Shown here: positions 1 to 64,000 of the stretch, piece by piece
Position numbering within the stretch: position 1 is the first letter of the stretch
How the letters are laid out: every line of letters begins with the position of its first letter
DNA from: Calditrichia bacterium
GTDB taxonomy: Bacteria; Calditrichota; Calditrichia; RBG-13-44-9; J075
Assembly (NCBI GenBank): GCA_028284905.1
Contig: JANQQU010000030.1
Span: 1-64,000, forward strand
DNA length: 64,000 nucleotides
Direction: 5' to 3'
The notes under the pieces: model-generated
Databases searched by the model: none
Seen by the model: only the letters and a program-made list of their open reading frames with translations
What the model was told of the DNA's origin: nothing
Made by a program: the position numbers and the translations under genes

Positions 1-95
1 GTGGCAGTGGCAGTGGCAGTGGCAGTGGCAGTGGCAGTGGCAGTGGCAGTGGCAGTGGCAGTGGCAGTGGCAGTGGCAGTGGCAGTGGCAGTGGG
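1..95. repeat. (GTGGCA)15 hexanucleotide tandem repeat
   Basis: Fifteen perfect copies of the hexamer GTGGCA run from the first base of the window, followed by a degenerate GTGGGC. The left end is cut, so the true copy number is unknown. One forward frame reads Gly-Ser repeats and meets a TAA at 99-101, so this could be the Gly-Ser tail of a gene entering from the left. No other part of such a gene is visible, so non-coding microsatellite DNA is equally possible. Confidence 0.9.
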
Positions 96-114
96 CAATA
101 AAATATCTAAACCG

Positions 115-163
115 ATAACTGACAACTGATAACTGTTCACTGATAACTGTTCACTGACAACTG
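115..163. repeat. Heptanucleotide repeat array (NNNACTG, 7 units)
   Basis: Seven consecutive 7-bp units share ACTG and vary in the first three bases (ATA, ACA or TTC). The array ends four bases before the stop codon of the OPT transporter on the other strand. The same units occur inverted at 40580-40609. The pattern resembles the short tandemly repeated repetitive (STRR) heptamers known from filamentous cyanobacteria. Confidence 0.85.
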
Positions 164-166
164 ACA

Positions 167-1909
167 TCACTCCGAATTCCGATATTTCGCAAAAAGCACA
201 CCACCGGAGATAAGGAGCAATCCTCCGAAAACCGCCATCAGGATAAATGCGCCATTGGCAAAAGGAAATCCAGCCGTGGTCAACGCCCCGGCACTGAATC
301 CGGCAATGCCTTCTCCCCCCATTACGCCAGCGGCGATCAGCAATCCGGCATGATAGAGATGGCTATAGTTCTTATCGATAATCATGCGAATCAATGCCCC
401 CAGGGCGAGGGGAATCGCCAGGGCAACGCCAAGAAAGAGGCCGATACCAAAGGGCATTATCAGCAACTTATTACGAAGCTTCTCCGGCAGAAAACTATTA
501 ATGATCTCCCAAACCAGGGCAATAAAGAAACCGGCGAGAAAAACATTTGGATAATCAAATCCAAAGATACTGCCGGCAACCAGTTTCGCCTGCGGTGCCG
601 GCATCGCATCTGTGAAAAGGGTTTCGCTGAAGCCACTGCGGATTGATTCGATCACGAATGGGGCGGCAAGTCCGGCAACAACCGCGGTAATTAAATCCAC
701 CGTAACAATATCCTTAAAGCGGGTACCGACAATCGCGGCCGATTTAAAATCATGCCCAGCATCTCCGGCAACCGCTGTTGCCACGCTGACAAATGTGACA
801 ATCATAAATGAAGCAAACATTCCTAGCTCTAACTCAAAAACGCTGTAAATAAAGGCGATCACCAAACCAACGAAAATACCAAATTGCTCCAATGGATTAA
901 TGTTGGTTTCCCCGGTCATCCGTCCGGCGACAGTTACCATCGCCCACACGCCGAGCACCGCCAGCGCCGCTGCCCAGAAAGGCACGCCGATAAAGAGCAG
1001 TCCGAACAGTCCCAGCACAGAGAGAATTGGATAGAGCCGAATCAGGGTTTTGCCACTTTTCAGCACCGGCCCAAAAATGCTCTTAATTCGCGGAATCACA
1101 TAGCTAACCAAAAATCCGATGCCGGAACCGAGTACCAGTCCCATCCCCAAATTCTGGATCAGGCTGCGGGCCGAACCCGCTTCAAACCCGTTTTGAAATA
1201 GCCAGGGCACGATGATCAACCAGCCGACGATTGCCCCGGCAAACCAGGAGTAACCAGCGCGGGGACCGAGAATATAGCCGCCGCTAATTGCCAACGGCAT
1301 TGGATAAAGGGTTATAAAGATGCCCATCGTTGCCAGTGCGGAAAAGCTTAATCCCGCCGGAAAGTAAACATCCCGCAGCAATGCAAAAACCGCTGCCAAA
1401 GCGCCAAAACAGACAATAGTTAAGAGTTGCTTCCCCCCGGCCTTGCCCAGCTTTAAAAGTTCCGCACCAGCGGTGCCGGCAGGATAAGGTAAATCTTCCT
1501 GATCAACAAATGTTTGTTTGAGCGGCACTGAAAGCAAAACACCGAGCAACCCTGCCAATGCAGTCAAAATTCCCAACAGCCAGGGATTTGGCCAGGCGAT
1601 ATCCAGACCCTGGGTTTGATTCAGGAATAATATGCCCGGTATGGTAAAGGCAATACCAGCAGCGATTAATCCGCCAATACTCGCGCCGGCCTGGGCAACA
1701 TTTACTTCATGGATATCCACCGGCCGGTTTCGGCTGAGCAATTTAATAATTCCCCCGGAAACGATTACCGAAAAAACAATCGGCCAGGGTAAAGCCCCAA
1801 TCTTAATTGCGATATATGTAGAGCTGGCTAACAAGAACAACGACAGCGCTGATGCTAAAAGGATTGCTCGTAGCGTTAAGCCGCTTTTTCCTTCAGAATG
1901 ATTTGACAT
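167..1909 (-). CDS. OPT family oligopeptide/metal-complex transporter
   Basis: The product is 580 residues and very hydrophobic, with roughly 14-15 membrane segments. It belongs to the oligopeptide transporter (OPT/YSL) superfamily, which imports small peptides or metal chelates across the inner membrane with protons. Support is the N-terminal run of short hydrophobic helices, the early segment with VNVAQAGASIGGL, the DLPYPAGTAGAELLK loop typical of prokaryotic OPT proteins, and the Gly-rich C-terminal helices. The ATG start at 1909 has a weak GAGG about 10 bases upstream. The gene stands alone, divergent from the GH13 gene, with 263 bp of shared upstream DNA. The substrate cannot be told from sequence. 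Confidence 0.9.
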   Translation of the reverse strand: MSNHSEGKSGLTLRAILLASALSLFLLASSTYIAIKIGALPWPIVFSVIVSGGIIKLLSRNRPVDIHEVNVAQAGASIGGLIAAGIAFTIPGILFLNQTQGLDIAWPNPWLLGILTALAGLLGVLLSVPLKQTFVDQEDLPYPAGTAGAELLKLGKAGGKQLLTIVCFGALAAVFALLRDVYFPAGLSFSALATMGIFITLYPMPLAISGGYILGPRAGYSWFAGAIVGWLIIVPWLFQNGFEAGSARSLIQNLGMGLVLGSGIGFLVSYVIPRIKSIFGPVLKSGKTLIRLYPILSVLGLFGLLFIGVPFWAAALAVLGVWAMVTVAGRMTGETNINPLEQFGIFVGLVIAFIYSVFELELGMFASFMIVTFVSVATAVAGDAGHDFKSAAIVGTRFKDIVTVDLITAVVAGLAAPFVIESIRSGFSETLFTDAMPAPQAKLVAGSIFGFDYPNVFLAGFFIALVWEIINSFLPEKLRNKLLIMPFGIGLFLGVALAIPLALGALIRMIIDKNYSHLYHAGLLIAAGVMGGEGIAGFSAGALTTAGFPFANGAFILMAVFGGLLLISGGVLFAKYRNSE

Positions 1910-2172
1910 CTAATCATACCTCATCAAGGTTTTCTTTCAAAAATCAATCAGCAAATGGCGCTGACGGGCGGAAAATAAACAGTTTCTGCAAACTTTCCAT
2001 AGCAGAATTAAAAATTCCATCTACGAAACAATAACATCTCAAACCAAATTCTATGTAAGCTAACCTACACCCCTTCTTTTCCGATAACCTTACGAAACTA
2101 TTTTATAAGAATCTCCTAACCCTTATATTCTTTGCTGAAGACGAGGTAAATTGTAACGGAGAGGATTGCTCA

Positions 2173-5100
2173 TTGAATTCGATAGCGACACTTAAAATAG
2201 ATTTTCACAGTTTTTCCAGGCAGACGAAACGTCATTCCTTTAGCTATTCCGACGGAGAAATGGAATTCCATGTTTCCCGCAAGGCCCGCGATAAATATAA
2301 ATTTGACAGCAGTCTGTTTAGCACAAACGGGACGGTAATCTTTGCCAATTTTCATGGCGCCCAGACGTTTGCCCAAAAAATCAATGCTAAACGGGATTTA
2401 CTCCATTTTCCAGAGGAAGCAGTCAGTGCCGCGGAAATTAATGCGATGGGTCTCATCGATGAGATTCTCCACAGCGTAATGACTCATTATCGGCAGAATA
2501 TTAACCCACAAGTTTTTCAGAATGCACTCGATTGGCTGGAGGAAAAATTTACTGCCGACGAGCTCAGCCGTGCTTTAAACCTCTTCGTAGAAGAATTTCC
2601 CCCGCTGGATGTTTATCTCAACAAGATAACCGTCGCCAAGTATTTGCAGGGAGAAACCAATGGCCGTGCTCATCGGGAAATTGCCCTGGAAGAAATGCTG
2701 ATGCTGCGCCTGGCAAATATGAATCCTGCCTTTACCCGCTACAGCGAGCTGTTTGATGACAGTGAACTTCGTGAGAAAACCCGCTATGGGGACATGATGT
2801 CCGATATGAGAAGCTTCTTCGCCTCGCAGCTGCCGATGTCCCCGGGCTTCGGTGCGGAGAACTTATTTGATCTGCTCCGGATGCCGGCACTCTCCAGTCC
2901 GGGCTCCTTGATCGACCAGCTTCATTTTCTCCGGGATCGCTGGGGCGCGACACTAACTTTTACCCTCAATATCAAATGGGATTTGATTCTCGGCGAAGGC
3001 TTCCAGGATAAGTGGGGCGTTCCTGACAATGAATATGAAACCCGCTTACTCCGCGGCGTCGATTTCATTAGTGAAGAGACAAAAATGCGCTTCAATCCCG
3101 GTCTTGGCCCTGCACCAACCCACGTGCCGGATTACGACTGGCAGGACGATGAGCCGGAGCAATTCAGTCCGGACATGCACTGGATGCCCCGCCTGGTGTT
3201 GATGGCGAAAAGCACCCTGGTCTGGCTGGATCAACTCTCGAAAAAATATGAACGGGAGATCAAAACCCTTGGCGATATTCCCGATGAAGAAATTGACCAG
3301 TTGGCCAGCTGGGGCTTTACCGGCCTTTGGCTGATTGGCATTTGGGAGCGTAGCACCGCTTCCCAGCGCATTAAGCATATCTGCGGGAACCCCGATGCAG
3401 CAGCTTCTGCCTATGCGCTATACGATTACCGCATTGCTGACGATCTTGGTGGGGAAGCAGCTTACGAGGTGCTTCGGGAACGCTGCTGGGAACGGGGCAT
3501 TCGCCTTGCCAGCGATATGGTACCGAATCACACCGGAGTATATTCCCGACTGATGCGCGAAAATCCGGACTGGTTTGTGCAACTCCCCTATCCGCCATTT
3601 CCTTCTTACGCCTTCGACGGGCCGGATCTCTCTGAAGATCCCAATGTCGGTATTTTTCTGGAGAAGCATTATTACGATCAAACCGATGCGTCGGTGGTCT
3701 TCAAGCGCATTGATAATAACACCGGCGTTTCCCGTTATATTTATCATGGGAACGACGGCACCAGTATGCCCTGGAACGACACCGCCCAACTGGATTACAC
3801 CAAACCGGAAGTGCGTGAGGCCATTATTCAGACGATTCTCGATGTGGCCCGGAAATTCCCGATTATCCGTTTTGATGCAGCGATGACCCTGGCGAAGCGA
3901 CACTATCAGCGCCTGTGGTTTCCGGAGCCGGGCAGTGGTGGCGATATTCCTTCCCGGGCAGAGCATGGGCTTACCAAACAGCAGTTCAACAGCCTGGTGC
4001 CAATAGAATTCTGGCGGGAAGTCGTCGACCGGGTCGCCGAGGAAGCGCCGGACACGCTCCTCCTTGCGGAAGCCTTCTGGATGATGGAAGGTTACTTTGT
4101 ACGCACCCTCGGTATGCACCGCGTCTACAACAGCGCCTTTATGAACATGCTGAAAAATGAAGAGAACAAAAAATATCGCTATACCATTAAAAATACCATC
4201 GAATTTGAGCCGGAAATTCTCAAACGCTATGTTAATTTTATGAATAATCCGGATGAAGAAACTGCCATCCGCCAGTTCGGAGACGGCGATAAGTATTTTG
4301 GCATCTGTATGATGATGGCGACAATGCCCGGGCTACCGATGTTCGGCCACGGCCAAATCGAAGGCTTCGAAGAAAAATACGGGATGGAATACCATCGTGC
4401 ATACATGGATGAATCCCCAAAAGATTATTTGGTTGAGCGCCATCAACGGGAGATATTTCCGGTCCTGAAAAGACGCTATCTCTTTGCCGGCGTCACTGAT
4501 TTTCTCCTTTACGATTTTTACAGCGTCAACGGCCGGGTGAATGAAAATGTTTTTGCCTTTTCCAACCGGTATCAGGACGAAAAGACCCTGGTGGTCTTTC
4601 ACAATGCCTACAACAATGTGCGCGGCTGGATTCGCACCTCTGCCGCCTATTCGGAAAAAACCGGTGGCCCGGACGAAAAACGGCTGGTGCAGAAACCGCT
4701 CGGCGAGGGCCTCAGCCTCTCGCAGGAAGATGATGTTTTTTGCATTTTCCGCGATTCCGTTACCGGGCTGGAATATATCCGCAAATCCGCAACGCTCTGG
4801 CAAAAAGGCATGTATATCGAGCTGGGCGCCTATAAATACCAGGTCTATCTTAACTTCCGGGAAGTCCGGGACGATGATAGTCGCCAGTATGCCCGCCTCC
4901 ATGATTCGCTGAAAGGGCAGGGTGTTCCCAGTGTTGATGAGGCATTACAGGAAATTCATCTGCAGCCATTGCACCAGGCGCTGCGGGAAGTGCTCGATGC
5001 CAAGCGGATTGCCGCCTGCTGGGAAAAACCGTCTGAAAGTGAAAAGAAAACAAAATCAGTAAAATCGGAAGAGAAACCGACCGAAGCGGAAACAACAGAG

Positions 5101-6054
5101 GAATTATCGCCACTACTTCAAACCGAAAAACTTTACCGCTCTTTCCTGGAAACTGCCAGACAATATGCCGGATTTGAAACCTCTGCCGACACTATTGCCC
5201 GGGAAACATTCCGGGAACTGGCTGCAATCATTGATTTGGATGCGGCCAAGTTGAAAAAACGGTATGCCGTGGCAAAATCCCGGAAATCTGCAGCCGCTCT
5301 TAAATTTCTCGGCAATGTCATTTCCGACGTGCCGGACAGCCGGGAGATATTAACACTCTGGGCCCTATTCCATCGCATCGGCGATCTGGATACGGCGGAG
5401 AACGGCGCCAGCCGCAGCCGGGGTTTGCTTGATGAATGGCTGCTCCACAAAATTATGCGGCGCTATTTACGCAAGACCAAAGTTGCGCCGGATAAAATTG
5501 AGCCGATCATCAGCACGGTTAAGTTGCTCATCGCCCATCAGGATTGGTATCAGCCAGAAGGCCCAAAAACAACACTCGCCCATCGCCTCCTGGAAGGTCT
5601 GTTGAATGACACCGAAGCACAGCGAACAATGGATATCAATCGCTTCAATGGCACAATTTGGTTTAACAAGGAAGCGTTTCGTACTGCAACTGCATGGCTT
5701 TTTGCAATCGCAGTTCTTAAGCCGGCGCTCGCAAAACCGGAGAAATCCCCGGGTAAAAAAGAGAAATCTGCAAAGAAGCAGACTAGCAAAAAAGAAACTA
5801 TTTCTCAGTCGATTATTGATGTGCACGCGATTATAGAAAAATGGTACAAGGCGGAAGTTAAATCCGAATATAAAGTTGAGCAGTTATTGGCAGAACTGAA
5901 ACCAAAGAAAAAGAAGCAGGCAGCCGCAGCGAAAAAAGTCGAAAAGAAAGCGACCGGCAAAACCAAGGCACCCGCTAAAACCAAAGCGACCGCTAAGAAA
6001 AAAAGCACTGCCGGCAAAAAGACAGCGACGAAAAAGAAATCTGCAAAGAAGTAA
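2173..6054 (+). CDS. Very large GH13 (alpha-amylase family) enzyme with Lys/Ala-rich tail
   Basis: The 1293-residue product is cytosolic, with no signal peptide. A TTG start is supported by GGAGAGG eight bases upstream. About 380 N-terminal residues match no family I know. The GH13 barrel follows: region I DMVPNHTG near residue 448, nucleophile Asp in RFDAA (D568), acid/base Glu in LAEAF (E633), and a region IV-like NNPDE with D694. Region IV usually reads NHD, so the substrate-binding His is replaced. About 330 further residues lead to a basic Lys/Ala/Thr tail from about residue 1230 that resembles histone H1-like C-termini. The family acts on alpha-1,4-glucans such as glycogen or maltodextrin. 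The exact reaction (hydrolysis or glucanosyl/maltosyl transfer) is open. It is monocistronic and followed by a strong terminator. Confidence 0.85.
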   Translation: MNSIATLKIDFHSFSRQTKRHSFSYSDGEMEFHVSRKARDKYKFDSSLFSTNGTVIFANFHGAQTFAQKINAKRDLLHFPEEAVSAAEINAMGLIDEILHSVMTHYRQNINPQVFQNALDWLEEKFTADELSRALNLFVEEFPPLDVYLNKITVAKYLQGETNGRAHREIALEEMLMLRLANMNPAFTRYSELFDDSELREKTRYGDMMSDMRSFFASQLPMSPGFGAENLFDLLRMPALSSPGSLIDQLHFLRDRWGATLTFTLNIKWDLILGEGFQDKWGVPDNEYETRLLRGVDFISEETKMRFNPGLGPAPTHVPDYDWQDDEPEQFSPDMHWMPRLVLMAKSTLVWLDQLSKKYEREIKTLGDIPDEEIDQLASWGFTGLWLIGIWERSTASQRIKHICGNPDAAASAYALYDYRIADDLGGEAAYEVLRERCWERGIRLASDMVPNHTGVYSRLMRENPDWFVQLPYPPFPSYAFDGPDLSEDPNVGIFLEKHYYDQTDASVVFKRIDNNTGVSRYIYHGNDGTSMPWNDTAQLDYTKPEVREAIIQTILDVARKFPIIRFDAAMTLAKRHYQRLWFPEPGSGGDIPSRAEHGLTKQQFNSLVPIEFWREVVDRVAEEAPDTLLLAEAFWMMEGYFVRTLGMHRVYNSAFMNMLKNEENKKYRYTIKNTIEFEPEILKRYVNFMNNPDEETAIRQFGDGDKYFGICMMMATMPGLPMFGHGQIEGFEEKYGMEYHRAYMDESPKDYLVERHQREIFPVLKRRYLFAGVTDFLLYDFYSVNGRVNENVFAFSNRYQDEKTLVVFHNAYNNVRGWIRTSAAYSEKTGGPDEKRLVQKPLGEGLSLSQEDDVFCIFRDSVTGLEYIRKSATLWQKGMYIELGAYKYQVYLNFREVRDDDSRQYARLHDSLKGQGVPSVDEALQEIHLQPLHQALREVLDAKRIAACWEKPSESEKKTKSVKSEEKPTEAETTEELSPLLQTEKLYRSFLETARQYAGFETSADTIARETFRELAAIIDLDAAKLKKRYAVAKSRKSAAALKFLGNVISDVPDSREILTLWALFHRIGDLDTAENGASRSRGLLDEWLLHKIMRRYLRKTKVAPDKIEPIISTVKLLIAHQDWYQPEGPKTTLAHRLLEGLLNDTEAQRTMDINRFNGTIWFNKEAFRTATAWLFAIAVLKPALAKPEKSPGKKEKSAKKQTSKKETISQSIIDVHAIIEKWYKAEVKSEYKVEQLLAELKPKKKKQAAAAKKVEKKATGKTKAPAKTKATAKKKSTAGKKTATKKKSAKK

Positions 6055-6088
6055 TAGCCGGAAAAAATATTTAGCTTTAGAAAGTATT

Positions 6089-6128
6089 AAAAAAAGGGAT
6101 ATTCGTTAAACGAATATCCCTTTTTTTT
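6089..6128 (+). terminator. Rho-independent terminator after the GH13 gene
   Basis: A 12-bp perfect stem, GGGATATTCGTT paired with AACGAATATCCC, has one unpaired A in the loop region. It is flanked by an A-run on the left and a run of at least eight Ts on the right. It could terminate in both directions, serving the convergent CDGSH gene as well. Confidence 0.9.
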
Positions 6129-6190
6129 AAATCAGCAACAAATTTTTACTTCCCCGGTCTGATCAAACAGGCAGGGGCAGCTACAAATCG

Positions 6191-6433
6191 TTAGTCTTCG
6201 ATATTTTTGTGGTTGCCATCGCAAAAAGGTTGATTTTGGGTATGTTTGCATCCACAAAACCAAAGTGTTTTTTTCTCTTCGACATTTACCACCACCGGCT
6301 GAAAGCCTGTGCCTTTATGGGAACCGTCGCAGAACGGCTGGTTCTGTGATTCGCCGCAGGCGCACCACCAATATTCACCCGGCTCTACTTCGACGCCATA
6401 GGGTACTTTTTGAGGAATTTTCGGTTTGGACAT
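6191..6433 (-). CDS. CDGSH iron-sulfur domain protein (two CDGSH motifs)
   Basis: The product is 80 residues with two consecutive CDGSH [2Fe-2S] motifs: [16 protein letters not shown] in the first half and [16 protein letters not shown] in the second. Each has the three Cys and one His ligand set of the mitoNEET/CDGSH family, a redox-active, acid-labile cluster used in electron transfer or iron-sulfur handling. The second motif has Asn where Ser, Ala or Thr is usual. The chosen ATG at 6433 lies seven bases after a perfect AGGAGG. An upstream in-frame TTG at 6439 would overlap that site and is rejected. The gene is convergent with the GH13 gene. Confidence 0.92.
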
Positions 6434-6712
6434 TGTCAACCTCCTGTATCAACGTTTTTGTTTAACGCTTGTTTTAACGGATAGTATTTCAACAAATAAT
6501 AAGCAAAAACGAGCAGTTAACCAATACAGTATTATGCGAATTTAGGGGAAGAAAAAAATTGGGCACCTGCGCCCTCTCTTCCGGAATTGCCCGGGCGGAA
6601 TGTTCTTTAAAGACTTTGGGGAAATACCACAAAATTCTTGTTGAAATTTTCTCCGAGAAACAAACCGCCTGTGAAACCGTAAAGCGGTTCATATCAAAGA
6701 AAGGATACGGCA

Positions 6713-7633
6713 GTGAATGTTATTGAAACGCATGGCTTGACCAAACATTACAACAAGGGCAAGATAAAAGCCCTCACCAACGTCAGCCTGACCGTACCGC
6801 AAGGACAAATCTTTAGTCTGCTCGGTCCGAACGGCGCTGGCAAAACTACCTTAATCAAACTTTTACTTACTATCGTTTTTCCCACCAGTGGATCGGCAAA
6901 GCTGCTTGGGAAAGACATCAGTGATTACACCTCACATTTTAAACTTGGCTACCTCGCCGAAAATCATCGCTTTCCGGAGTTTTTAACCGCCCGGCAAGTA
7001 CTGTATTATTACGGAAAAATGAGTGGTGTAGAAAAAGCAAAACTTGATGTGAAAATTCCCCAATTACTGGAACTGGTGAATCTCGGCGACTGGGGCGATA
7101 CGAAAATCCGGAAATTTTCGAAAGGGATGCTGCAACGCATGGGGATTGCCCAGGCATTGACCAATGATCCGGAATTACTCTTTCTTGATGAGCCGACCGA
7201 CGGCATCGATCCGGTGGGCCGCCGGGAAATCCGCGATTTACTGCAGGAACTTCGCAACCAGGGAAAAACAATTTTCCTTAACTCTCACCTCCTCTCGGAA
7301 GTAGAACGCATTTCCGATAGCGTGGCAATATTAAAACACGGCGAGTTGATTCGCCAGGGAACAGTGGAAGATTTTATTTCAATCAAAAAGCAGTATCTGC
7401 TGCAAATTGCTGAAGGTAATGAGACACTGAAGAACATTTGTAAAACCAATGAAATTCCCCTGATTTCTCAAAATGGCCACTTCATCGTTTCCGTGCATGA
7501 CGATGCTCATCTGAATCATCTCATCGACCGGCTTCGGGAAAAAGAGATCGTTATTCAGGGCATTACTCCCCGAAAGATTTCCCTGGAAGATTTCTTTATC
7601 GACGTTATTGAAGAGAAAGCGGAGGTGGTGTAA
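6713..7633 (+). CDS. ABC transporter ATP-binding protein (ABC-2 exporter type)
   Basis: This 306-residue nucleotide-binding subunit has Walker A GPNGAGKTT (residues 38-46), a signature-like FSKGMLQR near 135, Walker B LLFLDEP near 155 and the switch-His segment ending NSHLLSE. About 90 extra C-terminal residues match the usual DrrA/CcmA/NatA-type exporter ATPases. The GTG start at 6713 has AAAGGA upstream. Its stop overlaps the ATG of the permease by one base (TAATG), so the two are translationally coupled and form one exporter. The substrate is unknown. Confidence 0.93.
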   Translation: MNVIETHGLTKHYNKGKIKALTNVSLTVPQGQIFSLLGPNGAGKTTLIKLLLTIVFPTSGSAKLLGKDISDYTSHFKLGYLAENHRFPEFLTARQVLYYYGKMSGVEKAKLDVKIPQLLELVNLGDWGDTKIRKFSKGMLQRMGIAQALTNDPELLFLDEPTDGIDPVGRREIRDLLQELRNQGKTIFLNSHLLSEVERISDSVAILKHGELIRQGTVEDFISIKKQYLLQIAEGNETLKNICKTNEIPLISQNGHFIVSVHDDAHLNHLIDRLREKEIVIQGITPRKISLEDFFIDVIEEKAEVV

Positions 7634-8457
7634 TGGATCGTATTTGGGCAATAATCGAATTAACTTTCCGGGAATCTCTCGCGAAAAGAACTTTTATGGC
7701 ATTTCTCGGTATTTCTACCCTGGTCTGCCTGTTATTTATTTTTGCACTCAACCTCGATATCGTCGATGGGATGGAGTCTTACATCTCGATTTTCGGGCAG
7801 GAAGTAAACGAGCGGATTTATCTTGATGAACTCGTTTATAATATCGAAGCAGGCATTGCCGCGGTATTGTTTACTGCCGGCATTTTCATGGCATTATTTG
7901 CCACCAGCAGCCTGATTCCTTCTTTCCTGGATAAAGGCAGTATCGACTTGATGATCTCCAAACCGCTCAGCCGCTTCCAGATCCTGATGGGTCGCTATCT
8001 TGGTGCGGTTGCTATTGTCGCATTCAACATTTTCTACCTGGTCATTTTCTCCTGGCTAATACTATCCATCAAGACCGGCATTTGGAACTTCGGATTTTTA
8101 CTCTCCGGCGTGATGATCGTTCTCGCTTTTGCCATCCTTTTTGCGCTAATGACCTTTTTAGGCATCATCGTTCGCAGCGGGCCGTTTTCTCTGATGATTA
8201 CTTACCTGGTTATTTTCATCAGTCCCTGGCTCATTCAGCGCGATGTTATCTACGCTTTGTTATCCAGCAAATTTTATGGATACATGCTCGATGGCCTCTA
8301 TCATTTTCTACCGAAGATGGCCGAGCTGGGAGAAATTACCACCTATCTTGTTCAGGGTAACAGCGTGCCATCCTGGTTACCACTCTGGACATCCGTGATA
8401 TTCGGCATCATTATGCTGACAGCCTCGAATATAATTTTTAATCGTAAGAACTTTTAG
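7633..8457 (+). CDS. ABC-2 type transporter permease
   Basis: The 274-residue product has about six membrane segments: one near residues 20-40, a large loop, then five in the second half. Charged cytoplasmic loops include the SKPLSRFQILMGRYLGA segment typical of ABC-2 permeases (NosY/CcmB-like). It overlaps the ATPase gene by one base and must be its membrane partner. A lipoprotein gene starts ten bases downstream in the same operon. Confidence 0.88.
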   Translation: MDRIWAIIELTFRESLAKRTFMAFLGISTLVCLLFIFALNLDIVDGMESYISIFGQEVNERIYLDELVYNIEAGIAAVLFTAGIFMALFATSSLIPSFLDKGSIDLMISKPLSRFQILMGRYLGAVAIVAFNIFYLVIFSWLILSIKTGIWNFGFLLSGVMIVLAFAILFALMTFLGIIVRSGPFSLMITYLVIFISPWLIQRDVIYALLSSKFYGYMLDGLYHFLPKMAELGEITTYLVQGNSVPSWLPLWTSVIFGIIMLTASNIIFNRKNF

Positions 8458-8467
8458 GAGACGTAAG

Positions 8468-9445
8468 ATGAAAAAAGTTATTTCTGTATTTGCAGTATTG
8501 ATGATGGCCTTATTGCTGTCTCAATGCAGTGGGGATCGCCCCCAGGCCTTAACCGGCGATATGAACCGCTACCTTTCTATGATGCCGGATCAGGCCGGGA
8601 TCGCATACATGAATGTTGCCTCTTTACGAGAGACCGACTTTTACCGGGAATTTACCGATTCGATGGACATCCATATGGAAAATCGGGAACTCCGGGAAAT
8701 CATGGAAGCGACTGGTTTTGATATTGGCCGGGACATCAACGAAATTTACATCTCTTTTGATGCACCGGAACATCGGCGGAAGGCTTCCGCGCTAGTCGTT
8801 GTTGTCGGCAAGTATGATCCGGAAAAGATTATGGCTTATATCAAGGATAAGGACGAAGAACATCGGCTCAACAGCGAAGCGTATAATGGCTATACTATTT
8901 ATTCCGGGGATAATCACCGCGAAGAAGGCGTTTTCTCGTTTGCGGATAACAAGCATGTTGTTGCCGGTAATGAAAAGCAGGTAAAGCAGTGGCTGGATGA
9001 TTTTAAATCCGGCAGCGGCAATTCTGCGAACAGCGAACGTGTTAAAGCAGTAAAATACAAAAACGGCATGTGGGTTTCTCTTGATGCGGATCTGATGGTT
9101 GATGAACTGATGGATGAATTCGGTAAAAATATGCCGATGGGTCGCGTTGGTGCCCTGGAAAAAATTGAAAAACTCAATTTGTCCATGCATGTGAAAAAAG
9201 ATGTGCGTATGGATGGTAGTGGCGTTTTTGCCGATGCGGAGAACGCTGAATTATTTCATGATGCCCTGAAAGGAATGCTCGCGACAGTAAAATTGGCAGT
9301 GAGCCAGGATCGTGATGCGGTTGATGTTATCAACAAAATCGAAATCTCCACCAAAGGGAATCAGGTGCGTATCGATGCCAGCCTGAGCCGTAAGGATATT
9401 GAAAAATTGAAGCAACGCTCCAATAGCATGGCGTTGGGATATTAA
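8468..9445 (+). CDS. Lipoprotein of unknown function, last gene of the ABC exporter operon
   Basis: The 325-residue product has a lipoprotein signal peptide with lipobox LLSQC (Cys20). The mature part alternates short beta-like and amphipathic segments and begins with a segment, MMPDQAGIAYMNVASLRET, that loosely recalls DUF3352-type proteins. I cannot confirm the family. It lies ten bases after the permease with a good Shine-Dalgarno (TAGGAGACGT) and before the operon's terminator, which suggests a periplasmic accessory or a protein whose export depends on the pair upstream. The function is not assignable. Confidence 0.8.
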   Translation: MKKVISVFAVLMMALLLSQCSGDRPQALTGDMNRYLSMMPDQAGIAYMNVASLRETDFYREFTDSMDIHMENRELREIMEATGFDIGRDINEIYISFDAPEHRRKASALVVVVGKYDPEKIMAYIKDKDEEHRLNSEAYNGYTIYSGDNHREEGVFSFADNKHVVAGNEKQVKQWLDDFKSGSGNSANSERVKAVKYKNGMWVSLDADLMVDELMDEFGKNMPMGRVGALEKIEKLNLSMHVKKDVRMDGSGVFADAENAELFHDALKGMLATVKLAVSQDRDAVDVINKIEISTKGNQVRIDASLSRKDIEKLKQRSNSMALGY

Positions 9446-9469
9446 AATAAATTTTTCCGTGAAGTACAT

Positions 9470-9509
9470 AACGCCGGTGAAACGCCCACCCGTTTTGCCG
9501 GCGTTTTTT
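9470..9509 (+). terminator. Terminator of the ABC exporter operon
   Basis: AACGCCGG pairs with CCGGCGTT, followed by a run of Ts ending at 9509. The loop is about 20 bases. It overlaps by two bases the end of the convergent glycosyltransferase gene. Confidence 0.75.
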
Positions 9510-10896
9510 AATTGAAGAGACTAAACATTTCCGGTGCCGGAAACTGTCGGCCGAAAATCACATACCAATTGGTGAAGAGAAAGGTCATACAAGTAAATGC
9601 CGCCCCGGATATCGCAATCCAGCGATTTCCCAGAATGGCGAAAAATGCGATGAAAGAAATATGATACCAGGCGTAAGAAATTCGCAGGAAGAAAAACGAA
9701 AGCAGTAACATTAACAATCCACAAGTTAGCAGAAAACGATCATCTTTTCCATTCTGCAACCAGCCAAGAAACATTAGAAATGCCGTCCCCAGCATTATCA
9801 CGATGCGATGATCCAGCAAACTATCTTTTCCCCCGATCGCTTCCCCGAGAATAACCCGTATATGAGATTCAAACATAAAACTATCCTGCCAAAAGGGGAA
9901 GTTAATCAGGAATATAATTGAAAGCGCCAATAGGCCTTCTCTTATCAATAAAGGCCATTTTTCTCTTCGAATATTCCGAAAAAGATAAATACCCAATACC
10001 GGAAACGTTATGAACTTGATAAAAGCAGAGATAGTGAATGCTGCGACAGTAAAGAAATTCCGGTGCGATAAAAATGCATAGATACCAAGCAGTAAGAAAG
10101 TCACCATTATGGTATCTGTTTTGGTCTGCCCCATCACCACCACTGTCGGGTGCCAGGCATACAGCACTAATCCCGCTAATAAATATTGCGGGTTTAATTT
10201 TCGTAAAATCGCAGCGATTAAAAACAAGTTGAGACAATTCGCAAGAAAGAACAACACCCGAAATGCGAGCAGATTCATCACCGGGTTATCCCCGGCAAGG
10301 TAGCTGGGCAGAAAGCTGAGCCAACTCCACATCGCCAGTTTATCCCCCACCAGGTAAGTGTAGCGGTGATTGGCATAACGATACATCGGATCATCAGGGA
10401 AACTATCCGCCGAGATGTAATGCGGATTACTCTCGTTAGCAGTAAAAACACGTGCCCGGGAAATATAGTTGTAAATGTCCGTATTAAAATTAGGAAGCGC
10501 AAACATGGAAATGCCGTAATAGAAAATCGCCGCCAGCATAATTATTCGCCGGGCGCGATCACTCGGTTCCCGATTCCAACAGAGGTATACTGCCGCTGCA
10601 TAGATGATGTATGCAACCGCACTGCTGGCCATAATCCATAGGGCAATAAACATACTATCATTAATCACCCCTTCCGGAAACTGGGTCAACCAGCGCCAAA
10701 AAGCCAGGTGATCAATCAATTCCGCACTTGTTTTATAAATCCTACCCGGCGTCAAAGGGAAAACGAACCAATATGCCGAAAACGCCGCCAGCATGAAGAT
10801 TGACGATACGCCCAGAAAGATGTTTAAAAATTTTTTAGAAAGGTAATACGAAGTCTCAGTTTGTTTTGACAAATCTACACCATATCCATGTGTCAT
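9508..10896 (-). CDS. GT-C superfamily polytopic glycosyltransferase (MptB/DUF2029-like)
   Basis: This roughly 462-residue integral membrane protein has about 11-12 hydrophobic segments. The first long external loop, after the first helices, contains NTDIYNYISRA and NPHYIS, the acidic/aromatic pattern of polyprenol-phosphate-sugar dependent GT-C mannosyltransferases (MptB and GT87/DUF2029 relatives). Such enzymes add a sugar from a lipid-phosphate donor on the outer face of the inner membrane. ATG at 10896 is preferred; a TTG 15 bases upstream (10911) is possible but its AAGGGA is too close. It is the first gene of the polysaccharide region, divergent from the SGNH gene. Donor and acceptor are unknown. 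Confidence 0.75.
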   Translation of the reverse strand: MTHGYGVDLSKQTETSYYLSKKFLNIFLGVSSIFMLAAFSAYWFVFPLTPGRIYKTSAELIDHLAFWRWLTQFPEGVINDSMFIALWIMASSAVAYIIYAAAVYLCWNREPSDRARRIIMLAAIFYYGISMFALPNFNTDIYNYISRARVFTANESNPHYISADSFPDDPMYRYANHRYTYLVGDKLAMWSWLSFLPSYLAGDNPVMNLLAFRVLFFLANCLNLFLIAAILRKLNPQYLLAGLVLYAWHPTVVVMGQTKTDTIMVTFLLLGIYAFLSHRNFFTVAAFTISAFIKFITFPVLGIYLFRNIRREKWPLLIREGLLALSIIFLINFPFWQDSFMFESHIRVILGEAIGGKDSLLDHRIVIMLGTAFLMFLGWLQNGKDDRFLLTCGLLMLLLSFFFLRISYAWYHISFIAFFAILGNRWIAISGAAFTCMTFLFTNWYVIFGRQFPAPEMFSLFN

Positions 10897-11131
10897 AAAT
10901 TCCCATTTCAAATCCCTTTATTAAAATAATTTATACGCTATTCCGAGTGACTGAAAGCACAAGACTTCAGTGAGATAAACGGATATTAGATAATCGATAA
11001 ATTTTCAACGACGCCGGTTTTCCCGGATATCTTAAGAAGCTTTAATCACCTTGACCTTTTCAAAACACCAATGCACGTTCGGTCGCATTCTGTAGATTAA
11101 ACGTTCGCGTAATTGAGTGCGGATTTTTTTT

Positions 11132-12316
11132 ATGGGTTCACTAACAAAAAATTTACTCATTCTTGCCGGCATTTTCAGCCTTGTAGTGGCCAGTGTCGCC
11201 ATTGCCTATTATAACAGAACTTCAGCGTTCCTGATAATTGCTCCCTTATGGTTAATATTTTGCCTGGCAGGTGCCTATTTCAGCCAGGGTAAAGTACGCC
11301 TGACCATATTTTATTTGATCCCCTTTATTTTGGCATTTGGTGTTGCTGAATATCGCATGGTTTATAATCAGAGCTCTGGATCCCCAAAAATTATCAACTT
11401 TACACTTTCCGATCCGCAATATTTTCAGTCGCATCAATTATTAGGAACCGCACCTAAATCTGATTTTATCGTCAATGCATCTAAGAAAACGCCCTCAAAA
11501 GTCATCTATGATGTTCAGTATACGATTACTTCAGATGCCATTCGAAAGAGTTCAAATGCTATAACTCCGGGAAAACCTTCTGCTTTATTTTACGGAGGTT
11601 CTTTCACTTTTGGCGAAGGTGTTAATGATCAGGAGACGTTGCCTGTCTATTTCCAGGAATATATGAATGGTGAATTACAGTCAATTAATATGGGATTTCA
11701 CGGGTATGGGCCTCATCAAATGCTTGTCTCCCTGGAACATTCACTGGAAGAAAAGATCATCGCAGAAAATCCGCCGAAATATTTAATTTATCAGGCAATT
11801 CCTGATCATGTCGCCCGATGCCAGGGGTTTAATTTTTGGGATTACGGCGGCCCCAAATATATTCTCGATGACAATAACAACGCTCAATATACCGGTCCAT
11901 TTTACGGCACTTTTAATCGCTATGCTTTATCATTTTTGTCCCGTTCGAAAATACTCCAAAATTGGCTCGCTCGTGAACGGGAAATAACTCCGGAGCACCT
12001 CCAGCTATATGCTGCTATCGTTGCTAAATCCGCGCAACTATTTAAGGAGCGTTATGGTGGGCAGATGCTCGTGATTGTTTGGCACTATGGCGATCAGGAG
12101 ATGCCGATCTATAAGTCGATCCAGGCATTGGGAATTCCAGTGTTTTTGGTGAGAGATATAATTCCGGATCTGACTGCAGCACCGGATAAATATCGCCTTC
12201 ATTTACTGGACAAGCATCCAACTCCTGCCGCACATAGAAAAACAGCAAGATGGTTAGCAGATTACATTACTTCTCTGGGCAGCGAACAACCCGATATTGA
12301 AACGGAGGTAGAATGA
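11132..12316 (+). CDS. Membrane-anchored SGNH/GDSL-type hydrolase
   Basis: About 394 residues with two to three N-terminal membrane helices (residues 1-75) and then a periplasmic SGNH-hydrolase-like domain. The nucleophile block is GGSFTFGEG (Ser157) and the C-terminal block is DKHPTPAAHRKTA, supplying the Asp/His pair. The segment YTITSDAIRKSS occupies the place of the NSxGFR motif common in polysaccharide-associated SGNH proteins. Such proteins acetylate or deacetylate glycans, or process lipid-linked sugars. ATG at 11132 is preferred over a GTG at 11117 because only it has GCGGA at a sensible distance. Its stop overlaps the next gene by four bases (ATGA), so it is coupled to a GT2 enzyme. 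Confidence 0.75.
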   Translation: MGSLTKNLLILAGIFSLVVASVAIAYYNRTSAFLIIAPLWLIFCLAGAYFSQGKVRLTIFYLIPFILAFGVAEYRMVYNQSSGSPKIINFTLSDPQYFQSHQLLGTAPKSDFIVNASKKTPSKVIYDVQYTITSDAIRKSSNAITPGKPSALFYGGSFTFGEGVNDQETLPVYFQEYMNGELQSINMGFHGYGPHQMLVSLEHSLEEKIIAENPPKYLIYQAIPDHVARCQGFNFWDYGGPKYILDDNNNAQYTGPFYGTFNRYALSFLSRSKILQNWLAREREITPEHLQLYAAIVAKSAQLFKERYGGQMLVIVWHYGDQEMPIYKSIQALGIPVFLVRDIIPDLTAAPDKYRLHLLDKHPTPAAHRKTARWLADYITSLGSEQPDIETEVE

Positions 12317-13242
12317 CCGAAAAATCAGCGGTTTTTATTTCGGTTATTATACCCACTTATAACCGGCCAGATCAATTAGAGATTTGCCTGAACTCCCTTT
12401 CTGAATTAGACTATCCACGTGATGCCTGGGAAGTTATAATCGTTGATGACGGTGGTCATTCGCCTCTCGATAAGATTACCGCTAAATTCAAATCACAACT
12501 TGATATTTCCCTGTTACGCCAGGCAAATGCCGGTCCAGCTGCCGCCCGCAATACCGGCGCACACAAGGCCCGTGGAGAACTCCTGGCTTTTACTGACGAT
12601 GATTGTAAACCGGCAAAAAACTGGTTAAAAATTATGGCCAGCCACTATCAGAAGACACCGGAAAGAATCATTGGTGGAAAAACAGTTAACCGCCTCAAGA
12701 AAAACTTATATTCTGCCGCCAGCCAGTATATTGTTGATATCGTTTATCGCCATTATAACACTCATAAAGATGACGCTCGTTTCTTTGCGTCAAATAATAT
12801 TGCGGTACCAAAGAATCTTTATCATAAAGTTGGCGGTTTTACGGAAACTTTCCGCACATCGGAAGACCGCGAGCTTTGCGATCGTTGGCGGTTTAAGGGA
12901 TATAAACTAACGTATGCGCCGGAAGCGATCATCCTCCACGCTCATGAACTTTCTTTTTTCAGCTTTTGTAAGCAGCACTTTAATTATGGACGTGGCGCCT
13001 GGCAATACCATCGCCTGAGAGCCGACAGAGGTTCCGGTAAATTTCAAAATGATATCAATTTCCACAGCAATATCAGCAACTGGTTACTGTATCCCTTTTC
13101 GAAGGAACCGGTTTTTCGTGGATTATTGCTGATGTTTATTTTTATACTCTGGCAGATCGCTAATGCCGCCGGTTTTTTCTGGGAAGCATTTTCTTCCATC
13201 AAAAGCAAAATCTCTTCCCCTTCAGCAAAAGAAGAAGTTTAG
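12313..13242 (+). CDS. Family 2 glycosyltransferase
   Basis: The 309-residue GT-A fold enzyme opens with SVIIPTYNRPDQLEIC (residues 10-25). It has the nucleotide-binding VDDGG, the metal-binding cluster FTDDDC near residue 95, GGKTVN, and an acceptor-side SEDRELCDRWRFKG. A C-terminal hydrophobic stretch near residues 270-290 may attach it to the inner membrane. The start overlaps the SGNH gene by four bases. The role is transfer of one sugar during envelope glycan assembly; the sugar is unknown. Confidence 0.9.
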   Translation: MTEKSAVFISVIIPTYNRPDQLEICLNSLSELDYPRDAWEVIIVDDGGHSPLDKITAKFKSQLDISLLRQANAGPAAARNTGAHKARGELLAFTDDDCKPAKNWLKIMASHYQKTPERIIGGKTVNRLKKNLYSAASQYIVDIVYRHYNTHKDDARFFASNNIAVPKNLYHKVGGFTETFRTSEDRELCDRWRFKGYKLTYAPEAIILHAHELSFFSFCKQHFNYGRGAWQYHRLRADRGSGKFQNDINFHSNISNWLLYPFSKEPVFRGLLLMFIFILWQIANAAGFFWEAFSSIKSKISSPSAKEEV

Positions 13243-13426
13243 ACAGTTGTTGCTATTCCCCCTTGCTACTAAACCACCGTTTTAATTTTTATCCTTCCAT
13301 AATCATGAACTTTTGAAAATGTTTCGCTTGAAACTGCTGCTAATTATTTTCAGAAAACCCCACTATTTTGCAACTAAAACGCCGGTTTACCGAATAAGAA
13401 ATCATCACTTTTCCCAGGGAGAATAC

Positions 13427-15802
13427 ATGTTAAAGAACTATATTACGACTGCTTTCCGCAATATCTGGAAATACCGCTTATACTCATCCATCAATCTACT
13501 GGGTTTGGCCATTGGCATGGCTGCCTGCCTGATGATATTCCTTTTCGTCCGTCATGAACTCGGTTTCGACAGGTTTCATAAACAGGCCGAGCATATTTAT
13601 CGCCTGAACGAAGTACAAACTTTCGGCGGACTCACTCCCCAGCATGTGGCCTTATCGATGTATCCAATGGGAGAAGCGCTAAAAAATGATTATGCGGAAG
13701 TTATCGATTATACCCGTTTCTGGCGGATGCAGGATTGGCTCTTTCGACATGGCAATAAAGATATTTTTATCAAAGAGATGGTTTCCACGGATACCTCGAT
13801 ATTCACCATGTTTGATTTTCAGCTGTTAGCCGGAGATCCTTCAACCGCCCTGCACGAACCGAACAGTATTATTCTCACCGAAGAAACCGCCCGTAAATTC
13901 TTCGGTGCGGAAAACCCGCTGGGAAAAGAATTAACTCGCCAGGATACATTAACTTACAAAGTTACCGGCATTATTGCGGACGTCCCTGCGAAATCCCATC
14001 TTCGTTTCGATGCGCTGGTATCCATGAAAACATTTGACAGTGAACAGCGAAGAAGCCGTTGGGGATCCAACTACCTGGTAACCTATCTCCTGCTAACTCC
14101 CAATGCAGATATCGCCAATCTCGAAGCACAGTTCCCGGATTTTGTTACCAAGTATATGGGAGAGCGAGGAACAGAATTTTACAAGCTTTATCTCCAGCCA
14201 TTTACCGATGTTCACCTGGGTTCAACCCATATTACCCATGATTATCAAAATTATCAGAAATTTGATCGTAGTTACGTCAATGTGTTCACGATTCTGGCTA
14301 TTTTTACCATTCTAATTGCCAGCATCAATTTTATGAATATTTCCACGGCGCGGTCGGCCAGCCGTGCAAAAGAAGTTGGCATTCGCAAAACTATCGGCGC
14401 CCAGCGCGGGCAACTCACCGGACAGTTTATCGGTGAATCACTCCTGATGGCATTTTTTGCATTCATTCTCGCCTTGTTTATTACGCAATTGAGCCTTCCC
14501 TATCTACATCAATTAAGCGGGCGAATGCTTTCTCTGGACCAGCTTGCCACACCATCTTTGGCGTTAACAATATTAGCCGCCGTATTCTCAGTCGGTTTAA
14601 TTTCCGGTTTTTATCCGGCAATTATGCTATCCGCCTATCAACCGGCGTCCGTTTTAAAAGGCAGCTTTAAAAACCCGGTAGGTAAAGTGAAGCTACGCAA
14701 TGTGCTGGTAGTGGTACAATTTTCCATTGCGGTTGCCCTGATCGTCGGCACGCTTTTAACCGTTCAGCAGCTTAGCTTTATGCGACAGCAAAATCTCGGA
14801 TTCAACAAAGATCATGTGCTTCTGCTACCGATGAGCAACATGGCGAATCGCCACTACGAAACCTTGCGTACGGAATTTACCAGCAATCCTGATGTATTAG
14901 ATGTAACGGCTTCCGGGCAGCGCCTCGGTAATAATATTCACCAGATGGGCTCCCGCTATGAAGGGTTCGATGAAGGCTTTGGCATTTCCGTCTTAAATGT
15001 CGATCTTAATTACTTAGCCTTTCACAACATTGAAATTCTGGATGGACGCGATTTTAATCCGGATAGCAAGGCAGATAAAGACAATAGTTACATCATGAAC
15101 GAAGCACTTGCTCGAAAACTTGAATGGGATGCCCCGGTTGGAAAGGGCGCAAAATTATCCTGGAAAGATGAGATGGGCAGCGTTATAGGCCTGGCGAAAG
15201 ATTTTAATTTCAATTCCCTGCATCATAATGTTGAACCATTGCTAATCACCTCCCAGGAGTGGGGATTTAGTGAGATGTCGGTAAGAATCGCACCGGAAAA
15301 CATGCAGGCCTCATTAAGCCATCTGCGCAGCGTTTGGGAAAAACTCGTTAGTGATCGCCCCTTCAGTTATGAATTCCTTGATGCCCATTTTGATCAACTT
15401 TACACTGCTGATCGGCAGAGTAGCGACGTCATTACCATCATTGCTGGCCTGGCAGTGATTATCGCTTGTTTAGGGCTATTTGGACTATCATCAATAACAA
15501 CTGCCATGCGCACCAAAGAGATCGGCATCCGCAAAGTGCTTGGCGCATCCATCGTCAGTCTGATCTCCATGCTATCAAGAGGGTTTATTGCCCTGGTAAG
15601 TGTTGCATTCTTAATCGCTATTCCATTTACAATCTGGTTCATGGAAAGTTGGTTGGAAAATTTTGCCTACCGGATCGATATCGGCTTCAGCACATTTCTG
15701 ATTGCCGGTCTCCTGGCGATATCTGTTGCCTTGCTAACAGTCTGCTACCACGCCATCAAAACTGCTTTGGCGAATCCGGTAAAGGCGTTACGTTACGAAT
15801 AA
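13427..15802 (+). CDS. FtsX/MacB-type ABC transporter permease (tandem copy 1)
   Basis: The 791-residue product has an N-terminal helix (LGLAIGMAACLMIF), a large periplasmic MacB_PCD domain, three central helices carrying FtsX signature loops (RAKEVGIRKTIGAQR), a second periplasmic domain and a C-terminal FtsX unit (RTKEIGIRKVLGAS). The duplicated eight-helix plan is that of the large MacB-like permeases common in Bacteroidota and relatives. ATG 13427 follows AGGGAGA and starts at the conserved MLKNYITTAFRN; earlier in-frame codons have no such context. No ATPase gene is adjacent, so its nucleotide-binding subunit must be encoded elsewhere. Confidence 0.9.
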   Translation: MLKNYITTAFRNIWKYRLYSSINLLGLAIGMAACLMIFLFVRHELGFDRFHKQAEHIYRLNEVQTFGGLTPQHVALSMYPMGEALKNDYAEVIDYTRFWRMQDWLFRHGNKDIFIKEMVSTDTSIFTMFDFQLLAGDPSTALHEPNSIILTEETARKFFGAENPLGKELTRQDTLTYKVTGIIADVPAKSHLRFDALVSMKTFDSEQRRSRWGSNYLVTYLLLTPNADIANLEAQFPDFVTKYMGERGTEFYKLYLQPFTDVHLGSTHITHDYQNYQKFDRSYVNVFTILAIFTILIASINFMNISTARSASRAKEVGIRKTIGAQRGQLTGQFIGESLLMAFFAFILALFITQLSLPYLHQLSGRMLSLDQLATPSLALTILAAVFSVGLISGFYPAIMLSAYQPASVLKGSFKNPVGKVKLRNVLVVVQFSIAVALIVGTLLTVQQLSFMRQQNLGFNKDHVLLLPMSNMANRHYETLRTEFTSNPDVLDVTASGQRLGNNIHQMGSRYEGFDEGFGISVLNVDLNYLAFHNIEILDGRDFNPDSKADKDNSYIMNEALARKLEWDAPVGKGAKLSWKDEMGSVIGLAKDFNFNSLHHNVEPLLITSQEWGFSEMSVRIAPENMQASLSHLRSVWEKLVSDRPFSYEFLDAHFDQLYTADRQSSDVITIIAGLAVIIACLGLFGLSSITTAMRTKEIGIRKVLGASIVSLISMLSRGFIALVSVAFLIAIPFTIWFMESWLENFAYRIDIGFSTFLIAGLLAISVALLTVCYHAIKTALANPVKALRYE

Positions 15803-15853
15803 TTTTTCACCTGAAACAGTGGGCGCGCTAATGGCGCCCCGGAGAAATAAAAA

Positions 15854-18229
15854 ATGCTGAAAAGTTACCTGACGGTTGCAATGCGGAATCTCTGGAAATT
15901 TCGCAACTATTCTTTCATCAACCTCTTTGGCCTGGCAGTGGGCATGACGGCCTGCTTGATTATATACTTTTTTGTCCGCTACGAAAGTAACTTCGACCGT
16001 TTTCATGAAAAGGCATCGCAAATTTATCGGGTAACCGAATACCAATCTTTCAACGGTATTACTCCGCAACACGTCGCTTTATCAATGTATCCGATGGGTG
16101 AAACAATGACCAGAGACCTCCCCGAGGTCATCGATTTTACCCGCTCCTGGCGGCGGCAGGATTTACGATTTAATGATGGCCAGAAAAACGTTATTCTCCC
16201 CAAGACGCTTGCCGTAGATTCCAGTTTTCTCAGCATATTCGATTTTCATCCGCTTGAAGGTCAACCAGAAGCAATGCTTCGCGAGCCATATAGCATTGTA
16301 CTGACAGAATCGTATGCGAGTCACTTCTTCTCAGGCGAAAACATCATCGGCAAAACCATCGCTTTGGACGACACTATCGCTTATCATATTACCGGAATTA
16401 TCGCAGACGTACCGGAAAATTCCCATTTACAATTTGATGCACTCGTCTCAATCGGCAGCATCCCTCTAATGGATTGGATGGAAGGCTGGGATGCAAATAT
16501 TCTTGTTACCTACCTTCTGTTAAATGAAGATGCAGATGTGGAAAGCGTTGTTGCCAGATTTCCGGCAATGGTAGAAAAATACGGTGGAGAGGGTGCCAGC
16601 CAAACCATTCAGGTAGACTTACAGCCATTAACGGACATTCATCTTGGCTCCACGCATATCACCCATGATTATCAGAATTACAAAAAATTTGACCGCAACT
16701 ATGTATACCTGTTTTCAGCGCTTGCTGTTTTCATAATGCTAATTGCCTGTATCAACTTTATGAACATTACTGCGGCCCGTTCTGCCAGCCGTTACCGGGA
16801 AGTCGGCATTCGGAAAACGATCGGCGCTCGCCGCCTGCAGCTAGCCGGTCAATTTATCGGCGAATCTGTACTGATGGCCCTCTTTGCACTTGCCGTGGCT
16901 TTATTGATGGCAAAACTGCTTTTCCCTTATGTGAGCGAATTAAGTGGCCGTCCCCTGAGCTTTAATTTTAGTGACCATCCTTTTGTGCTGCCGGCAATGT
17001 TACTTATCGGGATTATTACCGGTGCGATATCCGGTGTTTATCCGGCCCTGATCATATCTGCCTATCAACCAGCCAGTACGTTGAAAAGTGAATTTAAAGG
17101 CACGCATAGCAAAACCCGCTTTCGTAACATTCTTGTGGTTATACAATTCAGTATTGCAATTGGACTTATTGTGGGCACATTGTTAGTTGTTCAGCAACTC
17201 CATTTTTTAAACAAACACACCCTGGGGTTTAACAAGGAAAATGTGCTTTTATTGCCGATGAACCGAACGGCCAATCAAAACTATGAAACGCTGCGTACTA
17301 AATTCATGCAGCATTCCGCAATTTTAGATGTCACTGCTTCCGGACAACGGCTCGGAAATAATATCCATCAAATGAGTTCTCGCTACGAAGGGTTTGATGA
17401 AGGCTTTAGTATTTCAGTGCTAAATGTCGATCTTAATTATCCTTCCTTTTATAATATCGAAATTCTTGACGGGCGCACCTTTCAAACCGCAAATACTGCC
17501 GACAAGCAGAACAGTTATATACTTAATGAAACATTAGCGAAAAAATTGAATTGGGAATCACCGGTAGGTAAAGGGGCACGATTAAACTGGTTACCTGAAA
17601 TGGGGACAGTCATCGGCCTTGCAAAAGATTTCAATTTCAATTCGTTGCATCATCGCGTGGAGCCACTCCTGATCACGTCCCAATATTGGGAGTTTGATGA
17701 AATGTCTGTTCGGGTTTCTTCCGGGAATATTGAAGGCGCTTTGGCCCATATCGAAAATACCTGGCAGCAGCTGGTTACAGACTATCCATTCGAATATGCT
17801 TTTTTGGATGAACATTTCGAACAGCTCTATCTGGCAGACCGGCAAACCAGCGATGTCATTATGATTATTGCCGGATTAGCAATCATCATTGCCTGCCTCG
17901 GCCTCTTTGGGCTTTCGGCAATATCGACAGAATTACGCACAAAAGAAATCGGTATACGCAAGGTACTTGGTGCATCGGTTTGGGAGCTAATCTATATGCT
18001 CTGCAAAGGGTTTATCGGACTGGTGTTTCTTGCATTTATCATTGCTATTCCCCTAACATATATAGTAATGGGAAGTTGGCTGCAAAACTTTGCCTATCAT
18101 ATCGATATGAGTTTAATTACGTTCTTTCTTGCCGGAATTTTAGCCCTGATTATTGCTTTGTTTACAGTTGGCTATCACGCCATTTCTACAGCCCGGGCGA
18201 ATCCGGTCCAAGCATTACGATATGAATAA
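15854..18229 (+). CDS. FtsX/MacB-type ABC transporter permease (tandem copy 2)
   Basis: The 791-residue paralogue has the same length as the gene before it and is collinear throughout, with the same MacB_PCD and FtsX blocks (RYREVGIRKTIGARR, RTKEIGIRKVLGAS). The stretch SGQRLGNNIHQM in the second periplasmic domain is identical in both. The genes are 51 bases apart and surely arose by tandem duplication. They may form a heterodimer with a shared, unlinked ATPase. Members of this family export lipids, peptides or lipoproteins, or act as mechanotransmitters; nothing here selects one. Confidence 0.9.
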   Translation: MLKSYLTVAMRNLWKFRNYSFINLFGLAVGMTACLIIYFFVRYESNFDRFHEKASQIYRVTEYQSFNGITPQHVALSMYPMGETMTRDLPEVIDFTRSWRRQDLRFNDGQKNVILPKTLAVDSSFLSIFDFHPLEGQPEAMLREPYSIVLTESYASHFFSGENIIGKTIALDDTIAYHITGIIADVPENSHLQFDALVSIGSIPLMDWMEGWDANILVTYLLLNEDADVESVVARFPAMVEKYGGEGASQTIQVDLQPLTDIHLGSTHITHDYQNYKKFDRNYVYLFSALAVFIMLIACINFMNITAARSASRYREVGIRKTIGARRLQLAGQFIGESVLMALFALAVALLMAKLLFPYVSELSGRPLSFNFSDHPFVLPAMLLIGIITGAISGVYPALIISAYQPASTLKSEFKGTHSKTRFRNILVVIQFSIAIGLIVGTLLVVQQLHFLNKHTLGFNKENVLLLPMNRTANQNYETLRTKFMQHSAILDVTASGQRLGNNIHQMSSRYEGFDEGFSISVLNVDLNYPSFYNIEILDGRTFQTANTADKQNSYILNETLAKKLNWESPVGKGARLNWLPEMGTVIGLAKDFNFNSLHHRVEPLLITSQYWEFDEMSVRVSSGNIEGALAHIENTWQQLVTDYPFEYAFLDEHFEQLYLADRQTSDVIMIIAGLAIIIACLGLFGLSAISTELRTKEIGIRKVLGASVWELIYMLCKGFIGLVFLAFIIAIPLTYIVMGSWLQNFAYHIDMSLITFFLAGILALIIALFTVGYHAISTARANPVQALRYE

Positions 18230-18242
18230 GTCCTAATAACCT

Positions 18243-18280
18243 TAAGCAGCTAATGCTTAGCACTATTTTGCAGCTGCTTA
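18243..18280 (+). other. Hairpin downstream of the permease pair
   Basis: TAAGCAGCT and AGCTGCTTA form a 9-bp stem with a 20-base loop, 14 bases after the permease stop. There is no T-run after it, so it may be a weak terminator or an mRNA 3'-end stabiliser. Confidence 0.45.
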
Positions 18281-18430
18281 TATCCCTCTCAATCCTCCTT
18301 TTTACGCCTTTTCCGGAAGATTTTAGATTGAAAATCTTAAATCTGTGTTTCATGCCATCGAACCTCCGTTTCGATGTTTTATTATATTTTATTCAGCAAG
18401 GATGGTTGATCAAAAAAGGACTTACTATAC

Positions 18431-20296
18431 ATGCCGTTATCTAATCTAAAGACAGATGGACCCACTGTAATTATTGGTGCTGGCCCTGCCGGCCTCACCG
18501 CTGCCTATGAACTTTCAAAGTCCAATTTCTCATCAGTGGTTTTAGAAGCGGATGATGTTGTTGGAGGCATTTCCAGAACCGTCAACTACGATGGTTATCG
18601 CTTCGATATTGGCGGACATAGATTCTTTTCCAAAATTCCATATGTAAATCAACTCTGGGAAGAGATCCTCGGCAATGAGTTTCTGTTACGCCCGCGCCTT
18701 TCCCGCATTCACTATCGGGGACATTTTTTCGATTATCCCCTTAAGGCGACAAATGCATTGGCCGGTTTAGGTGCCTATGAAGCGATGATGGTAATCCTCA
18801 GTTATTTTCGAGCGAAGGTTGCACCTTACAATGGCGGCTCGGAAGACAATTTTGAACAATGGGTCGCTAATCGATTTGGCTATCGCTTATACAGCATCTT
18901 TTTTAAAACCTATACAGAAAAAGTATGGGGATTGCCCTGTCATCAGATTTCAGCTGATTGGGCCGCCCAGCGTATTAAAAACTTATCACTTAAGAATGCC
19001 GTTTACAACGCTATTATGAGCGGTGTAAATCTTAATAATAAAGAAGTTATCACCTCCTTAATCGAGCAGTTTCATTATCCGAAATTAGGCCCGGGTATGA
19101 TGTGGGAAAAGTGCGTAGATGTAATTGGAGAACGCAATAACCCAACAATTATGCAACAACGGGTAACCAAAGTTCGCCACAAGAACGGTGAAGTACAATG
19201 CGTGGAAGCAGTCAATGCTGCCGGCGAAAAGACCGAATACCACGGACCGCAGTTTATTTCGTCCATGCCCCTGAAAGAGCTTATTCTCGCCCTGGATCCC
19301 AAACCACCGGAGTTTATTCTCGAAGCTGCTTATGGATTGAAGTACAGAGATTATTTAACAGTTGTTCTTGTCATCAATCGTGATGAAGTTTTCCCTGATA
19401 ACTGGATCTATATCCACACCCCGGAAGTTAAGCTGGGTCGAATCCAGAACTACAAGAACTGGAGCCCGCACATGGTTCCGGATACTTCGAAAACGGCCCT
19501 GGGATTAGAATATTTCCTCTGGGAAAAAGACGAACAGTGGAATTGGTCCAATGATCGCCTGATCGACCTCGGTATCCGGGAATGTACCCAGATCAACCTG
19601 ATTAATCCCGGCGAAGTAACCGATGGCACGGTTGTTAAGATGAAAAAAGCCTATCCGGTATATGATCATTATTACAATCAAACTGTTAATACGATAAAAG
19701 AGTATCTCGGCACATTTAAAAATCTGCAAACAATCGGTAGAAATGGTTTGCATCGCTATAATAATCAGGATCATTCCATGATGACCGCCGTTTACTCAGT
19801 TAAAAATATGCTCGGAGAAAATCATGATGTCTGGGATGTAAATACCGAACAGGCGTATCATGAAGAATCAGGGGAGAAAAGCGGTGCCAGTGGAGAACGC
19901 ATGGTGCCTGTCCGCCTGCCGCTGGAAGAATCCGATCCACAAAAAGCGTATGATGCAATTGTAGAAGAAGAATATGCCGGGCAAGCGATTAAAGAAACTT
20001 TCTCCGGATTTAACAAATTTACCCTCGGTCTAACCGTTGGCTTTTTTACCTGCTTTGCCTGTTTTCTCTTAACAATGATGGTTATTCTCGATCAGAATAC
20101 TTCGGTAGCTTTAACCCAGCAACTCCAACAGACTTTTGGGCTGGATTTAACCTGGACGGAAATGCTCCTATGGCTGGGTGGTTTCCTGTTAGGTGCAGTG
20201 CTTCTCGGACATGGGTTAACCGCTGTCCGAAAAATATTGCTGGCCCCATCGCCGGTTATTAACAAAAAGACCTCTACCGTTGAGAGTGGTAAGTAG
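18431..20296 (+). CDS. UDP-galactopyranose-mutase-like FAD oxidoreductase with C-terminal membrane anchor
   Basis: The 621-residue flavoprotein has an N-terminal Rossmann dinucleotide-binding motif [14 protein letters not shown] (residues 14-27) and the GG-doublet DVVGGISRT. It also has [13 protein letters not shown], as in the protoporphyrinogen oxidase/UDP-galactopyranose mutase/desaturase group. Between glycosyltransferase genes, modification of a nucleotide sugar or lipid-linked sugar is likely. An unusual feature is two strong C-terminal membrane helices (about 529-553 and 575-598) that soluble mutases lack. ATG 18431 has AAGGA ten bases upstream. An alternative is a carotenoid-type oxidoreductase, which is less likely here. 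Confidence 0.8.
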
Positions 20297-20436
20297 TAGA
20301 AAAGATTGAAATTTTTCAGGAAAAATTGCACTAGCTGATTTCTGGTAACTGTAATTTTGACTTCCCTTTCGCTTTCTCGATCTCTTCAATGTGACTGTAG
20401 TAAATTATCCATATTTTCCTGAAATAATACTTTTGC

Positions 20437-20466
20437 AATGCCCGGCTTTTCGGCCTGGCATTTTGC
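20437..20466 (+). terminator. Probable terminator after the flavoprotein gene
   Basis: AATGCC pairs with GGCATT around an inner CGGC-TTTT loop, and the right arm runs into TTTTGC. It lies 140 bases after the stop and 70 before the next gene. Confidence 0.5.
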
Positions 20467-20534
20467 ATCATCTCGCGAATCGTAGCGGATGAAGATATTC
20501 AAGGGACAAAAAAGGATTTTTACCCGGAAATAAT

Positions 20535-21632
20535 ATGAAAAAGCCCCCGCTTGTCAGCGTTGTTATGAATGTCCGCAACGGAGAGCCATATCTTGAGGAA
20601 GCTGTCCAGAGCATTCTTGATCAGACCTATCACCATTTTGAACTAATCGTTGTTAATGATGGCTCCACAGACAATACCTCCAAAATTCTTGAAAAGTTTA
20701 AAGTGCGGGACTCCCGCATAAATATCATCACCCAGGATGCAAAGGGAATTTACTACGCAGCCAATAATGGTTGTATGGCTGCCAGGGGTAAATATATCGC
20801 CCGCTTCGACAGCGACGATATTTCATTACCCGGACGTCTGGAAAAACAAGTCAAATTTCTGGAAGAAAATCCTGATATCGTGATGACAGGCTCCGCAGTA
20901 ATGCGCATTGATAAAGATGGAAGCCAAATAGAAACCTTTCTGCCGCCAGTATCTCCTGCGCAGATAGAGAGTAAAATTTTACTGTGGAATCCCATTATTC
21001 AAACCACTGTCATGATGCGGCGGGAAGCCTTTGAATCAATCGGTGGTTACCGGGAAATTTTCGAGCTTTGCGGGGATTATGATCTCTCGATTCGCCTCAG
21101 CGAAAAATTTCAACTGGCAAATATTGCCGAGCCATTGATATATCGAAGAATGCACATTGGCGAAATTACCAATCGGCATTTATGGCGCCATACCCAGTAT
21201 TACACGATCGCCCAAAAGTCTGCCAAAATCCGGCAGTCCAGCGGCGACGATCCGCTCGATGGCCATATGGAGGTTACACCATCTTTGCTTTTAACTTTGG
21301 GAATAGACGAAAAATATATTTTCCGGATGATGATAGAAGGATGTCTGGAACGCGCCCAGGTAATGCTGGAGGCCAATCATCCCGAGAACGCCCGGCAGTA
21401 TTTCGAAAAAGCGACGGCCGTTGCCCGCTCCGGAGAATTCAGAAAAAAAATTGCACATAGCTTTAGTAAAGCCTACGTTTCTACCTATAAAAAGAGCGGG
21501 CAGTTGGTACGCAACCTGCTAATTTTCTCCTGGGCCGGCGTTACTCAGTTTAATATTGCTTCGATGTTGATGCGCCTAAAATTGCGCTTTTTATTCCAAA
21601 ACATTCAACTTCGCCGGGTAAAGCAGTCTTAA
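20535..21632 (+). CDS. Family 2 glycosyltransferase
   Basis: The 365-residue GT-A enzyme has VSVVMNVRNGEPYLEEAV at the N-terminus, VVNDGSTDNTS for nucleotide binding, ARFDSDD as the DxD metal site near residue 95, and CGDYDLSIRLSEKF as the acceptor/catalytic-base region. The spacing is that of classical GT2 enzymes that build O-antigen or capsule-like chains. The last 90 residues are basic and amphipathic, suggesting peripheral membrane attachment. ATG 20535 has only a weak upstream ribosome site. Confidence 0.9.
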   Translation: MKKPPLVSVVMNVRNGEPYLEEAVQSILDQTYHHFELIVVNDGSTDNTSKILEKFKVRDSRINIITQDAKGIYYAANNGCMAARGKYIARFDSDDISLPGRLEKQVKFLEENPDIVMTGSAVMRIDKDGSQIETFLPPVSPAQIESKILLWNPIIQTTVMMRREAFESIGGYREIFELCGDYDLSIRLSEKFQLANIAEPLIYRRMHIGEITNRHLWRHTQYYTIAQKSAKIRQSSGDDPLDGHMEVTPSLLLTLGIDEKYIFRMMIEGCLERAQVMLEANHPENARQYFEKATAVARSGEFRKKIAHSFSKAYVSTYKKSGQLVRNLLIFSWAGVTQFNIASMLMRLKLRFLFQNIQLRRVKQS

Positions 21633-21692
21633 TCAATCGGCCGGGAAGTAATAATTGATTTAACAGCTTCATCAGATTTTTTATATTGTGCA

Positions 21693-22901
21693 ATGGGCTC
21701 AACAATTTCTCGTTTCATCATCGTTATCGCAAGTTTGTTTTTCTGCTCCCTCTTCCTGGATTGGCTGCTTGGCATATTCGGTTACCGGCATCACCTCTCG
21801 ATCTCTCATCCCATTAATACTTCAGAAAATCGCACCCATGTGGAATATCAATATTCCTTTCATAGTAATAGTCAAGGATTGCGGTCTCGGGAAATTCCCC
21901 TACAAAAACCGGCTGGAGAAACCAGAATATTTATCGCTGGCGATGGCTTTGTTGAAGGGGTCGGCGTTGAGCAGAAAGAAACATTTCCGGCAGTGTTGAA
22001 TGCCCAATATTCCCGGGAGAATCGGAATATTAAATTTATCAATGGCGGGCTGGCTGAAAAGAACCTGCTGGATGCCACTCGCTTGTTTGATCATGTCGGA
22101 CAGAAGTACAATCTGGATGGCTTGCTGATATGCATTAGCGGCGACAATCTATCCCGAATGCCGGTACCGATGAGTTGGAAGGATTTTCTTTTGCCTTTAC
22201 CGACGCAAAATCGCCAGCAGCTGCTCAGCCATTGGCTATATCCACAGTCAACGGTTCTCTGGCTGGAATATCAGGAAGATGTCGCCCGGCGCGGAATGAG
22301 AGATTTTATCGGCCTGGTTACCAATCATGCCCGGCAGGAGGGCCTTAGCGAAACAGACATTATGCGCTGGCGACAACAACTGCCGGATACTCTCGTCAGG
22401 GCGATCAATCAACATCGTCTCAATGGCGCTATTTTGTCCCGTAGCTTGCTAAAACCCCATTACTGGCAAGAGGCACTGGAAATCCATACCCAGCAGGCAG
22501 CAAACAAATGGATGTCTTTATCCTTCACAATGAAGAAGATGGTTTGGTTGGCAAGGAAAAAAGAGATGCAGGTGGCCGTTGTCTTTATCCCGGGAATTTT
22601 TCAGTATAATCCCGAAACCCACAGCGCTGCTTATCCACCGATGTCCGCAGGATTAGCGATAAAGCCGGCATGGCTGACGGAGAGCAGCGAATTACAAAAA
22701 CGAATCGCCAGATGGTGCCGCAACAAACAAGTTCCTTTTCTGGATCTTACCGATGCTTGCCGCAACGCCTACAGTGCTAAAGGGAATTTTAATTACTTAC
22801 TGGAAGGATATTGGCGGCCGGAAGGACATCATATAGCGGCAACGGCCATTAAACAGTGGCTGGAGAGAGAGAAGGTTTTTAATTTCCCGGAAAAGCAATA
22901 A
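21693..22901 (+). CDS. SGNH-like membrane protein lacking the catalytic serine
   Basis: The 402-residue product has one N-terminal membrane helix (residues 7-30) and then the domain plan of the polysaccharide-associated SGNH proteins: a SNSQGLRSREI element, a block I region IAGDGFVEGVGV, and a C-terminal RPEGHHIAATAI that supplies the conserved His. In block I the serine of GDSF is replaced by glycine (G85), so ordinary SGNH catalysis should be lost. It shares plan and start (MGS) with the SGNH gene at 11132. It ends 25 bases from the convergent aminotransferase gene. A binding or scaffold role is an inference. Confidence 0.65.
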   Translation: MGSTISRFIIVIASLFFCSLFLDWLLGIFGYRHHLSISHPINTSENRTHVEYQYSFHSNSQGLRSREIPLQKPAGETRIFIAGDGFVEGVGVEQKETFPAVLNAQYSRENRNIKFINGGLAEKNLLDATRLFDHVGQKYNLDGLLICISGDNLSRMPVPMSWKDFLLPLPTQNRQQLLSHWLYPQSTVLWLEYQEDVARRGMRDFIGLVTNHARQEGLSETDIMRWRQQLPDTLVRAINQHRLNGAILSRSLLKPHYWQEALEIHTQQAANKWMSLSFTMKKMVWLARKKEMQVAVVFIPGIFQYNPETHSAAYPPMSAGLAIKPAWLTESSELQKRIARWCRNKQVPFLDLTDACRNAYSAKGNFNYLLEGYWRPEGHHIAATAIKQWLEREKVFNFPEKQ

Positions 22902-22926
22902 ACACTCTACTAAACATTTCGATTTT

Positions 22927-24054
22927 TCAACGATAAAATTGATGAATGGCAGTCACTATATAATCGACTTCCTTTTCTTGCAAATCATAAAATAATGGCA
23001 GGCGAATCAGTTGATCACTAAAGAGCTCGGCATAAGACAATGGTTGCTCAATCTGTGTTTCCCGGAAGTATGGAGAACGATGAAGTGCCAGGTAGTGAAA
23101 AGGGGCACTAATATTTCGTTCTTTCAAATAAGCGATTAATTCATCTCTCTCCGCCGGGCTCCTGCAAATCAGGTAGAAAATATGGGCGTTATGCCGGGCG
23201 AATTCCGGTACTACCGGCATTTGAAAACAACCGGCCGCTTGTAATTCACAAAGTTCATGCCAGTATTTTTGCCATATAATCATCCGCTGCTTCTGAATAG
23301 CTGGCAATGCCTCCAGCTGTGCATATAAATATGCGGCAAGCACCTCCGAAGGCAAAAAAGAAGAGCCAACATCGATCCATTCGTATTTTTTTACCTCCTG
23401 CCGCAAGAAAGCCGATCGATTGGTGCCTTTCTCCCAAAGAATTTCAGCCTTGGCAGCCAGCTCCGGATCATTAATGAACAAGATGCCACCTTCCCCACAG
23501 GTGATGTTCTTTGTCTCATGAAAGGATATTGCCCCCAGGTGGCCCACCCCGCCAAGTGGCGTGTTATTATAAAAAGCGTCGATACATTGCGCAGCATCTT
23601 CAATTAGATATAAACCGTGCGTTTCAGCAATTTTCAGGAAACTTGCCATATCACAGGCAATACCGGCATAATGTAAAACGACAATCGCCTTCGTACGAGG
23701 TGTAATCAATGCTTCTACGGCTCGTGGATCGAGATTGGGAATATCCGGCTGACAATCCGCAAATACGATTTTAGCGCCGCGTAAAATAAATGGATTTGCT
23801 GTTGAGACAAAAGCAAAGGAAGGCATAATTATTTCATCACCGGGCTGGATATCGATGAGTAAGGCAGATAATTCCAGCGCATCCGTGCATGATGTTGTTA
23901 ACAGCGTTTTTTTATAACCATAGCGGGACTGAAAATATTCATGGCATTTTTCAGTGAAGATTCCGTTGCCGGCGGTTTTGCCAGAGCGAATAACAGCTTC
24001 GATATAATTCAGCTCGTTTTCAGCGCGATATGGTCTGTTAAATGGTATTTGCAT
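22927..24054 (-). CDS. wecE: dTDP-4-amino-4,6-dideoxygalactose transaminase (WecE/RffA type)
   Basis: The 375-residue PLP enzyme, of almost exactly the usual WecE length, transfers an amino group from glutamate to dTDP-4-keto-6-deoxyglucose, giving dTDP-Fuc4N for surface glycans. The match to the E. coli protein as I know it is strong along the whole length: LLTTSCTDALE, DIQPGDEIIMPSFAFVSTAN, LIEDAAQ, and SFHETKN with the PLP-binding Lys182. KGTNRSAF and the C-terminal RLPLFY also match. It is the only nucleotide-sugar enzyme in the cluster; dTDP-glucose synthase and dehydratase genes are not in the window. It lies alone on the minus strand, convergent with the SGNH-like gene. Confidence 0.92.
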   Translation of the reverse strand: MQIPFNRPYRAENELNYIEAVIRSGKTAGNGIFTEKCHEYFQSRYGYKKTLLTTSCTDALELSALLIDIQPGDEIIMPSFAFVSTANPFILRGAKIVFADCQPDIPNLDPRAVEALITPRTKAIVVLHYAGIACDMASFLKIAETHGLYLIEDAAQCIDAFYNNTPLGGVGHLGAISFHETKNITCGEGGILFINDPELAAKAEILWEKGTNRSAFLRQEVKKYEWIDVGSSFLPSEVLAAYLYAQLEALPAIQKQRMIIWQKYWHELCELQAAGCFQMPVVPEFARHNAHIFYLICRSPAERDELIAYLKERNISAPFHYLALHRSPYFRETQIEQPLSYAELFSDQLIRLPLFYDLQEKEVDYIVTAIHQFYR

Positions 24055-24372
24055 AGATGTCGCTTTCTAATACCGCAATATAACATCATTTCACAGGGTA
24101 AACTTGTGACAAAAATAAGAAATCAACTTTTTTAAGGGTAGTTTATGGCTTTTCTTTATAGAACGCCTGGCAATGCAACTATTGATCTACATGCTAAATC
24201 CATGTATATTTGCCGGCAATCCTCATGGCGTACTTAAACCTCTACGATGCACACTAACTTAAATAGGTTTCGCTTAACCATTGCCTGGTAATTATCCCTT
24301 TTTAAGCATTGACAACATTTTTTGCGATAAGTATATTCATTTTCTCAAAATTATAACGAACAAGGTTATTCA
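24055..24372. other. Divergent intergenic region, wecE / GNAT gene
   Basis: 318 AT-rich bases between divergent genes. They should hold both promoters, but I cannot place either with confidence. No repeat or hairpin of note is visible. Confidence 0.4.
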
Positions 24373-24864
24373 ATGCCTTACCCTGGAATTACTTTTCGCC
24401 CAATCACCGATGCGGATCTCCCGATCCTCTTTCAGGTTTATGCCAGCACCCGGCTGGAAGAGCTTTCTGTCGTCCAATGGACGCACCAGGAGCTAACGCA
24501 GTTCCTCAATATGCAGTTCAAAACACAACACAATTATTACATGGAGCATTATAAGGGCGATAGTTTTGAGCTCATCTTACTTAACGACCAGCCAATAGGG
24601 CGGCTATATGTCGGTCGCTGGAAATCTCAAATTCGGATTATCGATATTGCTTTATTGCCGGAATATCAGAAAAAGGGAATCGGCGGCACTATAATGAAAG
24701 ATCTTCTGGCAGAGGGCGAAAAAACATCTCGCAAAGTTAGTATTCATGTGGAAAAGAATAATCCTGCATTAAAATTGTATGAACGCCTGGGCTTTCAGAT
24801 AGCCGATGATGTCAATGTGTATCATTATATGGAATGGCACCCATCTGGAAAAGAAAGTCAATAA
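24373..24864 (+). CDS. GNAT family N-acetyltransferase
   Basis: The 163-residue product is a single GNAT domain. It begins ITFRPITDADLPILFQVYAS, has the acetyl-CoA pyrophosphate-binding motif QKKGIGGTIM near residue 99 after a beta-strand IRIIDIALLPEY, and the motif B segment NNPALKLYERLGF. The substrate is unknown. The small gene at 24898 follows in the same direction behind an intercistronic hairpin. In other bacteria I recall this pairing next to phage-tail-collar-like genes, which are absent here. Confidence 0.88.
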   Translation: MPYPGITFRPITDADLPILFQVYASTRLEELSVVQWTHQELTQFLNMQFKTQHNYYMEHYKGDSFELILLNDQPIGRLYVGRWKSQIRIIDIALLPEYQKKGIGGTIMKDLLAEGEKTSRKVSIHVEKNNPALKLYERLGFQIADDVNVYHYMEWHPSGKESQ

Positions 24865-24866
24865 TT

Positions 24867-24885
24867 TTTCTCGTATCACGAGAAA
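24867..24885 (+). other. Intercistronic hairpin
   Basis: TTTCTCGT-ATC-ACGAGAAA is a perfect 8-bp stem with a 3-base loop, placed between the GNAT stop and the Shine-Dalgarno of the next gene. There is no T-run. It could modulate translation or mRNA stability of the downstream gene. Confidence 0.6.
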
Positions 24886-24897
24886 GAAGGAGGGAAT

Positions 24898-25197
24898 ATG
24901 GAAAAATATCTCAAGCTGGCCACATATCAACCACTGCTCAACGAAACATTCCAGGTAAAGCTGGATGATGGCAATCTTTTTCCTATTAAATTGATCAAAG
25001 CTGAAGAAAGCAAATATGCCAACGATCAATTCGAAACGTTTGAACTGGAATTTTCCGGCGCGGCGAACCTCCTCCTCCCCCAACGCCTATATCACTTAAA
25101 CCACCCGGCAATTGGTGATTTCACTTTATTTCTGGTACCGGTTGGGCAGGAAAAAGAAGGTTATATTTATCAATCCGTGTTCAATGTAAAAAAGTAA
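24898..25197 (+). CDS. Small hypothetical protein (DUF6916-like)
   Basis: The 99-residue soluble protein is probably all-beta. Its pattern (TYQPLLNETFQVKLDDG at the start, LELEFSG-like strands in the middle, LFLVPVGQE near the end) resembles the small DUF6916 family that I associate with tail-collar-domain operons; this is a memory-based match. The start is certain, with AAGGAGGGA five bases upstream. Its position behind a GNAT gene fits that family. Function unknown. Confidence 0.7.
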   Translation: MEKYLKLATYQPLLNETFQVKLDDGNLFPIKLIKAEESKYANDQFETFELEFSGAANLLLPQRLYHLNHPAIGDFTLFLVPVGQEKEGYIYQSVFNVKK

Positions 25198-25587
25198 GAT
25201 GCCAGGTAAATAAATACCTGGTTCGGCATAATTCAAACTGAGGAAATCCTCTTTCCACTTTTATCTCTGATGCCGTTATTGACCTAATGACGGTCCCCTT
25301 TCCCCAATGCAATGCGCCGCTTTTCACTTACCTAAGTTTATATATTATTTAACTCTGGTTTCTCATTCAGTTTTTTTGCAGCAGGCAATCTATCGAAAAG
25401 ATATTCACCCGCATATTTAATGTTTGTAACAAACATCTTTACCGATATTTCCTGGTCGAAAATTTAGAGAAGCAACTGAAAATTGTTGATGTTGCTAACG
25501 GCAAGAAGCATTGCTGAAACTTATAATGTCATAATTCCGGTCTCAGAGAAAATCGTAAACAACTATTATTAATAGAAAGATAACGAG
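25198..25587. other. Intergenic region with hairpin
   Basis: 390 AT-rich bases. CCAGGTA (25202-25208) pairs with TACCTGG (25215-25221) just after the stop of the small protein, a hairpin without a T-run. I see no gene or recognisable promoter in the remainder. Confidence 0.5.
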
Positions 25588-26625
25588 ATGAATACAGGCG
25601 AAGGGATTCGTAAAGATCTCACAATATCGGTTATTGTACCGGTCTATTGTGGTGGGAAAGATTTCCAATTATGCATGGAGGCAATGGCAGCAGCGATGCC
25701 CCAGGCCGATGAAGTTATTGTCGTCGCCGATGGTGGAACAGATCATACGCCCGGCTTAGAGGATTATAAAAATATCAAGTTAATGTCTACCACTGAACGC
25801 GGTGGACCTGCCCGTGCGCGCAATCTTGGTGCGCGTCATGCGACTGGCGATATACTCTTTTTTGTTGATGCGGATGTCATTATCGAAAAAGACACTATTG
25901 GAAAAGTTGTGGAGACATTTCGCAACAATCCGGATATTTCTGCCCTGCTCGGCTCCTATGATGACGCCCCTTCCAAATCGAATTTTCTTTCCCAATATCG
26001 GAACTTACTCCATCACTATGTCCACCAGATTGGCCGGGAAGATGCATCAACATTCTGGAGCGGGTGCGGCGCAATTCTACGAACCGTCTTCCTGGAAATG
26101 GGCGGTTTTGATGCCACACTTTACGATAAACCGGCAATTGAGGACATTGAACTGGGTTACCGGATGAAAAAAGCCGGTTACAAAATCCGCCTTTGTAAAA
26201 ACATTCAGGTAAAACACCTGAAACATTGGGATGCTTACTCGATTATTAAAACCGATTTTTTCCAGCGGGCACTGCCCTGGACCCAGTTAATTATGCGCGA
26301 TCGAAATTTCATCAACGATTTAAACACGGACAGCAGTAGCCGCGTTAGCGTTATGTGCTCCTTCGGGATTGTCGCCGGAATGGCTTTGGCTATTTGGCTG
26401 CCAATTACATTACTGGTAGTATTAATTTGTGCGATATTACTGTTCAGTCTAAATCGCTCAGTATATGGTTTTTTCTACCGAAAGCGTGGTTCCTGGTTTG
26501 CGCTGAAGGTGATTCCCTGGCACTGGCTCTATTATTTTTATTCCGGTGTCGCATTTGCCATCGGGGTTAGTCAGCATATTCTTGGTGGAGGGAAGACCCA
26601 GGAAGCCGGATCATCTATGGCCTAG
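25588..26625 (+). CDS. Membrane-bound family 2 glycosyltransferase
   Basis: The 345-residue GT2 enzyme has ISVIVPVYCGGKDFQLC, VVADGGTD, the metal site FFVDADV near residue 92, the Cys-Gly-rich SGCGAILRT, and AIEDIELGYRMKKAGYKI as the ED catalytic-base region. Three hydrophobic segments from about residue 255 on indicate inner-membrane attachment. This is the last gene of the polysaccharide region and is followed by a strong bidirectional terminator. Confidence 0.9.
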   Translation: MNTGEGIRKDLTISVIVPVYCGGKDFQLCMEAMAAAMPQADEVIVVADGGTDHTPGLEDYKNIKLMSTTERGGPARARNLGARHATGDILFFVDADVIIEKDTIGKVVETFRNNPDISALLGSYDDAPSKSNFLSQYRNLLHHYVHQIGREDASTFWSGCGAILRTVFLEMGGFDATLYDKPAIEDIELGYRMKKAGYKIRLCKNIQVKHLKHWDAYSIIKTDFFQRALPWTQLIMRDRNFINDLNTDSSSRVSVMCSFGIVAGMALAIWLPITLLVVLICAILLFSLNRSVYGFFYRKRGSWFALKVIPWHWLYYFYSGVAFAIGVSQHILGGGKTQEAGSSMA

Positions 26626-26658
26626 TTGGGCAATATCGTATATAAAAACATTGCAATA

Positions 26659-26696
26659 AATAATAAAAGCCATCCGATTGGATGGCTTTTATTATT
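26659..26696 (+). terminator. Strong bidirectional terminator
   Basis: A perfect 17-bp stem (core AAAAGCCATCC / GGATGGCTTTT) with loop GATT, flanked by A/T runs on both sides. It separates the plus-strand GT2 gene from the minus-strand secreted-protein gene and probably serves both. Confidence 0.93.
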
Positions 26697-26811
26697 CGAA
26701 AGATAGATGCATCATCATCTTTAACATTGATAAATACTGAAATACCCGGACAAGCACTCGCCAGGGCCTACTTCCCGGCCAATGCCTGCCACAGGAGGTT
26801 TAACCAAAAGC

Positions 26812-28725
26812 TTATCTTAGCAAGTGCATCTTCTTAATATCGATATGACTGTTTGTCACGATTTTATAAAAGTACAAACCACTGGCAACGGGCTTGCCGA
26901 AATTATCTCTGCCATCCCAGCGCACGGTATGCGCACCTTTGGAAAAATTCTCGTTCGCAACAGTACGAATTTCTGCACCCAGCGTATTATAAATTTTTAA
27001 TGTCACCGGGCTATCTTCGGTTATTTGAAAACGAATTTCCGTTTCCGGGTTAAACGGATTGGGATAATTCTGCGATAAGTTGAAAGACTCAATCTTGTTA
27101 TTCATCATGTTATTCCCTTCCAGCGTTTCTGCGCCATCGCGATCAGCTGCGCCAGTCAGGTTAATCTCAAAAATTGTGGTAGATCCACTGACTTCATAGG
27201 TGACCACCAGCAAGGGCTTGCCGTTGGGGCTTTTCGATTTTTTGATAAATACCAGGCCTTCCGGAGACATATCTCCAGCAGTGTCTGTCAACGGATCGCC
27301 GGAAAAATCGCGCGTGTTGATATATTGTACAAAAGACGGATTAGTAGGATTGGTCAGCTTAAAAACGGCAACACCACCGATTCTTTCCAATCCAACAAAG
27401 GCGAAGGGATGTCCTTCAATTTTCCCCACAACCACGCCTTCCGGCTCCGGACCTTTGTCATCACTTCTGTCGTCAAAAGAGCCGTTTTCTTCGTCATCCG
27501 AGTTAAAATTTTCCGGCTCCAGCATGGCAGTAATTCGCTCCAGCTTGCTACCGCTATCGTATACCAGGTGTCCTTCTTTATTCCAGATAGAGAAAGAACG
27601 GGCGCCATAGCTGTAGAGCTCATCATAATCGCCGTCACCATCTGTATCGCCATTGGCGAGTGTCACTTTCAAACGGCCAAGATTTACCTCTCTTTGCAGA
27701 TTCCGATAATTCGGGAAAGCTGTCGAGTCCAGCGTCAAATCTTTCACCCGGGTTTCCCCTACAAAACCGGGTGTGCCAAGATATTCCCGGCTATCCCCTT
27801 CATTCGCGGTAATCATATAGTGCTGGCCGCCAGTAGCAAAAATATCGATAGCGTCCGGTTGATACATGCCTTTGGTTGGCCATTTTTTGAGGCGAATAAG
27901 GCCATCTTCATTACTGGCATCAAATCCATTCCGTAATCCCATATGGTCTTTGAAACCTAACCCGTAGAGTCTTATCACTCTTGCCTTTTCAATATTAATT
28001 ACTGCGATGGCATTATTTTCCTGGCAAGTAACAAAAGCGCGGTTATTATACGTGGCGATATACTCCGGCTCCAGATCCTGCGCAACCGTGGCGTTTGGGC
28101 CAAAAATACGAACACCGTATGGGATCGGGCGGGTATTATATTTACGGAAATGCGCCACTTTCACCGTCGCATTCATAACACCATTTCTTAAATCGACCAC
28201 ACTTACGGAACCCTCCGGGTCGTGAGTATAGTCCTGGTTCGGCTCACCTTCATTTGCGGTTAGTGCAAACGCACCATCCCGTGTAAAAGTAACCATGTCC
28301 GGCAAAGCCCCGGCGATAACATGATTCAGATAATTACCATCGGCATCAAAAAAAACGATATTCCCCGGTAATTGGGTGCTATCATTTTCGACGGCAGCGG
28401 CGACTAAACCACCATGAACAGCGACGCTGTTCGCTTGCTTGCCATAAGGAGTTACATCAATGCTGAAAGCGAGGGTGGGATTGGTCGGATCACTAATATC
28501 CAATACATCGATAGTTTGCGTAAAAGCATTCACGACAAAAAGCCGCTGCGAGGCTGGATCATGAGCAGCAATCTCGGCAGCTCCTTCGGCAAATATACCG
28601 GTGCGGTAGTTCCCAATAGGGGTCAATTCAATCTGAGACAGCACCGGTAAATGAACCAGCATCACAAGTGCTATTATCATCCGGGTTACTAATTTTTTCA
28701 TATTCATTCCTTCCAAATAGGCCAT
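26812..28725 (-). CDS. Secreted choice-of-anchor-I protein with T9SS-type C-terminal sorting domain (copy 1)
   Basis: The 637-residue exported protein has a signal peptide beginning at the internal MKKLVTRM (residue 9) and ending near VLSQ. A beta-propeller-like choice-of-anchor-I region has repeated motifs: TANEGEPNQDYTHDPEGS, PEYIATYNNRAFVTCQENNA, and a calcium-loop-like GDTDGDGDYDE. The C-terminal sorting domain starts at NLSQNYPNPFNPETEIRF (about residue 553) and ends in KMHLLR. ATG 28725 follows AAAGGAGG, but a second ribosome site (GGAAGG) precedes the ATG at 28701, so a 629-residue form is also possible. It is exported across both membranes and anchored at the surface or released. Some relatives are annotated as alkaline-phosphatase-like; activity is unproven. 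Confidence 0.9.
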   Translation of the reverse strand: MAYLEGMNMKKLVTRMIIALVMLVHLPVLSQIELTPIGNYRTGIFAEGAAEIAAHDPASQRLFVVNAFTQTIDVLDISDPTNPTLAFSIDVTPYGKQANSVAVHGGLVAAAVENDSTQLPGNIVFFDADGNYLNHVIAGALPDMVTFTRDGAFALTANEGEPNQDYTHDPEGSVSVVDLRNGVMNATVKVAHFRKYNTRPIPYGVRIFGPNATVAQDLEPEYIATYNNRAFVTCQENNAIAVINIEKARVIRLYGLGFKDHMGLRNGFDASNEDGLIRLKKWPTKGMYQPDAIDIFATGGQHYMITANEGDSREYLGTPGFVGETRVKDLTLDSTAFPNYRNLQREVNLGRLKVTLANGDTDGDGDYDELYSYGARSFSIWNKEGHLVYDSGSKLERITAMLEPENFNSDDEENGSFDDRSDDKGPEPEGVVVGKIEGHPFAFVGLERIGGVAVFKLTNPTNPSFVQYINTRDFSGDPLTDTAGDMSPEGLVFIKKSKSPNGKPLLVVTYEVSGSTTIFEINLTGAADRDGAETLEGNNMMNNKIESFNLSQNYPNPFNPETEIRFQITEDSPVTLKIYNTLGAEIRTVANENFSKGAHTVRWDGRDNFGKPVASGLYFYKIVTNSHIDIKKMHLLR

Positions 28726-29086
28726 ATTTCCTCCTTTAATTAATTAGTGTATTCCATATGTTGAATGTTTAGATCAAAAATTTTTGCGGTTTAAAAGAAT
28801 CACTTTCAGGTTTCAATAAATTCAGAAAATTAAGAGGCTTACATCTAAAATAATTAACCTTTTCCAGATATACTTTGTATTATTTATGTGTTAGGTTTAG
28901 AAAGCAGCCATTTTAAAAATTTGCAACCCTAAAGCAATTCCGAAGAAACTTTTGAAACAACACTGGAATACCGTTAACATGCTTCCTGATAATGAAAAAT
29001 TTTCTGCGCATCAAAATGCACATACGGCAAAGCAAAATAGCGATGCCGTATGTAAAAAAACGGAGTGAGGTTCAGGGTAGAATCGA
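28726..29086. other. Intergenic region with terminator-like hairpin
   Basis: 361 AT-rich bases between the two paralogous secreted-protein genes. ACATACGGCA (29020-29029) pairs perfectly with TGCCGTATGT (29044-29053). It lies just past the stop of the upstream minus-strand gene, with a short T-run on the minus strand, and probably terminates that transcript. The remainder should hold the promoter of the 26812-28725 gene. Confidence 0.6.
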
Positions 29087-30994
29087 TTATCTCATTAGAT
29101 TCATTTTCTTTAAAGCAACATACTTGTTTGCAACGATTTTGTAGAAATAAACGCCGCTGGAAACCGGGTTTCCGAAGTCATTGGTGCCATCCCACTGAAC
29201 AGTGTGGACACCACTATCGTATGTACCACTCGCCAGCGTTTTTACTGCCTGCCCGAGCGTGTTATACACCGTTAACTCCACCTGACCGGCATCCGGCAAT
29301 TGAAAACGAATTTCGGTGGTAGGGTTAAACGGGTTGGGATAATTTTGTTCCAGACGATATTCATTCGGTACCAAACTGTTTTCGGCAAGACCATCTTCGC
29401 CAACAGATTTGTTGAAAGACAGATTAATTTCGTAGACTGTAGTCGTTCCGCTAATCTCGTAAGACACAACCAACAACGGCTTGCCAACCGGACTTTTCCA
29501 GCGAGGAATAAAGACCAATCCTTCCGGAGAAAGATCGCCGGCAGTACCGGCTGCAGGATCGCCGCTGAAATCGCGGGTGTTGATGTATTGAACAAAAGAA
29601 GGATTGTAGGGATTACTGACATCATAAACGACAATACCACCAACTCTTTCCAATCCGATAAAAGCATACGGCTTAAAAAGCACCCGGCCAACAACAACGC
29701 CTTCCGGCTCCGGTCCTTTATCATCGCTACGATCATCGAAAGAGCCATTTTCTTCGTCATCAGAGTTGAAATCATCTGCTAAAACCGCGGCCGTTATTTG
29801 CTCGAAATCATCACCGCTATCGAAAACCTGATTGCCATGGCGATCCCAAATGGAGAAAGAACGCGCGCCATATGAATAAATTTCATCATAATCGCCGTCA
29901 CCATCAGTATCGCCGTTGGTGATCGTTGCTTTCAGGCGGCCAAGATTTTCTTCCAGCTGCAGGTTCGCGGCATTCGGAAATGCGGTGGGATCCAGAACGA
30001 GATCCTTCACGCGGGTTTCGCCAACAAAACCAGGTGTACCTTCATATTCACGGCTGTCACCCTCGTTAGCGGTAATCAGGTAAGGCTTGAAAAAACGATA
30101 GTAAGTTGCAATCGCATCCGGCTGATACATTCCCCGGGTTGGCCAGTTTTGAATATTGATGGTGCCATCTTCATTACTGGCATCCATCCCATTACCGGGA
30201 GCGCTATGATCTTTTAATCCTAAACCAACCAAATCGACAACCGTTGCCGTGGGAATATCTACAATAGCAATCGCATTGTTTTCCTGGCAGGTGACATAAG
30301 CTTTTCTGCCAGCAATAGCAACATATTCCGGCTCAAGATCCTGCGCGACAGTGGCGCCCGGACCAAAGATGCGAATACTGGGATCCAGTGTCGCGCCGTT
30401 ATAAGCGGTAAAATCAGCGGTTTGGACATCTGCCTGGGTAAGCCCGGCAATGCCGCCACGGACGTCAATCACAGAAACAGATCCTTCCGGATCAACAGTA
30501 TAATCGGCATTCGGCTCACCCTCATTGGCGACGACAACATACTTGCCAAATGGGGTAAAGGTTAACATATCCGGCAAGGCACCAACTGTTACCTGGTTGA
30601 TGAAATTACCATCGGTATCAAAAAACGCAACTACACCGGGTGCCTGCTTATTACTGTTTTCAACTGCTACGGCGACCGCGCCGCTCTTGACCGCAACACT
30701 ATTTGCCTGCTCACCATAAGGGGTGACGTCAATCTGGAAAGCCAGGGTCATATTTGTCGGGTCACTCATATCGAGCACGTCGATAGTTTGATCTGCAACG
30801 TTGACAACAAAGAGTCGTTGAGTGCTGGCATCGTGGGCAACTATTTCCGCCCCCCCATCAAGGAAAACACCACTCTCATAGGTCCCAATCGGATTCAATT
30901 GAATTTGCGCATACAGAAACGACTGCGCGATGAATAAACTAAAAACGCTTAGCAGGAAAGCGTTTTCCCAAATTCTCCTTAGTAGATAATGCAT
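29087..30994 (-). CDS. Secreted choice-of-anchor-I protein with T9SS-type C-terminal sorting domain (copy 2)
   Basis: The 635-residue paralogue of the neighbouring gene shares its order of motifs (TIDVLDMSDPTN, VANEGEPNADYTVDPEGS, GDTDGDGDYDE, DDRSDDKGPEPEGVVVG) and its length. The C-terminal domain starts at YRLEQNYPNPFNPTTEIRF and ends KMNLMR. ATG 30994 (MHYLLRRIWENAF) follows GGAGG and begins a good signal peptide. An in-frame extension to 31066 has no such support. The tandem arrangement indicates duplication. The surface location is inferred from the sorting domain. Confidence 0.9.
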   Translation of the reverse strand: MHYLLRRIWENAFLLSVFSLFIAQSFLYAQIQLNPIGTYESGVFLDGGAEIVAHDASTQRLFVVNVADQTIDVLDMSDPTNMTLAFQIDVTPYGEQANSVAVKSGAVAVAVENSNKQAPGVVAFFDTDGNFINQVTVGALPDMLTFTPFGKYVVVANEGEPNADYTVDPEGSVSVIDVRGGIAGLTQADVQTADFTAYNGATLDPSIRIFGPGATVAQDLEPEYVAIAGRKAYVTCQENNAIAIVDIPTATVVDLVGLGLKDHSAPGNGMDASNEDGTINIQNWPTRGMYQPDAIATYYRFFKPYLITANEGDSREYEGTPGFVGETRVKDLVLDPTAFPNAANLQLEENLGRLKATITNGDTDGDGDYDEIYSYGARSFSIWDRHGNQVFDSGDDFEQITAAVLADDFNSDDEENGSFDDRSDDKGPEPEGVVVGRVLFKPYAFIGLERVGGIVVYDVSNPYNPSFVQYINTRDFSGDPAAGTAGDLSPEGLVFIPRWKSPVGKPLLVVSYEISGTTTVYEINLSFNKSVGEDGLAENSLVPNEYRLEQNYPNPFNPTTEIRFQLPDAGQVELTVYNTLGQAVKTLASGTYDSGVHTVQWDGTNDFGNPVSSGVYFYKIVANKYVALKKMNLMR

Positions 30995-32144
30995 AAAACC
31001 TCCGTTAATAGATAGATTAAAATAGGGGATTCCGCATTTTCCTACCTGTGCATTAAACCAGTTCACCTATTGAAAAACATCGTTTTCGTTGAGGAGAAAT
31101 CGAATAAAACTTTAGTGAATGGCCTATAAAGAACAATAAATATTATTCCTGCAAATTATGGTAAGAATTGATGCGGTTCATTAGATATGACTATCCATGC
31201 CCCACTCCGAATATGCTGATTCATTTCCATGAGCGCATTTAAACATACTCGCCATTTACCTGGTTAACTTTAGCAAATGACTGGTGTCTTTTTCAAAGAA
31301 CTGACAAAAAAACGGCATGAGGAAAGACTCAAAACTCATTAAAATCAAACACTTAAAAGAAACATAAAATATTTGATTTTTCTTTCAACATCCGCTAACT
31401 GAAAAAGGGCTACTCAGAATTAAGCGTAAAAACCAATTGGCTTCTTCGGATCTTCTCCGAGTACATTCCCACAGATCAGCATCTGTAAAATTGATATCAG
31501 GCACAATCGAAGCAACAAATCCACAACATCAAACGGTTGGGGGAATTTTACTTCTCGCCTAACATTAAACTATTTTAAAGGGGAAAAAATGGGTAAGAAT
31601 TGACTCTCCATGACAATTCTTCCCTCCCAAAATCCAAAACCTGCTCCTCGTGGAGATAACATTTTTAGCAAGGTCACCTGCCCGAAAAAATACGTATTAA
31701 TAATCAATTATCTGCAGTGGATAATAATTGATTATGCAATTAATAATTTGACCTGAATATGTCTGTCTCCATTTGCTTGATAAGCTAACGCGGATAATTT
31801 TGTCGTGACAAATATCACATTTCACTTCTATTTTAAATATTACGAAACTGTTACAAAATACTTCCGGCTATTTTCCCGCTAAATTTCCTAAGGCAGTTTT
31901 AAATGATTCAGCGCACACTAGCTCTGTTTGCATCACTTATTTTTTTAGAGCACAATGTGATTACCAGTCATTTCCAATATTTATGATTTCGCATCGTGTG
32001 GTAGATTTAGGAGACAAGGGATCGGGAGTATCCATTAGCGTTGGGAGCTAGAGGAAATTACACTTATTTATTATTCTTCACCATCCTAATTGATACCTCA
32101 AGAAAATTGAAATTTAGGTTTACCCTGAGTACATCGGGTAAGCT
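30995..32144. other. Long intergenic region, no gene seen
   Basis: About 1.15 kb of AT-rich DNA between divergent genes. I see no credible ORF, tRNA or long repeat. A dyad GTGA-N6-TCAC at 31805-31818 matches the core of CRP/FNR-family operators but lies about 370 bases from the next gene, so its meaning is unclear. Confidence 0.6.
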
Positions 32145-32153
32145 TGCTATAAT
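32145..32153 (+). promoter_or_regulatory. Extended -10 promoter of the zinc-ribbon/TonB-C gene
   Basis: TGCTATAAT combines a consensus TATAAT with the TG extension, 32 bases upstream of the ATG. The -35 region 17 bases upstream is poor, as expected of an extended -10 promoter. Confidence 0.5.
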
Positions 32154-32185
32154 TGTTTCACAGCGTATAGCTATGAGGTAACATT

Positions 32186-33712
32186 ATGATTATTTGTCCA
32201 AAATGCAATACCCGCAATAAAGATAACAGCATGAATTGCCGAAGTTGCGGATTTTTCTTCCCCCGGGAAACTGTTGATCCGGTTCCTGGAAATATACGCC
32301 AATCTCCACCAAAACGAGTGTCATCAACGATCATGAACATGGATCAGCAGGAAGCCTATGGCGGTGGCGGAGGTCTTCTCGAAGACAGAATCGAGCAGAA
32401 TTTAAGTGCGCGCCAGCAGGGAAATATTCCCCAGCAGCAAAATTATTACGCAGGCCCGCCGGTTCAATCTCCGCCTTCAGGTAATAATAAGATGATTTGG
32501 ATTGCCATATCCGTTCTGCTTCTGATGGTCGCTGCAATTTCCGTTTATGTTGTTTATCAACCGCAAAGTGATACCGCGATGACCCCCAGCTCTGTCTTTG
32601 CTATGGCGGAAGAATTTTATACTGAAAAGAATTATCTCGCGGCGCTAAAAATGTATCAGCAGTTCTTAACTGACTACCCGGGTAATGCACTTGCCAGTGT
32701 CGCAGCCAGCAAAATTGACGAGATCAACAGTAGTCTGGTGACCCAGGAAGAGAAAAATTCCCGCATTAATATACTGATGGCCAAGGCAGAAAGTGCTTTT
32801 CAGCAAAACCGCTTTCTAAAGCCGGAAGAGAACAATGCGATGATCTATGTTTCGGAAGTTTTATTGCTGGATCCCACCCAGCCTGACGCGCTCGACATGC
32901 GGGCGCAAATCATTGATTATTATGATGATCAGGCCGCGGAAGCCATTAGCAAAAACAGATATGATACTGCCCGGAAAAATTATGAAAAGATCCTCACTAT
33001 TATGCCGGGAGATACATATGCTCAGGAACAGATTACCCGGGTAGAAGAGGCGATTAGTGAGCAAGCCCGCCAGAATGCCCAACGAAGAAAAGCGGCACGA
33101 GATCGGGCCAATCGACAAAAAGAGTTAAAACGACAGCAGGACCTTGCCAAAGCCCGCGCAGCGGAAAAAGCCCGTCGGGAAGCAGAACAACGCCGGCTGG
33201 CCGAACAACGTCGCCAGGAGGAACAACAACGATTGGCGCTGGAAAAAAAACGTAAGGACGCTGAAGCAGCCAGAGCAGCACAAACAGCAGCGAATAATAG
33301 CCTGGCGGCAAATACGACCCCGGCAAGCAATACAAATCCCAATGTGAATTCTTCAACCCAACAGGAAAAGCCCGGATTAAGCAACAGCAGTCAATCCGAA
33401 ACCAGGGCCAACAAGAATACAATTGTTCCGGCGGCATTGCTTGATCAAAAAATTGAGTATCTGCATAAGGAAAAAGCCAAGGTTCCCAGAAACCTGGACT
33501 ATGGCGGTTTTTCCCTGGTAAAAGCAGAATGTATTGTAAATAAGCGGGGATTGGTAGAATCCGTTACGCTTTTAACTTCAGCGCAAAATACACGTTTGAA
33601 CAACATTGCGATTGATGCGCTAAAAAAATATCGCTACAAAGTTGCCTACTATCAGGGGCAACCGACACGTTTTAAAGTTGTTGAGTCCATCAATTTTGTA
33701 AGATTCAGATAA
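32186..33712 (+). CDS. Zinc-ribbon / TPR / coiled-coil / TonB-C-like membrane protein
   Basis: The 508-residue protein starts with a zinc ribbon (Cys4, Cys7, Cys18, Cys21) and a Gly/Gln-rich linker. One membrane helix lies near residues 103-122. TPR-like repeats follow (about 135-290), then a long Arg/Lys/Glu/Ala-rich coiled coil (about 290-370) and an Asn/Ser/Thr-rich linker. The C-terminal 80 residues resemble a TonB C-terminal domain (GGFSLVKAECIVNKRGLVESVTLL, then IDALKKYRYKVAYYQG). The plan suggests an inner-membrane protein spanning the periplasm with a cytoplasmic zinc ribbon. A role in energy coupling to the outer membrane is possible but unproven, as no ExbB/ExbD is nearby. Confidence 0.8.
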   Translation: MIICPKCNTRNKDNSMNCRSCGFFFPRETVDPVPGNIRQSPPKRVSSTIMNMDQQEAYGGGGGLLEDRIEQNLSARQQGNIPQQQNYYAGPPVQSPPSGNNKMIWIAISVLLLMVAAISVYVVYQPQSDTAMTPSSVFAMAEEFYTEKNYLAALKMYQQFLTDYPGNALASVAASKIDEINSSLVTQEEKNSRINILMAKAESAFQQNRFLKPEENNAMIYVSEVLLLDPTQPDALDMRAQIIDYYDDQAAEAISKNRYDTARKNYEKILTIMPGDTYAQEQITRVEEAISEQARQNAQRRKAARDRANRQKELKRQQDLAKARAAEKARREAEQRRLAEQRRQEEQQRLALEKKRKDAEAARAAQTAANNSLAANTTPASNTNPNVNSSTQQEKPGLSNSSQSETRANKNTIVPAALLDQKIEYLHKEKAKVPRNLDYGGFSLVKAECIVNKRGLVESVTLLTSAQNTRLNNIAIDALKKYRYKVAYYQGQPTRFKVVESINFVRFR

Positions 33713-33893
33713 GCTTCTTTGACTGACTTCCACGAGTCCGCTATCGCATACACGGTTCTGATAGCCGGGCTCGGAAAACAATGTATTAACGAGATTACAA
33801 GCGGTAATTCTCGCCGGAGTACTATTATCAAATGATATTTCAATTACCTGAGATATATGAAACCTTAAGTTAAAACAATCAAGGAGAACGGCA

Positions 33894-34985
33894 GTGGAAA
33901 AGAAACGACTCTCGATTTTCTTCCTGTTAATGTTCGTAGCACTTTGTGTTACTCAAGTCAATGCGCAACTCGGCGACAGGATTTTAATAAACGGATACTC
34001 CAGTTTTGAATTCGAAAGACAGTTCGGTGATGAAGGAGAAGGTGACCCGAATGGCTCATTCGATGCAGACCTGTTTGACCTGGTATTTAATGTTTATGCA
34101 ACGAATAATTTACGCGTTGCAGCGGACTTTAGCTGGGAGCACGGCGCTGCCACCGAAGATGGCCGCGGCAACGTCGTTGTAGAATACGCCTTTGGTGAAT
34201 ACTCTGTTACCGATGCATTCCGTTTACGCGCTGGTAAAATGTTTACTCACTTCGGTATCTATAACGAAATTCATACTGCAAAACCGGCTTTTTTGACCGT
34301 TAAAGAGCCGCAAAGCACAAACAAAAACCACAAATTTGGTAGCGATATTCGTTTTTATCCCCGCTGGGCTACCGGGATTGCTGCACTGGGTAATACCACC
34401 GTTGGCGAGGCGGATTTGGACTATATTGTTCAAATTACCAATGGCGAGCAGGAATTACAGGAACTTACCAACCCGCATGAAGAAGATGACAACAAAGGCA
34501 AAGCACTTTCCGGTCGGGTCCGTTTGTCTCCCAATCGTGATTTGCAACTTGGCGTTTCTTTTCACACCGATGGCTTTACCGAGCTGGATTCATTGGGCGC
34601 AGCAAGCGATGGTCGCACCAGACTGACCAGTTATGGCGCTCATGCGGAATGGAGCAGTGATAATGTTGGCCTGGAGGTAGAATTCGTAGCTGGTTCCGTT
34701 TCCCCCTCGGTAGGCGAAAAAGTGTCCCGCACTGCTTACACCGCTATGGTTTATTTCCCGCTTCAAGATACTTTTATCCCTTATTTTCGATACGAAAGCT
34801 TGGATCCCAATACCAACATCGAAATGGATAGAGCCAACTTATTTGTATATGGCGTTAATGTTCAGGTAGACGATGGCCTGTTTTTAAAAGTAGAATTGAA
34901 TACAGTAAATTCGGATGAAAATAATGCCAGTTTTAGCGGAGTTAGCTATACTGAACTAAAAGCCGCCATCGCCATTGGTTTCTAA
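33894..34985 (+). CDS. Outer-membrane beta-barrel porin
   Basis: The 363-residue product has a signal peptide (ending VNAQ) and alternating hydrophobic strands throughout. An early GYSSFEFERQFGDE and a C-terminal strand ending in Phe (AAIAIGF) are typical of porins and O/P-like phosphate-selective barrels. The GTG start at 33894 has AAGGAGA seven bases upstream. It sits 17 bases before a small phosphate-binding-like gene, and the pair ends with one terminator. This supports, without proof, a role in uptake of phosphate or a similar anion. Confidence 0.8.
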   Translation: MEKKRLSIFFLLMFVALCVTQVNAQLGDRILINGYSSFEFERQFGDEGEGDPNGSFDADLFDLVFNVYATNNLRVAADFSWEHGAATEDGRGNVVVEYAFGEYSVTDAFRLRAGKMFTHFGIYNEIHTAKPAFLTVKEPQSTNKNHKFGSDIRFYPRWATGIAALGNTTVGEADLDYIVQITNGEQELQELTNPHEEDDNKGKALSGRVRLSPNRDLQLGVSFHTDGFTELDSLGAASDGRTRLTSYGAHAEWSSDNVGLEVEFVAGSVSPSVGEKVSRTAYTAMVYFPLQDTFIPYFRYESLDPNTNIEMDRANLFVYGVNVQVDDGLFLKVELNTVNSDENNASFSGVSYTELKAAIAIGF

Positions 34986-35002
34986 AAAAAGGAGTTTCGA
35001 TA

Positions 35003-35476
35003 ATGATAACGGAATACATAAAGAGAACAAGCTTATTGATAACATTTTGTCTGTTTCTCGGCGTATATTCTTCCTTATTCGCACAGGAGAATGCAGATAA
35101 AGGGGTGTTTATTGTAAATGCCAGCGTACCGGTTGAATCGGTATCAAAAAAGGATTTAGAAAAGATCTATTTAGGAAAATTGCAGGCCTGGGAAGGCAAA
35201 TTGAAAATATCTCCCAGTATTATGCACCACAAAACCGATATTGGTGACCGTTTCTTTGATGACGTGCTGGATATGTCATTTCGGAAGTACAACAAACATT
35301 GGTTAAAAATTGTATTTTCCGGCTCAAACGCAGCTCCCCCGGCATTTAAAACAGTAGAAGAAATAATTGCTTATGTTTCCCAGAAAGATGGCGGCATTGG
35401 TTTTGTCCCGGCATCTGCAGCAAAAGATCTGGAAAGCTGCAAAATTTTAACCGTGCAAGGAATAGACGGTTTCTAA
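35003..35476 (+). CDS. Small periplasmic PstS-like substrate-binding protein
   Basis: The 157-residue exported protein (signal peptide ending SLFAQ) resembles one lobe of the PBP-like/PstS fold: VNASVPVESVSKKDLEKIYLGK, where the family has its KKDLRDIFLGK-type helix, then a DVLDMSFRKYNKHWLK segment, and VSQKDGGIGFVPAS near the C-terminus. Full PstS is about twice as long, so this is the short PBP-like form. It is in an operon with the porin upstream and may deliver or sense the substrate in the periplasm. Confidence 0.78.
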   Translation: MITEYIKRTSLLITFCLFLGVYSSLFAQENADKGVFIVNASVPVESVSKKDLEKIYLGKLQAWEGKLKISPSIMHHKTDIGDRFFDDVLDMSFRKYNKHWLKIVFSGSNAAPPAFKTVEEIIAYVSQKDGGIGFVPASAAKDLESCKILTVQGIDGF

Positions 35477-35501
35477 AAAATCTTCACAAAAGCTCACACA
35501 C

Positions 35502-35538
35502 AAAACGCCCCGGTCAGCATTACAGACCGGGGCGTTTT
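35502..35538 (+). terminator. Strong terminator after porin/PstS-like operon
   Basis: AAAACGCCCCGGTC and GACCGGGGCGTTTT form a 14-bp perfect stem with a 9-base loop, followed by TATTATTT. It also faces the end of the convergent transglutaminase gene. Confidence 0.93.
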
Positions 35539-35570
35539 TATTATTTGAAATATGCTATTATTTTAGAATG

Positions 35571-38500
35571 TTATTGATTCTGCTCTACCTTCTTGAGAAG
35601 AATTTGCCGCTTATCTTCCTTAACTACCGAGTTATAAAATTGCTTAAAATCCAGGTATTCTTCCGGGGGAATAATCGCCTGCTTGTTTACTAACAGACGT
35701 TGCGCTTTAAGAACCCCATCTGCGTAAGTCAGCTTCAAAGCGTATTCCGCTGCTTTGCAGCTAAGGGAAATGTCATTGCCCAGCTCTGCCGGTTCATAAC
35801 CCGGCGGCATTACAATTTCCACATCCTCCATCAGTGTATCCGCGGCCGGCCAGTAATAATAAGGATAACGGCGGGTTTCATAGGACAAAGCCTCATCATT
35901 TTCCAGCGCATCCGTCCAGGGAATGGTAACAATCCGAAAGCTACCGACCTCTGCGACTAAGCCGGGAACTGTATACACATAGGCATATTGAACCGGGTCA
36001 TTAACATCATCGAGATTGAGGATTTCAAAGCTCTCTAATTTTACATTGGTATGATCCCGGGTGAGCGTTTCCAGAAGCATTTTTTCCCGGGTGCTTTGCG
36101 GCTCATCGCGATATGTGCCGCGCATGGAAGCAGCCAGGTTACCGGTACGGACGCCGGTTTTTTCAAACTTGCCACTGCCATCTTCTGCAATCGTCAGCTT
36201 CATGGTGCGGAAAAGCGTGCTCTCCAGGAATTGACCTTTTTCCAGGTATTGCGGCGCCGTCACTCCTTTTTTGATCAGCAGGGAAAATCCATCGATATTC
36301 ATTTCCGGCAATCCCCCGAAAGGAGAATTGTTTGCCGTCAAATCCAGATACTGAATGCCGTTTTTCGTTTCGACCCCGGCAATACAGTGGTTAAATGAAA
36401 TGGACGGCAGGGCATTCCGGCGATATCCTTCGTCACGGGTATTGACCAAAACATAATGCGCATCGATACCGACTTCCCGCAACATGGCGATACAAAGTGT
36501 CGAAACATCTTTACAATCGCCGATCTTATTCACTAATACGTCCCGGGCTTCCTGCGGTATTAAACCGGACTGCCGGAAAGATACGCTGCTATAGCGAATA
36601 TTTTCCGTAATAAAATTGTAGACTGTCTGAATTTTTTCCGCTTCACTGAGGTTTTCTTTCCCGGCGAACAAGGATTTCACCTGCTCCTGAATTTCATAAG
36701 AACTGCGTGCTTTCGTCTGGGCGATATCCGTGTACCAATCGACCATAAATTCCCAATCTTCAATACTGGAGATATGGAGAATCTTCCCGGCATCTTCCAG
36801 GATAGGCATTCCGTATTCGTAGACAATCGCCGGTTCATCACTTAAGCGCCACTGGTAGAGAACGCCGTCGTCCTTTTTCTTCTTTGCCGGTTTTAAGGTC
36901 ATGTTCTGAGTGCGGTGGTTAAATTTGTAATCCTCCGGCACCAGCAGGCCATAACGGATGTCTTTTATCGGATAGTAACTGTTAAAGTAAAATTCATCCC
37001 AGAAGTGATTGGCGAGTTTGCCACTGTAGTAGTTTTTAATCCGCCATTTCACATAAATGTGCTCTCCTTCTTCCAGGGATTTAAATACGACATGATTACG
37101 ATCCACATCGGCCTTAATCTCTGAGCCATCGGCTTTAATCACCACCGCTTTTTCGACCAGCAATCCTTCATTATAGGCGTTATGCCCCACCCAGTATTCT
37201 TTAAAGCTATCGATACCGCGCTTGTTGAAAATCTTAATCAGTAGTTCCTCAGTGAGTTCCGAAGCGCCACCGCTGTAAACAACCCGTTTGTGATCGTTGT
37301 AAACGATGAGGGCATCATCATCCGGGTAAGCCTCCTTGGCGGGAGATTTGGCAACCAGCTCGGATATATCTTCCGTTTCAAAATTATTGAAAACGGATGG
37401 TTTCCCTTCCAGCTCGCGTAATAATGCCCGTGCTTCGTAGTTCGCAGGATCAAAAGTCAGCGATTTTTGATAGGCTGTTTTCGCTGCGCCGGTCTCCCCG
37501 GCAGCACGTTGAATATTGCCAAGTGTCGCCCAGTAAACAGAATTATTCGGACAAATATCAAGCGCATTCAGAATGGCAGTTTGCGCATCCGCATAGTTTT
37601 GCAAAGAACTGTAGGTGCGCGCCTGCTGGAAATAAAATCCGACAGCAGAAGGATCCAGCGCAAAAATTTTGCTGTAGGTATTTTCCCATGCTTCAATCTG
37701 CCCATCCTGCAAATAGGCCGTTGCAAGGGTATTCAGACCGGCCAGACTATATTGCCGCTGCAAATTTTGCTTGTAAATTTCAATTGCCTTTTCATAGGAA
37801 CGGGTTGTTTGGATCAGAATTGTCGCCTGCAGAAAAGCAAATTCCTGATTACCGGGAAATGCAGCATAAGCCTGCTCGCTGGTTTCGATAATCTTTTCGA
37901 TCTGGCGTTTTTTGCTATAGAATTGCAACTTCGCCTGGTATAAGATTTCGGTATTCGGAATAAGAGTTACCAGATTGTTTAGAAACGTTTCCGCTTCTTC
38001 ATACTGCTCATTATCCAGCGCTCGCTGGAATTTGTAGCTGACAACACCGGGGATACTGCCATCCAGCGTGCTTAGCTTTTCCCAGGTGGTGGTCATTTCG
38101 TCGTATTTTTCTCCCCGGATGTAAGCTTCCACCAAATGGAAAGGAAAGACAGCGCAATTCGGAGCGCGCTCCATCGCGGATCGTAATGCCAACTCTCCGG
38201 CAATCGCTTTATCATTCCGCAGATATGCACCGGCGAGCAGCAGGTAATTTTCCAGATGATCGGGATGCTTCTCTATCTGCTTCTGGAAATAAGTTTCGGA
38301 CGGGCTGGCGATCAACTTAAGCGGGGCATTCGGTTTAACCGGGTAGTTTTGTGCTTCTGTACTAATTTTCAGATCCGGTAAAGGATTTCCACTGGCATCG
38401 GTAATACGCACCATAAAATTGGCGCGCTCGATTTCCGAATGGCCAATTTTTATCAACAGACGATTCCACCCTTCCTGTAGCTCAGTTTCAGCCACATAGG

Positions 38501-39326
38501 TATCGAGGTCATTATTGTTCTCATCAAAATACTCCAGAATGAGCGCATCATTTAAAAACGCTTTCAATGAACCGGATGTACCGACGCGAATTTGCGCCGT
38601 TTGGCGGGTGGGCGAATAAATGAAGTTATTACCATAATAGATGGCACTATTTGCGGCAAAGTAGCGCTCAAAATCGATCCAGAAATCTGCACGCACAGCC
38701 GAGATATCGAACCAGTTTGTGCGGACACCATTTTTGCCAGCGTAAGATTTTTTCGGTGCGAATGTTTCCTCCGGGGGAAAAACCTTCGCATAGCCAGACG
38801 CAGAAACATTCTCGAATGGGCCGATCAATGACCATTCATCGACAGCGTTTACTTTTGCATAGTGCGCCCGGGATTTTTCCAACTCATTACGCCGCTCGTA
38901 ATATTCACCCAAAAACTGATGGGCCATCGCCCGCAGGGAACCCTCGGTATCACCCTTTTCGGCAATGTTTAGCCAGAAGGCTTCCACATTTTCATTGGCT
39001 TTATCTTTCAGGATCATCCGTCGGATAAAAGACCAGCCGCTAAAAACATAAGGATAGGGATTTTCTGCAGTTTCCATGATGTTCCGGAAAGCCTCCCAGG
39101 ATGCATCATGTTTTTCCTGCATATTGTAAAGGTAGGCGAGGCCCAGGTATGCCCGGGTATTTTTCGGGTCGGCTGCGATGGCATCTTTAAACTTACTTTC
39201 GACTGTTGCCTGATCGTTTTTCTCCCAAGCCTCCCAGGCTGCATTCACCAGCTTATCACTATCTGCCCAGGCAAAAGTACATATCAATAGGAATAAGCAG
39301 CCATACATAAAATAGTTGCGTTGCAT
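35571..39326 (-). CDS. TPR / DUF3857 / transglutaminase-like exported protein
   Basis: The 1251-residue product begins with a signal peptide (MQRNYFMYGCLFLLICTFAW, cleaved near WAD). TPR repeats fill about residues 30-130 and 420-700, with a beta-rich insertion between. A DUF3857 domain follows, and then a transglutaminase-like domain with GDCKD (Cys938), SFNHCIAG (His) and QYLDLTANN (Asp), an intact triad. ATG 39326 has AGGGA at a good distance; the reading frame stays open 345 bases upstream but without signal-peptide logic. The DUF3857-transglutaminase plan is common in Bacteroidota and is usually periplasmic. The substrate is unknown. Confidence 0.88.
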   Translation of the reverse strand: MQRNYFMYGCLFLLICTFAWADSDKLVNAAWEAWEKNDQATVESKFKDAIAADPKNTRAYLGLAYLYNMQEKHDASWEAFRNIMETAENPYPYVFSGWSFIRRMILKDKANENVEAFWLNIAEKGDTEGSLRAMAHQFLGEYYERRNELEKSRAHYAKVNAVDEWSLIGPFENVSASGYAKVFPPEETFAPKKSYAGKNGVRTNWFDISAVRADFWIDFERYFAANSAIYYGNNFIYSPTRQTAQIRVGTSGSLKAFLNDALILEYFDENNNDLDTYVAETELQEGWNRLLIKIGHSEIERANFMVRITDASGNPLPDLKISTEAQNYPVKPNAPLKLIASPSETYFQKQIEKHPDHLENYLLLAGAYLRNDKAIAGELALRSAMERAPNCAVFPFHLVEAYIRGEKYDEMTTTWEKLSTLDGSIPGVVSYKFQRALDNEQYEEAETFLNNLVTLIPNTEILYQAKLQFYSKKRQIEKIIETSEQAYAAFPGNQEFAFLQATILIQTTRSYEKAIEIYKQNLQRQYSLAGLNTLATAYLQDGQIEAWENTYSKIFALDPSAVGFYFQQARTYSSLQNYADAQTAILNALDICPNNSVYWATLGNIQRAAGETGAAKTAYQKSLTFDPANYEARALLRELEGKPSVFNNFETEDISELVAKSPAKEAYPDDDALIVYNDHKRVVYSGGASELTEELLIKIFNKRGIDSFKEYWVGHNAYNEGLLVEKAVVIKADGSEIKADVDRNHVVFKSLEEGEHIYVKWRIKNYYSGKLANHFWDEFYFNSYYPIKDIRYGLLVPEDYKFNHRTQNMTLKPAKKKKDDGVLYQWRLSDEPAIVYEYGMPILEDAGKILHISSIEDWEFMVDWYTDIAQTKARSSYEIQEQVKSLFAGKENLSEAEKIQTVYNFITENIRYSSVSFRQSGLIPQEARDVLVNKIGDCKDVSTLCIAMLREVGIDAHYVLVNTRDEGYRRNALPSISFNHCIAGVETKNGIQYLDLTANNSPFGGLPEMNIDGFSLLIKKGVTAPQYLEKGQFLESTLFRTMKLTIAEDGSGKFEKTGVRTGNLAASMRGTYRDEPQSTREKMLLETLTRDHTNVKLESFEILNLDDVNDPVQYAYVYTVPGLVAEVGSFRIVTIPWTDALENDEALSYETRRYPYYYWPAADTLMEDVEIVMPPGYEPAELGNDISLSCKAAEYALKLTYADGVLKAQRLLVNKQAIIPPEEYLDFKQFYNSVVKEDKRQILLKKVEQNQ

Positions 39327-39736
39327 AGTTGTCCCTGTCTGTTTGTCTCTCATACAAGTTGCAGCATCACTGCTACGAAATGCTGCCGTCGAACAGCACT
39401 TTACGCTATCTGTTCCGTTTTCTCTGAATGACAATAGCGCAAATATGTTCCAAAATTCGTTACCAAAAATTAGTAAAATATTTTTAAGTTCGTAGTATCG
39501 GGCATCATCTGCGTTAATATAGAGGCGCAGGGAGAAAAATCCAACCTTCGATGTTGTTCGCGTGCCCCTTTGGGGTTGATCGTTGCTCGTTGCTCGTTGA
39601 TCGTTGATCGTTTTTTGAGTGAATATTTGCCGGGTTGTTTTGACCAGCAGTTTTTTCCGGCGGTTGAACATTTCCCGATGTTTCGCGTTTTAGTTATGCA
39701 CCTTTTAATATGGACGAATGGATACTAAAGAGATCG
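39327..39736. other. Intergenic region with heptamer array
   Basis: 410 bases between divergent genes. The visible structure is the heptamer array at 39576-39610, listed separately. I see no gene. Confidence 0.5.
39576..39610. repeat. Heptanucleotide repeat array (TTGNTCG, 5 units)
   Basis: Five consecutive 7-bp units TTGATCG or TTGCTCG, followed by a T-run. It is the same class of array as at 115-163 and 50568-50588 but with a different consensus. Confidence 0.8.
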
Positions 39737-40567
39737 ATGAAAAAACTAATTTTTCTCATATTGTTTATTTTTACGCACAGCTTGTTTCCCCAGGCATATC
39801 CATGGCAGCACGAGAATAGTAGCGAAGCTATCAGCGAACGTATTGCCCCTCCGGAGAATTTTCAGCGTGTTGCAGCAGCGGATAGCAGTTTTGCCTATTG
39901 GCTGCAACATCTTCCCGTAAAGGCCGGCAATCCAACCGTAATGCTTTTTGATGGGCGGAGAAAGCCTAACCAGACTGCACAGGTTGCTGTTATTGATATC
40001 GACACCGGTAGCCGGGATTTGCAACAATGTGCCGATGCAGTTATTCGACTGCGGGCAGAATACTTGTACTCCCGCCAGCAACTGGCAAAGATTCACTTTA
40101 ACTTCACCAGTGGCGACCGCGCCGATTATCTGCAGTGGCAAAAAGGCTATCGCCCGGTCATTCGCGGGAACGATGTGCGTTGGCAGAAATCAGCAGCGCC
40201 CGCAGAGAACTATCGTTCCTTTAAACGTTATCTGAATATCATTTTCAGCTATGCCGGCACTGCTTCTCTCACCCGCGAGCTGGTGCCTGTGAATGACATT
40301 AACCAGATTCAGATCGGAGATGTTTTTATTCAGGGAGGTTTTCCCGGACACGCCGTTATCGTTGTCGATATGGCGGAAAATTCCCGGACCGGAGAAAAAT
40401 GTTTTTTAATGGCCCAAAGTTACATGCCCGCTCAGGATATGCATATTCTTCGCAATCCGAACGATCCGGCACTGAGTCCCTGGTATTCAACCAATTTTCA
40501 GGGCAGCCTGGAAACGCCGGAGTGGACATTTAAGAAGGGAGATCTGAAACGGTTTACCGACAGATAG
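39737..40567 (+). CDS. DUF4846 family exported protein
   Basis: About 276 residues with a signal peptide (MKKLIFLILFIFTHSLFPQ). The conserved order of the DUF4846 family is clear: YPWQHENSSEAISERI, FAYWLQHLPVK, VMLFDGRRKPNQTAQVAVID, DLQQCADAVIRLRAEYLY and FTSGDRADYLQW, then near the end GDVFIQGGFPGHAVIVVDMA and a FMAQSYMPAQDMHIL segment. The family's function is unknown; the GDVF-GHAV pattern recalls NlpC/P60-like or cell-wall proteins. The ATG at 39737 begins the signal peptide; an in-frame ATG at 39710 lacks a ribosome site. Confidence 0.85.
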   Translation: MKKLIFLILFIFTHSLFPQAYPWQHENSSEAISERIAPPENFQRVAAADSSFAYWLQHLPVKAGNPTVMLFDGRRKPNQTAQVAVIDIDTGSRDLQQCADAVIRLRAEYLYSRQQLAKIHFNFTSGDRADYLQWQKGYRPVIRGNDVRWQKSAAPAENYRSFKRYLNIIFSYAGTASLTRELVPVNDINQIQIGDVFIQGGFPGHAVIVVDMAENSRTGEKCFLMAQSYMPAQDMHILRNPNDPALSPWYSTNFQGSLETPEWTFKKGDLKRFTDR

Positions 40568-40579
40568 GTAGATGTGGTG

Positions 40580-40609
40580 CAGTGAACAGTTATCAGTTAT
40601 CAGTTATCA
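40580..40609. repeat. Heptanucleotide repeat array (CAGTNNN, 4 units)
   Basis: CAGTGAA and three CAGTTAT units are the exact inverse complement of the NNNACTG heptamers at 115-163. The array lies 12 bases after the DUF4846 stop. Confidence 0.85.
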
Positions 40610-40627
40610 TTGCTTAGAGGACAGCGT

Positions 40628-40659
40628 TGCTCATCTGCTCATCTGCTCATCTGCCCATT
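40628..40659. repeat. Octanucleotide repeat (TGCTCATC, 3 perfect + 1 degenerate)
   Basis: Three perfect TGCTCATC units and one TGCCCATT, close behind the heptamer array. A related octamer occurs on the other strand at 63597-63620. Confidence 0.8.
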
Positions 40660-40742
40660 GATCTTTACCAATTTTTAAGATTTTTCTTTCCTAAATAATG
40701 TCGAATGTCGTTGTATCTGATTTTAGATGACATTATTTTAGC

Positions 40743-40771
40743 TTGACTGACATCTTACATAATTTTATTAT
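40743..40771 (+). promoter_or_regulatory. Sigma-70-type promoter of hrcA-dnaJ
   Basis: TTGACT, a 17-base spacer and TATTAT lie 30 bases upstream of the hrcA start. There is no CIRCE operator (TTAGCACTC-N9-GAGTGCTAA) between promoter and gene, so control by HrcA itself is not supported at this site. Confidence 0.6.
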
Positions 40772-40801
40772 GTTTCAGTTTAGAACTTTACTGAGGAAGT
40801 A

Positions 40802-41830
40802 ATGGCTTTATCAAATAAAGAAAAATTGATTTTGGGAGAGATTGTAAAATCTTTTATTTCCTGTGCCGCGCCGGTTAGCTCTTCGGCAATTGCGAAAAAC
40901 CGCAAGATGCCAATGAGTGCTGCGACGATCCGCAATATCATGGCGGAACTCGAAAGTAAGGGATATATCTTCCAACCGCATACTTCTGCCGGTAGAGTTC
41001 CGAAAACCCCCGCTTATCGCACTTACGTTGACAACATTATGAAACGGGGCAGAATATCTTCCAATGAAAAGGATCAGATTTGTGAGCCGATTCAGCAGCA
41101 TGGCAACGAATTTGATGAAATTCTGAAGGAAGTCACCCGTATTCTGGCCCATTTATCCAATCAACTTGGCGTGATTATTACACCACAGTTGGCGAAAGGT
41201 ACTTTCCAGCGTTTGGAATTGGTGCCGCTCGCATCGGATAAGGTGCTAATGGTTATTTCCATTGAATCCGGCCTCCTAAAAACAATTACTCTGGAATTGG
41301 ATTCTACCGTCAGCCACGATAAACTTTACCTGATATCCCAGGTCTTAAACGAGCGCCTGAGCGGCATGCCGATTAAAGACATCCAGGAGAGATTTGCGGA
41401 AATTATTCGCGATATGAATTATGATGATACCGGGGTAATGCAGTTGATTTCCCAGAAATCCCGACGCCTGTTCGATTTCGACGAAGGCAGTGATGTCTAT
41501 GCGATGGGCACGCATCATATTATGCAGAAAAGTGATTTTACCGATATGACAGTTGTCTCCTCGGTTGTGGAATTGCTGGAGAACAAAGACGTGATGGTTC
41601 ATTTGCTTTCCTCGGAAAATGAGGACAATGCGCCCACATCTGTCAAAATTGGGGAAGAAATTCCTGAACAGCGTATGAACGAGTGCAGTCTTATTACCGC
41701 CCGCTACCGGGTTGGCAAAGTGGATGGCGTTATCGGCATCATTGGCCCGAAACGCATGGATTACGGAAAACTGGTTGCGCTGGTAGATTTTACCGCCCGG
41801 ACAATCACAGAAAAATACGGAAAAAATTAG
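40802..41830 (+). CDS. hrcA: Heat-inducible transcription repressor HrcA
   Basis: The 342-residue product has the normal HrcA length. The N-terminal winged helix carries VSSSAIAKNRKMPMSAATIR and MAELESKGYIFQPHTSAGRVP, the most conserved HrcA block. The central and C-terminal GAF-like domain follows, ending TRYRVGKVDGVIGIIGPKRM-like. The protein represses heat-shock chaperone genes at CIRCE operators and responds to chaperonin levels. It starts 30 bases after a good promoter and is followed 49 bases later by dnaJ. The usual grpE and dnaK between hrcA and dnaJ are missing from this locus. Confidence 0.95.
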   Translation: MALSNKEKLILGEIVKSFISCAAPVSSSAIAKNRKMPMSAATIRNIMAELESKGYIFQPHTSAGRVPKTPAYRTYVDNIMKRGRISSNEKDQICEPIQQHGNEFDEILKEVTRILAHLSNQLGVIITPQLAKGTFQRLELVPLASDKVLMVISIESGLLKTITLELDSTVSHDKLYLISQVLNERLSGMPIKDIQERFAEIIRDMNYDDTGVMQLISQKSRRLFDFDEGSDVYAMGTHHIMQKSDFTDMTVVSSVVELLENKDVMVHLLSSENEDNAPTSVKIGEEIPEQRMNECSLITARYRVGKVDGVIGIIGPKRMDYGKLVALVDFTARTITEKYGKN

Positions 41831-41838
41831 AGACGGAT

Positions 41839-41868
41839 ACGCCAAAAGGATCACCCGTATGGCGTTTT
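41839..41868 (+). other. Hairpin between hrcA and dnaJ
   Basis: ACGCCA (41839-41844) pairs with TGGCGT (41860-41865), followed by TTTT. It is too weak for a full terminator and sits just before the dnaJ Shine-Dalgarno (AAGGAA), so it may attenuate readthrough or control dnaJ translation. Confidence 0.5.
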
Positions 41869-41879
41869 AAGGAATAGAA

Positions 41880-43070
41880 ATGGCAAGTAAAGCAGATTAT
41901 TATCAGGTTCTCGGCGTTGGCCGGGATGCTTCCGAAGAAGACATCAAAAAAGCCTATCGTAAACTGGCAATGCAGTATCACCCGGACCGAAATCCCGGCG
42001 ATGAAGCAGCTGAAGAGAAATTCAAGGAAGTTAGCGAAGCCTACGAAATTTTGAGCCATGGCGACAAACGGGCACGATACGATCGTTTTGGGCATGAAGG
42101 TGTTCGCGGCGGCGGTGGCCCGGATTTTCAACATTTTGACCTCGCCGATGCATTACGCACCTTTATGGAAGAAGGCTTTGGTTTTGGCAGCTTTTTTGGC
42201 CAGGGTCGCGGCAGAGGCGGTAATCGCCGTCATCGGGGCAGCGACTTGCAAATCAAGCTGCAGCTAAGCATGGAAGAAGTAGCGCAGGGCGTTAACAAAA
42301 AGATCAAGATTAACCGCAATCAGAATTGCTCCGTATGTGGCGGTAACGGCCAGAAGCCCGGCAGCAGCAGCGTCACTTGCCCGACCTGCCAGGGGCATGG
42401 AGAAGTGCGCCAGGTATCTCAATCTATCTTTGGACGCATCGTTAATGTTGTCACCTGCCCGGACTGTTCCGGTGAAGGTAAGAAAATCAACGATCCCTGC
42501 CAGCAGTGCCAGGGCAAGGGCATCGAAAAGAGCGAAGATACTGTCGAAGTTAAAATTCCCGCTGGGGTAATGACCGGTAATTATCTGACCGTTCAGGGAC
42601 GGGGAAATGCCGGTTTACGGGGTGGCCCGGCCGGTGATTTACTTGTCGTCATCGAAGAGAAAGAACATCCGCTTTTCGTACGCCATGATACCGACCTGAT
42701 TTACGATTTCTATGCCAGTTTCTCCCAGCTCGCCCTGGGAGCAGAAGTAGAAATTCCGACAATTGTGCCGGACGAGGACAACAGCGAAGAGCTGCCCGAA
42801 GAAGATCCCAATCGTTATCAAAGCGTTCAGATTCAAATTCCAGCCGGCACACAACCGGGGAAAATTTTTCGCCTTCGTAATAAAGGTTTACCGGAATTGA
42901 ACAGCCATCGCACCGGAGATCTGTTAGTCCGGGTTAAAGTTTGGGTACCAACCAAACTAAATTCTCGGGAAAAAGAACTCCTGAAAGAATTGGCGGAATC
43001 CGAGAATCTGATGCCACCAACGGGAGACAAGAGTTTCTTCCAAAAGTTTAAGGAAGCGCTGTTCGAATAG
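41880..43070 (+). CDS. dnaJ: Chaperone protein DnaJ
   Basis: The 396-residue type I DnaJ has an N-terminal J domain ([23 protein letters not shown] motif in YHPDRNPGD), a Gly/Phe-rich linker (about 75-120), and a zinc domain with four CxxCxGxG repeats: [24 protein letters not shown] and CQQCQGKG. A substrate-binding C-terminal region follows, with an acidic insert ([13 protein letters not shown]). All catalytic and zinc-binding residues are present. It stimulates DnaK ATPase and delivers unfolded clients. It is co-directional with hrcA and probably co-transcribed. Confidence 0.96.
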
Positions 43071-43144
43071 GGGGAACTATTGAACAGCCGGGCAGACCGG
43101 GAAACTGCCAAAGGAATTAAAGGGAATCGACACAGGGGGAAAAG

Positions 43145-43600
43145 ATGAACTTTACGACTGCACAAAAGCAGGCGCTGTTGTTTATACTTGGCGCCATTTT
43201 ACTGGCAATTTCTTACCGTACAGCTAACCAATATTTTTTTCCACCACCGGCTTATGATTTTTCGACTTTTAACCAACAATACCTTGCCCGCTATGATAGC
43301 ATCCGCCAACAGCTGTATCAGGATTCTCTCGCCGCGCTACAACCGCCGCCGTTGGCAGTAAAGCAAACTTTTTCATCCTCCCAACAACCAGTAAACGCAT
43401 CCCCGGGAATCATTAACATTAATACAGCTGACGTAGATGCCTTGACGCGCTTACCGAGAATTGGCCCAAAAACAGCGGCGCGAATTATTGCCTGGCGTCT
43501 GGAGAATGGCACATTCAAAGTCAAAAAGGACCTTCAAAAGGTAAAAGGGATTGGGCCGAAAACTTACCAGAAGCTCAAACAGTTAATTTCTGTCGATTAA
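43145..43600 (+). CDS. ComEA-like helix-hairpin-helix protein
   Basis: The 151-residue product has one N-terminal membrane helix (about residues 9-25), a periplasmic linker rich in Gln and Pro, and a C-terminal double helix-hairpin-helix DNA-binding domain: ININTADVDALTRLPRIG, then ARIIAWRLENGTF and KVKGIGPKTYQKL. This is the ComEA plan, the periplasmic DNA receptor of natural transformation. No other competence gene is nearby, so a general DNA-binding membrane protein is also possible. ATG 43145 follows AGGGGAAAAG. Confidence 0.85.
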   Translation: MNFTTAQKQALLFILGAILLAISYRTANQYFFPPPAYDFSTFNQQYLARYDSIRQQLYQDSLAALQPPPLAVKQTFSSSQQPVNASPGIININTADVDALTRLPRIGPKTAARIIAWRLENGTFKVKKDLQKVKGIGPKTYQKLKQLISVD

Positions 43601-43716
43601 ATCCCATGCAGCAATGTCACTCTTAAGATCATGTAACCTATGTCACTGAAGAAATGCCCCTCTACACGCTATTTAGTTGTACATCCGCTGCAAGGGCTTA
43701 AGATTTGTGCGGATCA

Positions 43717-43750
43717 TTGACAAAAATTTGCAGGCAGGTGTTGATAAAAT
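43717..43750 (+). promoter_or_regulatory. Probable promoter of the cytochrome-like/YceI/DUF5777 operon
   Basis: TTGACA at 43717-43722 is a perfect -35 hexamer; TTGATA or the adjacent GATAAAAT, 18 bases further on, is a fair -10. It lies about 80 bases before the chosen start. Confidence 0.4.
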
Positions 43751-43825
43751 ATTTTTTGCAGAAAATTTTATGTATATTCGCAGTCAATAACGCTCAATAT
43801 GAACTACATTTCGGATAGGAAAAAA

Positions 43826-44689
43826 ATGCATAGATTTCTTGTTATCGTTTCTGTTGTGATGATGTCTTTTCTTTTTTACTCATGCGCAGAGCATATTGTT
43901 GAAAGCGCGCCTACGATTTTTGATGATTTAACCGAAGAACTGGTGAACGGCAACTTTGCCGATATTCAGGCGAAAGTTTTCACACCCAGCTGTGCAGTTT
44001 CCGGATGTCATGATGCCGGTGGTACCTTTCCGGAATTAACTGCCGGCGAAGCCTATCGCAATATTGTCAACATATCTGCCCGCGGAAAGAACGGTTTTGT
44101 TTACGTAAAACCGGGTGATCCGGATGCCAGCTATCTCTACCTGAAAATTATTGGCGCCGCTAACATTAATGGCGAAAGAATGCCCAGGCAGGGCGTGCCG
44201 CTTTCCACGAGTGTTTCCGATTCCATCCGTGCCTGGATTTTCCGTGGTGCCCTTGATGATAGCGGCCAGGCGCCGCCGGACACAACGCCTCCCCCCACTG
44301 ACGGTGGAAATATGCGCGCCAGCTTCACCGCAATTCAGGATTCTATTTTTAATCTTTCATGTGCTTTTTCCGGTTGCCATGGCGGCACTCAGAACCCTGA
44401 GCTTACCGAAGGTGAAGCCTACGATAACATCGTTGAAGAGTTTAGCCTTGGCAGGCCATTATTACAGTATATCAATCCCGGCCAGCCGGACAGCAGTTAT
44501 CTCTACCTGAAGCTGATCGGTGATCCGTCCATCGCCGGGCAACAAATGCCACGCGGCGGTGATCAGCTTAAACAATCGATGCTGGATTCTGTTCGGGTCT
44601 GGATCGAAAATGGCGCAGTGGAAGACGCAGATAGCACGATGCCCTCACGAATACTCTTCAGCACTCGCTCAAACAATCAAAACCGATAA
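43826..44689 (+). CDS. Lipoprotein with two cytochrome-c-like domains carrying CX4CH motifs
   Basis: About 287 residues with a lipoprotein signal (LFYSC, Cys20). Two homologous domains of about 100 residues follow. Each contains a CX4CH motif (SCAVSGCHD, Cys56/Cys61/His62; SCAFSGCHG, Cys179/Cys184/His185), PELT-GEAY-NIV, PG-PDSSYLYLKIIG and a late MPR motif that could supply the axial Met. The plan is that of planctomycete-type cytochrome c domains, but heme attachment normally uses CX2CH. ATG 43826 follows AGGAAAAAA; an in-frame ATG at 43799 lacks a ribosome site. It is the first gene of an operon with YceI and a DUF5777 barrel. Confidence 0.82.
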   Translation: MHRFLVIVSVVMMSFLFYSCAEHIVESAPTIFDDLTEELVNGNFADIQAKVFTPSCAVSGCHDAGGTFPELTAGEAYRNIVNISARGKNGFVYVKPGDPDASYLYLKIIGAANINGERMPRQGVPLSTSVSDSIRAWIFRGALDDSGQAPPDTTPPPTDGGNMRASFTAIQDSIFNLSCAFSGCHGGTQNPELTEGEAYDNIVEEFSLGRPLLQYINPGQPDSSYLYLKLIGDPSIAGQQMPRGGDQLKQSMLDSVRVWIENGAVEDADSTMPSRILFSTRSNNQNR

Positions 44690-44705
44690 TTACCAGGAGA
44701 TCAAT

Positions 44706-45284
44706 ATGAAATCTTTGCTTATCCTTTTCTTCATCGTTTGCATCAGTGGCAGTGTACTGGCCGGCGAATGGCATGTTAATAAAGATGCTGAAAACGAAGT
44801 GCGATTCACCTCGGAAGTAGTAGTATTGACCTTCGACGGTGTTACCGATCAAATTGACGGTTACATCTACTGGGAAGGTGAAGAAATGTTTGAGAAGAAC
44901 AGCCAGATGCAATTCGATGTCGATCTTAACTCTGTTGAAACCGGCATGGGCAAAAGGGATCGCGATATGCGGGAAGTCCTGAAGACGGACAAATGGCCGA
45001 CCACCTCTTTTAAAGGCAGCATCGTTAACCACAGCAAAATTGACAGTAATGTTACCGCATACAATGTAACCGCGCAGGGAAAGATGTTCATTCATGGCGT
45101 AGAAAATGATATCGAAATTCCCGGCGTAGTTACCGTCGATGGCGATAAGATTCACGTCAAAGTGAATTTCACGGTGTTGCTAAACGACTATAATATTGAA
45201 GCGCCTTCGCTGGCCGCTTTTGTTAAAGTGAGCGAGGAAATTATCCTCAACCTTAACTTTCATATGAAAGATGTTACGGAATAG
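44706..45284 (+). CDS. YceI family periplasmic protein
   Basis: The 192-residue exported protein (signal peptide ending SVLAGEW) has the YceI lipocalin-like fold pattern: WHVNKDAENEVRFTSEVVV, the highly conserved DVDLNSVETGMGKRDRDM, and KTDKWPTTSFKGS. YceI proteins bind polyisoprenoids or other lipids in the periplasm. The ATG at 44706 has AGGAG upstream and begins the signal peptide. It sits 16 bases after the cytochrome-like gene and before the DUF5777 gene. Confidence 0.93.
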   Translation: MKSLLILFFIVCISGSVLAGEWHVNKDAENEVRFTSEVVVLTFDGVTDQIDGYIYWEGEEMFEKNSQMQFDVDLNSVETGMGKRDRDMREVLKTDKWPTTSFKGSIVNHSKIDSNVTAYNVTAQGKMFIHGVENDIEIPGVVTVDGDKIHVKVNFTVLLNDYNIEAPSLAAFVKVSEEIILNLNFHMKDVTE

Positions 45285-45316
45285 AATCACTCTGTTTTTT
45301 TGACAACGAAAAGTTT

Positions 45317-45346
45317 TTTCAATATTAAACGGAAATGTGCTATACT
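45317..45346 (+). promoter_or_regulatory. Possible internal promoter before the DUF5777 gene
   Basis: TTTCAA, an 18-base spacer and TATACT lie about 90 bases before the TTG start. The -10 is good and the -35 is weak. Confidence 0.35.
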
Positions 45347-45432
45347 GATTTTATTCGACTAAAGACACCAAACCCTTTGTTCTCTGACAGCATCACCAGA
45401 ATGCCGCAGAAGATAACCCGGAGGAAGCTATT

Positions 45433-46320
45433 TTGAATACAGTATCAAAACTTATTATCGCTCTTTTTCTCGTTGCCAGCTTTGGGGGGAGCTTGCTGGC
45501 ACAACCCAAGTGGAAACGCTCCGAGCCGACGAAGAAGGCTGATCAGGAACTCTTTCGTTCTACCATGACTGCGAATTTCCCCACTGCGGAAACTGTCAAA
45601 AAGGGCGATTTTGAATTTGAGATTTCCCACCGTTTTGAACCGTCCGTGAATGATGGGTTTGATAATCTCTACGGATTCGATGGCCCGGTGAATATGCGCA
45701 TCGCCCTGGGCTATGGCATCACCGATCATTTGATTTTCACTTTTGGCCGCAGCAACCTGCTCGACAACTGGGATTTTCAATTCAAGTATAAACTGCTGCA
45801 AATCCGTGGGAAGACATTACCGAGCAATATTGCCATTCGTGCCGGGGTTGCCCTGAATACAGCCATCCCCGTCGGTAGTGACGGCGAAGGGATACGCGGC
45901 CGCCTCGACGGTCGTAATTTTCAGTATTATGGTCAGCTGATCTATAATACGATGCTTTTCAACAAAAAACTCGGTATCGGAATTGTCCCCTCCTATGTGC
46001 AAAACAGTGCTATTTTTACTGTAGATCCGGAATACTCCTTTACCATGGGAAGTTATTATCAATATTATTTTAATACACTCTGGAGCGTTTGGGTGGAACA
46101 AAATAGTGTTGTTACCGGTTACCAGGGACCAATTTTGCAAGGGGAAACCAGAAAATCCCATAACACCGTCGCTATTGGTTTCGATTTGGAAACCGGCGGG
46201 CACTTCTTTCACATCTTTGTTACCAACAATGAAAAGTTGAATCCGGCACAATATCTCGTCGGTGCAGATCGCGGTACTGGCGAATGGCGGATCGGCTTCG
46301 GGATTACCCGTCATCTCTAA
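45433..46320 (+). CDS. DUF5777 family outer-membrane beta-barrel protein
   Basis: The 295-residue exported protein (signal peptide ending SLLAQ) has many amphipathic strands. The segment MTANFPTAETVKKGDFEFEI, the line RFEPSVNDGFDNLYGFDGP and the C-terminal TGEWRIGFGITRHL are as in DUF5777 barrels. The TTG start is supported by CGGAGGAAG eight bases upstream. In several Bacteroidota I recall this family encoded beside YceI and cytochrome-like proteins, as here. Function unknown; the context suggests an envelope redox or lipid-related complex. Confidence 0.82.
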   Translation: MNTVSKLIIALFLVASFGGSLLAQPKWKRSEPTKKADQELFRSTMTANFPTAETVKKGDFEFEISHRFEPSVNDGFDNLYGFDGPVNMRIALGYGITDHLIFTFGRSNLLDNWDFQFKYKLLQIRGKTLPSNIAIRAGVALNTAIPVGSDGEGIRGRLDGRNFQYYGQLIYNTMLFNKKLGIGIVPSYVQNSAIFTVDPEYSFTMGSYYQYYFNTLWSVWVEQNSVVTGYQGPILQGETRKSHNTVAIGFDLETGGHFFHIFVTNNEKLNPAQYLVGADRGTGEWRIGFGITRHL

Positions 46321-46424
46321 ACAATTTTCGGCTGGATTTTTTTTGAAAAAATTCTGTTTTTTTCGAAACCTTTCCGGCAAGTTTCCGTTTTTCAATATGT
46401 GTCTCTTAAATTTATACCTCCTCC

Positions 46425-46459
46425 AAAGCCGTCAATCTAATTGACGGCTTTCTTTTTTT
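46425..46459 (+). terminator. Terminator of the cytochrome-like/YceI/DUF5777 operon
   Basis: AAAGCCGTCAA and TTGACGGCTTT form an 11-bp perfect stem with loop TCTAA, followed by CTTTTTTT. Confidence 0.93.
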
Positions 46460-46598
46460 ACCGTATTCCCCAATTATCAGATTAATTTCCCGCTTTTTTT
46501 GACGCACGTTCTTGTCTCTTTCCGCAAATTATTCGATATTGCTTACCTGGATTTTTTTATCTCCTTACGTGACAGAACAATGAGGAAACTTTCCACTT

Positions 46599-47399
46599 AT
46601 GAAGAATCTGATCATCACCCACCCCGGCAGCGCCCATTTTGATGAATTCTTTGCACTTTGTCTGATTCTCGCCAGCCACCCAGACACCGATTTTCGAATC
46701 GAACGACGAGACCCCAGTGAAGCGGAATTGGCCAATCCGGATATTTGGGTGGTGGATATCGGTGGCCGTCACGAACCGGATTTGCGAAATTTCGATCATC
46801 ATCAGGATCTTAATCTTGGCGCAAGTTTCGTTTTGGTTGCAAAGTACCTCAAGCTGGACACGCTGTTCGAGAATATTCACTGGTGGCAATACAAGGATCG
46901 CCTGGACCGTTTCGGCCCATACGCGATGGCAAAAGAATATGGCGCTTCTTCCATCGAACAGGCGCATAGTCCATTCGAAGACTGGTTTCTCCTTCTGTTT
47001 GAAGAAAGTCCTATTACCGTTTATCATATTATGAAGATGTTCGGTCGTTACGTCATTGATGAGGCGGAAAAGCTGAATGAAAAGATTAAATTTTGGGCCG
47101 GCGCCCAACAGTATCGGGTAAAGGACCGCATCGTTCTTGTCGGTGAAACTGACGAATCTACCGGCTCTCAGGAATTCCGGGACAGTATGCCGGAGCCAGC
47201 ATCGGTATCAGTGCGTTTTGACAGTCGTGGCCCCGGCTGGACGCTCTATCGCTTTAACGACCTCACCGAAATCAACTTCACCCGTGTGGAGAGTCATCCC
47301 GATATTCTTTTTGCTCACAAGGGCGGATTTATCGCAAAAACCAAAACGCGCATTCCCCTGGAAGAAGTTCTGAAACTCATTGAAATGTCCATCGAATAA
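46599..47399 (+). CDS. MYG1 family protein (DHH-like phosphohydrolase/exonuclease)
   Basis: The 266-residue product has ITHPGSAHFDEFFALCLI at the N-terminus (metal-binding HxDE), VVDIGG near residue 52 and NFDHHQD near 67, the DHH-like metal site. All are hallmarks of the MYG1/UPF0160 family, which in eukaryotes is a 3'-5' RNA exonuclease. The C-terminal half (DSMPEPASVSVRFDSRGPGW) is as in the family. The protein is slightly shorter than eukaryotic members. It is monocistronic and follows a terminator; the bacterial role is unknown. Confidence 0.85.
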   Translation: MKNLIITHPGSAHFDEFFALCLILASHPDTDFRIERRDPSEAELANPDIWVVDIGGRHEPDLRNFDHHQDLNLGASFVLVAKYLKLDTLFENIHWWQYKDRLDRFGPYAMAKEYGASSIEQAHSPFEDWFLLLFEESPITVYHIMKMFGRYVIDEAEKLNEKIKFWAGAQQYRVKDRIVLVGETDESTGSQEFRDSMPEPASVSVRFDSRGPGWTLYRFNDLTEINFTRVESHPDILFAHKGGFIAKTKTRIPLEEVLKLIEMSIE

Positions 47400-47561
47400 C
47401 ATTTCCTAATATCCGGTTACAGACTTTTCCATATAGTGTCACTGTCTTCGATGATTTTTCGCCCAGCCACAATTTTCCCCGACATTTGAACAATTCCTCC
47501 CAGATAACTATATTTCATAATACATCAACATATTTCCCCACTTCGATACCCGGAGGTAGAG

Positions 47562-49793
47562 ATGAGAGACCATCTTTCCAAAGCAACTCAGTTTTTTCTA
47601 ATTATGATTGTCATATTTAGCACCATAACGCTGCTCGCCCAGCCCAAAGAAAAAATGACTGTAGAATGGATCTACAGCGATGCCGGGCAGGGCGTCGATG
47701 ATGTACCAAAATTTTTCTGGCGGGCAGATAACAAGGCGATTCTCCTCGACAGCCGGCAACCGGACGAGAGCCGCACATTTGAACTTCTCGATCCCAAATC
47801 CGGCAAACGCCAGCCTTTAGTTGATGCCGAAAAAGCACTCGCCAGCCTGGCCGATGCCCGTGGAGATGATTCCACCAAAACCCTTGCCTGGCCGGCATCT
47901 TTTCATTTCAACGGCAAGCATGCACTTTATCTTATGAAAGGAGATATTTTTCTCCTCGACCTTGCAACATCAAGCTTTCAGCGCCTAATGGAAACAGCTG
48001 CGGAGGAAAAATCCGCTCGTTTTTCACCTGATGGGAAAAAGCTCGCATTTATCCGTGAAAACGATATCTACGTCTATAATATCGCTGATGGCACAGAGCA
48101 GCGCCTCACCGATACCGGCACGGAAACCCTCCTTAACGGAACAGTTTCCTGGGTATACTGGGAAGAAATTTTCGGACGGCAGGATCTCGGCTACTGGTGG
48201 TCGAATGATTCCCGTTCGATCGCTTACCTTCGCACCGATGAATCCGCGGTGGATTTAATGCATTATGTGCATTTCAAACCGGCAACACCGAAAGTGATTA
48301 CCCAGCGCTATCCGAAAGCCGGCAGCGAAAATCCGGATGTTCATCTCGGCATTATCAACCTCGGGAATAGTGAAACGACCTGGCTGCAATTGGGCGATCA
48401 CGAATATGAATACATCTGCCGGGTAAATTGGATGCCGGATAATAAACGATTGAGTGTACAAACCATGAATCGTGCCCAGAGCGAGCTGGATCTGTTTTGG
48501 GTCGATCGGGAAAGCGGCGTGGCCAGCCACGTTATGCAGGAAAGCGATTATAACGGCTGGGTTAATATTAATGATGATTTACATTTTATCAAAAATGGCA
48601 AGCAATATCTCTGGCAATCGGAACGCGATGGATATGCGCATCTCTATCGTTTCGATGCCGATGGCAAGCTAAAGAACCAGGTGACCAAAGGAGATTGGGC
48701 ACTTCGCACCTCCATGTCCGGACCTTTCTGGAAGCGACAGTCGATTACTTCTGTCGATGAGAAAAAAGGATTGATCTATTTTACCAGCATGAAGGAATCT
48801 TCCATTGAGCGCCATCTTTACCGGGTTAAATTTGATGGCAGTGGCATGGAAAAGATATCCAAAGAGAAGGGTACTCATCGCATTTCATTCAGTCCCAATG
48901 GCGAATACTATTTTGATACCTACTCGAACATCACGACCCTGCCCTCGTTTTCGGTGCATCGCAAGGATGGCAAACGTCTGCATACGATCGCTGCGCCGCG
49001 CCCGGAATTGTTAGCAGATTACGATCTGCAATATCCGGAGTTAATGACAATCCCGGCTGCAGATGGTTTTCCCATGCCGGCAGAAATCCTGAAACCACGC
49101 GATTTTGATCCGACGAAAAAATACCCGGTGGTTTATTACATCTACGCCGGTCCTTCTGCCCCAACGGTATTCGATGCCTGGCGTGGCAGTTCGATCTATT
49201 TCGATAATATGCTCCTCGACCGCGGCTATCTGGTTGTTCGTTTCGACCATCGCAGCGCGACCGCGATCAGCAAAAAGCTGGAGAACTTGCTAAACGGCAT
49301 GATGTCCGGACCGCGGGAGCTGAAAGATATTGTCGCCGGCGTAAAATGGCTAAAGTCGCAGCCTTATATCGACGGGGACCGTTTTGGTATTTGGGGCTGG
49401 AGCGGTGGTGGTAGCTTTACCCTCAACGCAATGACAAACAGCCAGGAGTTCAAAGCTGGTATTGCCGGCGCCGCGGTTACCGACTGGCATTATTACGACA
49501 CCCGCTGGGCGGAATTCGGTATGAAGCGCCCGCAGGATAACCCCGAAGGGTATGAGAAGACTTCCTTCGTGAAAACGGCAAAAAATCTGCACGGCCGCCT
49601 GATGCTGATACACGGCACTTATGACGACAATGTGCATCCCCAGAATTCCTGGCATTTCGCCGACGAATTGATCAAACATAACATTATGTTCGATATGATG
49701 TTTTACCCGATGCGGAAACATAGTTTTTCAGATCGACCGGCCCGAATTCATATGTACAATACCATGCTGGAATTCTGGCAACAATGGTTGTAA
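47562..49793 (+). CDS. DPP-IV-like S9 family peptidase
   Basis: The 743-residue exported enzyme has a signal peptide (ending TLLAQ), an eight-bladed DPP-IV N-terminal propeller (ARFSPDGKKLAFIRENDIYVY; VSWVYWEEIFGRQDLGYWWS, the double-Glu region that binds the substrate amino terminus) and a C-terminal alpha/beta-hydrolase. The triad is Ser614 (GWSGGG), Asp in TYDDNVH (about 688) and His720 (RKHSF). Such enzymes remove dipeptides, commonly X-Pro, from peptides in the periplasm. It follows a 162-base intergenic region and is followed by one of the 28-bp palindromes. Confidence 0.93.
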   Translation: MRDHLSKATQFFLIMIVIFSTITLLAQPKEKMTVEWIYSDAGQGVDDVPKFFWRADNKAILLDSRQPDESRTFELLDPKSGKRQPLVDAEKALASLADARGDDSTKTLAWPASFHFNGKHALYLMKGDIFLLDLATSSFQRLMETAAEEKSARFSPDGKKLAFIRENDIYVYNIADGTEQRLTDTGTETLLNGTVSWVYWEEIFGRQDLGYWWSNDSRSIAYLRTDESAVDLMHYVHFKPATPKVITQRYPKAGSENPDVHLGIINLGNSETTWLQLGDHEYEYICRVNWMPDNKRLSVQTMNRAQSELDLFWVDRESGVASHVMQESDYNGWVNINDDLHFIKNGKQYLWQSERDGYAHLYRFDADGKLKNQVTKGDWALRTSMSGPFWKRQSITSVDEKKGLIYFTSMKESSIERHLYRVKFDGSGMEKISKEKGTHRISFSPNGEYYFDTYSNITTLPSFSVHRKDGKRLHTIAAPRPELLADYDLQYPELMTIPAADGFPMPAEILKPRDFDPTKKYPVVYYIYAGPSAPTVFDAWRGSSIYFDNMLLDRGYLVVRFDHRSATAISKKLENLLNGMMSGPRELKDIVAGVKWLKSQPYIDGDRFGIWGWSGGGSFTLNAMTNSQEFKAGIAGAAVTDWHYYDTRWAEFGMKRPQDNPEGYEKTSFVKTAKNLHGRLMLIHGTYDDNVHPQNSWHFADELIKHNIMFDMMFYPMRKHSFSDRPARIHMYNTMLEFWQQWL

Positions 49794-49822
49794 TGTTTTT
49801 TTGTAAATCGTAATTCGCGTTC

Positions 49823-49850
49823 GTAGAGAAAATTCATGAATTTTCTCTAC
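49823..49850. repeat. 28-bp perfect palindrome, copy 1
   Basis: A perfect self-complementary sequence with arms starting GTAGAGAAA around the core ATTCATGAAT. It lies 30 bases after the S9 peptidase stop and 32 before the merB-type gene. It is the same as copy 2 at 50606 except for two compensated arm positions. There is no T-run, so it is not an ordinary terminator. Confidence 0.9.
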
Positions 49851-49882
49851 ACAATGATTTTTACAACACGGGTTAACGTAAA

Positions 49883-50563
49883 ATGGATTTGAAAAATCAT
49901 CATGCCCATCTGGACCGGGAAATACGCCATTATGTTTATCAACAGTTGGCGCAATTAACCCGGGTGCCGGCGACAAACGATGTCGCTGCTCATTTCAATA
50001 TTCCCCGCGAAGATGTCCTTGCCGCTTACCAGCGCCTGGCGGATGGAAAGGCGCTGGTGTTGCAATCCGATGGTGAGATACTCATGGCTGAACCGTTTTC
50101 GGCGGTCCCAACAAATTTCGTTGTCGAAGCGGGTGGACAGTCCTGGTGGGGAAACTGCATTTGGGATGCACTTGGCGTTCTTGCGGCACTGCAAACAGAC
50201 GGACAGGTAATTACCACTTGCGGTGATTGTGGAGAACAGATGACCGTTACCGTTAGCGCGGGAGAATTAATAGCTCCCGAAGGGATTGTCCATTATGCAA
50301 TTCCCGCCAACCGCTGGTGGGAAAATGTTGTTTTTACCTGACGTACCATGTTGCTCTTCCGGTCGGAAGCTCATATCGATCAGTGGTGTAAACTATGGCA
50401 ACAACCACGAGGCGCAGCATTTTCCTTACAACAACAATGGGCGCTGGCGAAGACCTGGTATCATGATCGCCTGAATCTCAATTGGCGGCGAAAGACGCCG
50501 GGTGAGGTACGGCGGATATTTGATGATATCGGATTGACGGGGGCGTTTTGGTCGATTGATTGA
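49883..50563 (+). CDS. MerB-family alkylmercury lyase, probable selenoprotein (in-frame UGA = Sec153)
   Basis: Read through one TGA at 50339-50341, the product is 226 residues, a full MerB-type organomercurial lyase. Parts: an N-terminal winged-helix-like domain (1-70), PFSAVPTNFVV, and the catalytic block WGNCIWDALG (Cys and Asp three apart, as Cys96/Asp99 of the R831b enzyme). CGDCGEQMTV and NVVFT precede the TGA; RTMLLFRSEAHIDQW and a C-terminal WYHDRLNLNWRRKTPGEVRR...GLTGAFW follow it in the same frame. Ungapped alignment from the TGA to the Trp 15 residues on places it on catalytic Cys159. MerB cleaves carbon-mercury bonds; Sec would replace the second thiol. A nonsense mutation is the alternative, but the rest of the gene is intact and a SECIS-like hairpin follows. 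The ribosome site is weak. Confidence 0.78.
50356..50369 (+). promoter_or_regulatory. bSECIS-like hairpin in the merB-type gene
   Basis: CTTCC (50356-50360) and GGAAG (50365-50369) pair perfectly around the loop GGUC (50361-50364). The loop begins 19 bases after the TGA. The E. coli fdhF SECIS has its GGU loop at nearly the same distance and the SelB-contacting G-U in the same context. A few further weak pairs lie below the stem. It supports selenocysteine insertion at the preceding TGA. Confidence 0.65.
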
Positions 50564-50567
50564 TGGG

Positions 50568-50588
50568 GTTCGTTGTTCATTGGTCATC
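50568..50588. repeat. Short heptamer array (GTTCGTT, GTTCATT, GGTCATC)
   Basis: Three degenerate 7-bp units directly after the merB-type stop codon. They belong to the same general class as the arrays at 39576 and 115. Confidence 0.55.
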
Positions 50589-50605
50589 GTATCACGAACG
50601 TTTTT

Positions 50606-50633
50606 GTAGAGACGATTCATGAATCGTCTCTAC
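50606..50633. repeat. 28-bp perfect palindrome, copy 2
   Basis: A perfect palindrome with arms GTAGAGACG and the core ATTCATGAAT, 42 bases after the merB-type stop and 44 before the end of the minus-strand AgmX-like gene. It matches copy 1 at 26 of 28 positions per strand pair, with changes on both arms that keep the pairing. Confidence 0.9.
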
Positions 50634-50677
50634 GGCGGTATTTACCGGATTACAAACATCAATAAACGATCCCTCAC

Positions 50678-51733
50678 CTAAAAAATAAACGGTACTCGCA
50701 CCACCGTATTGCCCGTCCCTGCCACGGCACCAAACTGCCAGCGTTTCACGGTACGTAACAGGCATTGGGTTAATCGCCGATCATCAAGGGTTGATTCGAC
50801 AACCCGTGCCCGCTGCACTGCGCCGGAGGCAGCAATGGTAATTTCGATCTCAAAACGACCGCTTAGATTAGGATTTACCCGGGCAGCTCGTTGATAGCAA
50901 TATTCTACCGAGCTGCTGTGCCGTTTAATTTTCTCAGTAAGGCTTTCCGCATCCCGACCTTTCCCGATATCACCCCGGACAGTCAGGTCATCTTTCTCCA
51001 TCGCCAAAACGCCCCGCCGCTGAATCGTTTTCTCCGTTTGCAGAGACGACTGCACAATTAAATCATCGATACTCTTATCACCTTCAGCATCCCGGGAAAT
51101 ACTACCTTTGGCAACCCGGCCAGTTTTCCCAGGACGTCCTTCAGTTTGCAGACGACTGCTGTTTTCGATGACTTTCTGCATATCAGCGACACCGCCACTT
51201 CTGGCATCAGGATCATTGAGCAGGTCATATACAGCCAGGCCAGTACCACTGCCGGAACGATCCGCCGCCAACACTAATAATGGATTGCTGGCATTAATAT
51301 CCTGTCGTAAATCTTCCGCATATGCCGCCGCATCTTGCCGCCGTCGTTCCCGGTCCTGCTGTTTTTCAACCTGCGATGTTTCCTGCGGCATCGTTTCATC
51401 ATCAGAGACATCAGTTACTTGATCCGTTTCAGCAACTAAGTTATTTTCACCGGATGGATCGGTCTTCTCCGGATCATCCTTCTCCGAATTGAATTCAATG
51501 ATTCGGGAAATGTTATCCCAGGCTCGCTCATTAATCGCCTGTTGAATCTCCGCATTAATTTGCCAGTCTCGCGTGGCGCCATAAAATGTCAGGCTAAAGA
51601 AGAATAACATGCTTATGGCCAAAATACTGAAATACCGCTTATCTAATGCCTGCCAAACCTGGTAATTCAGTTCTTTGGGAAATGCTGGTAAGCGCTTTAT
51701 CTGCTTATCGACTGAAAACAATTTGTCTTCCAT
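50678..51733 (-). CDS. AgmX/PglI C-terminal domain protein (TonB-like)
   Basis: The 351-residue protein has one membrane helix (about residues 34-52, ISMLFFFSLTFYG), a periplasmic linker rich in Asp/Glu/Gln/Thr, and a C-terminal AgmX/PglI domain: IKRHSSSVEYCYQRAARVNP, LSGRFEIEITIAASGAVQRA, and CLLRTVKRWQFGA with paired Cys. Such domains replace TonB-C in myxobacterial and other energy-transducing proteins of motility or outer-membrane transport. ATG 51733 follows AAGGAA. ExbB/ExbD-like genes are not adjacent. It is convergent with the merB-type gene. Confidence 0.85.
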   Translation of the reverse strand: MEDKLFSVDKQIKRLPAFPKELNYQVWQALDKRYFSILAISMLFFFSLTFYGATRDWQINAEIQQAINERAWDNISRIIEFNSEKDDPEKTDPSGENNLVAETDQVTDVSDDETMPQETSQVEKQQDRERRRQDAAAYAEDLRQDINASNPLLVLAADRSGSGTGLAVYDLLNDPDARSGGVADMQKVIENSSRLQTEGRPGKTGRVAKGSISRDAEGDKSIDDLIVQSSLQTEKTIQRRGVLAMEKDDLTVRGDIGKGRDAESLTEKIKRHSSSVEYCYQRAARVNPNLSGRFEIEITIAASGAVQRARVVESTLDDRRLTQCLLRTVKRWQFGAVAGTGNTVVRVPFIF

Positions 51734-52023
51734 GATCAGATTCCTTTCATTAAAAGTCTACCTTCCTTGAAAAGCATCAATCATTGATTTTCTAGCCAGA
51801 AGATCGGCGAAAATCAGCGGATAAAATCTGTCGACAACAGCCTAGGAGATATAAATCAGTAAAACATTAATCCAATCCATCTGGTTTTAAGCTTAATTTT
51901 TCAGGATTGAAGAAAAATCACGGAACATTACACATCTCTTGCTAATTTTAATATATTTAGGAATTAAGCGCGATTAGCAGCGTGCAGCGGAAATGAATAT
52001 TTGCCAGCAAGTCAGGGAGTTCT

Positions 52024-52920
52024 ATGAATACGCCGGTTGCAACCATTATCTTCATCCTCACCATTTATATCAGTCATTATTACCTCGACAAATATCATCA
52101 ACGCCTCGATGCCGGATTGCAAGTTATGCGCGCCTGGCTATTCGACACCTGGTTGCCAATCCGCCTAATATTCGGCGCAATGATTTCAATAATGGAAATC
52201 CTTGCGAAAATCGTTCGGGCGATTAATACTTCCCGGCCAATAGAATCGTTATTGCCCGGCGCGATGGACGACTTAATGCTGAATCCCTGGCGAGTGCTGC
52301 AGGAGAAAAAATATCATCTGCTTCTCACCCATGGGTTTATCCATGCCAACTATTTGCACCTGCTTGTAAATATGATCGCTTTCTGGTTTTTTGCCTTTCC
52401 GCTGGAGCAGCACATCGGCTCTATTCCCTTCCTGCTCGTCTATATTGGCGCACTGTTTATCGGAGGATACATTACCACCTACCGCCGCCGCTTTAACCAG
52501 ATGCATCATAGCCTCGGTGCATCCGGCGCACTTTCCGGGGTTTTTCTTGCGGTTGTCTTAAATTTTCCTGATGCGCTGGTTTATCTCTTTTTTATTTTAC
52601 CGATGCGTGCCTGGTTTGCCGCATTACTGTTTATGTTGTTCAGCTTTTATGCGGCCCGGCCTGCCCAGGAAAAAATTTACGACGGTTTTGGTGGACAGGG
52701 TGGTTACGGACAATCCAACTCCCGCTTTGCTGCTTTGCGTTATAGATATCCGCTGTTGGACCGCATCATCAGCAATCTGCAAATGATCTGGCAATTCATT
52801 AAAGTCCGTTCATCCTTTATTGATCATGAGAGCCATTTCTGGGGTGGCGTGTGTGGTATGGTGATTATGATTCTCCTTAATCCCGCTGTAATCAATATCT
52901 TTCTGAACCGGGTGTTTTAG
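52024..52920 (+). CDS. Rhomboid family intramembrane serine protease
   Basis: The 298-residue protein has an N-terminal helix, an 80-residue amphipathic region and a rhomboid core: HLLVNMIAFWFF (oxyanion Asn), a WR-like NPWRVLQ at the first loop, LGASGALSG (catalytic Ser167) and ESHFWGGVCG (catalytic His271). A Gly/Gln/Tyr-rich insertion (about 218-255) sits before the last helix, longer than usual. It cleaves single-span membrane proteins within the bilayer. ATG 52024 follows AGGGAG. The gene stands alone, divergent from the AgmX-like gene. Confidence 0.92.
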   Translation: MNTPVATIIFILTIYISHYYLDKYHQRLDAGLQVMRAWLFDTWLPIRLIFGAMISIMEILAKIVRAINTSRPIESLLPGAMDDLMLNPWRVLQEKKYHLLLTHGFIHANYLHLLVNMIAFWFFAFPLEQHIGSIPFLLVYIGALFIGGYITTYRRRFNQMHHSLGASGALSGVFLAVVLNFPDALVYLFFILPMRAWFAALLFMLFSFYAARPAQEKIYDGFGGQGGYGQSNSRFAALRYRYPLLDRIISNLQMIWQFIKVRSSFIDHESHFWGGVCGMVIMILLNPAVINIFLNRVF

Positions 52921-53104
52921 GAAGGTTTTCTACCTGTAAACATTAACGTTCGATCAGACAGTCCTAAAACAAATACTTCTTTCAGTTCTCATATTCACCT
53001 TTCGACATTTCTGCTGTTCTATTACATAGAAGTAGAAAACTTGTGCTTCTTTACCATATTTTGTAAAAATGTATTTACTGGTGATTCTTAAAATAAAAAA
53101 CTCT

Positions 53105-53317
53105 GTAACCCCTTCAGGGTTTCTAAAAAAGTTGCCTCAACCGGGGGCGCAAAAATACAACGCCCCCGGTTGAGATCTGTAACGCCTTCGGCGTATTAAT
53201 ACCGCAAAGCCCCGAAGGGAGAACCGGTTACAGATTTTAACCCCGGGTTGACGCTCTTTTCAGCCCGGGGTTAAAACCCTAAAAAACCTTTACCCTGAAA
53301 GGGTTACATAAAAGATG
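53105..53317. repeat. 213-bp MITE-like element of nested hairpins
   Basis: The ends are a 16-bp inverted repeat with one mismatch (GTAACCCCTTCAGGGT at left, its near-complement at 53302-53317). Inside are a 14-bp perfect stem (CTCAACCGGGGGCG, 53136-53149, with 53161-53174), ACGCC-TTC-GGCGT at 53182-53194, and a 13-bp perfect stem (TTTTAACCCCGGG, 53235-53247, with 53274-53286). No coding potential. It looks like a non-autonomous mobile or REP-like element. Confidence 0.75.
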
Positions 53318-53381
53318 CTACAAAGAATACTTAATCATAAAACATATCAGTGAATAACATTTTTAAGCAGCTTCAAAAAAA

Positions 53382-53413
53382 ATAGCCACCCGGGTGACGT
53401 GCCAGGTGGCTAT
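53382..53413 (-). terminator. Hairpin with minus-strand U-run
   Basis: ATAGCCACC (53382-53390) pairs with GGTGGCTAT (53405-53413). On the minus strand the stem is followed by eight Ts, so it would terminate leftward transcription. On the plus strand it sits directly before the Shine-Dalgarno of a 15-codon ORF. No minus-strand gene is present to its right. Confidence 0.55.
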
Positions 53414-53433
53414 GATGGGGTGGAGGAGGAGAA

Positions 53434-53481
53434 ATGTCTTACTGCATTTATATAAGGGATTTTTCTTTCTTAGTCGCTTGA
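53434..53481 (+). CDS. Tiny ORF with strong ribosome site (15 codons)
   Basis: ATG at 53434 is preceded by GGTGGAGGAGGAGAA, an unusually strong Shine-Dalgarno. It reads 15 codons, MSYCIYIRDFSFLVA, to a TGA. A second tiny ORF at 53629 has a very similar leader (GGTGGAGAGGAGGTA). Translation is suggested only by the ribosome sites. It may be a leader peptide or part of a structured RNA. Confidence 0.3.
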   Translation: MSYCIYIRDFSFLVA

Positions 53482-53593
53482 TTTCCGCCGGAGAAATTAT
53501 CCGCAGATAAAATCTCCGGCAGTAGAAAAGGTTAGCGATTTGTGTTACCGGTTGATGTGAAGCGTTCTATATTTAAATTCAAGATTTAATTTT

Positions 53594-53686
53594 GCCGCAG
53601 AGCCATATTCAATGGTGGAGAGGAGGTAATGACGATTGCGGGTTTATTTAGGCGTCATATATTTTTTTAGAATATGACCCTGCGGC
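53594..53686 (+). ncRNA. Structured element: 17-bp inverted repeat enclosing a ribosome site and tiny ORF
   Basis: GCCGCAGAGCCATATTC (53594-53610) and GAATATGACCCTGCGGC (53670-53686) are inverted repeats with only two differences, both compatible with G-U pairs in RNA. The 59 bases between them hold GGTGGAGAGGAGGTA and a 13-codon ORF (53629-53670). This could be a regulatory RNA or translational switch upstream of the histidine kinase gene. Whether it is transcribed is unknown. Confidence 0.4.
53629..53670 (+). CDS. Tiny ORF with strong ribosome site (13 codons)
   Basis: ATG at 53629 follows GGAGAGGAGGTA at ideal spacing; the product would be MTIAGLFRRHIFF. It lies in the loop of the 17-bp inverted repeat and its TAG overlaps the right arm. 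It has no relatives that I know. It pairs structurally with the tiny ORF at 53434. Confidence 0.3.
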   Translation: MTIAGLFRRHIFF

Positions 53687-54013
53687 AGTCTTGATGAGGG
53701 TGCTTTCTATTTTCAGTGGCAATTTTTTCCTCCCGGAAGATTGCCGAATTTTTCAATTTCTTTTCCATAGGATCGGTGCGATTTTTTTATTTTCTCTGTC
53801 ATTGATCAGTTGCATGGGTAATATAAGGCAAGTGCCCGGGCTTTTTTGCATTTTCTTCCTGAACGTCTCTGGTAATGCGCCCAACGGCGATAATCGATTT
53901 TTTTCCCCGCTTTTCCGGTGCTATATTAGCTTACACGGACGGCTTTTTGCGGGAAATCTTATGGATCTCAAAGTATTCGTTCGGCTGACTTTGAGTTAAA
54001 GAGTGCCTATCAT

Positions 54014-55756
54014 ATGAATATATCGAAACTAATTTTCTTACTTTTCTTTCTCTGCTATTTCACCTTTCCGGCAAATGCACGGGAAAGCCAGCCGGTGTAC
54101 CAGGTTCTACCGCTTAAATACCGGGAAGGTGACAAAGCCACCTGGAAATCCGCCGGATATACCAATAAATACTGGAAATTTCTGCTCAACGACACCTGGC
54201 ATGCCTCCGAAGAACAACACTTATGGCTGCGCAGTGATGTCATTCTGGACGCACCGGGCGACAGCTTCCCGGATGCCATTCTCTTTTTGCAAATCACCGC
54301 CGCCTGCGAGGTATATTGGAACGGCGAACTGTTAGGGAATAATTTTATCGGGGATGTTCCCCTGGATTCATTACAGGCCCGCTATGCAAAATCTTTTCTC
54401 ATTCCGGCAGAGAAACAGAACGCCGGGATGAATCAGCTGGCGATTCGCACATTGTTGGCGCCAGAGCAAACCCTTCGTATTGGCGGCATCGAATTAGCAT
54501 CATCGACAGCCACATTGCATCCGCCCGTATCAAAAACGATCTTTCCAATGATTCTTTTTTTCATTCATGGCATTCTCGTTGTTTATTATTTGCGGGCCTT
54601 TTTGAAACACCGATCTTCCCGGCATCATCTCTTCTGGAGTGCGATGCTTTTTCTACTTACCGTTCAGAGTGGTTATTCAGCCGCACTTCTCAACTTTGAT
54701 ATTCACTACGAAAAGGTGCTAAGCTTTAATCTGATTCAGGATTATCTTACGCTGGCACTCTATTGGATTATCCCCCTGTTTTTCGCTTATGAATTCGAGT
54801 TTCGTTTCAAAAGGACGGTGCTGGTTGTATCTATCTTGCTGACTATATGGAATCATGAGGCATTGCTTTACGACCGCATCTATCAGATTGCCGGAATGAT
54901 TCCATCATTATTATTAATCGCCTGGGCGATCTATCGCCAAAAAGAGAGCGCCCTCCATGCGCTTTTCGGCATGCTTTGCCTGATCGCCTTGCTCTTTTCC
55001 GGCTTTATCAATAGTTTGCTTGATGTCAGCTTTCTGATATTTATCCTCTTTGCCAGTATCACTATCTCCCGACGCTTAGGGGTAAAAAGCAAAGATCATG
55101 AGCAATCGATGCTGCGATCTTCCCGGCTGGAAACCGAAATGTTGCGCAAGTTGATTCAGCCCCATTACATTATGAATTCGCTTAACGCCGTAATCGACTG
55201 GCTGGAAGATGAACCGGAAAAAGGGGTGGAGTTTATCCATGCACTTTCTGATGAATTCCGGATTCTTTCACGCATCTCTCATGAAAAATTGGTGCCGGTA
55301 GAGGATGAGATCAAAATGTGCCAGGCCCACTTGCGCATTATGGCCTTTCGCAAGGAACAACCATACAGTTTCCGGGCAGTTGATATCGATTACCTGAAAT
55401 CGGTACCGCCGGGCATATTTCATACAATTATTGAAAACGGGGTGACCCACTCGCCGCATTTCGTGGATCGCACCGATTTTATTCTCAAAGAAGAATCTTT
55501 AAGCAATGGTGTTCGCTATCGGATTATTAACCAGCAGGCGGATTTGCCGGAATCGCTGCGGGCGACAGTAATGGAACGGCGACCGATGCGCTCGGACGTC
55601 ATGGTCGAAGAGCCACTCGATGAAGGTACCGGCCTGAAATACATCCGTGCCCGCCTCACGGAAAGCTATGGGGAAAACTGGCAAATTAACGGACAGGCTG
55701 TGGTTGGCGGCTGGGAAACAGTGATTGAAATTTATAACAATGGCGCAGAAGAATAG
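54014..55756 (+). CDS. LytS-family sensor histidine kinase
   Basis: The 580-residue product has a signal sequence and then a periplasmic beta-rich domain (about 25-170, jelly-roll-like, as in 7TMR-DISM proteins). Seven or so membrane helices (about 175-355) and a coiled linker follow. The kinase domain is of the His_kinase/LytS type: LIQPHYIMNSLN carries the phospho-acceptor His384, FHTIIENGVTHS is the N box, and GTGLKYIRARL is a G-box-like segment. The first 200 residues resemble glycan- or small-molecule sensors. It is followed 12 bases later by its LytTR regulator. Confidence 0.9.
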   Translation: MNISKLIFLLFFLCYFTFPANARESQPVYQVLPLKYREGDKATWKSAGYTNKYWKFLLNDTWHASEEQHLWLRSDVILDAPGDSFPDAILFLQITAACEVYWNGELLGNNFIGDVPLDSLQARYAKSFLIPAEKQNAGMNQLAIRTLLAPEQTLRIGGIELASSTATLHPPVSKTIFPMILFFIHGILVVYYLRAFLKHRSSRHHLFWSAMLFLLTVQSGYSAALLNFDIHYEKVLSFNLIQDYLTLALYWIIPLFFAYEFEFRFKRTVLVVSILLTIWNHEALLYDRIYQIAGMIPSLLLIAWAIYRQKESALHALFGMLCLIALLFSGFINSLLDVSFLIFILFASITISRRLGVKSKDHEQSMLRSSRLETEMLRKLIQPHYIMNSLNAVIDWLEDEPEKGVEFIHALSDEFRILSRISHEKLVPVEDEIKMCQAHLRIMAFRKEQPYSFRAVDIDYLKSVPPGIFHTIIENGVTHSPHFVDRTDFILKEESLSNGVRYRIINQQADLPESLRATVMERRPMRSDVMVEEPLDEGTGLKYIRARLTESYGENWQINGQAVVGGWETVIEIYNNGAEE

Positions 55757-55768
55757 GAACCGTATTAG

Positions 55769-56470
55769 ATGAATATTTTAATCGTGGAAGATGAGGCGCG
55801 GGCCGCACGACGTTTACAGAAGCTTATCCCCCAGGCACTAAAAGGTCGGGATATTCAGGTGACCCATATCGAGACGCTGGGCGCGGCAATCACCCTGATG
55901 GACCGTCGCCGCTTTGATCTCCTTTTCCTCGATTTGAATCTGAACGGTAAAAATGGATTTGACCTGCTGCGCGAAATCGTTTCCTATCCTTTTCATACCA
56001 TCATCGTTTCCGCATACGCCGAAAAAGCCCTGGAAGCCTTTGAATATGGCGTGTTGGATTTTGTCCCCAAACCGGTATTAGCGGAGCGACTGGAAAAAGC
56101 GATTCAGCGTTTCCTTAATCAAGACCGTAATGATAACGAAGTTAAATATCTCTCTTTGCGTAAAGGCGGTAATATAGAATTGTTGCCAACCGCCAAAATC
56201 AAATACATTCATGCCGCCGGCCATTACTCGGAAATATTTCTGGAAAATCACCATTGTAAATTACATGATAAATCACTGGAACGCCTGTTAATGCTGCTGC
56301 CTGCCCAATTTGAACGTATTCATAAATCTTACATTGTCAACATCGATTATGTCAAAGAATTCCATGCTGCCAGTGGTAGTCGTTATTCTGTAGAATTAAG
56401 CAATGGAGAGACTTTACCGGTTGGCCGCTCACGCTATAAAACAATCAAAGAGAAACTGGCGTTGGGGTAA
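55769..56470 (+). CDS. LytTR family response regulator
   Basis: The 233-residue protein has a receiver domain (1-120) with acidic pair EDE at 7-9, phospho-acceptor Asp55 (LFLDLNLNGK), Ser/Ala at VSAYAEKALEAFEYG and Lys in VPKPV. A C-terminal LytTR DNA-binding domain (about 127-232) has VKYLSLRKGGNIELL, IKYIHAAGHYSEI and FERIHKSYIVNIDYV. It controls genes through direct LytTR sites, with the kinase encoded upstream as its partner. Likely targets include the third gene of this operon and autoregulation, but no LytTR site was found by eye. Confidence 0.94.
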   Translation: MNILIVEDEARAARRLQKLIPQALKGRDIQVTHIETLGAAITLMDRRRFDLLFLDLNLNGKNGFDLLREIVSYPFHTIIVSAYAEKALEAFEYGVLDFVPKPVLAERLEKAIQRFLNQDRNDNEVKYLSLRKGGNIELLPTAKIKYIHAAGHYSEIFLENHHCKLHDKSLERLLMLLPAQFERIHKSYIVNIDYVKEFHAASGSRYSVELSNGETLPVGRSRYKTIKEKLALG

Positions 56471-56522
56471 TAGTTCGAATACAGTATCGTTCGTCGTTTT
56501 CTTCAGATAAGGAGCATTGCTA

Positions 56523-57173
56523 ATGTCAGAAAAGCTAATTGTTACTCTCATACAAAGTCTTCCGGGAATTTTGTGGGCATTGTTAGCATTTGCCATATTC
56601 GCCTTTTTCTACAAACCGGTGCGCTATGAACTCCTCCCGAAAATCGGTGCACTGCGGCTAATGGGATTTGAATTGTCTTTTCGCCAAATGCGTGCAGTTT
56701 CCCGGGCAATCAGTCTGGCGGAGAAATCGGAGAAGTGGGGCGTGGATATTAGTGAGACGGACAAAGAACGGGTGCTGGCGCGGATCAAACGGCATGGCGA
56801 TGTGCTCCGCGATGCCCGGGTACTCTGGATCGACGATGCACCGGAGAATTGCCGTAACGAACGGAAAATGTTCCACGAAATGCAGATGATGGTAGACCTG
56901 GCCCTCTCCGGCCATGATGCTTTCCGCCAGCTGGAATGGAATGAATACGACCTGATTATTTCCGATATCGCCCGGGATGATGATAACACGGCCGGCTTAA
57001 AATTTTTACAGGAGTATCAGAAGAAGTACGAGACGGTTCTACCAGTCATCTTTTACATCGGAGTATATCAACCGGAAAAAGGTATTCCTCCGTACGCTTT
57101 CGGAGTAACCAACCGGCCGGATGAGCTGGTTCACCTCACTTTGGATGCGTTGGAAAGGAAGAGATATGGGTAG
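56523..57173 (+). CDS. Membrane-anchored receiver-like protein without output domain
   Basis: The 216-residue protein has one N-terminal membrane helix (about 6-30), an amphipathic linker, and a C-terminal receiver-like domain: VLWIDDAPEN with the acidic pair at 104-105, IISDIARDDD with the likely phospho-acceptor Asp148, and VIFYIGVYQPEKG in the position of the conserved Thr/Lys strand, which is degenerate. ATG 56523 follows AAGGAG at eight bases; a TTG at 56517 is rejected. It lies 52 bases after the LytTR regulator. It may be a phosphate sink or a membrane-bound signal protein. I know no described family with exactly this plan. Confidence 0.75.
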   Translation: MSEKLIVTLIQSLPGILWALLAFAIFAFFYKPVRYELLPKIGALRLMGFELSFRQMRAVSRAISLAEKSEKWGVDISETDKERVLARIKRHGDVLRDARVLWIDDAPENCRNERKMFHEMQMMVDLALSGHDAFRQLEWNEYDLIISDIARDDDNTAGLKFLQEYQKKYETVLPVIFYIGVYQPEKGIPPYAFGVTNRPDELVHLTLDALERKRYG

Positions 57174-57235
57174 GTGCTTGGATCTAACGACGTAGGCAGC
57201 ATCATTTTAAATGGCGGAGAGTTAACATTGTTTTG

Positions 57236-57645
57236 ATGGCTCCGCTCCCGCTGGTCGCTAATTGTTCCGCTTCGCTAATGGTTGCGCTCCTGGCGTCGCT
57301 GATGGTTAACTTTGCAGTTTTCTCATTCCCCGAACCATTAGCAACCGACAGAGAGCGGAGCCATGATCCTCAGAATATTCGTCTATCCGGATGCTCGTTC
57401 TTTCTGAAAATACTGTCAACAAGCCGGAGCTCATTCAACCATTAGCGACCATCGGGAGCGGAGCCATACTTCTCAAAATTCTGTTATAGCTGTAGAGCTA
57501 GTTCTTTCCCAAGATGTTGTAAAATCACGAAAGCTCAAACAACAATTAGCGACCAGCGGGAGCGGAGCCATACTTCTCAGAATTTAGGAAATGCATATCA
57601 CTTAGTTCTTGATATAGTCTTCAGAAACACCCCAGACATTCAGCT
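57236..57645. repeat. 104-bp tandem repeat (3 copies) plus an inverted copy
   Basis: Degenerate direct units start at 57334, 57438 and 57542, each opening with ACCATTAGC or ACAATTAGC and containing AGCGGAGCCAT. A 31-bp stretch at 57236-57266 is the perfect inverse complement of 57541-57571. The left, inverted part also contains shorter sub-repeats of the same core. The last copy runs into the 3' end of the mazG-like gene. No protein is credible here. Confidence 0.85.
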
Positions 57646-57984
57646 TCCCCCCTTCAATTTCGGATTATTCCGATGCCTGTCCTTATCCCGTTTCGTTTTC
57701 TTATCAAGATTTTTCTGCAGCGCTTCAGTAAGGTCGATACCGGTTTGATTAGCGATACAAATCAGCACAAATAAAACATCGGCCAATTCATCCCCTAATT
57801 CTCCCGGTGTATCGGTCTTTTTATAACTTTGATCGCCATAAGTGCGGGAGATAATCCGGGCCACTTCGCCAACTTCCTCTACCAATTGGGCCAAATTGGT
57901 CAATTCGGAGAAATAGCGCACCCCAATGGTCTGAATCCAGTTATCGACAATTTGCTGACATTCCCGTAATGTTAATTCCTGCAT
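57640..57984 (-). CDS. MazG-type nucleotide pyrophosphohydrolase
   Basis: The 114-residue all-alpha NTP pyrophosphohydrolase of the short MazG/iMazG type has LVEEVGEVARIISR (the EExxE metal site, residues about 35-48) and LGDELADVLFVLICIANQTGIDL (the second Exx[ED] motif). It hydrolyses non-canonical or excess (d)NTPs to monophosphates. ATG 57984 follows AAGGAA. It lies nine bases after the GyrI-like gene on the same strand, so they form a two-gene operon. Confidence 0.93.
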   Translation of the reverse strand: MQELTLRECQQIVDNWIQTIGVRYFSELTNLAQLVEEVGEVARIISRTYGDQSYKKTDTPGELGDELADVLFVLICIANQTGIDLTEALQKNLDKKTKRDKDRHRNNPKLKGGS

Positions 57985-57993
57985 TGCATTTCC

Positions 57994-58617
57994 TTAGCTG
58001 CTAAAAGGTTGACGAATCACTGTTTTTAATTTTTCCGGTGCCGTTCGCTGCGGATCATTCAGATAAACCTCATGATGTCTCCCGGTTTTTTCTCCGCCTT
58101 GTGCGTCAATAAATTGATGAATTTCCTGAATGGTCGGCGCTTCATCGGCATAGGGTCCGGTATAAAGAATTTGCGCGGACTGCCCTTCCTGGTATTTTTC
58201 CAGCCTCAATAAACCTGCTGCCGGCAGTTCTTTTTTCTTCACAGCCTTCTCCCGGGCAGCATCGATCATTTCAGCAGTTATAAAATCCGGCTGCAGCACC
58301 ATCACCGTCCATTGCCAGTCATCTTTTTTCCCCAGCTGAAAATTGTGCATATCATCGGACCACCAGAGCGCTTCTAGGGGCATTACGGCATAATCCTGCG
58401 CTGGTAAATTCGTTTCGCCTTTCTTTACCATAAATTTCAAAGTGTAGGAAACCGAATAAAGTGCGCTAACTGCTTGCTGGAAATCTTCCGAGCGATTTGG
58501 GTCGCCCTTGCCGTCAGCCATCAAAAAATTCAACGGCGGAACTTCAACCACGGAGATTTTCTTACCGGAAGGTTTATAAAGCGTTTTCAAAGTCTTTTTG
58601 AGGTCCAGTTTTTCCAA
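57994..58617 (-). CDS. GyrI-like small-molecule-binding domain protein
   Basis: The 207-residue product is one GyrI-like/SOUL-type domain. It starts LDLKKTLKTLYKPSGK, has ISVVEVPPLNFLMADGKGDP (the common entry of this group), YSVSYTLKFMVKKG, PLEALWWSDD and a late YTGPYADEAPTIQEIHQFI, then LNDPQRTAPEKLKTVIRQP. Such proteins bind hydrophobic or cationic compounds and some are enzymes. The start is a TTG (58617) with a G-run upstream and is less certain. It is the first gene of the mazG-type operon. Confidence 0.9.
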   Translation of the reverse strand: MEKLDLKKTLKTLYKPSGKKISVVEVPPLNFLMADGKGDPNRSEDFQQAVSALYSVSYTLKFMVKKGETNLPAQDYAVMPLEALWWSDDMHNFQLGKKDDWQWTVMVLQPDFITAEMIDAAREKAVKKKELPAAGLLRLEKYQEGQSAQILYTGPYADEAPTIQEIHQFIDAQGGEKTGRHHEVYLNDPQRTAPEKLKTVIRQPFSS

Positions 58618-58812
58618 TTTTTCCCCCGAACTTATATATCTGTTTTGTCTGTTTGCCTACTGTTTCCCAATGGTTTTCTCATATATTTTTTCGCAGTTTT
58701 GTAACGCGGGAAAACAGCGACGAATCAATTAAATTTGAAGAAGTAATCAGAATTCACTAATATGCAACCGGCAAAGATTATCAACAACCGTTTTTTATAC
58801 ATCGGAGAAACC

Positions 58813-60057
58813 ATGAAACGACTACGGCATTTTTTCTCTTTCGCACTCTTTTTCATCCTCCTGCTGCAATGCACCAACGACGCACCCAGAGAATCCCCGG
58901 ATATCTCCGAAGGGCTTTGGCGGGCAGAAGTAACCATTCCAGGGGGCAATCTTCCCTTTGGCATCGAGCTGAAGCGTGAGAATGATCAATTAACCGCCAC
59001 GCTTTTAAATGGCAACGAACGGGCGACAACAGACGATATAACGATAGAAAAAGACAGTATTCAAATTCGTATGCCTGCTTTTAATTCTTTTATCAGGGCG
59101 CAATTTACTGAAAACGAATTAAGCGGCACACTAACCCTCAATAAACGAGGCGGCAAAATACAAGTAATGCCCCTTCAGGCGACGCTGGGTCATGACCATC
59201 GCTTTTTTGAAACGCCGGCAGCGAATCCGGTAGATATTGCCGGGCGCTGGGCCGTTACCTTCGTCGAAGATGATGGCAAAGTTACCGAAGCTGTGGGAGA
59301 ATTTCAGCAGGATGGCAGCCGGGCGCTGGGCACATTCCTGACCCCGACCGGCGACTACCGTTATCTGGCAGGTGATGTGCAGGACAGCACGCTCTATCTC
59401 TCCTGTTTCGACGGAGGCCATGCCTTCCTCTTTATTGCAAAACTGCAGGCGGATGGCAGTTTAAAAGGCGATTTTTGGTCTGGCACCGCCTGGCATGAAA
59501 GCTGGACCGCACAGCGGGATGAAAATGTCGAACTTCCCAATGCCTTTGATCTGACCTTTTTAAAAGACGGTAATGATAAATTTGATTTCACCTTTCCCAA
59601 TATCGACAGTGTTGATGTATCCATATCGGATGATCAATATCGCGACCGGGTGGTATTGGTAACGATCGTCGGTAGCTGGTGCCCAAATTGCCACGACGAA
59701 GCACGCTACCTCTCCCGTTACTATAAGGAAAATCGCGAACGCGGCCTGGAAATTATCGCCCTGATGTTTGAGCATGTCGACGATTTTCCAGTTGCGATAA
59801 AACAGATCAAACGCTTCCGGAAGAAGTTCGGCATCGAATACGAAACGCTCTTTGCCGGATATTCGGATAAAAAGGCCGCAGCGGAAAAACTGCCGATGCT
59901 CAACCATGTGCTTTCCTATCCCACCACTATTTTTATCGATCGCCAGGGGCGGGTGCGTAAAATCCACACCGGGTTTACCGGACCGGGCACCGGCGCGCAT
60001 TATGACAAGCTCATTGCGGAGTTTGAAGAAACAGTGGAAACATTACTGGCAGAATAA
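58813..60057 (+). CDS. TlpA-like thioredoxin-fold lipoprotein
   Basis: The 414-residue product has a lipoprotein signal (LLLQC). About 240 residues of beta-rich N-terminal region follow (GLWRAEVTIPGGNLPFGIEL, and a later GTFLTPTGDYRYLAGDV), and then a thioredoxin domain of the TlpA/AhpC type with the active site WCPNC (Cys290, Cys293), then YPTTIFIDRQGRV with the cis-Pro. It is membrane-attached in the periplasm and probably reduces disulfides there. ATG 58813 has GGAGAAACC upstream; an in-frame ATG at 58762 is less likely. Confidence 0.9.
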   Translation: MKRLRHFFSFALFFILLLQCTNDAPRESPDISEGLWRAEVTIPGGNLPFGIELKRENDQLTATLLNGNERATTDDITIEKDSIQIRMPAFNSFIRAQFTENELSGTLTLNKRGGKIQVMPLQATLGHDHRFFETPAANPVDIAGRWAVTFVEDDGKVTEAVGEFQQDGSRALGTFLTPTGDYRYLAGDVQDSTLYLSCFDGGHAFLFIAKLQADGSLKGDFWSGTAWHESWTAQRDENVELPNAFDLTFLKDGNDKFDFTFPNIDSVDVSISDDQYRDRVVLVTIVGSWCPNCHDEARYLSRYYKENRERGLEIIALMFEHVDDFPVAIKQIKRFRKKFGIEYETLFAGYSDKKAAAEKLPMLNHVLSYPTTIFIDRQGRVRKIHTGFTGPGTGAHYDKLIAEFEETVETLLAE

Positions 60058-60123
60058 AACGGAAAAGCGAGCATCTTCCCTGATGCCCGCTGTCATGGAT
60101 TTCAAAATATTTATGCTCCAGGT

Positions 60124-60152
60124 AGCCCCGGCGGCAAATAGCTGCCGGGGCT
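60124..60152 (+). terminator. GC-rich hairpin after the TlpA-like gene
   Basis: AGCCCCGGCGGC and GCTGCCGGGGCT form a 12-bp stem with one G-U pair and a 5-base loop. The downstream tract is C/T-rich rather than a pure T-run. Confidence 0.6.
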
Positions 60153-60265
60153 CCTTCCCTCTATAACCCATCCGGTTATAAATTTTTATTTTCTGAATAA
60201 TACTTCTGCGAAAAACCGGACTTTTTGAATCGGGTTGTAATATTTTCGTTTTTTTTCGCCATCGT

Positions 60266-60380
60266 CCCGGAGCTTTTTGCTCCGGGCTAATTCGTTTCGG
60301 TCCTACGGACCTATACAATATACATTAGCCGAATAAAGCCCTGGAAGGGCGACCTATCTTAGCTCGGGACGTTAGTCCCG
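60266..60380. repeat. Array of short hairpins (REP-like)
   Basis: Four small stems follow one another: CCCGGAGC-TTTTT-GCTCCGGG (60266-60286), GGTCC-TAC-GGACC (60299-60311), GCCC-TGGAA-GGGC (60338-60350) and CGGGAC-GTTA-GTCCCG (60365-60380). This order recalls intergenic elements that I have seen in Bacteroidota and Planctomycetota genomes. There is no coding potential. Confidence 0.7.
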
Positions 60381-60412
60381 TGTATATTACCAAAAAAAAT
60401 TAGGGGGATTAG

Positions 60413-62380
60413 TTACCCGCGGATGCCGCGCAGCATAACGCTGGTGTAGGTATCGGGATCATCGAGGATGCCATCGAGGAGCACTCGCATCGCATAGTAG
60501 GGTTGCATATCAATGAAGGTTTGATCGTCCAGCTCAGTCAAATTAACGCCGCTGATAAAATCATGGTTTTTATCGAAAAGGAATTCGATCCGTCCCATCT
60601 CCTGCCAGAGATAGACTTTTGTATCGGGATTTACCGCCAGCAAATATTCTTTCCCTTTAATTCGTCCCTGAATGCAATGGGGATCGCGGAAGAAGAAACC
60701 GTCATAAGTGGGAAATTCCGTGTAGCTGGCCTTCGAAGTAAAAAAGCGCGGTTTCTCAATAAACGGCCCGCCATATTCCGGGCAATAGGTATCGCAGTCG
60801 CCACATTCGTTACAAAAATCGGCGATATTGGCAATTTGCGCCTTCTTGGTCAGCACAAAATCTTTTCCCTGTTCAGGGATAAAATATCCCTCCCGGGAAT
60901 AACGATAGTTGAAAGTCGCCAGGGTCATCTCACCGGCCGGAATAGAAAAGTTGGAAGCATTCGGGCAAACCGGTAAACATTTGTTACAGGTTAAGCAATC
61001 GAAGAATTCCAGATGACTATCCACCTTTTTCGGTGGTTTATGGTTCATCCGTTGATGGTATCGGGAATTTTCGATCAGTTTGGGAACGATCCGCTCGGCA
61101 TTGGAAACCCCGGCGCGCGCCATATTCCCCTGGTAAGCAGCCTCCGCATTCAGCACGATAAATGCTTTTAAATTCTTTGCTCCGCACTTGTCCATCTCGC
61201 GGGTGAGGTTCTTCAGATAGTCAAACATTCGGGTGTAGCCACCGGTTTTCAGCAAATCGGTGCAAGTGGTGATCGGCTTCATGTTACAGAGCACGGCATT
61301 CGGGAAATTATGCTTGGCAATGCCTGCGGAAAAAGAAATATGGAAATCGTCACTCATAGCGCTGCGAAAGCGATGCATGGCATTCATTGAAAGCACGTGC
61401 AGGGGCGGCCCGGAAAGATACATCAATTCATCGGTAAAAATCTTGTCATTATTTTTCACGACGAGGGTATTGGTGAATTTCGCACCAACTTTTTTACCAT
61501 GCTCGGCGGCGAATTTCTCCAGGCGCTTCATCATGGCGACGCCTTCGTCGAACTGTAGATCATCTTCAAACGCTTTCGGGTCCAGCTCGATATTCTCGTA
61601 ACCGAGATCATCCTGCAAGGTCTTCCGGGCAAACTCATAACCGAGAATCGTCGGGTTCATCTTTACGATAACATGTAAGCCATGCTCGGCAATAAGGTGC
61701 TTGACGATTGCTTCGATCTCATCCCGGGGGCAGCCGTGAAAGGTGGAAAGGGTGGCGGAATTGGCAATATGCGGATCAATCGCCATCTCTTTGATAGCGG
61801 CATGCTCTTTCGGGAGGCCTTCCACCAAACGGGCGATGTCTGCTTCCGCGTTGGTAATGCGCTTTAGCCAATTATGAATTTCCGGCGAGGAAATGCCGGC
61901 AAGGTCGTATCCCACCGAAATATCGAAAACGGTATCATAGAAAGGATCCCCTTTGGGCACACCAAGCAGGTGGGTTTCTTCGATCACTTTCAATAAAACC
62001 CAGGCGACGACGTATTCTCGCAGGGATGCTTCCAGGCGAAGTTCCTGGGACCATTCTACATTGTAGCCGACATTGCGGGCATCGATGCAGGGTCGCGGAA
62101 TTTCCAGGCGATCCTTGATCTGCACTGTTTTCAATTCCATGATGCGCCCGCCGCCCAGAAAGGAAAGCACGATGTTTTGCGCCAGTTGGGTATGTGGTCC
62201 GGAGGCCGGTCCTAACGGCGTTGCTGCACGCTTATCATGAAAATCGACGGAAAAGTCGTATCCGGGAAATCCCTGGTAAAACTTGCGTTTCGGATAACCA
62301 TAGATCGATTCTTTTGCAGTATATTCCGCTATTATGCTTGCCAGGTGGGTGCCAAGATCCACACCGATGAGTTCTGCCAT
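60413..62380 (-). CDS. Short YgfK-like iron-sulfur oxidoreductase (lacks FAD/NAD domain)
   Basis: The 655-residue product matches the N-terminal, dihydroorotate-dehydrogenase-like part of E. coli YgfK as I remember it: ATPLGPASGPHTQLAQNIV, LKTVQIKDRLEIPRPCIDA, LSTFHGCPRDEIEAI, VKMNPTILGYEFAR. It also matches the C-terminal ferredoxin part, with two 4Fe-4S motifs (CLTCNKCLPVCPN and CNECGDCDTYCPE). The central GltD-like FAD/NAD(P)H module of about 350 residues in YgfK is absent, and that is why it is shorter. YgfK is called a putative selenate reductase subunit, without firm proof. A separate reductase would have to supply electrons. ATG 62380 has AGGAGCC upstream. Confidence 0.82.
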   Translation of the reverse strand: MAELIGVDLGTHLASIIAEYTAKESIYGYPKRKFYQGFPGYDFSVDFHDKRAATPLGPASGPHTQLAQNIVLSFLGGGRIMELKTVQIKDRLEIPRPCIDARNVGYNVEWSQELRLEASLREYVVAWVLLKVIEETHLLGVPKGDPFYDTVFDISVGYDLAGISSPEIHNWLKRITNAEADIARLVEGLPKEHAAIKEMAIDPHIANSATLSTFHGCPRDEIEAIVKHLIAEHGLHVIVKMNPTILGYEFARKTLQDDLGYENIELDPKAFEDDLQFDEGVAMMKRLEKFAAEHGKKVGAKFTNTLVVKNNDKIFTDELMYLSGPPLHVLSMNAMHRFRSAMSDDFHISFSAGIAKHNFPNAVLCNMKPITTCTDLLKTGGYTRMFDYLKNLTREMDKCGAKNLKAFIVLNAEAAYQGNMARAGVSNAERIVPKLIENSRYHQRMNHKPPKKVDSHLEFFDCLTCNKCLPVCPNASNFSIPAGEMTLATFNYRYSREGYFIPEQGKDFVLTKKAQIANIADFCNECGDCDTYCPEYGGPFIEKPRFFTSKASYTEFPTYDGFFFRDPHCIQGRIKGKEYLLAVNPDTKVYLWQEMGRIEFLFDKNHDFISGVNLTELDDQTFIDMQPYYAMRVLLDGILDDPDTYTSVMLRGIRG

Positions 62381-62857
62381 TAAACGAAGGCTCCTGAATT
62401 ACTTGCGCCGTCCAACTTTCGTATCAATTATTATCCCTTCCTCATCGCTGAAATCACAGCCATTAATCATAATGACTTTCGCGATAGATACTTGTGAAAA
62501 TAATCAATACTCTGAAAATGAAAATTTCTCATACTGGATAACTTTTTGTCCAAGACCGAACAATGCGCCCCGAATGATATAAGTTTAAAATAATGCTGGG
62601 AAATAATCAAATAATCAACGATTAATTTTATTTCACGGCGATTCCCGAAAGAATTATCAGCAGAATGCGCGAGTCCGGGTTATCATAAATATCGCTTGTG
62701 CCAACTTGCGAATAACCATATAATATTTTTCGGGTTATTGAGCTCATTTCTTTAGTATTGAGAAAATTAACCTTCTGTGCCTGTCTTATTTTGATAAAGC
62801 TTTATATCTGAGAATTATTTCAAATTTGCGCGTATTTAAAAAGTTTGGAGCCTTCCC
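62381..62857. other. Intergenic region, nothing recognised
   Basis: 477 AT-rich bases between divergent genes. No gene, long repeat or clear hairpin is seen. Both promoters should lie here. Confidence 0.5.
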
Positions 62858-63526
62858 TTGAAAAAAGCACAGTTTATACCGTTAGCGGATTACCAGGAAT
62901 ATTCGACCGAGGAAATGAAAGAACGTTCAGCCGCTTTTTATCAGGAGATTAAGCGACGACGCACAGTGCGGGATTATTCCGCTCAGCCGGTAGACCGCAA
63001 AGTTATCGAAAATTGCCTGCTGGCCGCCGGCACCGCCCCCAATGGCGCCAATCGTCAACCCTGGCATTTCGTTGTTATCAGCGATCCGGAGATAAAACGG
63101 GAAATTCGCATCGCCGCGGAAAAGGAAGAACAGGAATTCTACAATGGCCGTGCGCCGCAGGAGTGGCTGGATGCCCTCGCCCATCTCGGCACCGATGAAT
63201 TCAAACCGTTTTTGGAAACGGCGCCCTATCTCATCGCCATTTTTGCCCAGAGCTATGAACCAATGGAAAATGAGAAACGGGCGAAAAATTATTATGTGCA
63301 GGAATCGGTTGGTATCGCGACGGGTTTTCTGATTAATGCCCTGCACCATAGCGGACTGGCGACATTAACACATACGCCCAGCCCGATGGCTTTTTTGAAC
63401 AATATTTTAAAACGACCGAAAAATGAACGTCCCTATCTATTACTGGTAGTTGGACACCCGGCGGAAGATGCTTCCGTACCTGATATTAGCAAAAAACCAT
63501 TGGATGATATTGCCACTTTTTTCTAA
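62858..63526 (+). CDS. Nitroreductase-family flavoprotein, iodotyrosine-deiodinase-like
   Basis: The 222-residue FMN enzyme has [40 protein letters not shown] (FMN and substrate region), [20 protein letters not shown] (the lid segment typical of iodotyrosine deiodinase homologues) and [15 protein letters not shown]. These match the IYD branch more than ordinary nitroreductases. The bacterial role of that branch is not settled; reductive dehalogenation of halotyrosines has been shown for some homologues. The TTG start at 62858 has GGAG nine bases upstream. Monocistronic. Confidence 0.88.
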
Positions 63527-63596
63527 GCATGTAAGCATTAAGACAAAAATATTTTGTAATTATAAAAAATCGAAATTAAGCGCTCAACTGCCATTT

Positions 63597-63620
63597 GCAA
63601 ATGGGCAAATGGGCAAAAAT
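63597..63620. repeat. Octamer repeat (GCAAATGG, 2 perfect + 1 degenerate)
   Basis: GCAAATGG twice and GCAAAAAT once in tandem. The reverse complement of the octamer at 40628-40659 (GATGAGCA) is related in spacing and in the ATGRGCA core. Confidence 0.55.
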
Positions 63621-63789
63621 ATCTGCGAATAACCATTGATCTGTTGATTATCTGGATATTTTATCTAAATAATTATGCTGTAATAAAAGATTTTCGATTT
63701 TCAGGGAAGTAGTAAATAACCATTGAATGTTCGTTCCCGGATGCTTTATATAATTAACATTCGGAACGGTTGAGGACAGGAGCAAATTT

Positions 63790-64000
63790 TTGGATATTCT
63801 AATTTCCGTAATTGTCGGGATTTTTGTCGGCTATTACCTGCATCGTAAAGCAACTGCCAACGAAGCGAACAGCCAACCACTGATTTCAACACCTGCAGCA
63901 CCCGCGCCTGCCGAGGGAGAGCAACCGAAAACCGGCGACGACAACCTTTATAAGCTGGCTGAAAAAGTAGACGAATTTTACGAGCGTTCTTCCGCATATC
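63790..64000 (+). CDS. Membrane protein, 5' part only (cut by window end)
   Basis: A reading frame opens with TTG at 63790, preceded by AGGAGC at a good distance, and stays open to the end of the window (70 codons). The protein starts DILISVIVGIFVGYYLH, one membrane helix, then a Pro/Ala-rich linker and a charged region (DDNLYKLAEKVDEFYERSS). It may be a periplasmic or coiled-coil protein with an N-terminal anchor. The family is not recognisable from this fragment. Confidence 0.65.
   Translation, partial: MDILISVIVGIFVGYYLHRKATANEANSQPLISTPAAPAPAEGEQPKTGDDNLYKLAEKVDEFYERSSAY

Follow-up and report, generated by a model that had tools for sequence, protein, structure and literature searches.

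A predicted selenocysteine-containing member of the MerB lyase family in a Calditrichia genome and its relatives

Introduction

MerB is the best-known methylmercury-breaking enzyme and acts by protonolysis. Its mechanism uses Cys96, Asp99 and Cys159 (PMC4525700). In the 64,000-nt stretch of the J075 genome analysed here (the window), two adjoining reading frames in the same phase are split by a single TGA, and the original prediction was that together they give one MerB-type protein, with selenocysteine (Sec) in place of the second catalytic thiol. This locus raises the question of whether the TGA marks a damaged merB or a site of selenocysteine insertion. In the latter case, it must also be asked whether the protein, called Sec-MerB here, belongs to the MerB-like selenoproteins listed in reviews, and what it might act on. 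If the selenocysteine reading is true, a natural Sec version of the enzyme, carried by phyla that are common in soil and sediment, would be an organometal sink that has so far gone uncounted, because gene callers cut the frame at UGA and surveys of merB miss the Sec forms.

A single gene with an in-frame UGA codon

The features of the locus, all on the forward strand, are as follows.

49883 to 50563, forward: complete Sec-MerB gene, 226 residues (translation; Pfam MerB, 8.7e-29; AlphaFold; Foldseek)
49883 to 50062, forward: N-terminal helical domain with three helices, which MerB also has (secondary structure of the model; weak GntR/winged-helix matches)
50156 to 50158, forward: Cys92 codon, equivalent to MerB Cys96 (invariant in alignments A1 and A4)
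50165 to 50167, forward: Asp95 codon, equivalent to MerB Asp99 (at least 90% conserved in alignment A4)
50219 to 50230, forward: CxxC motif at residues 113-116 (CGDC), which close relatives keep without exception and some distant ones have lost
50339 to 50341, forward: UGA codon, predicted selenocysteine 153, equivalent to MerB Cys159 (TGA in 65 relatives, Cys in Cys forms; 5c17 alignment)
50354 to 50371, forward: predicted SECIS hairpin inside the coding frame (core stem 50356-50360 with 50365-50369, loop GGUC at 50361-50364, 19 nt past the UGA)
50450 to 50560, forward: C-terminal extension, residues 190-226, approximately WYxDRL..WRRKTPxE..F..LGLTGxFW, past the Pfam MerB domain and common to the Sec clade (alignment A1; 75-row tree clade)

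The frame opens with ATG at 49883 and closes with TGA at 50561-50563; its sole interruption is the TGA at 50339-50341, which falls on residue 153. The final TGA is the true stop of the gene, and the proteins of relatives end at the same point. The read-through protein scores 100.5 bits against Pfam MerB (PF03243; gathering cut-off 27; 8.7e-29). Both halves also match the profile separately, residues 72-150 with profile positions 1-82 and the second half with positions 87-125, so the proposal of one protein from two frames was right, as were its coordinates. This is the only MerB-family gene in the J075 genome.

The catalytic triad of the protein would be Cys92/Asp95/Sec153, with Sec for Cys in the last place. 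The first pair, originally recognised in the motif NCIWD, occupies the places of Cys96 and Asp99. The placement of the TGA on the Cys159 column had been reached by counting residues, and it agrees with a phmmer comparison with the PDB, which pairs residue 153 with MerB2's second catalytic Cys (5c17; E 2.3e-9).

An AlphaFold model built from a 44-row alignment, with Sec modelled as Cys, has a pLDDT of 97.4. When this model was compared by Foldseek, all eleven matches below 0.001 were MerB entries, with MerB 3f2f as the best (E 5e-11) and MerB2 5c17 at TM 0.65/0.71; identity to characterised MerB is about 20% in this comparison. Membership in PF03243 is therefore supported both by the gathering cut-off, which was passed, and by the MerB fold of the model. 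The C-terminal 37 residues lie past the Pfam domain and are conserved within the clade.

Conservation of the UGA codon

The first nine relatives, found by a scan of GTDB contigs in Acidobacteriota, Chloroflexota and Actinomycetota (38-56% identity), have TGA at the residue-153 column in 9/9 cases. A relative from the same bacterial family as J075 (L030) also has TGA there, and one from the same class (L029) has Cys. Wider sampling covered 400 Chloroflexota and 396 Acidobacteriota genomes, searched with a family profile, and 396 Actinomycetota genomes, searched with Pfam MerB; altogether, 65 TGA forms were examined.

When the rows of the tree are sorted by triad, 54 are Cys/Asp/Sec, 10 have Sec at both Cys columns and one is Cys/Glu/Sec. 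The remaining rows are Cys/Asp/Cys (36), Cys/Cys/Cys (5) and one degenerate form with Trp. Sec-MerB falls within a clade of 75 rows (support 99/97), which is made up of single-Sec forms, one group with two Sec residues and several Cys groups. The close Cys forms have Cys at the residue-153 column. Thus, the comparison of homologues gives Cys or Sec in close relatives, the lone exception being the degenerate Trp form. This clade member (L069, genome G613) has Trp (TGG) for Sec and a shifted first Cys, and on its sequence it is probably inactive; selB is still present in its genome.

Standard annotation can be misled by such genes. The gene annotated as 'merB' on plasmid 1 of Rubrobacter radiotolerans (NZ_CP007515; L185:2941-3407) is the truncated front of a Sec-type gene that has decayed: its frame stops at the Sec TGA, and both the SECIS and the downstream frame are degraded. 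Genomes carrying the family need re-annotation, and this plasmid entry is a typical mis-call.

The SECIS hairpin and the selenocysteine machinery

The published model of the bacterial SECIS requires a loop of 3-9 nt, a stem of 4-16 bp and a G in the first two loop positions (PMC13188914), as well as a distance of 16-37 nt after the UGA and a minimum free energy of at most -7.5 (PMC13188914). The hairpin CUUCC-GGUC-GGAAG agrees with this model, having a 5-bp core stem, the loop GGUC, which starts 19 nt after the UGA, and an energy of -10.3 kcal/mol for 48 nt. When the 62 nt after the UGA were folded as a single sequence, the best fold was not the SECIS hairpin and was no better than that of shuffled sequence; the case for the hairpin is therefore comparative.

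Among 39 single-Sec forms, the codons of F159-R160-S161-E162 are near-fixed (TTC in 39/39, CGG in 37/38, TCG in 37/38 and GAA in 35/39), in contrast to the other conserved residues of the same forms, whose third positions vary freely. Across 44 sequences, four of the seven pairs changed on both sides, and the covariation exceeds that of 500/500 shuffles and all six slid controls. Further compensated changes in the stem occur in Actinomycetota. The five core pairs are intact in 62/65 Sec forms and the loop GGTC is found in 63/65; the same five pairs are possible in 1/16 true Cys forms (row L088, in the wrong frame, was left out).

A search of the J075 genome for selA, selB and selC, the check suggested with the original prediction, turned up all three. 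The tRNA-Sec scores 73 bits, with ARAGORN agreeing, selB is present, and selA can be pieced together from two contig ends sharing an identical overlap of 99 bases. Across the family, selB is found in 41/43 genomes with TGA forms, as against 2/9 genomes with Cys forms and 39/60 control genomes of the same phyla in which the family has no match. In Fisher tests, the TGA genomes differ from the Cys genomes with p = 9e-6 and from the controls with p = 2e-4, values that are optimistic since related genomes are not independent. The TGA-form genomes without a selB match, G047 and G293, may be incomplete assemblies. The replacement of the second thiol by Sec is thus supported by the conserved TGA column, the SECIS hairpin and the presence of selA, selB and tRNA-Sec, and the gene almost certainly encodes a real selenoprotein, with Sec inserted at UGA 50339-50341.

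Relationship to known MerB-type proteins

Sec-MerB shares with MerB (PF03243; PDB 3f0o and 3f2f; MerB2 5c17) the fold, the equivalents of Cys96 and Asp99, and the site of the second metal-binding residue. It differs in having Sec for Cys159, a C-terminal extension, identity of only about 20% and no mer operon. The NCBI equivalog cut-offs for MerB are not reached (38.6 against 193, and 23.5 against 200). In NCBIfam (June 2026) the protein lies above no cut-off, and its best match is SaoL (NF040728), at 45.5 against 140.

That selenium-linked MerB-like proteins exist, as mentioned with the original prediction, is borne out by reviews. A 2026 review lists SaoL (NF040728, motif CU), which is MerB-like and serves as the organometallic lyase in the SAO system (PMC13188914, citing Haft and Gwadz 2023), and assigns it to an operon that contains six selenoprotein genes (PMC13188914). 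'Organic mercuric lyase MerB2' (PMC7435645) and 'alkylmercury lyase MerB-like protein' (PMC9312934) are listed among predicted selenoproteins, and the latter is equated with SaoL in PMC13188914. Like the present work, the listings of PMC9312934 and PMC7435645 name the MerB family as a predicted selenoprotein family; unlike it, their text on these entries gives no alignment, Sec position or SECIS. They may or may not include the clade described here. No mention of MerB was found in the main text of the earlier primary selenoprotein papers searched. A MerB-like selenoprotein is therefore already known from reviews, but the Sec-MerB clade falls under none of NCBI's curated subfamilies and has no shared neighbours.

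Cys forms of the clade, for example those on plasmids of Paraburkholderia (NZ_AP023181) and Sphingomonas (NZ_CP014169) and at L029, resemble Sec-MerB in length and in the C-terminal extension, and their two metal positions are both Cys. They differ in having Cys for Sec and Cys for Asp99, which gives C-x-x-C. The Sphingomonas form is annotated as an organomercurial lyase. Five Cys forms of the clade with this arrangement, C-x-x-C plus Cys, were observed (L183:3001-3654, L184:2998-3681, L029, L077 and L078), two of them on proteobacterial plasmids.

Genomic neighbourhood

The upstream neighbour of Sec-MerB is a dipeptidyl-peptidase-like protein and the downstream one is TonB-like; none of merR, merT and merA adjoins the gene. 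No recurrent neighbours were found around its relatives, where only MerB and the frames antisense to it recur widely. A MerA that passes the curated cut-off was not found in the J075 genome and occurs in 5/40 Sec-MerB genomes; MerA was therefore rejected as a partner. Since there are no adjoining mer genes and MerA is both rare in carriers and absent from J075, the classical mercury pathway is not indicated, and Sec-MerB appears to act alone, outside a mer operon.

On either side of the gene, at 49823-49850 and 50606-50633, stands a perfect 28-base palindrome, GTAGAGnnnATTCATGAATnnnCTCTAC; the window holds no further copies (expected 0.00). An Acido-Lenti-1 RNA (RF01687) lies at 60337-60382 on the reverse strand (41.4 bits).

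Alternative readings and proposed function

One competing view takes the gene for an ordinary merB whose TGA arose by nonsense mutation or sequencing error, or takes the product of 152 residues as the genuine protein. Standard annotation would stop at the TGA, as happens with the decayed Rubrobacter relative. However, the same TGA is found at the same column in dozens of species from several phyla, which rules out a sequencing error, and it is followed by conserved protein and by a frozen, covarying hairpin; the co-occurrence with selB points the same way. This view has a negligible probability, and comparison of the sequences already refutes it. Sequencing error, pseudogene and general reassignment of TGA were accordingly rejected as explanations; the protein and its family themselves end at TGA. 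It is also very unlikely that Sec-MerB is SaoL of the Sec-assisted organometallic (SAO) system. Both are MerB-like selenoproteins with one Sec, SaoL is the best NCBIfam match and it is a listed MerB-like selenoprotein (PMC13188914). The score of 45.5 bits is nevertheless far under the cut-off of 140. The SaoL model has 159 positions, and the protein is described with the motif CU and within an operon, whereas Sec-MerB has the motif FTU and stands alone; the two are set apart by score, described motif and context. None of the nine neighbouring proteins matches a Sao family, and the relatives have no recurrent neighbours. Membership in SaoL was rejected on score and on the context of these nine genes.

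A selenoprotein that is not an organomercurial lyase is a more serious contender. It might act on another organometal or organometalloid, or be a selenol-based metal scavenger or a redox enzyme. This is a tenable possibility, if the less probable one: no mer genes lie nearby and MerA is rare in carriers, characterised MerB is distant (about 20% identity), the protein has an extra C-terminal region and a CxxC motif, and some Cys relatives have Cys for Asp99. On the other hand, the equivalents of Cys96 and Asp99 are present in 54/54 single-Sec forms of the tree, and neither a scavenger nor a redox protein would need them. The best explanation, and a very probable one, is a lyase of the MerB superfamily in which Sec replaces the second catalytic Cys to form a Se/S pair, its substrate and catalysis being predicted from the family. 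By analogy with MerB, the protein is likely to be an organometal lyase, and the chance that organomercury is its main substrate is about even. The broader term is held more firmly than 'organomercurial lyase' because the genomic context names no substrate.

Selenols and their selenolates are more acidic than thiols, bind mercury more tightly and are stronger ligands for soft metals. In the mechanism proposed for Sec-MerB, SelB and tRNA-Sec would insert Sec at UGA 50339-50341 by means of the SECIS hairpin in the coding sequence. The selenolate of Sec153 would take the organometal, for which methylmercury or another organomercurial is a first guess. Cys92 and Sec153 would then hold the metal and the carbon would be protonated with Asp95, yielding a hydrocarbon and a metal ion, the latter to be handed to a thiol.

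Forms with two predicted selenocysteines

Ten relatives, in two lineages, have TGA at both catalytic Cys columns and would contain a Se/Se pair. The first lineage comprises three genes of one Chloroflexota genome (L051, L090 and L091), L089, and L166-L168 from Actinomycetota; the Asp99 column is Glu in most of them. In the three Actinomycetota genomes, the di-Sec MerB domain is fused to a C-terminal AAA ATPase (PF00004), as seen in the one of the three that was domain-scanned. The second lineage (L080, L082 and L085) is from Acidobacteriota and keeps the Asp. These three proteins sit on the canonical MerB side of the tree, so that the double replacement is counted as having arisen at least twice.

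The reading of the first UGA as Sec is supported by Cys/Sec exchange at this column: L088, the nearest relative of the first lineage, has Cys at the first column and UGA at the second. A possible hairpin also lies downstream of the first UGA, in a set of few sequences. No description of di-Sec MerB forms was found in the literature searched.

The same design, with Sec at the second metal position, recurs in dozens of unrelated bacteria, some of which have Sec at both positions. It is highly likely that this is a widespread MerB clade of mainly selenoenzymes, that within the superfamily the Sec/Sec pair arose in two separate lineages, and that the Sec/Sec forms are diselenol lyases acting on soft organometals outside mer operons. 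The series Cys/Cys, Cys/Sec and Sec/Sec within one fold would be a natural experiment on why selenium is used in a non-redox reaction.

One Acidobacteriota form (L082; L101:2743-9300, genome G649, contig C19) directly adjoins selA, a second copy of selB, and a selD that carries a fused domain of the carboxymuconolactone decarboxylase type (CMD, PF02627). A gene for a class III aminotransferase is found near some di-Sec forms (L101, L112 and L117).
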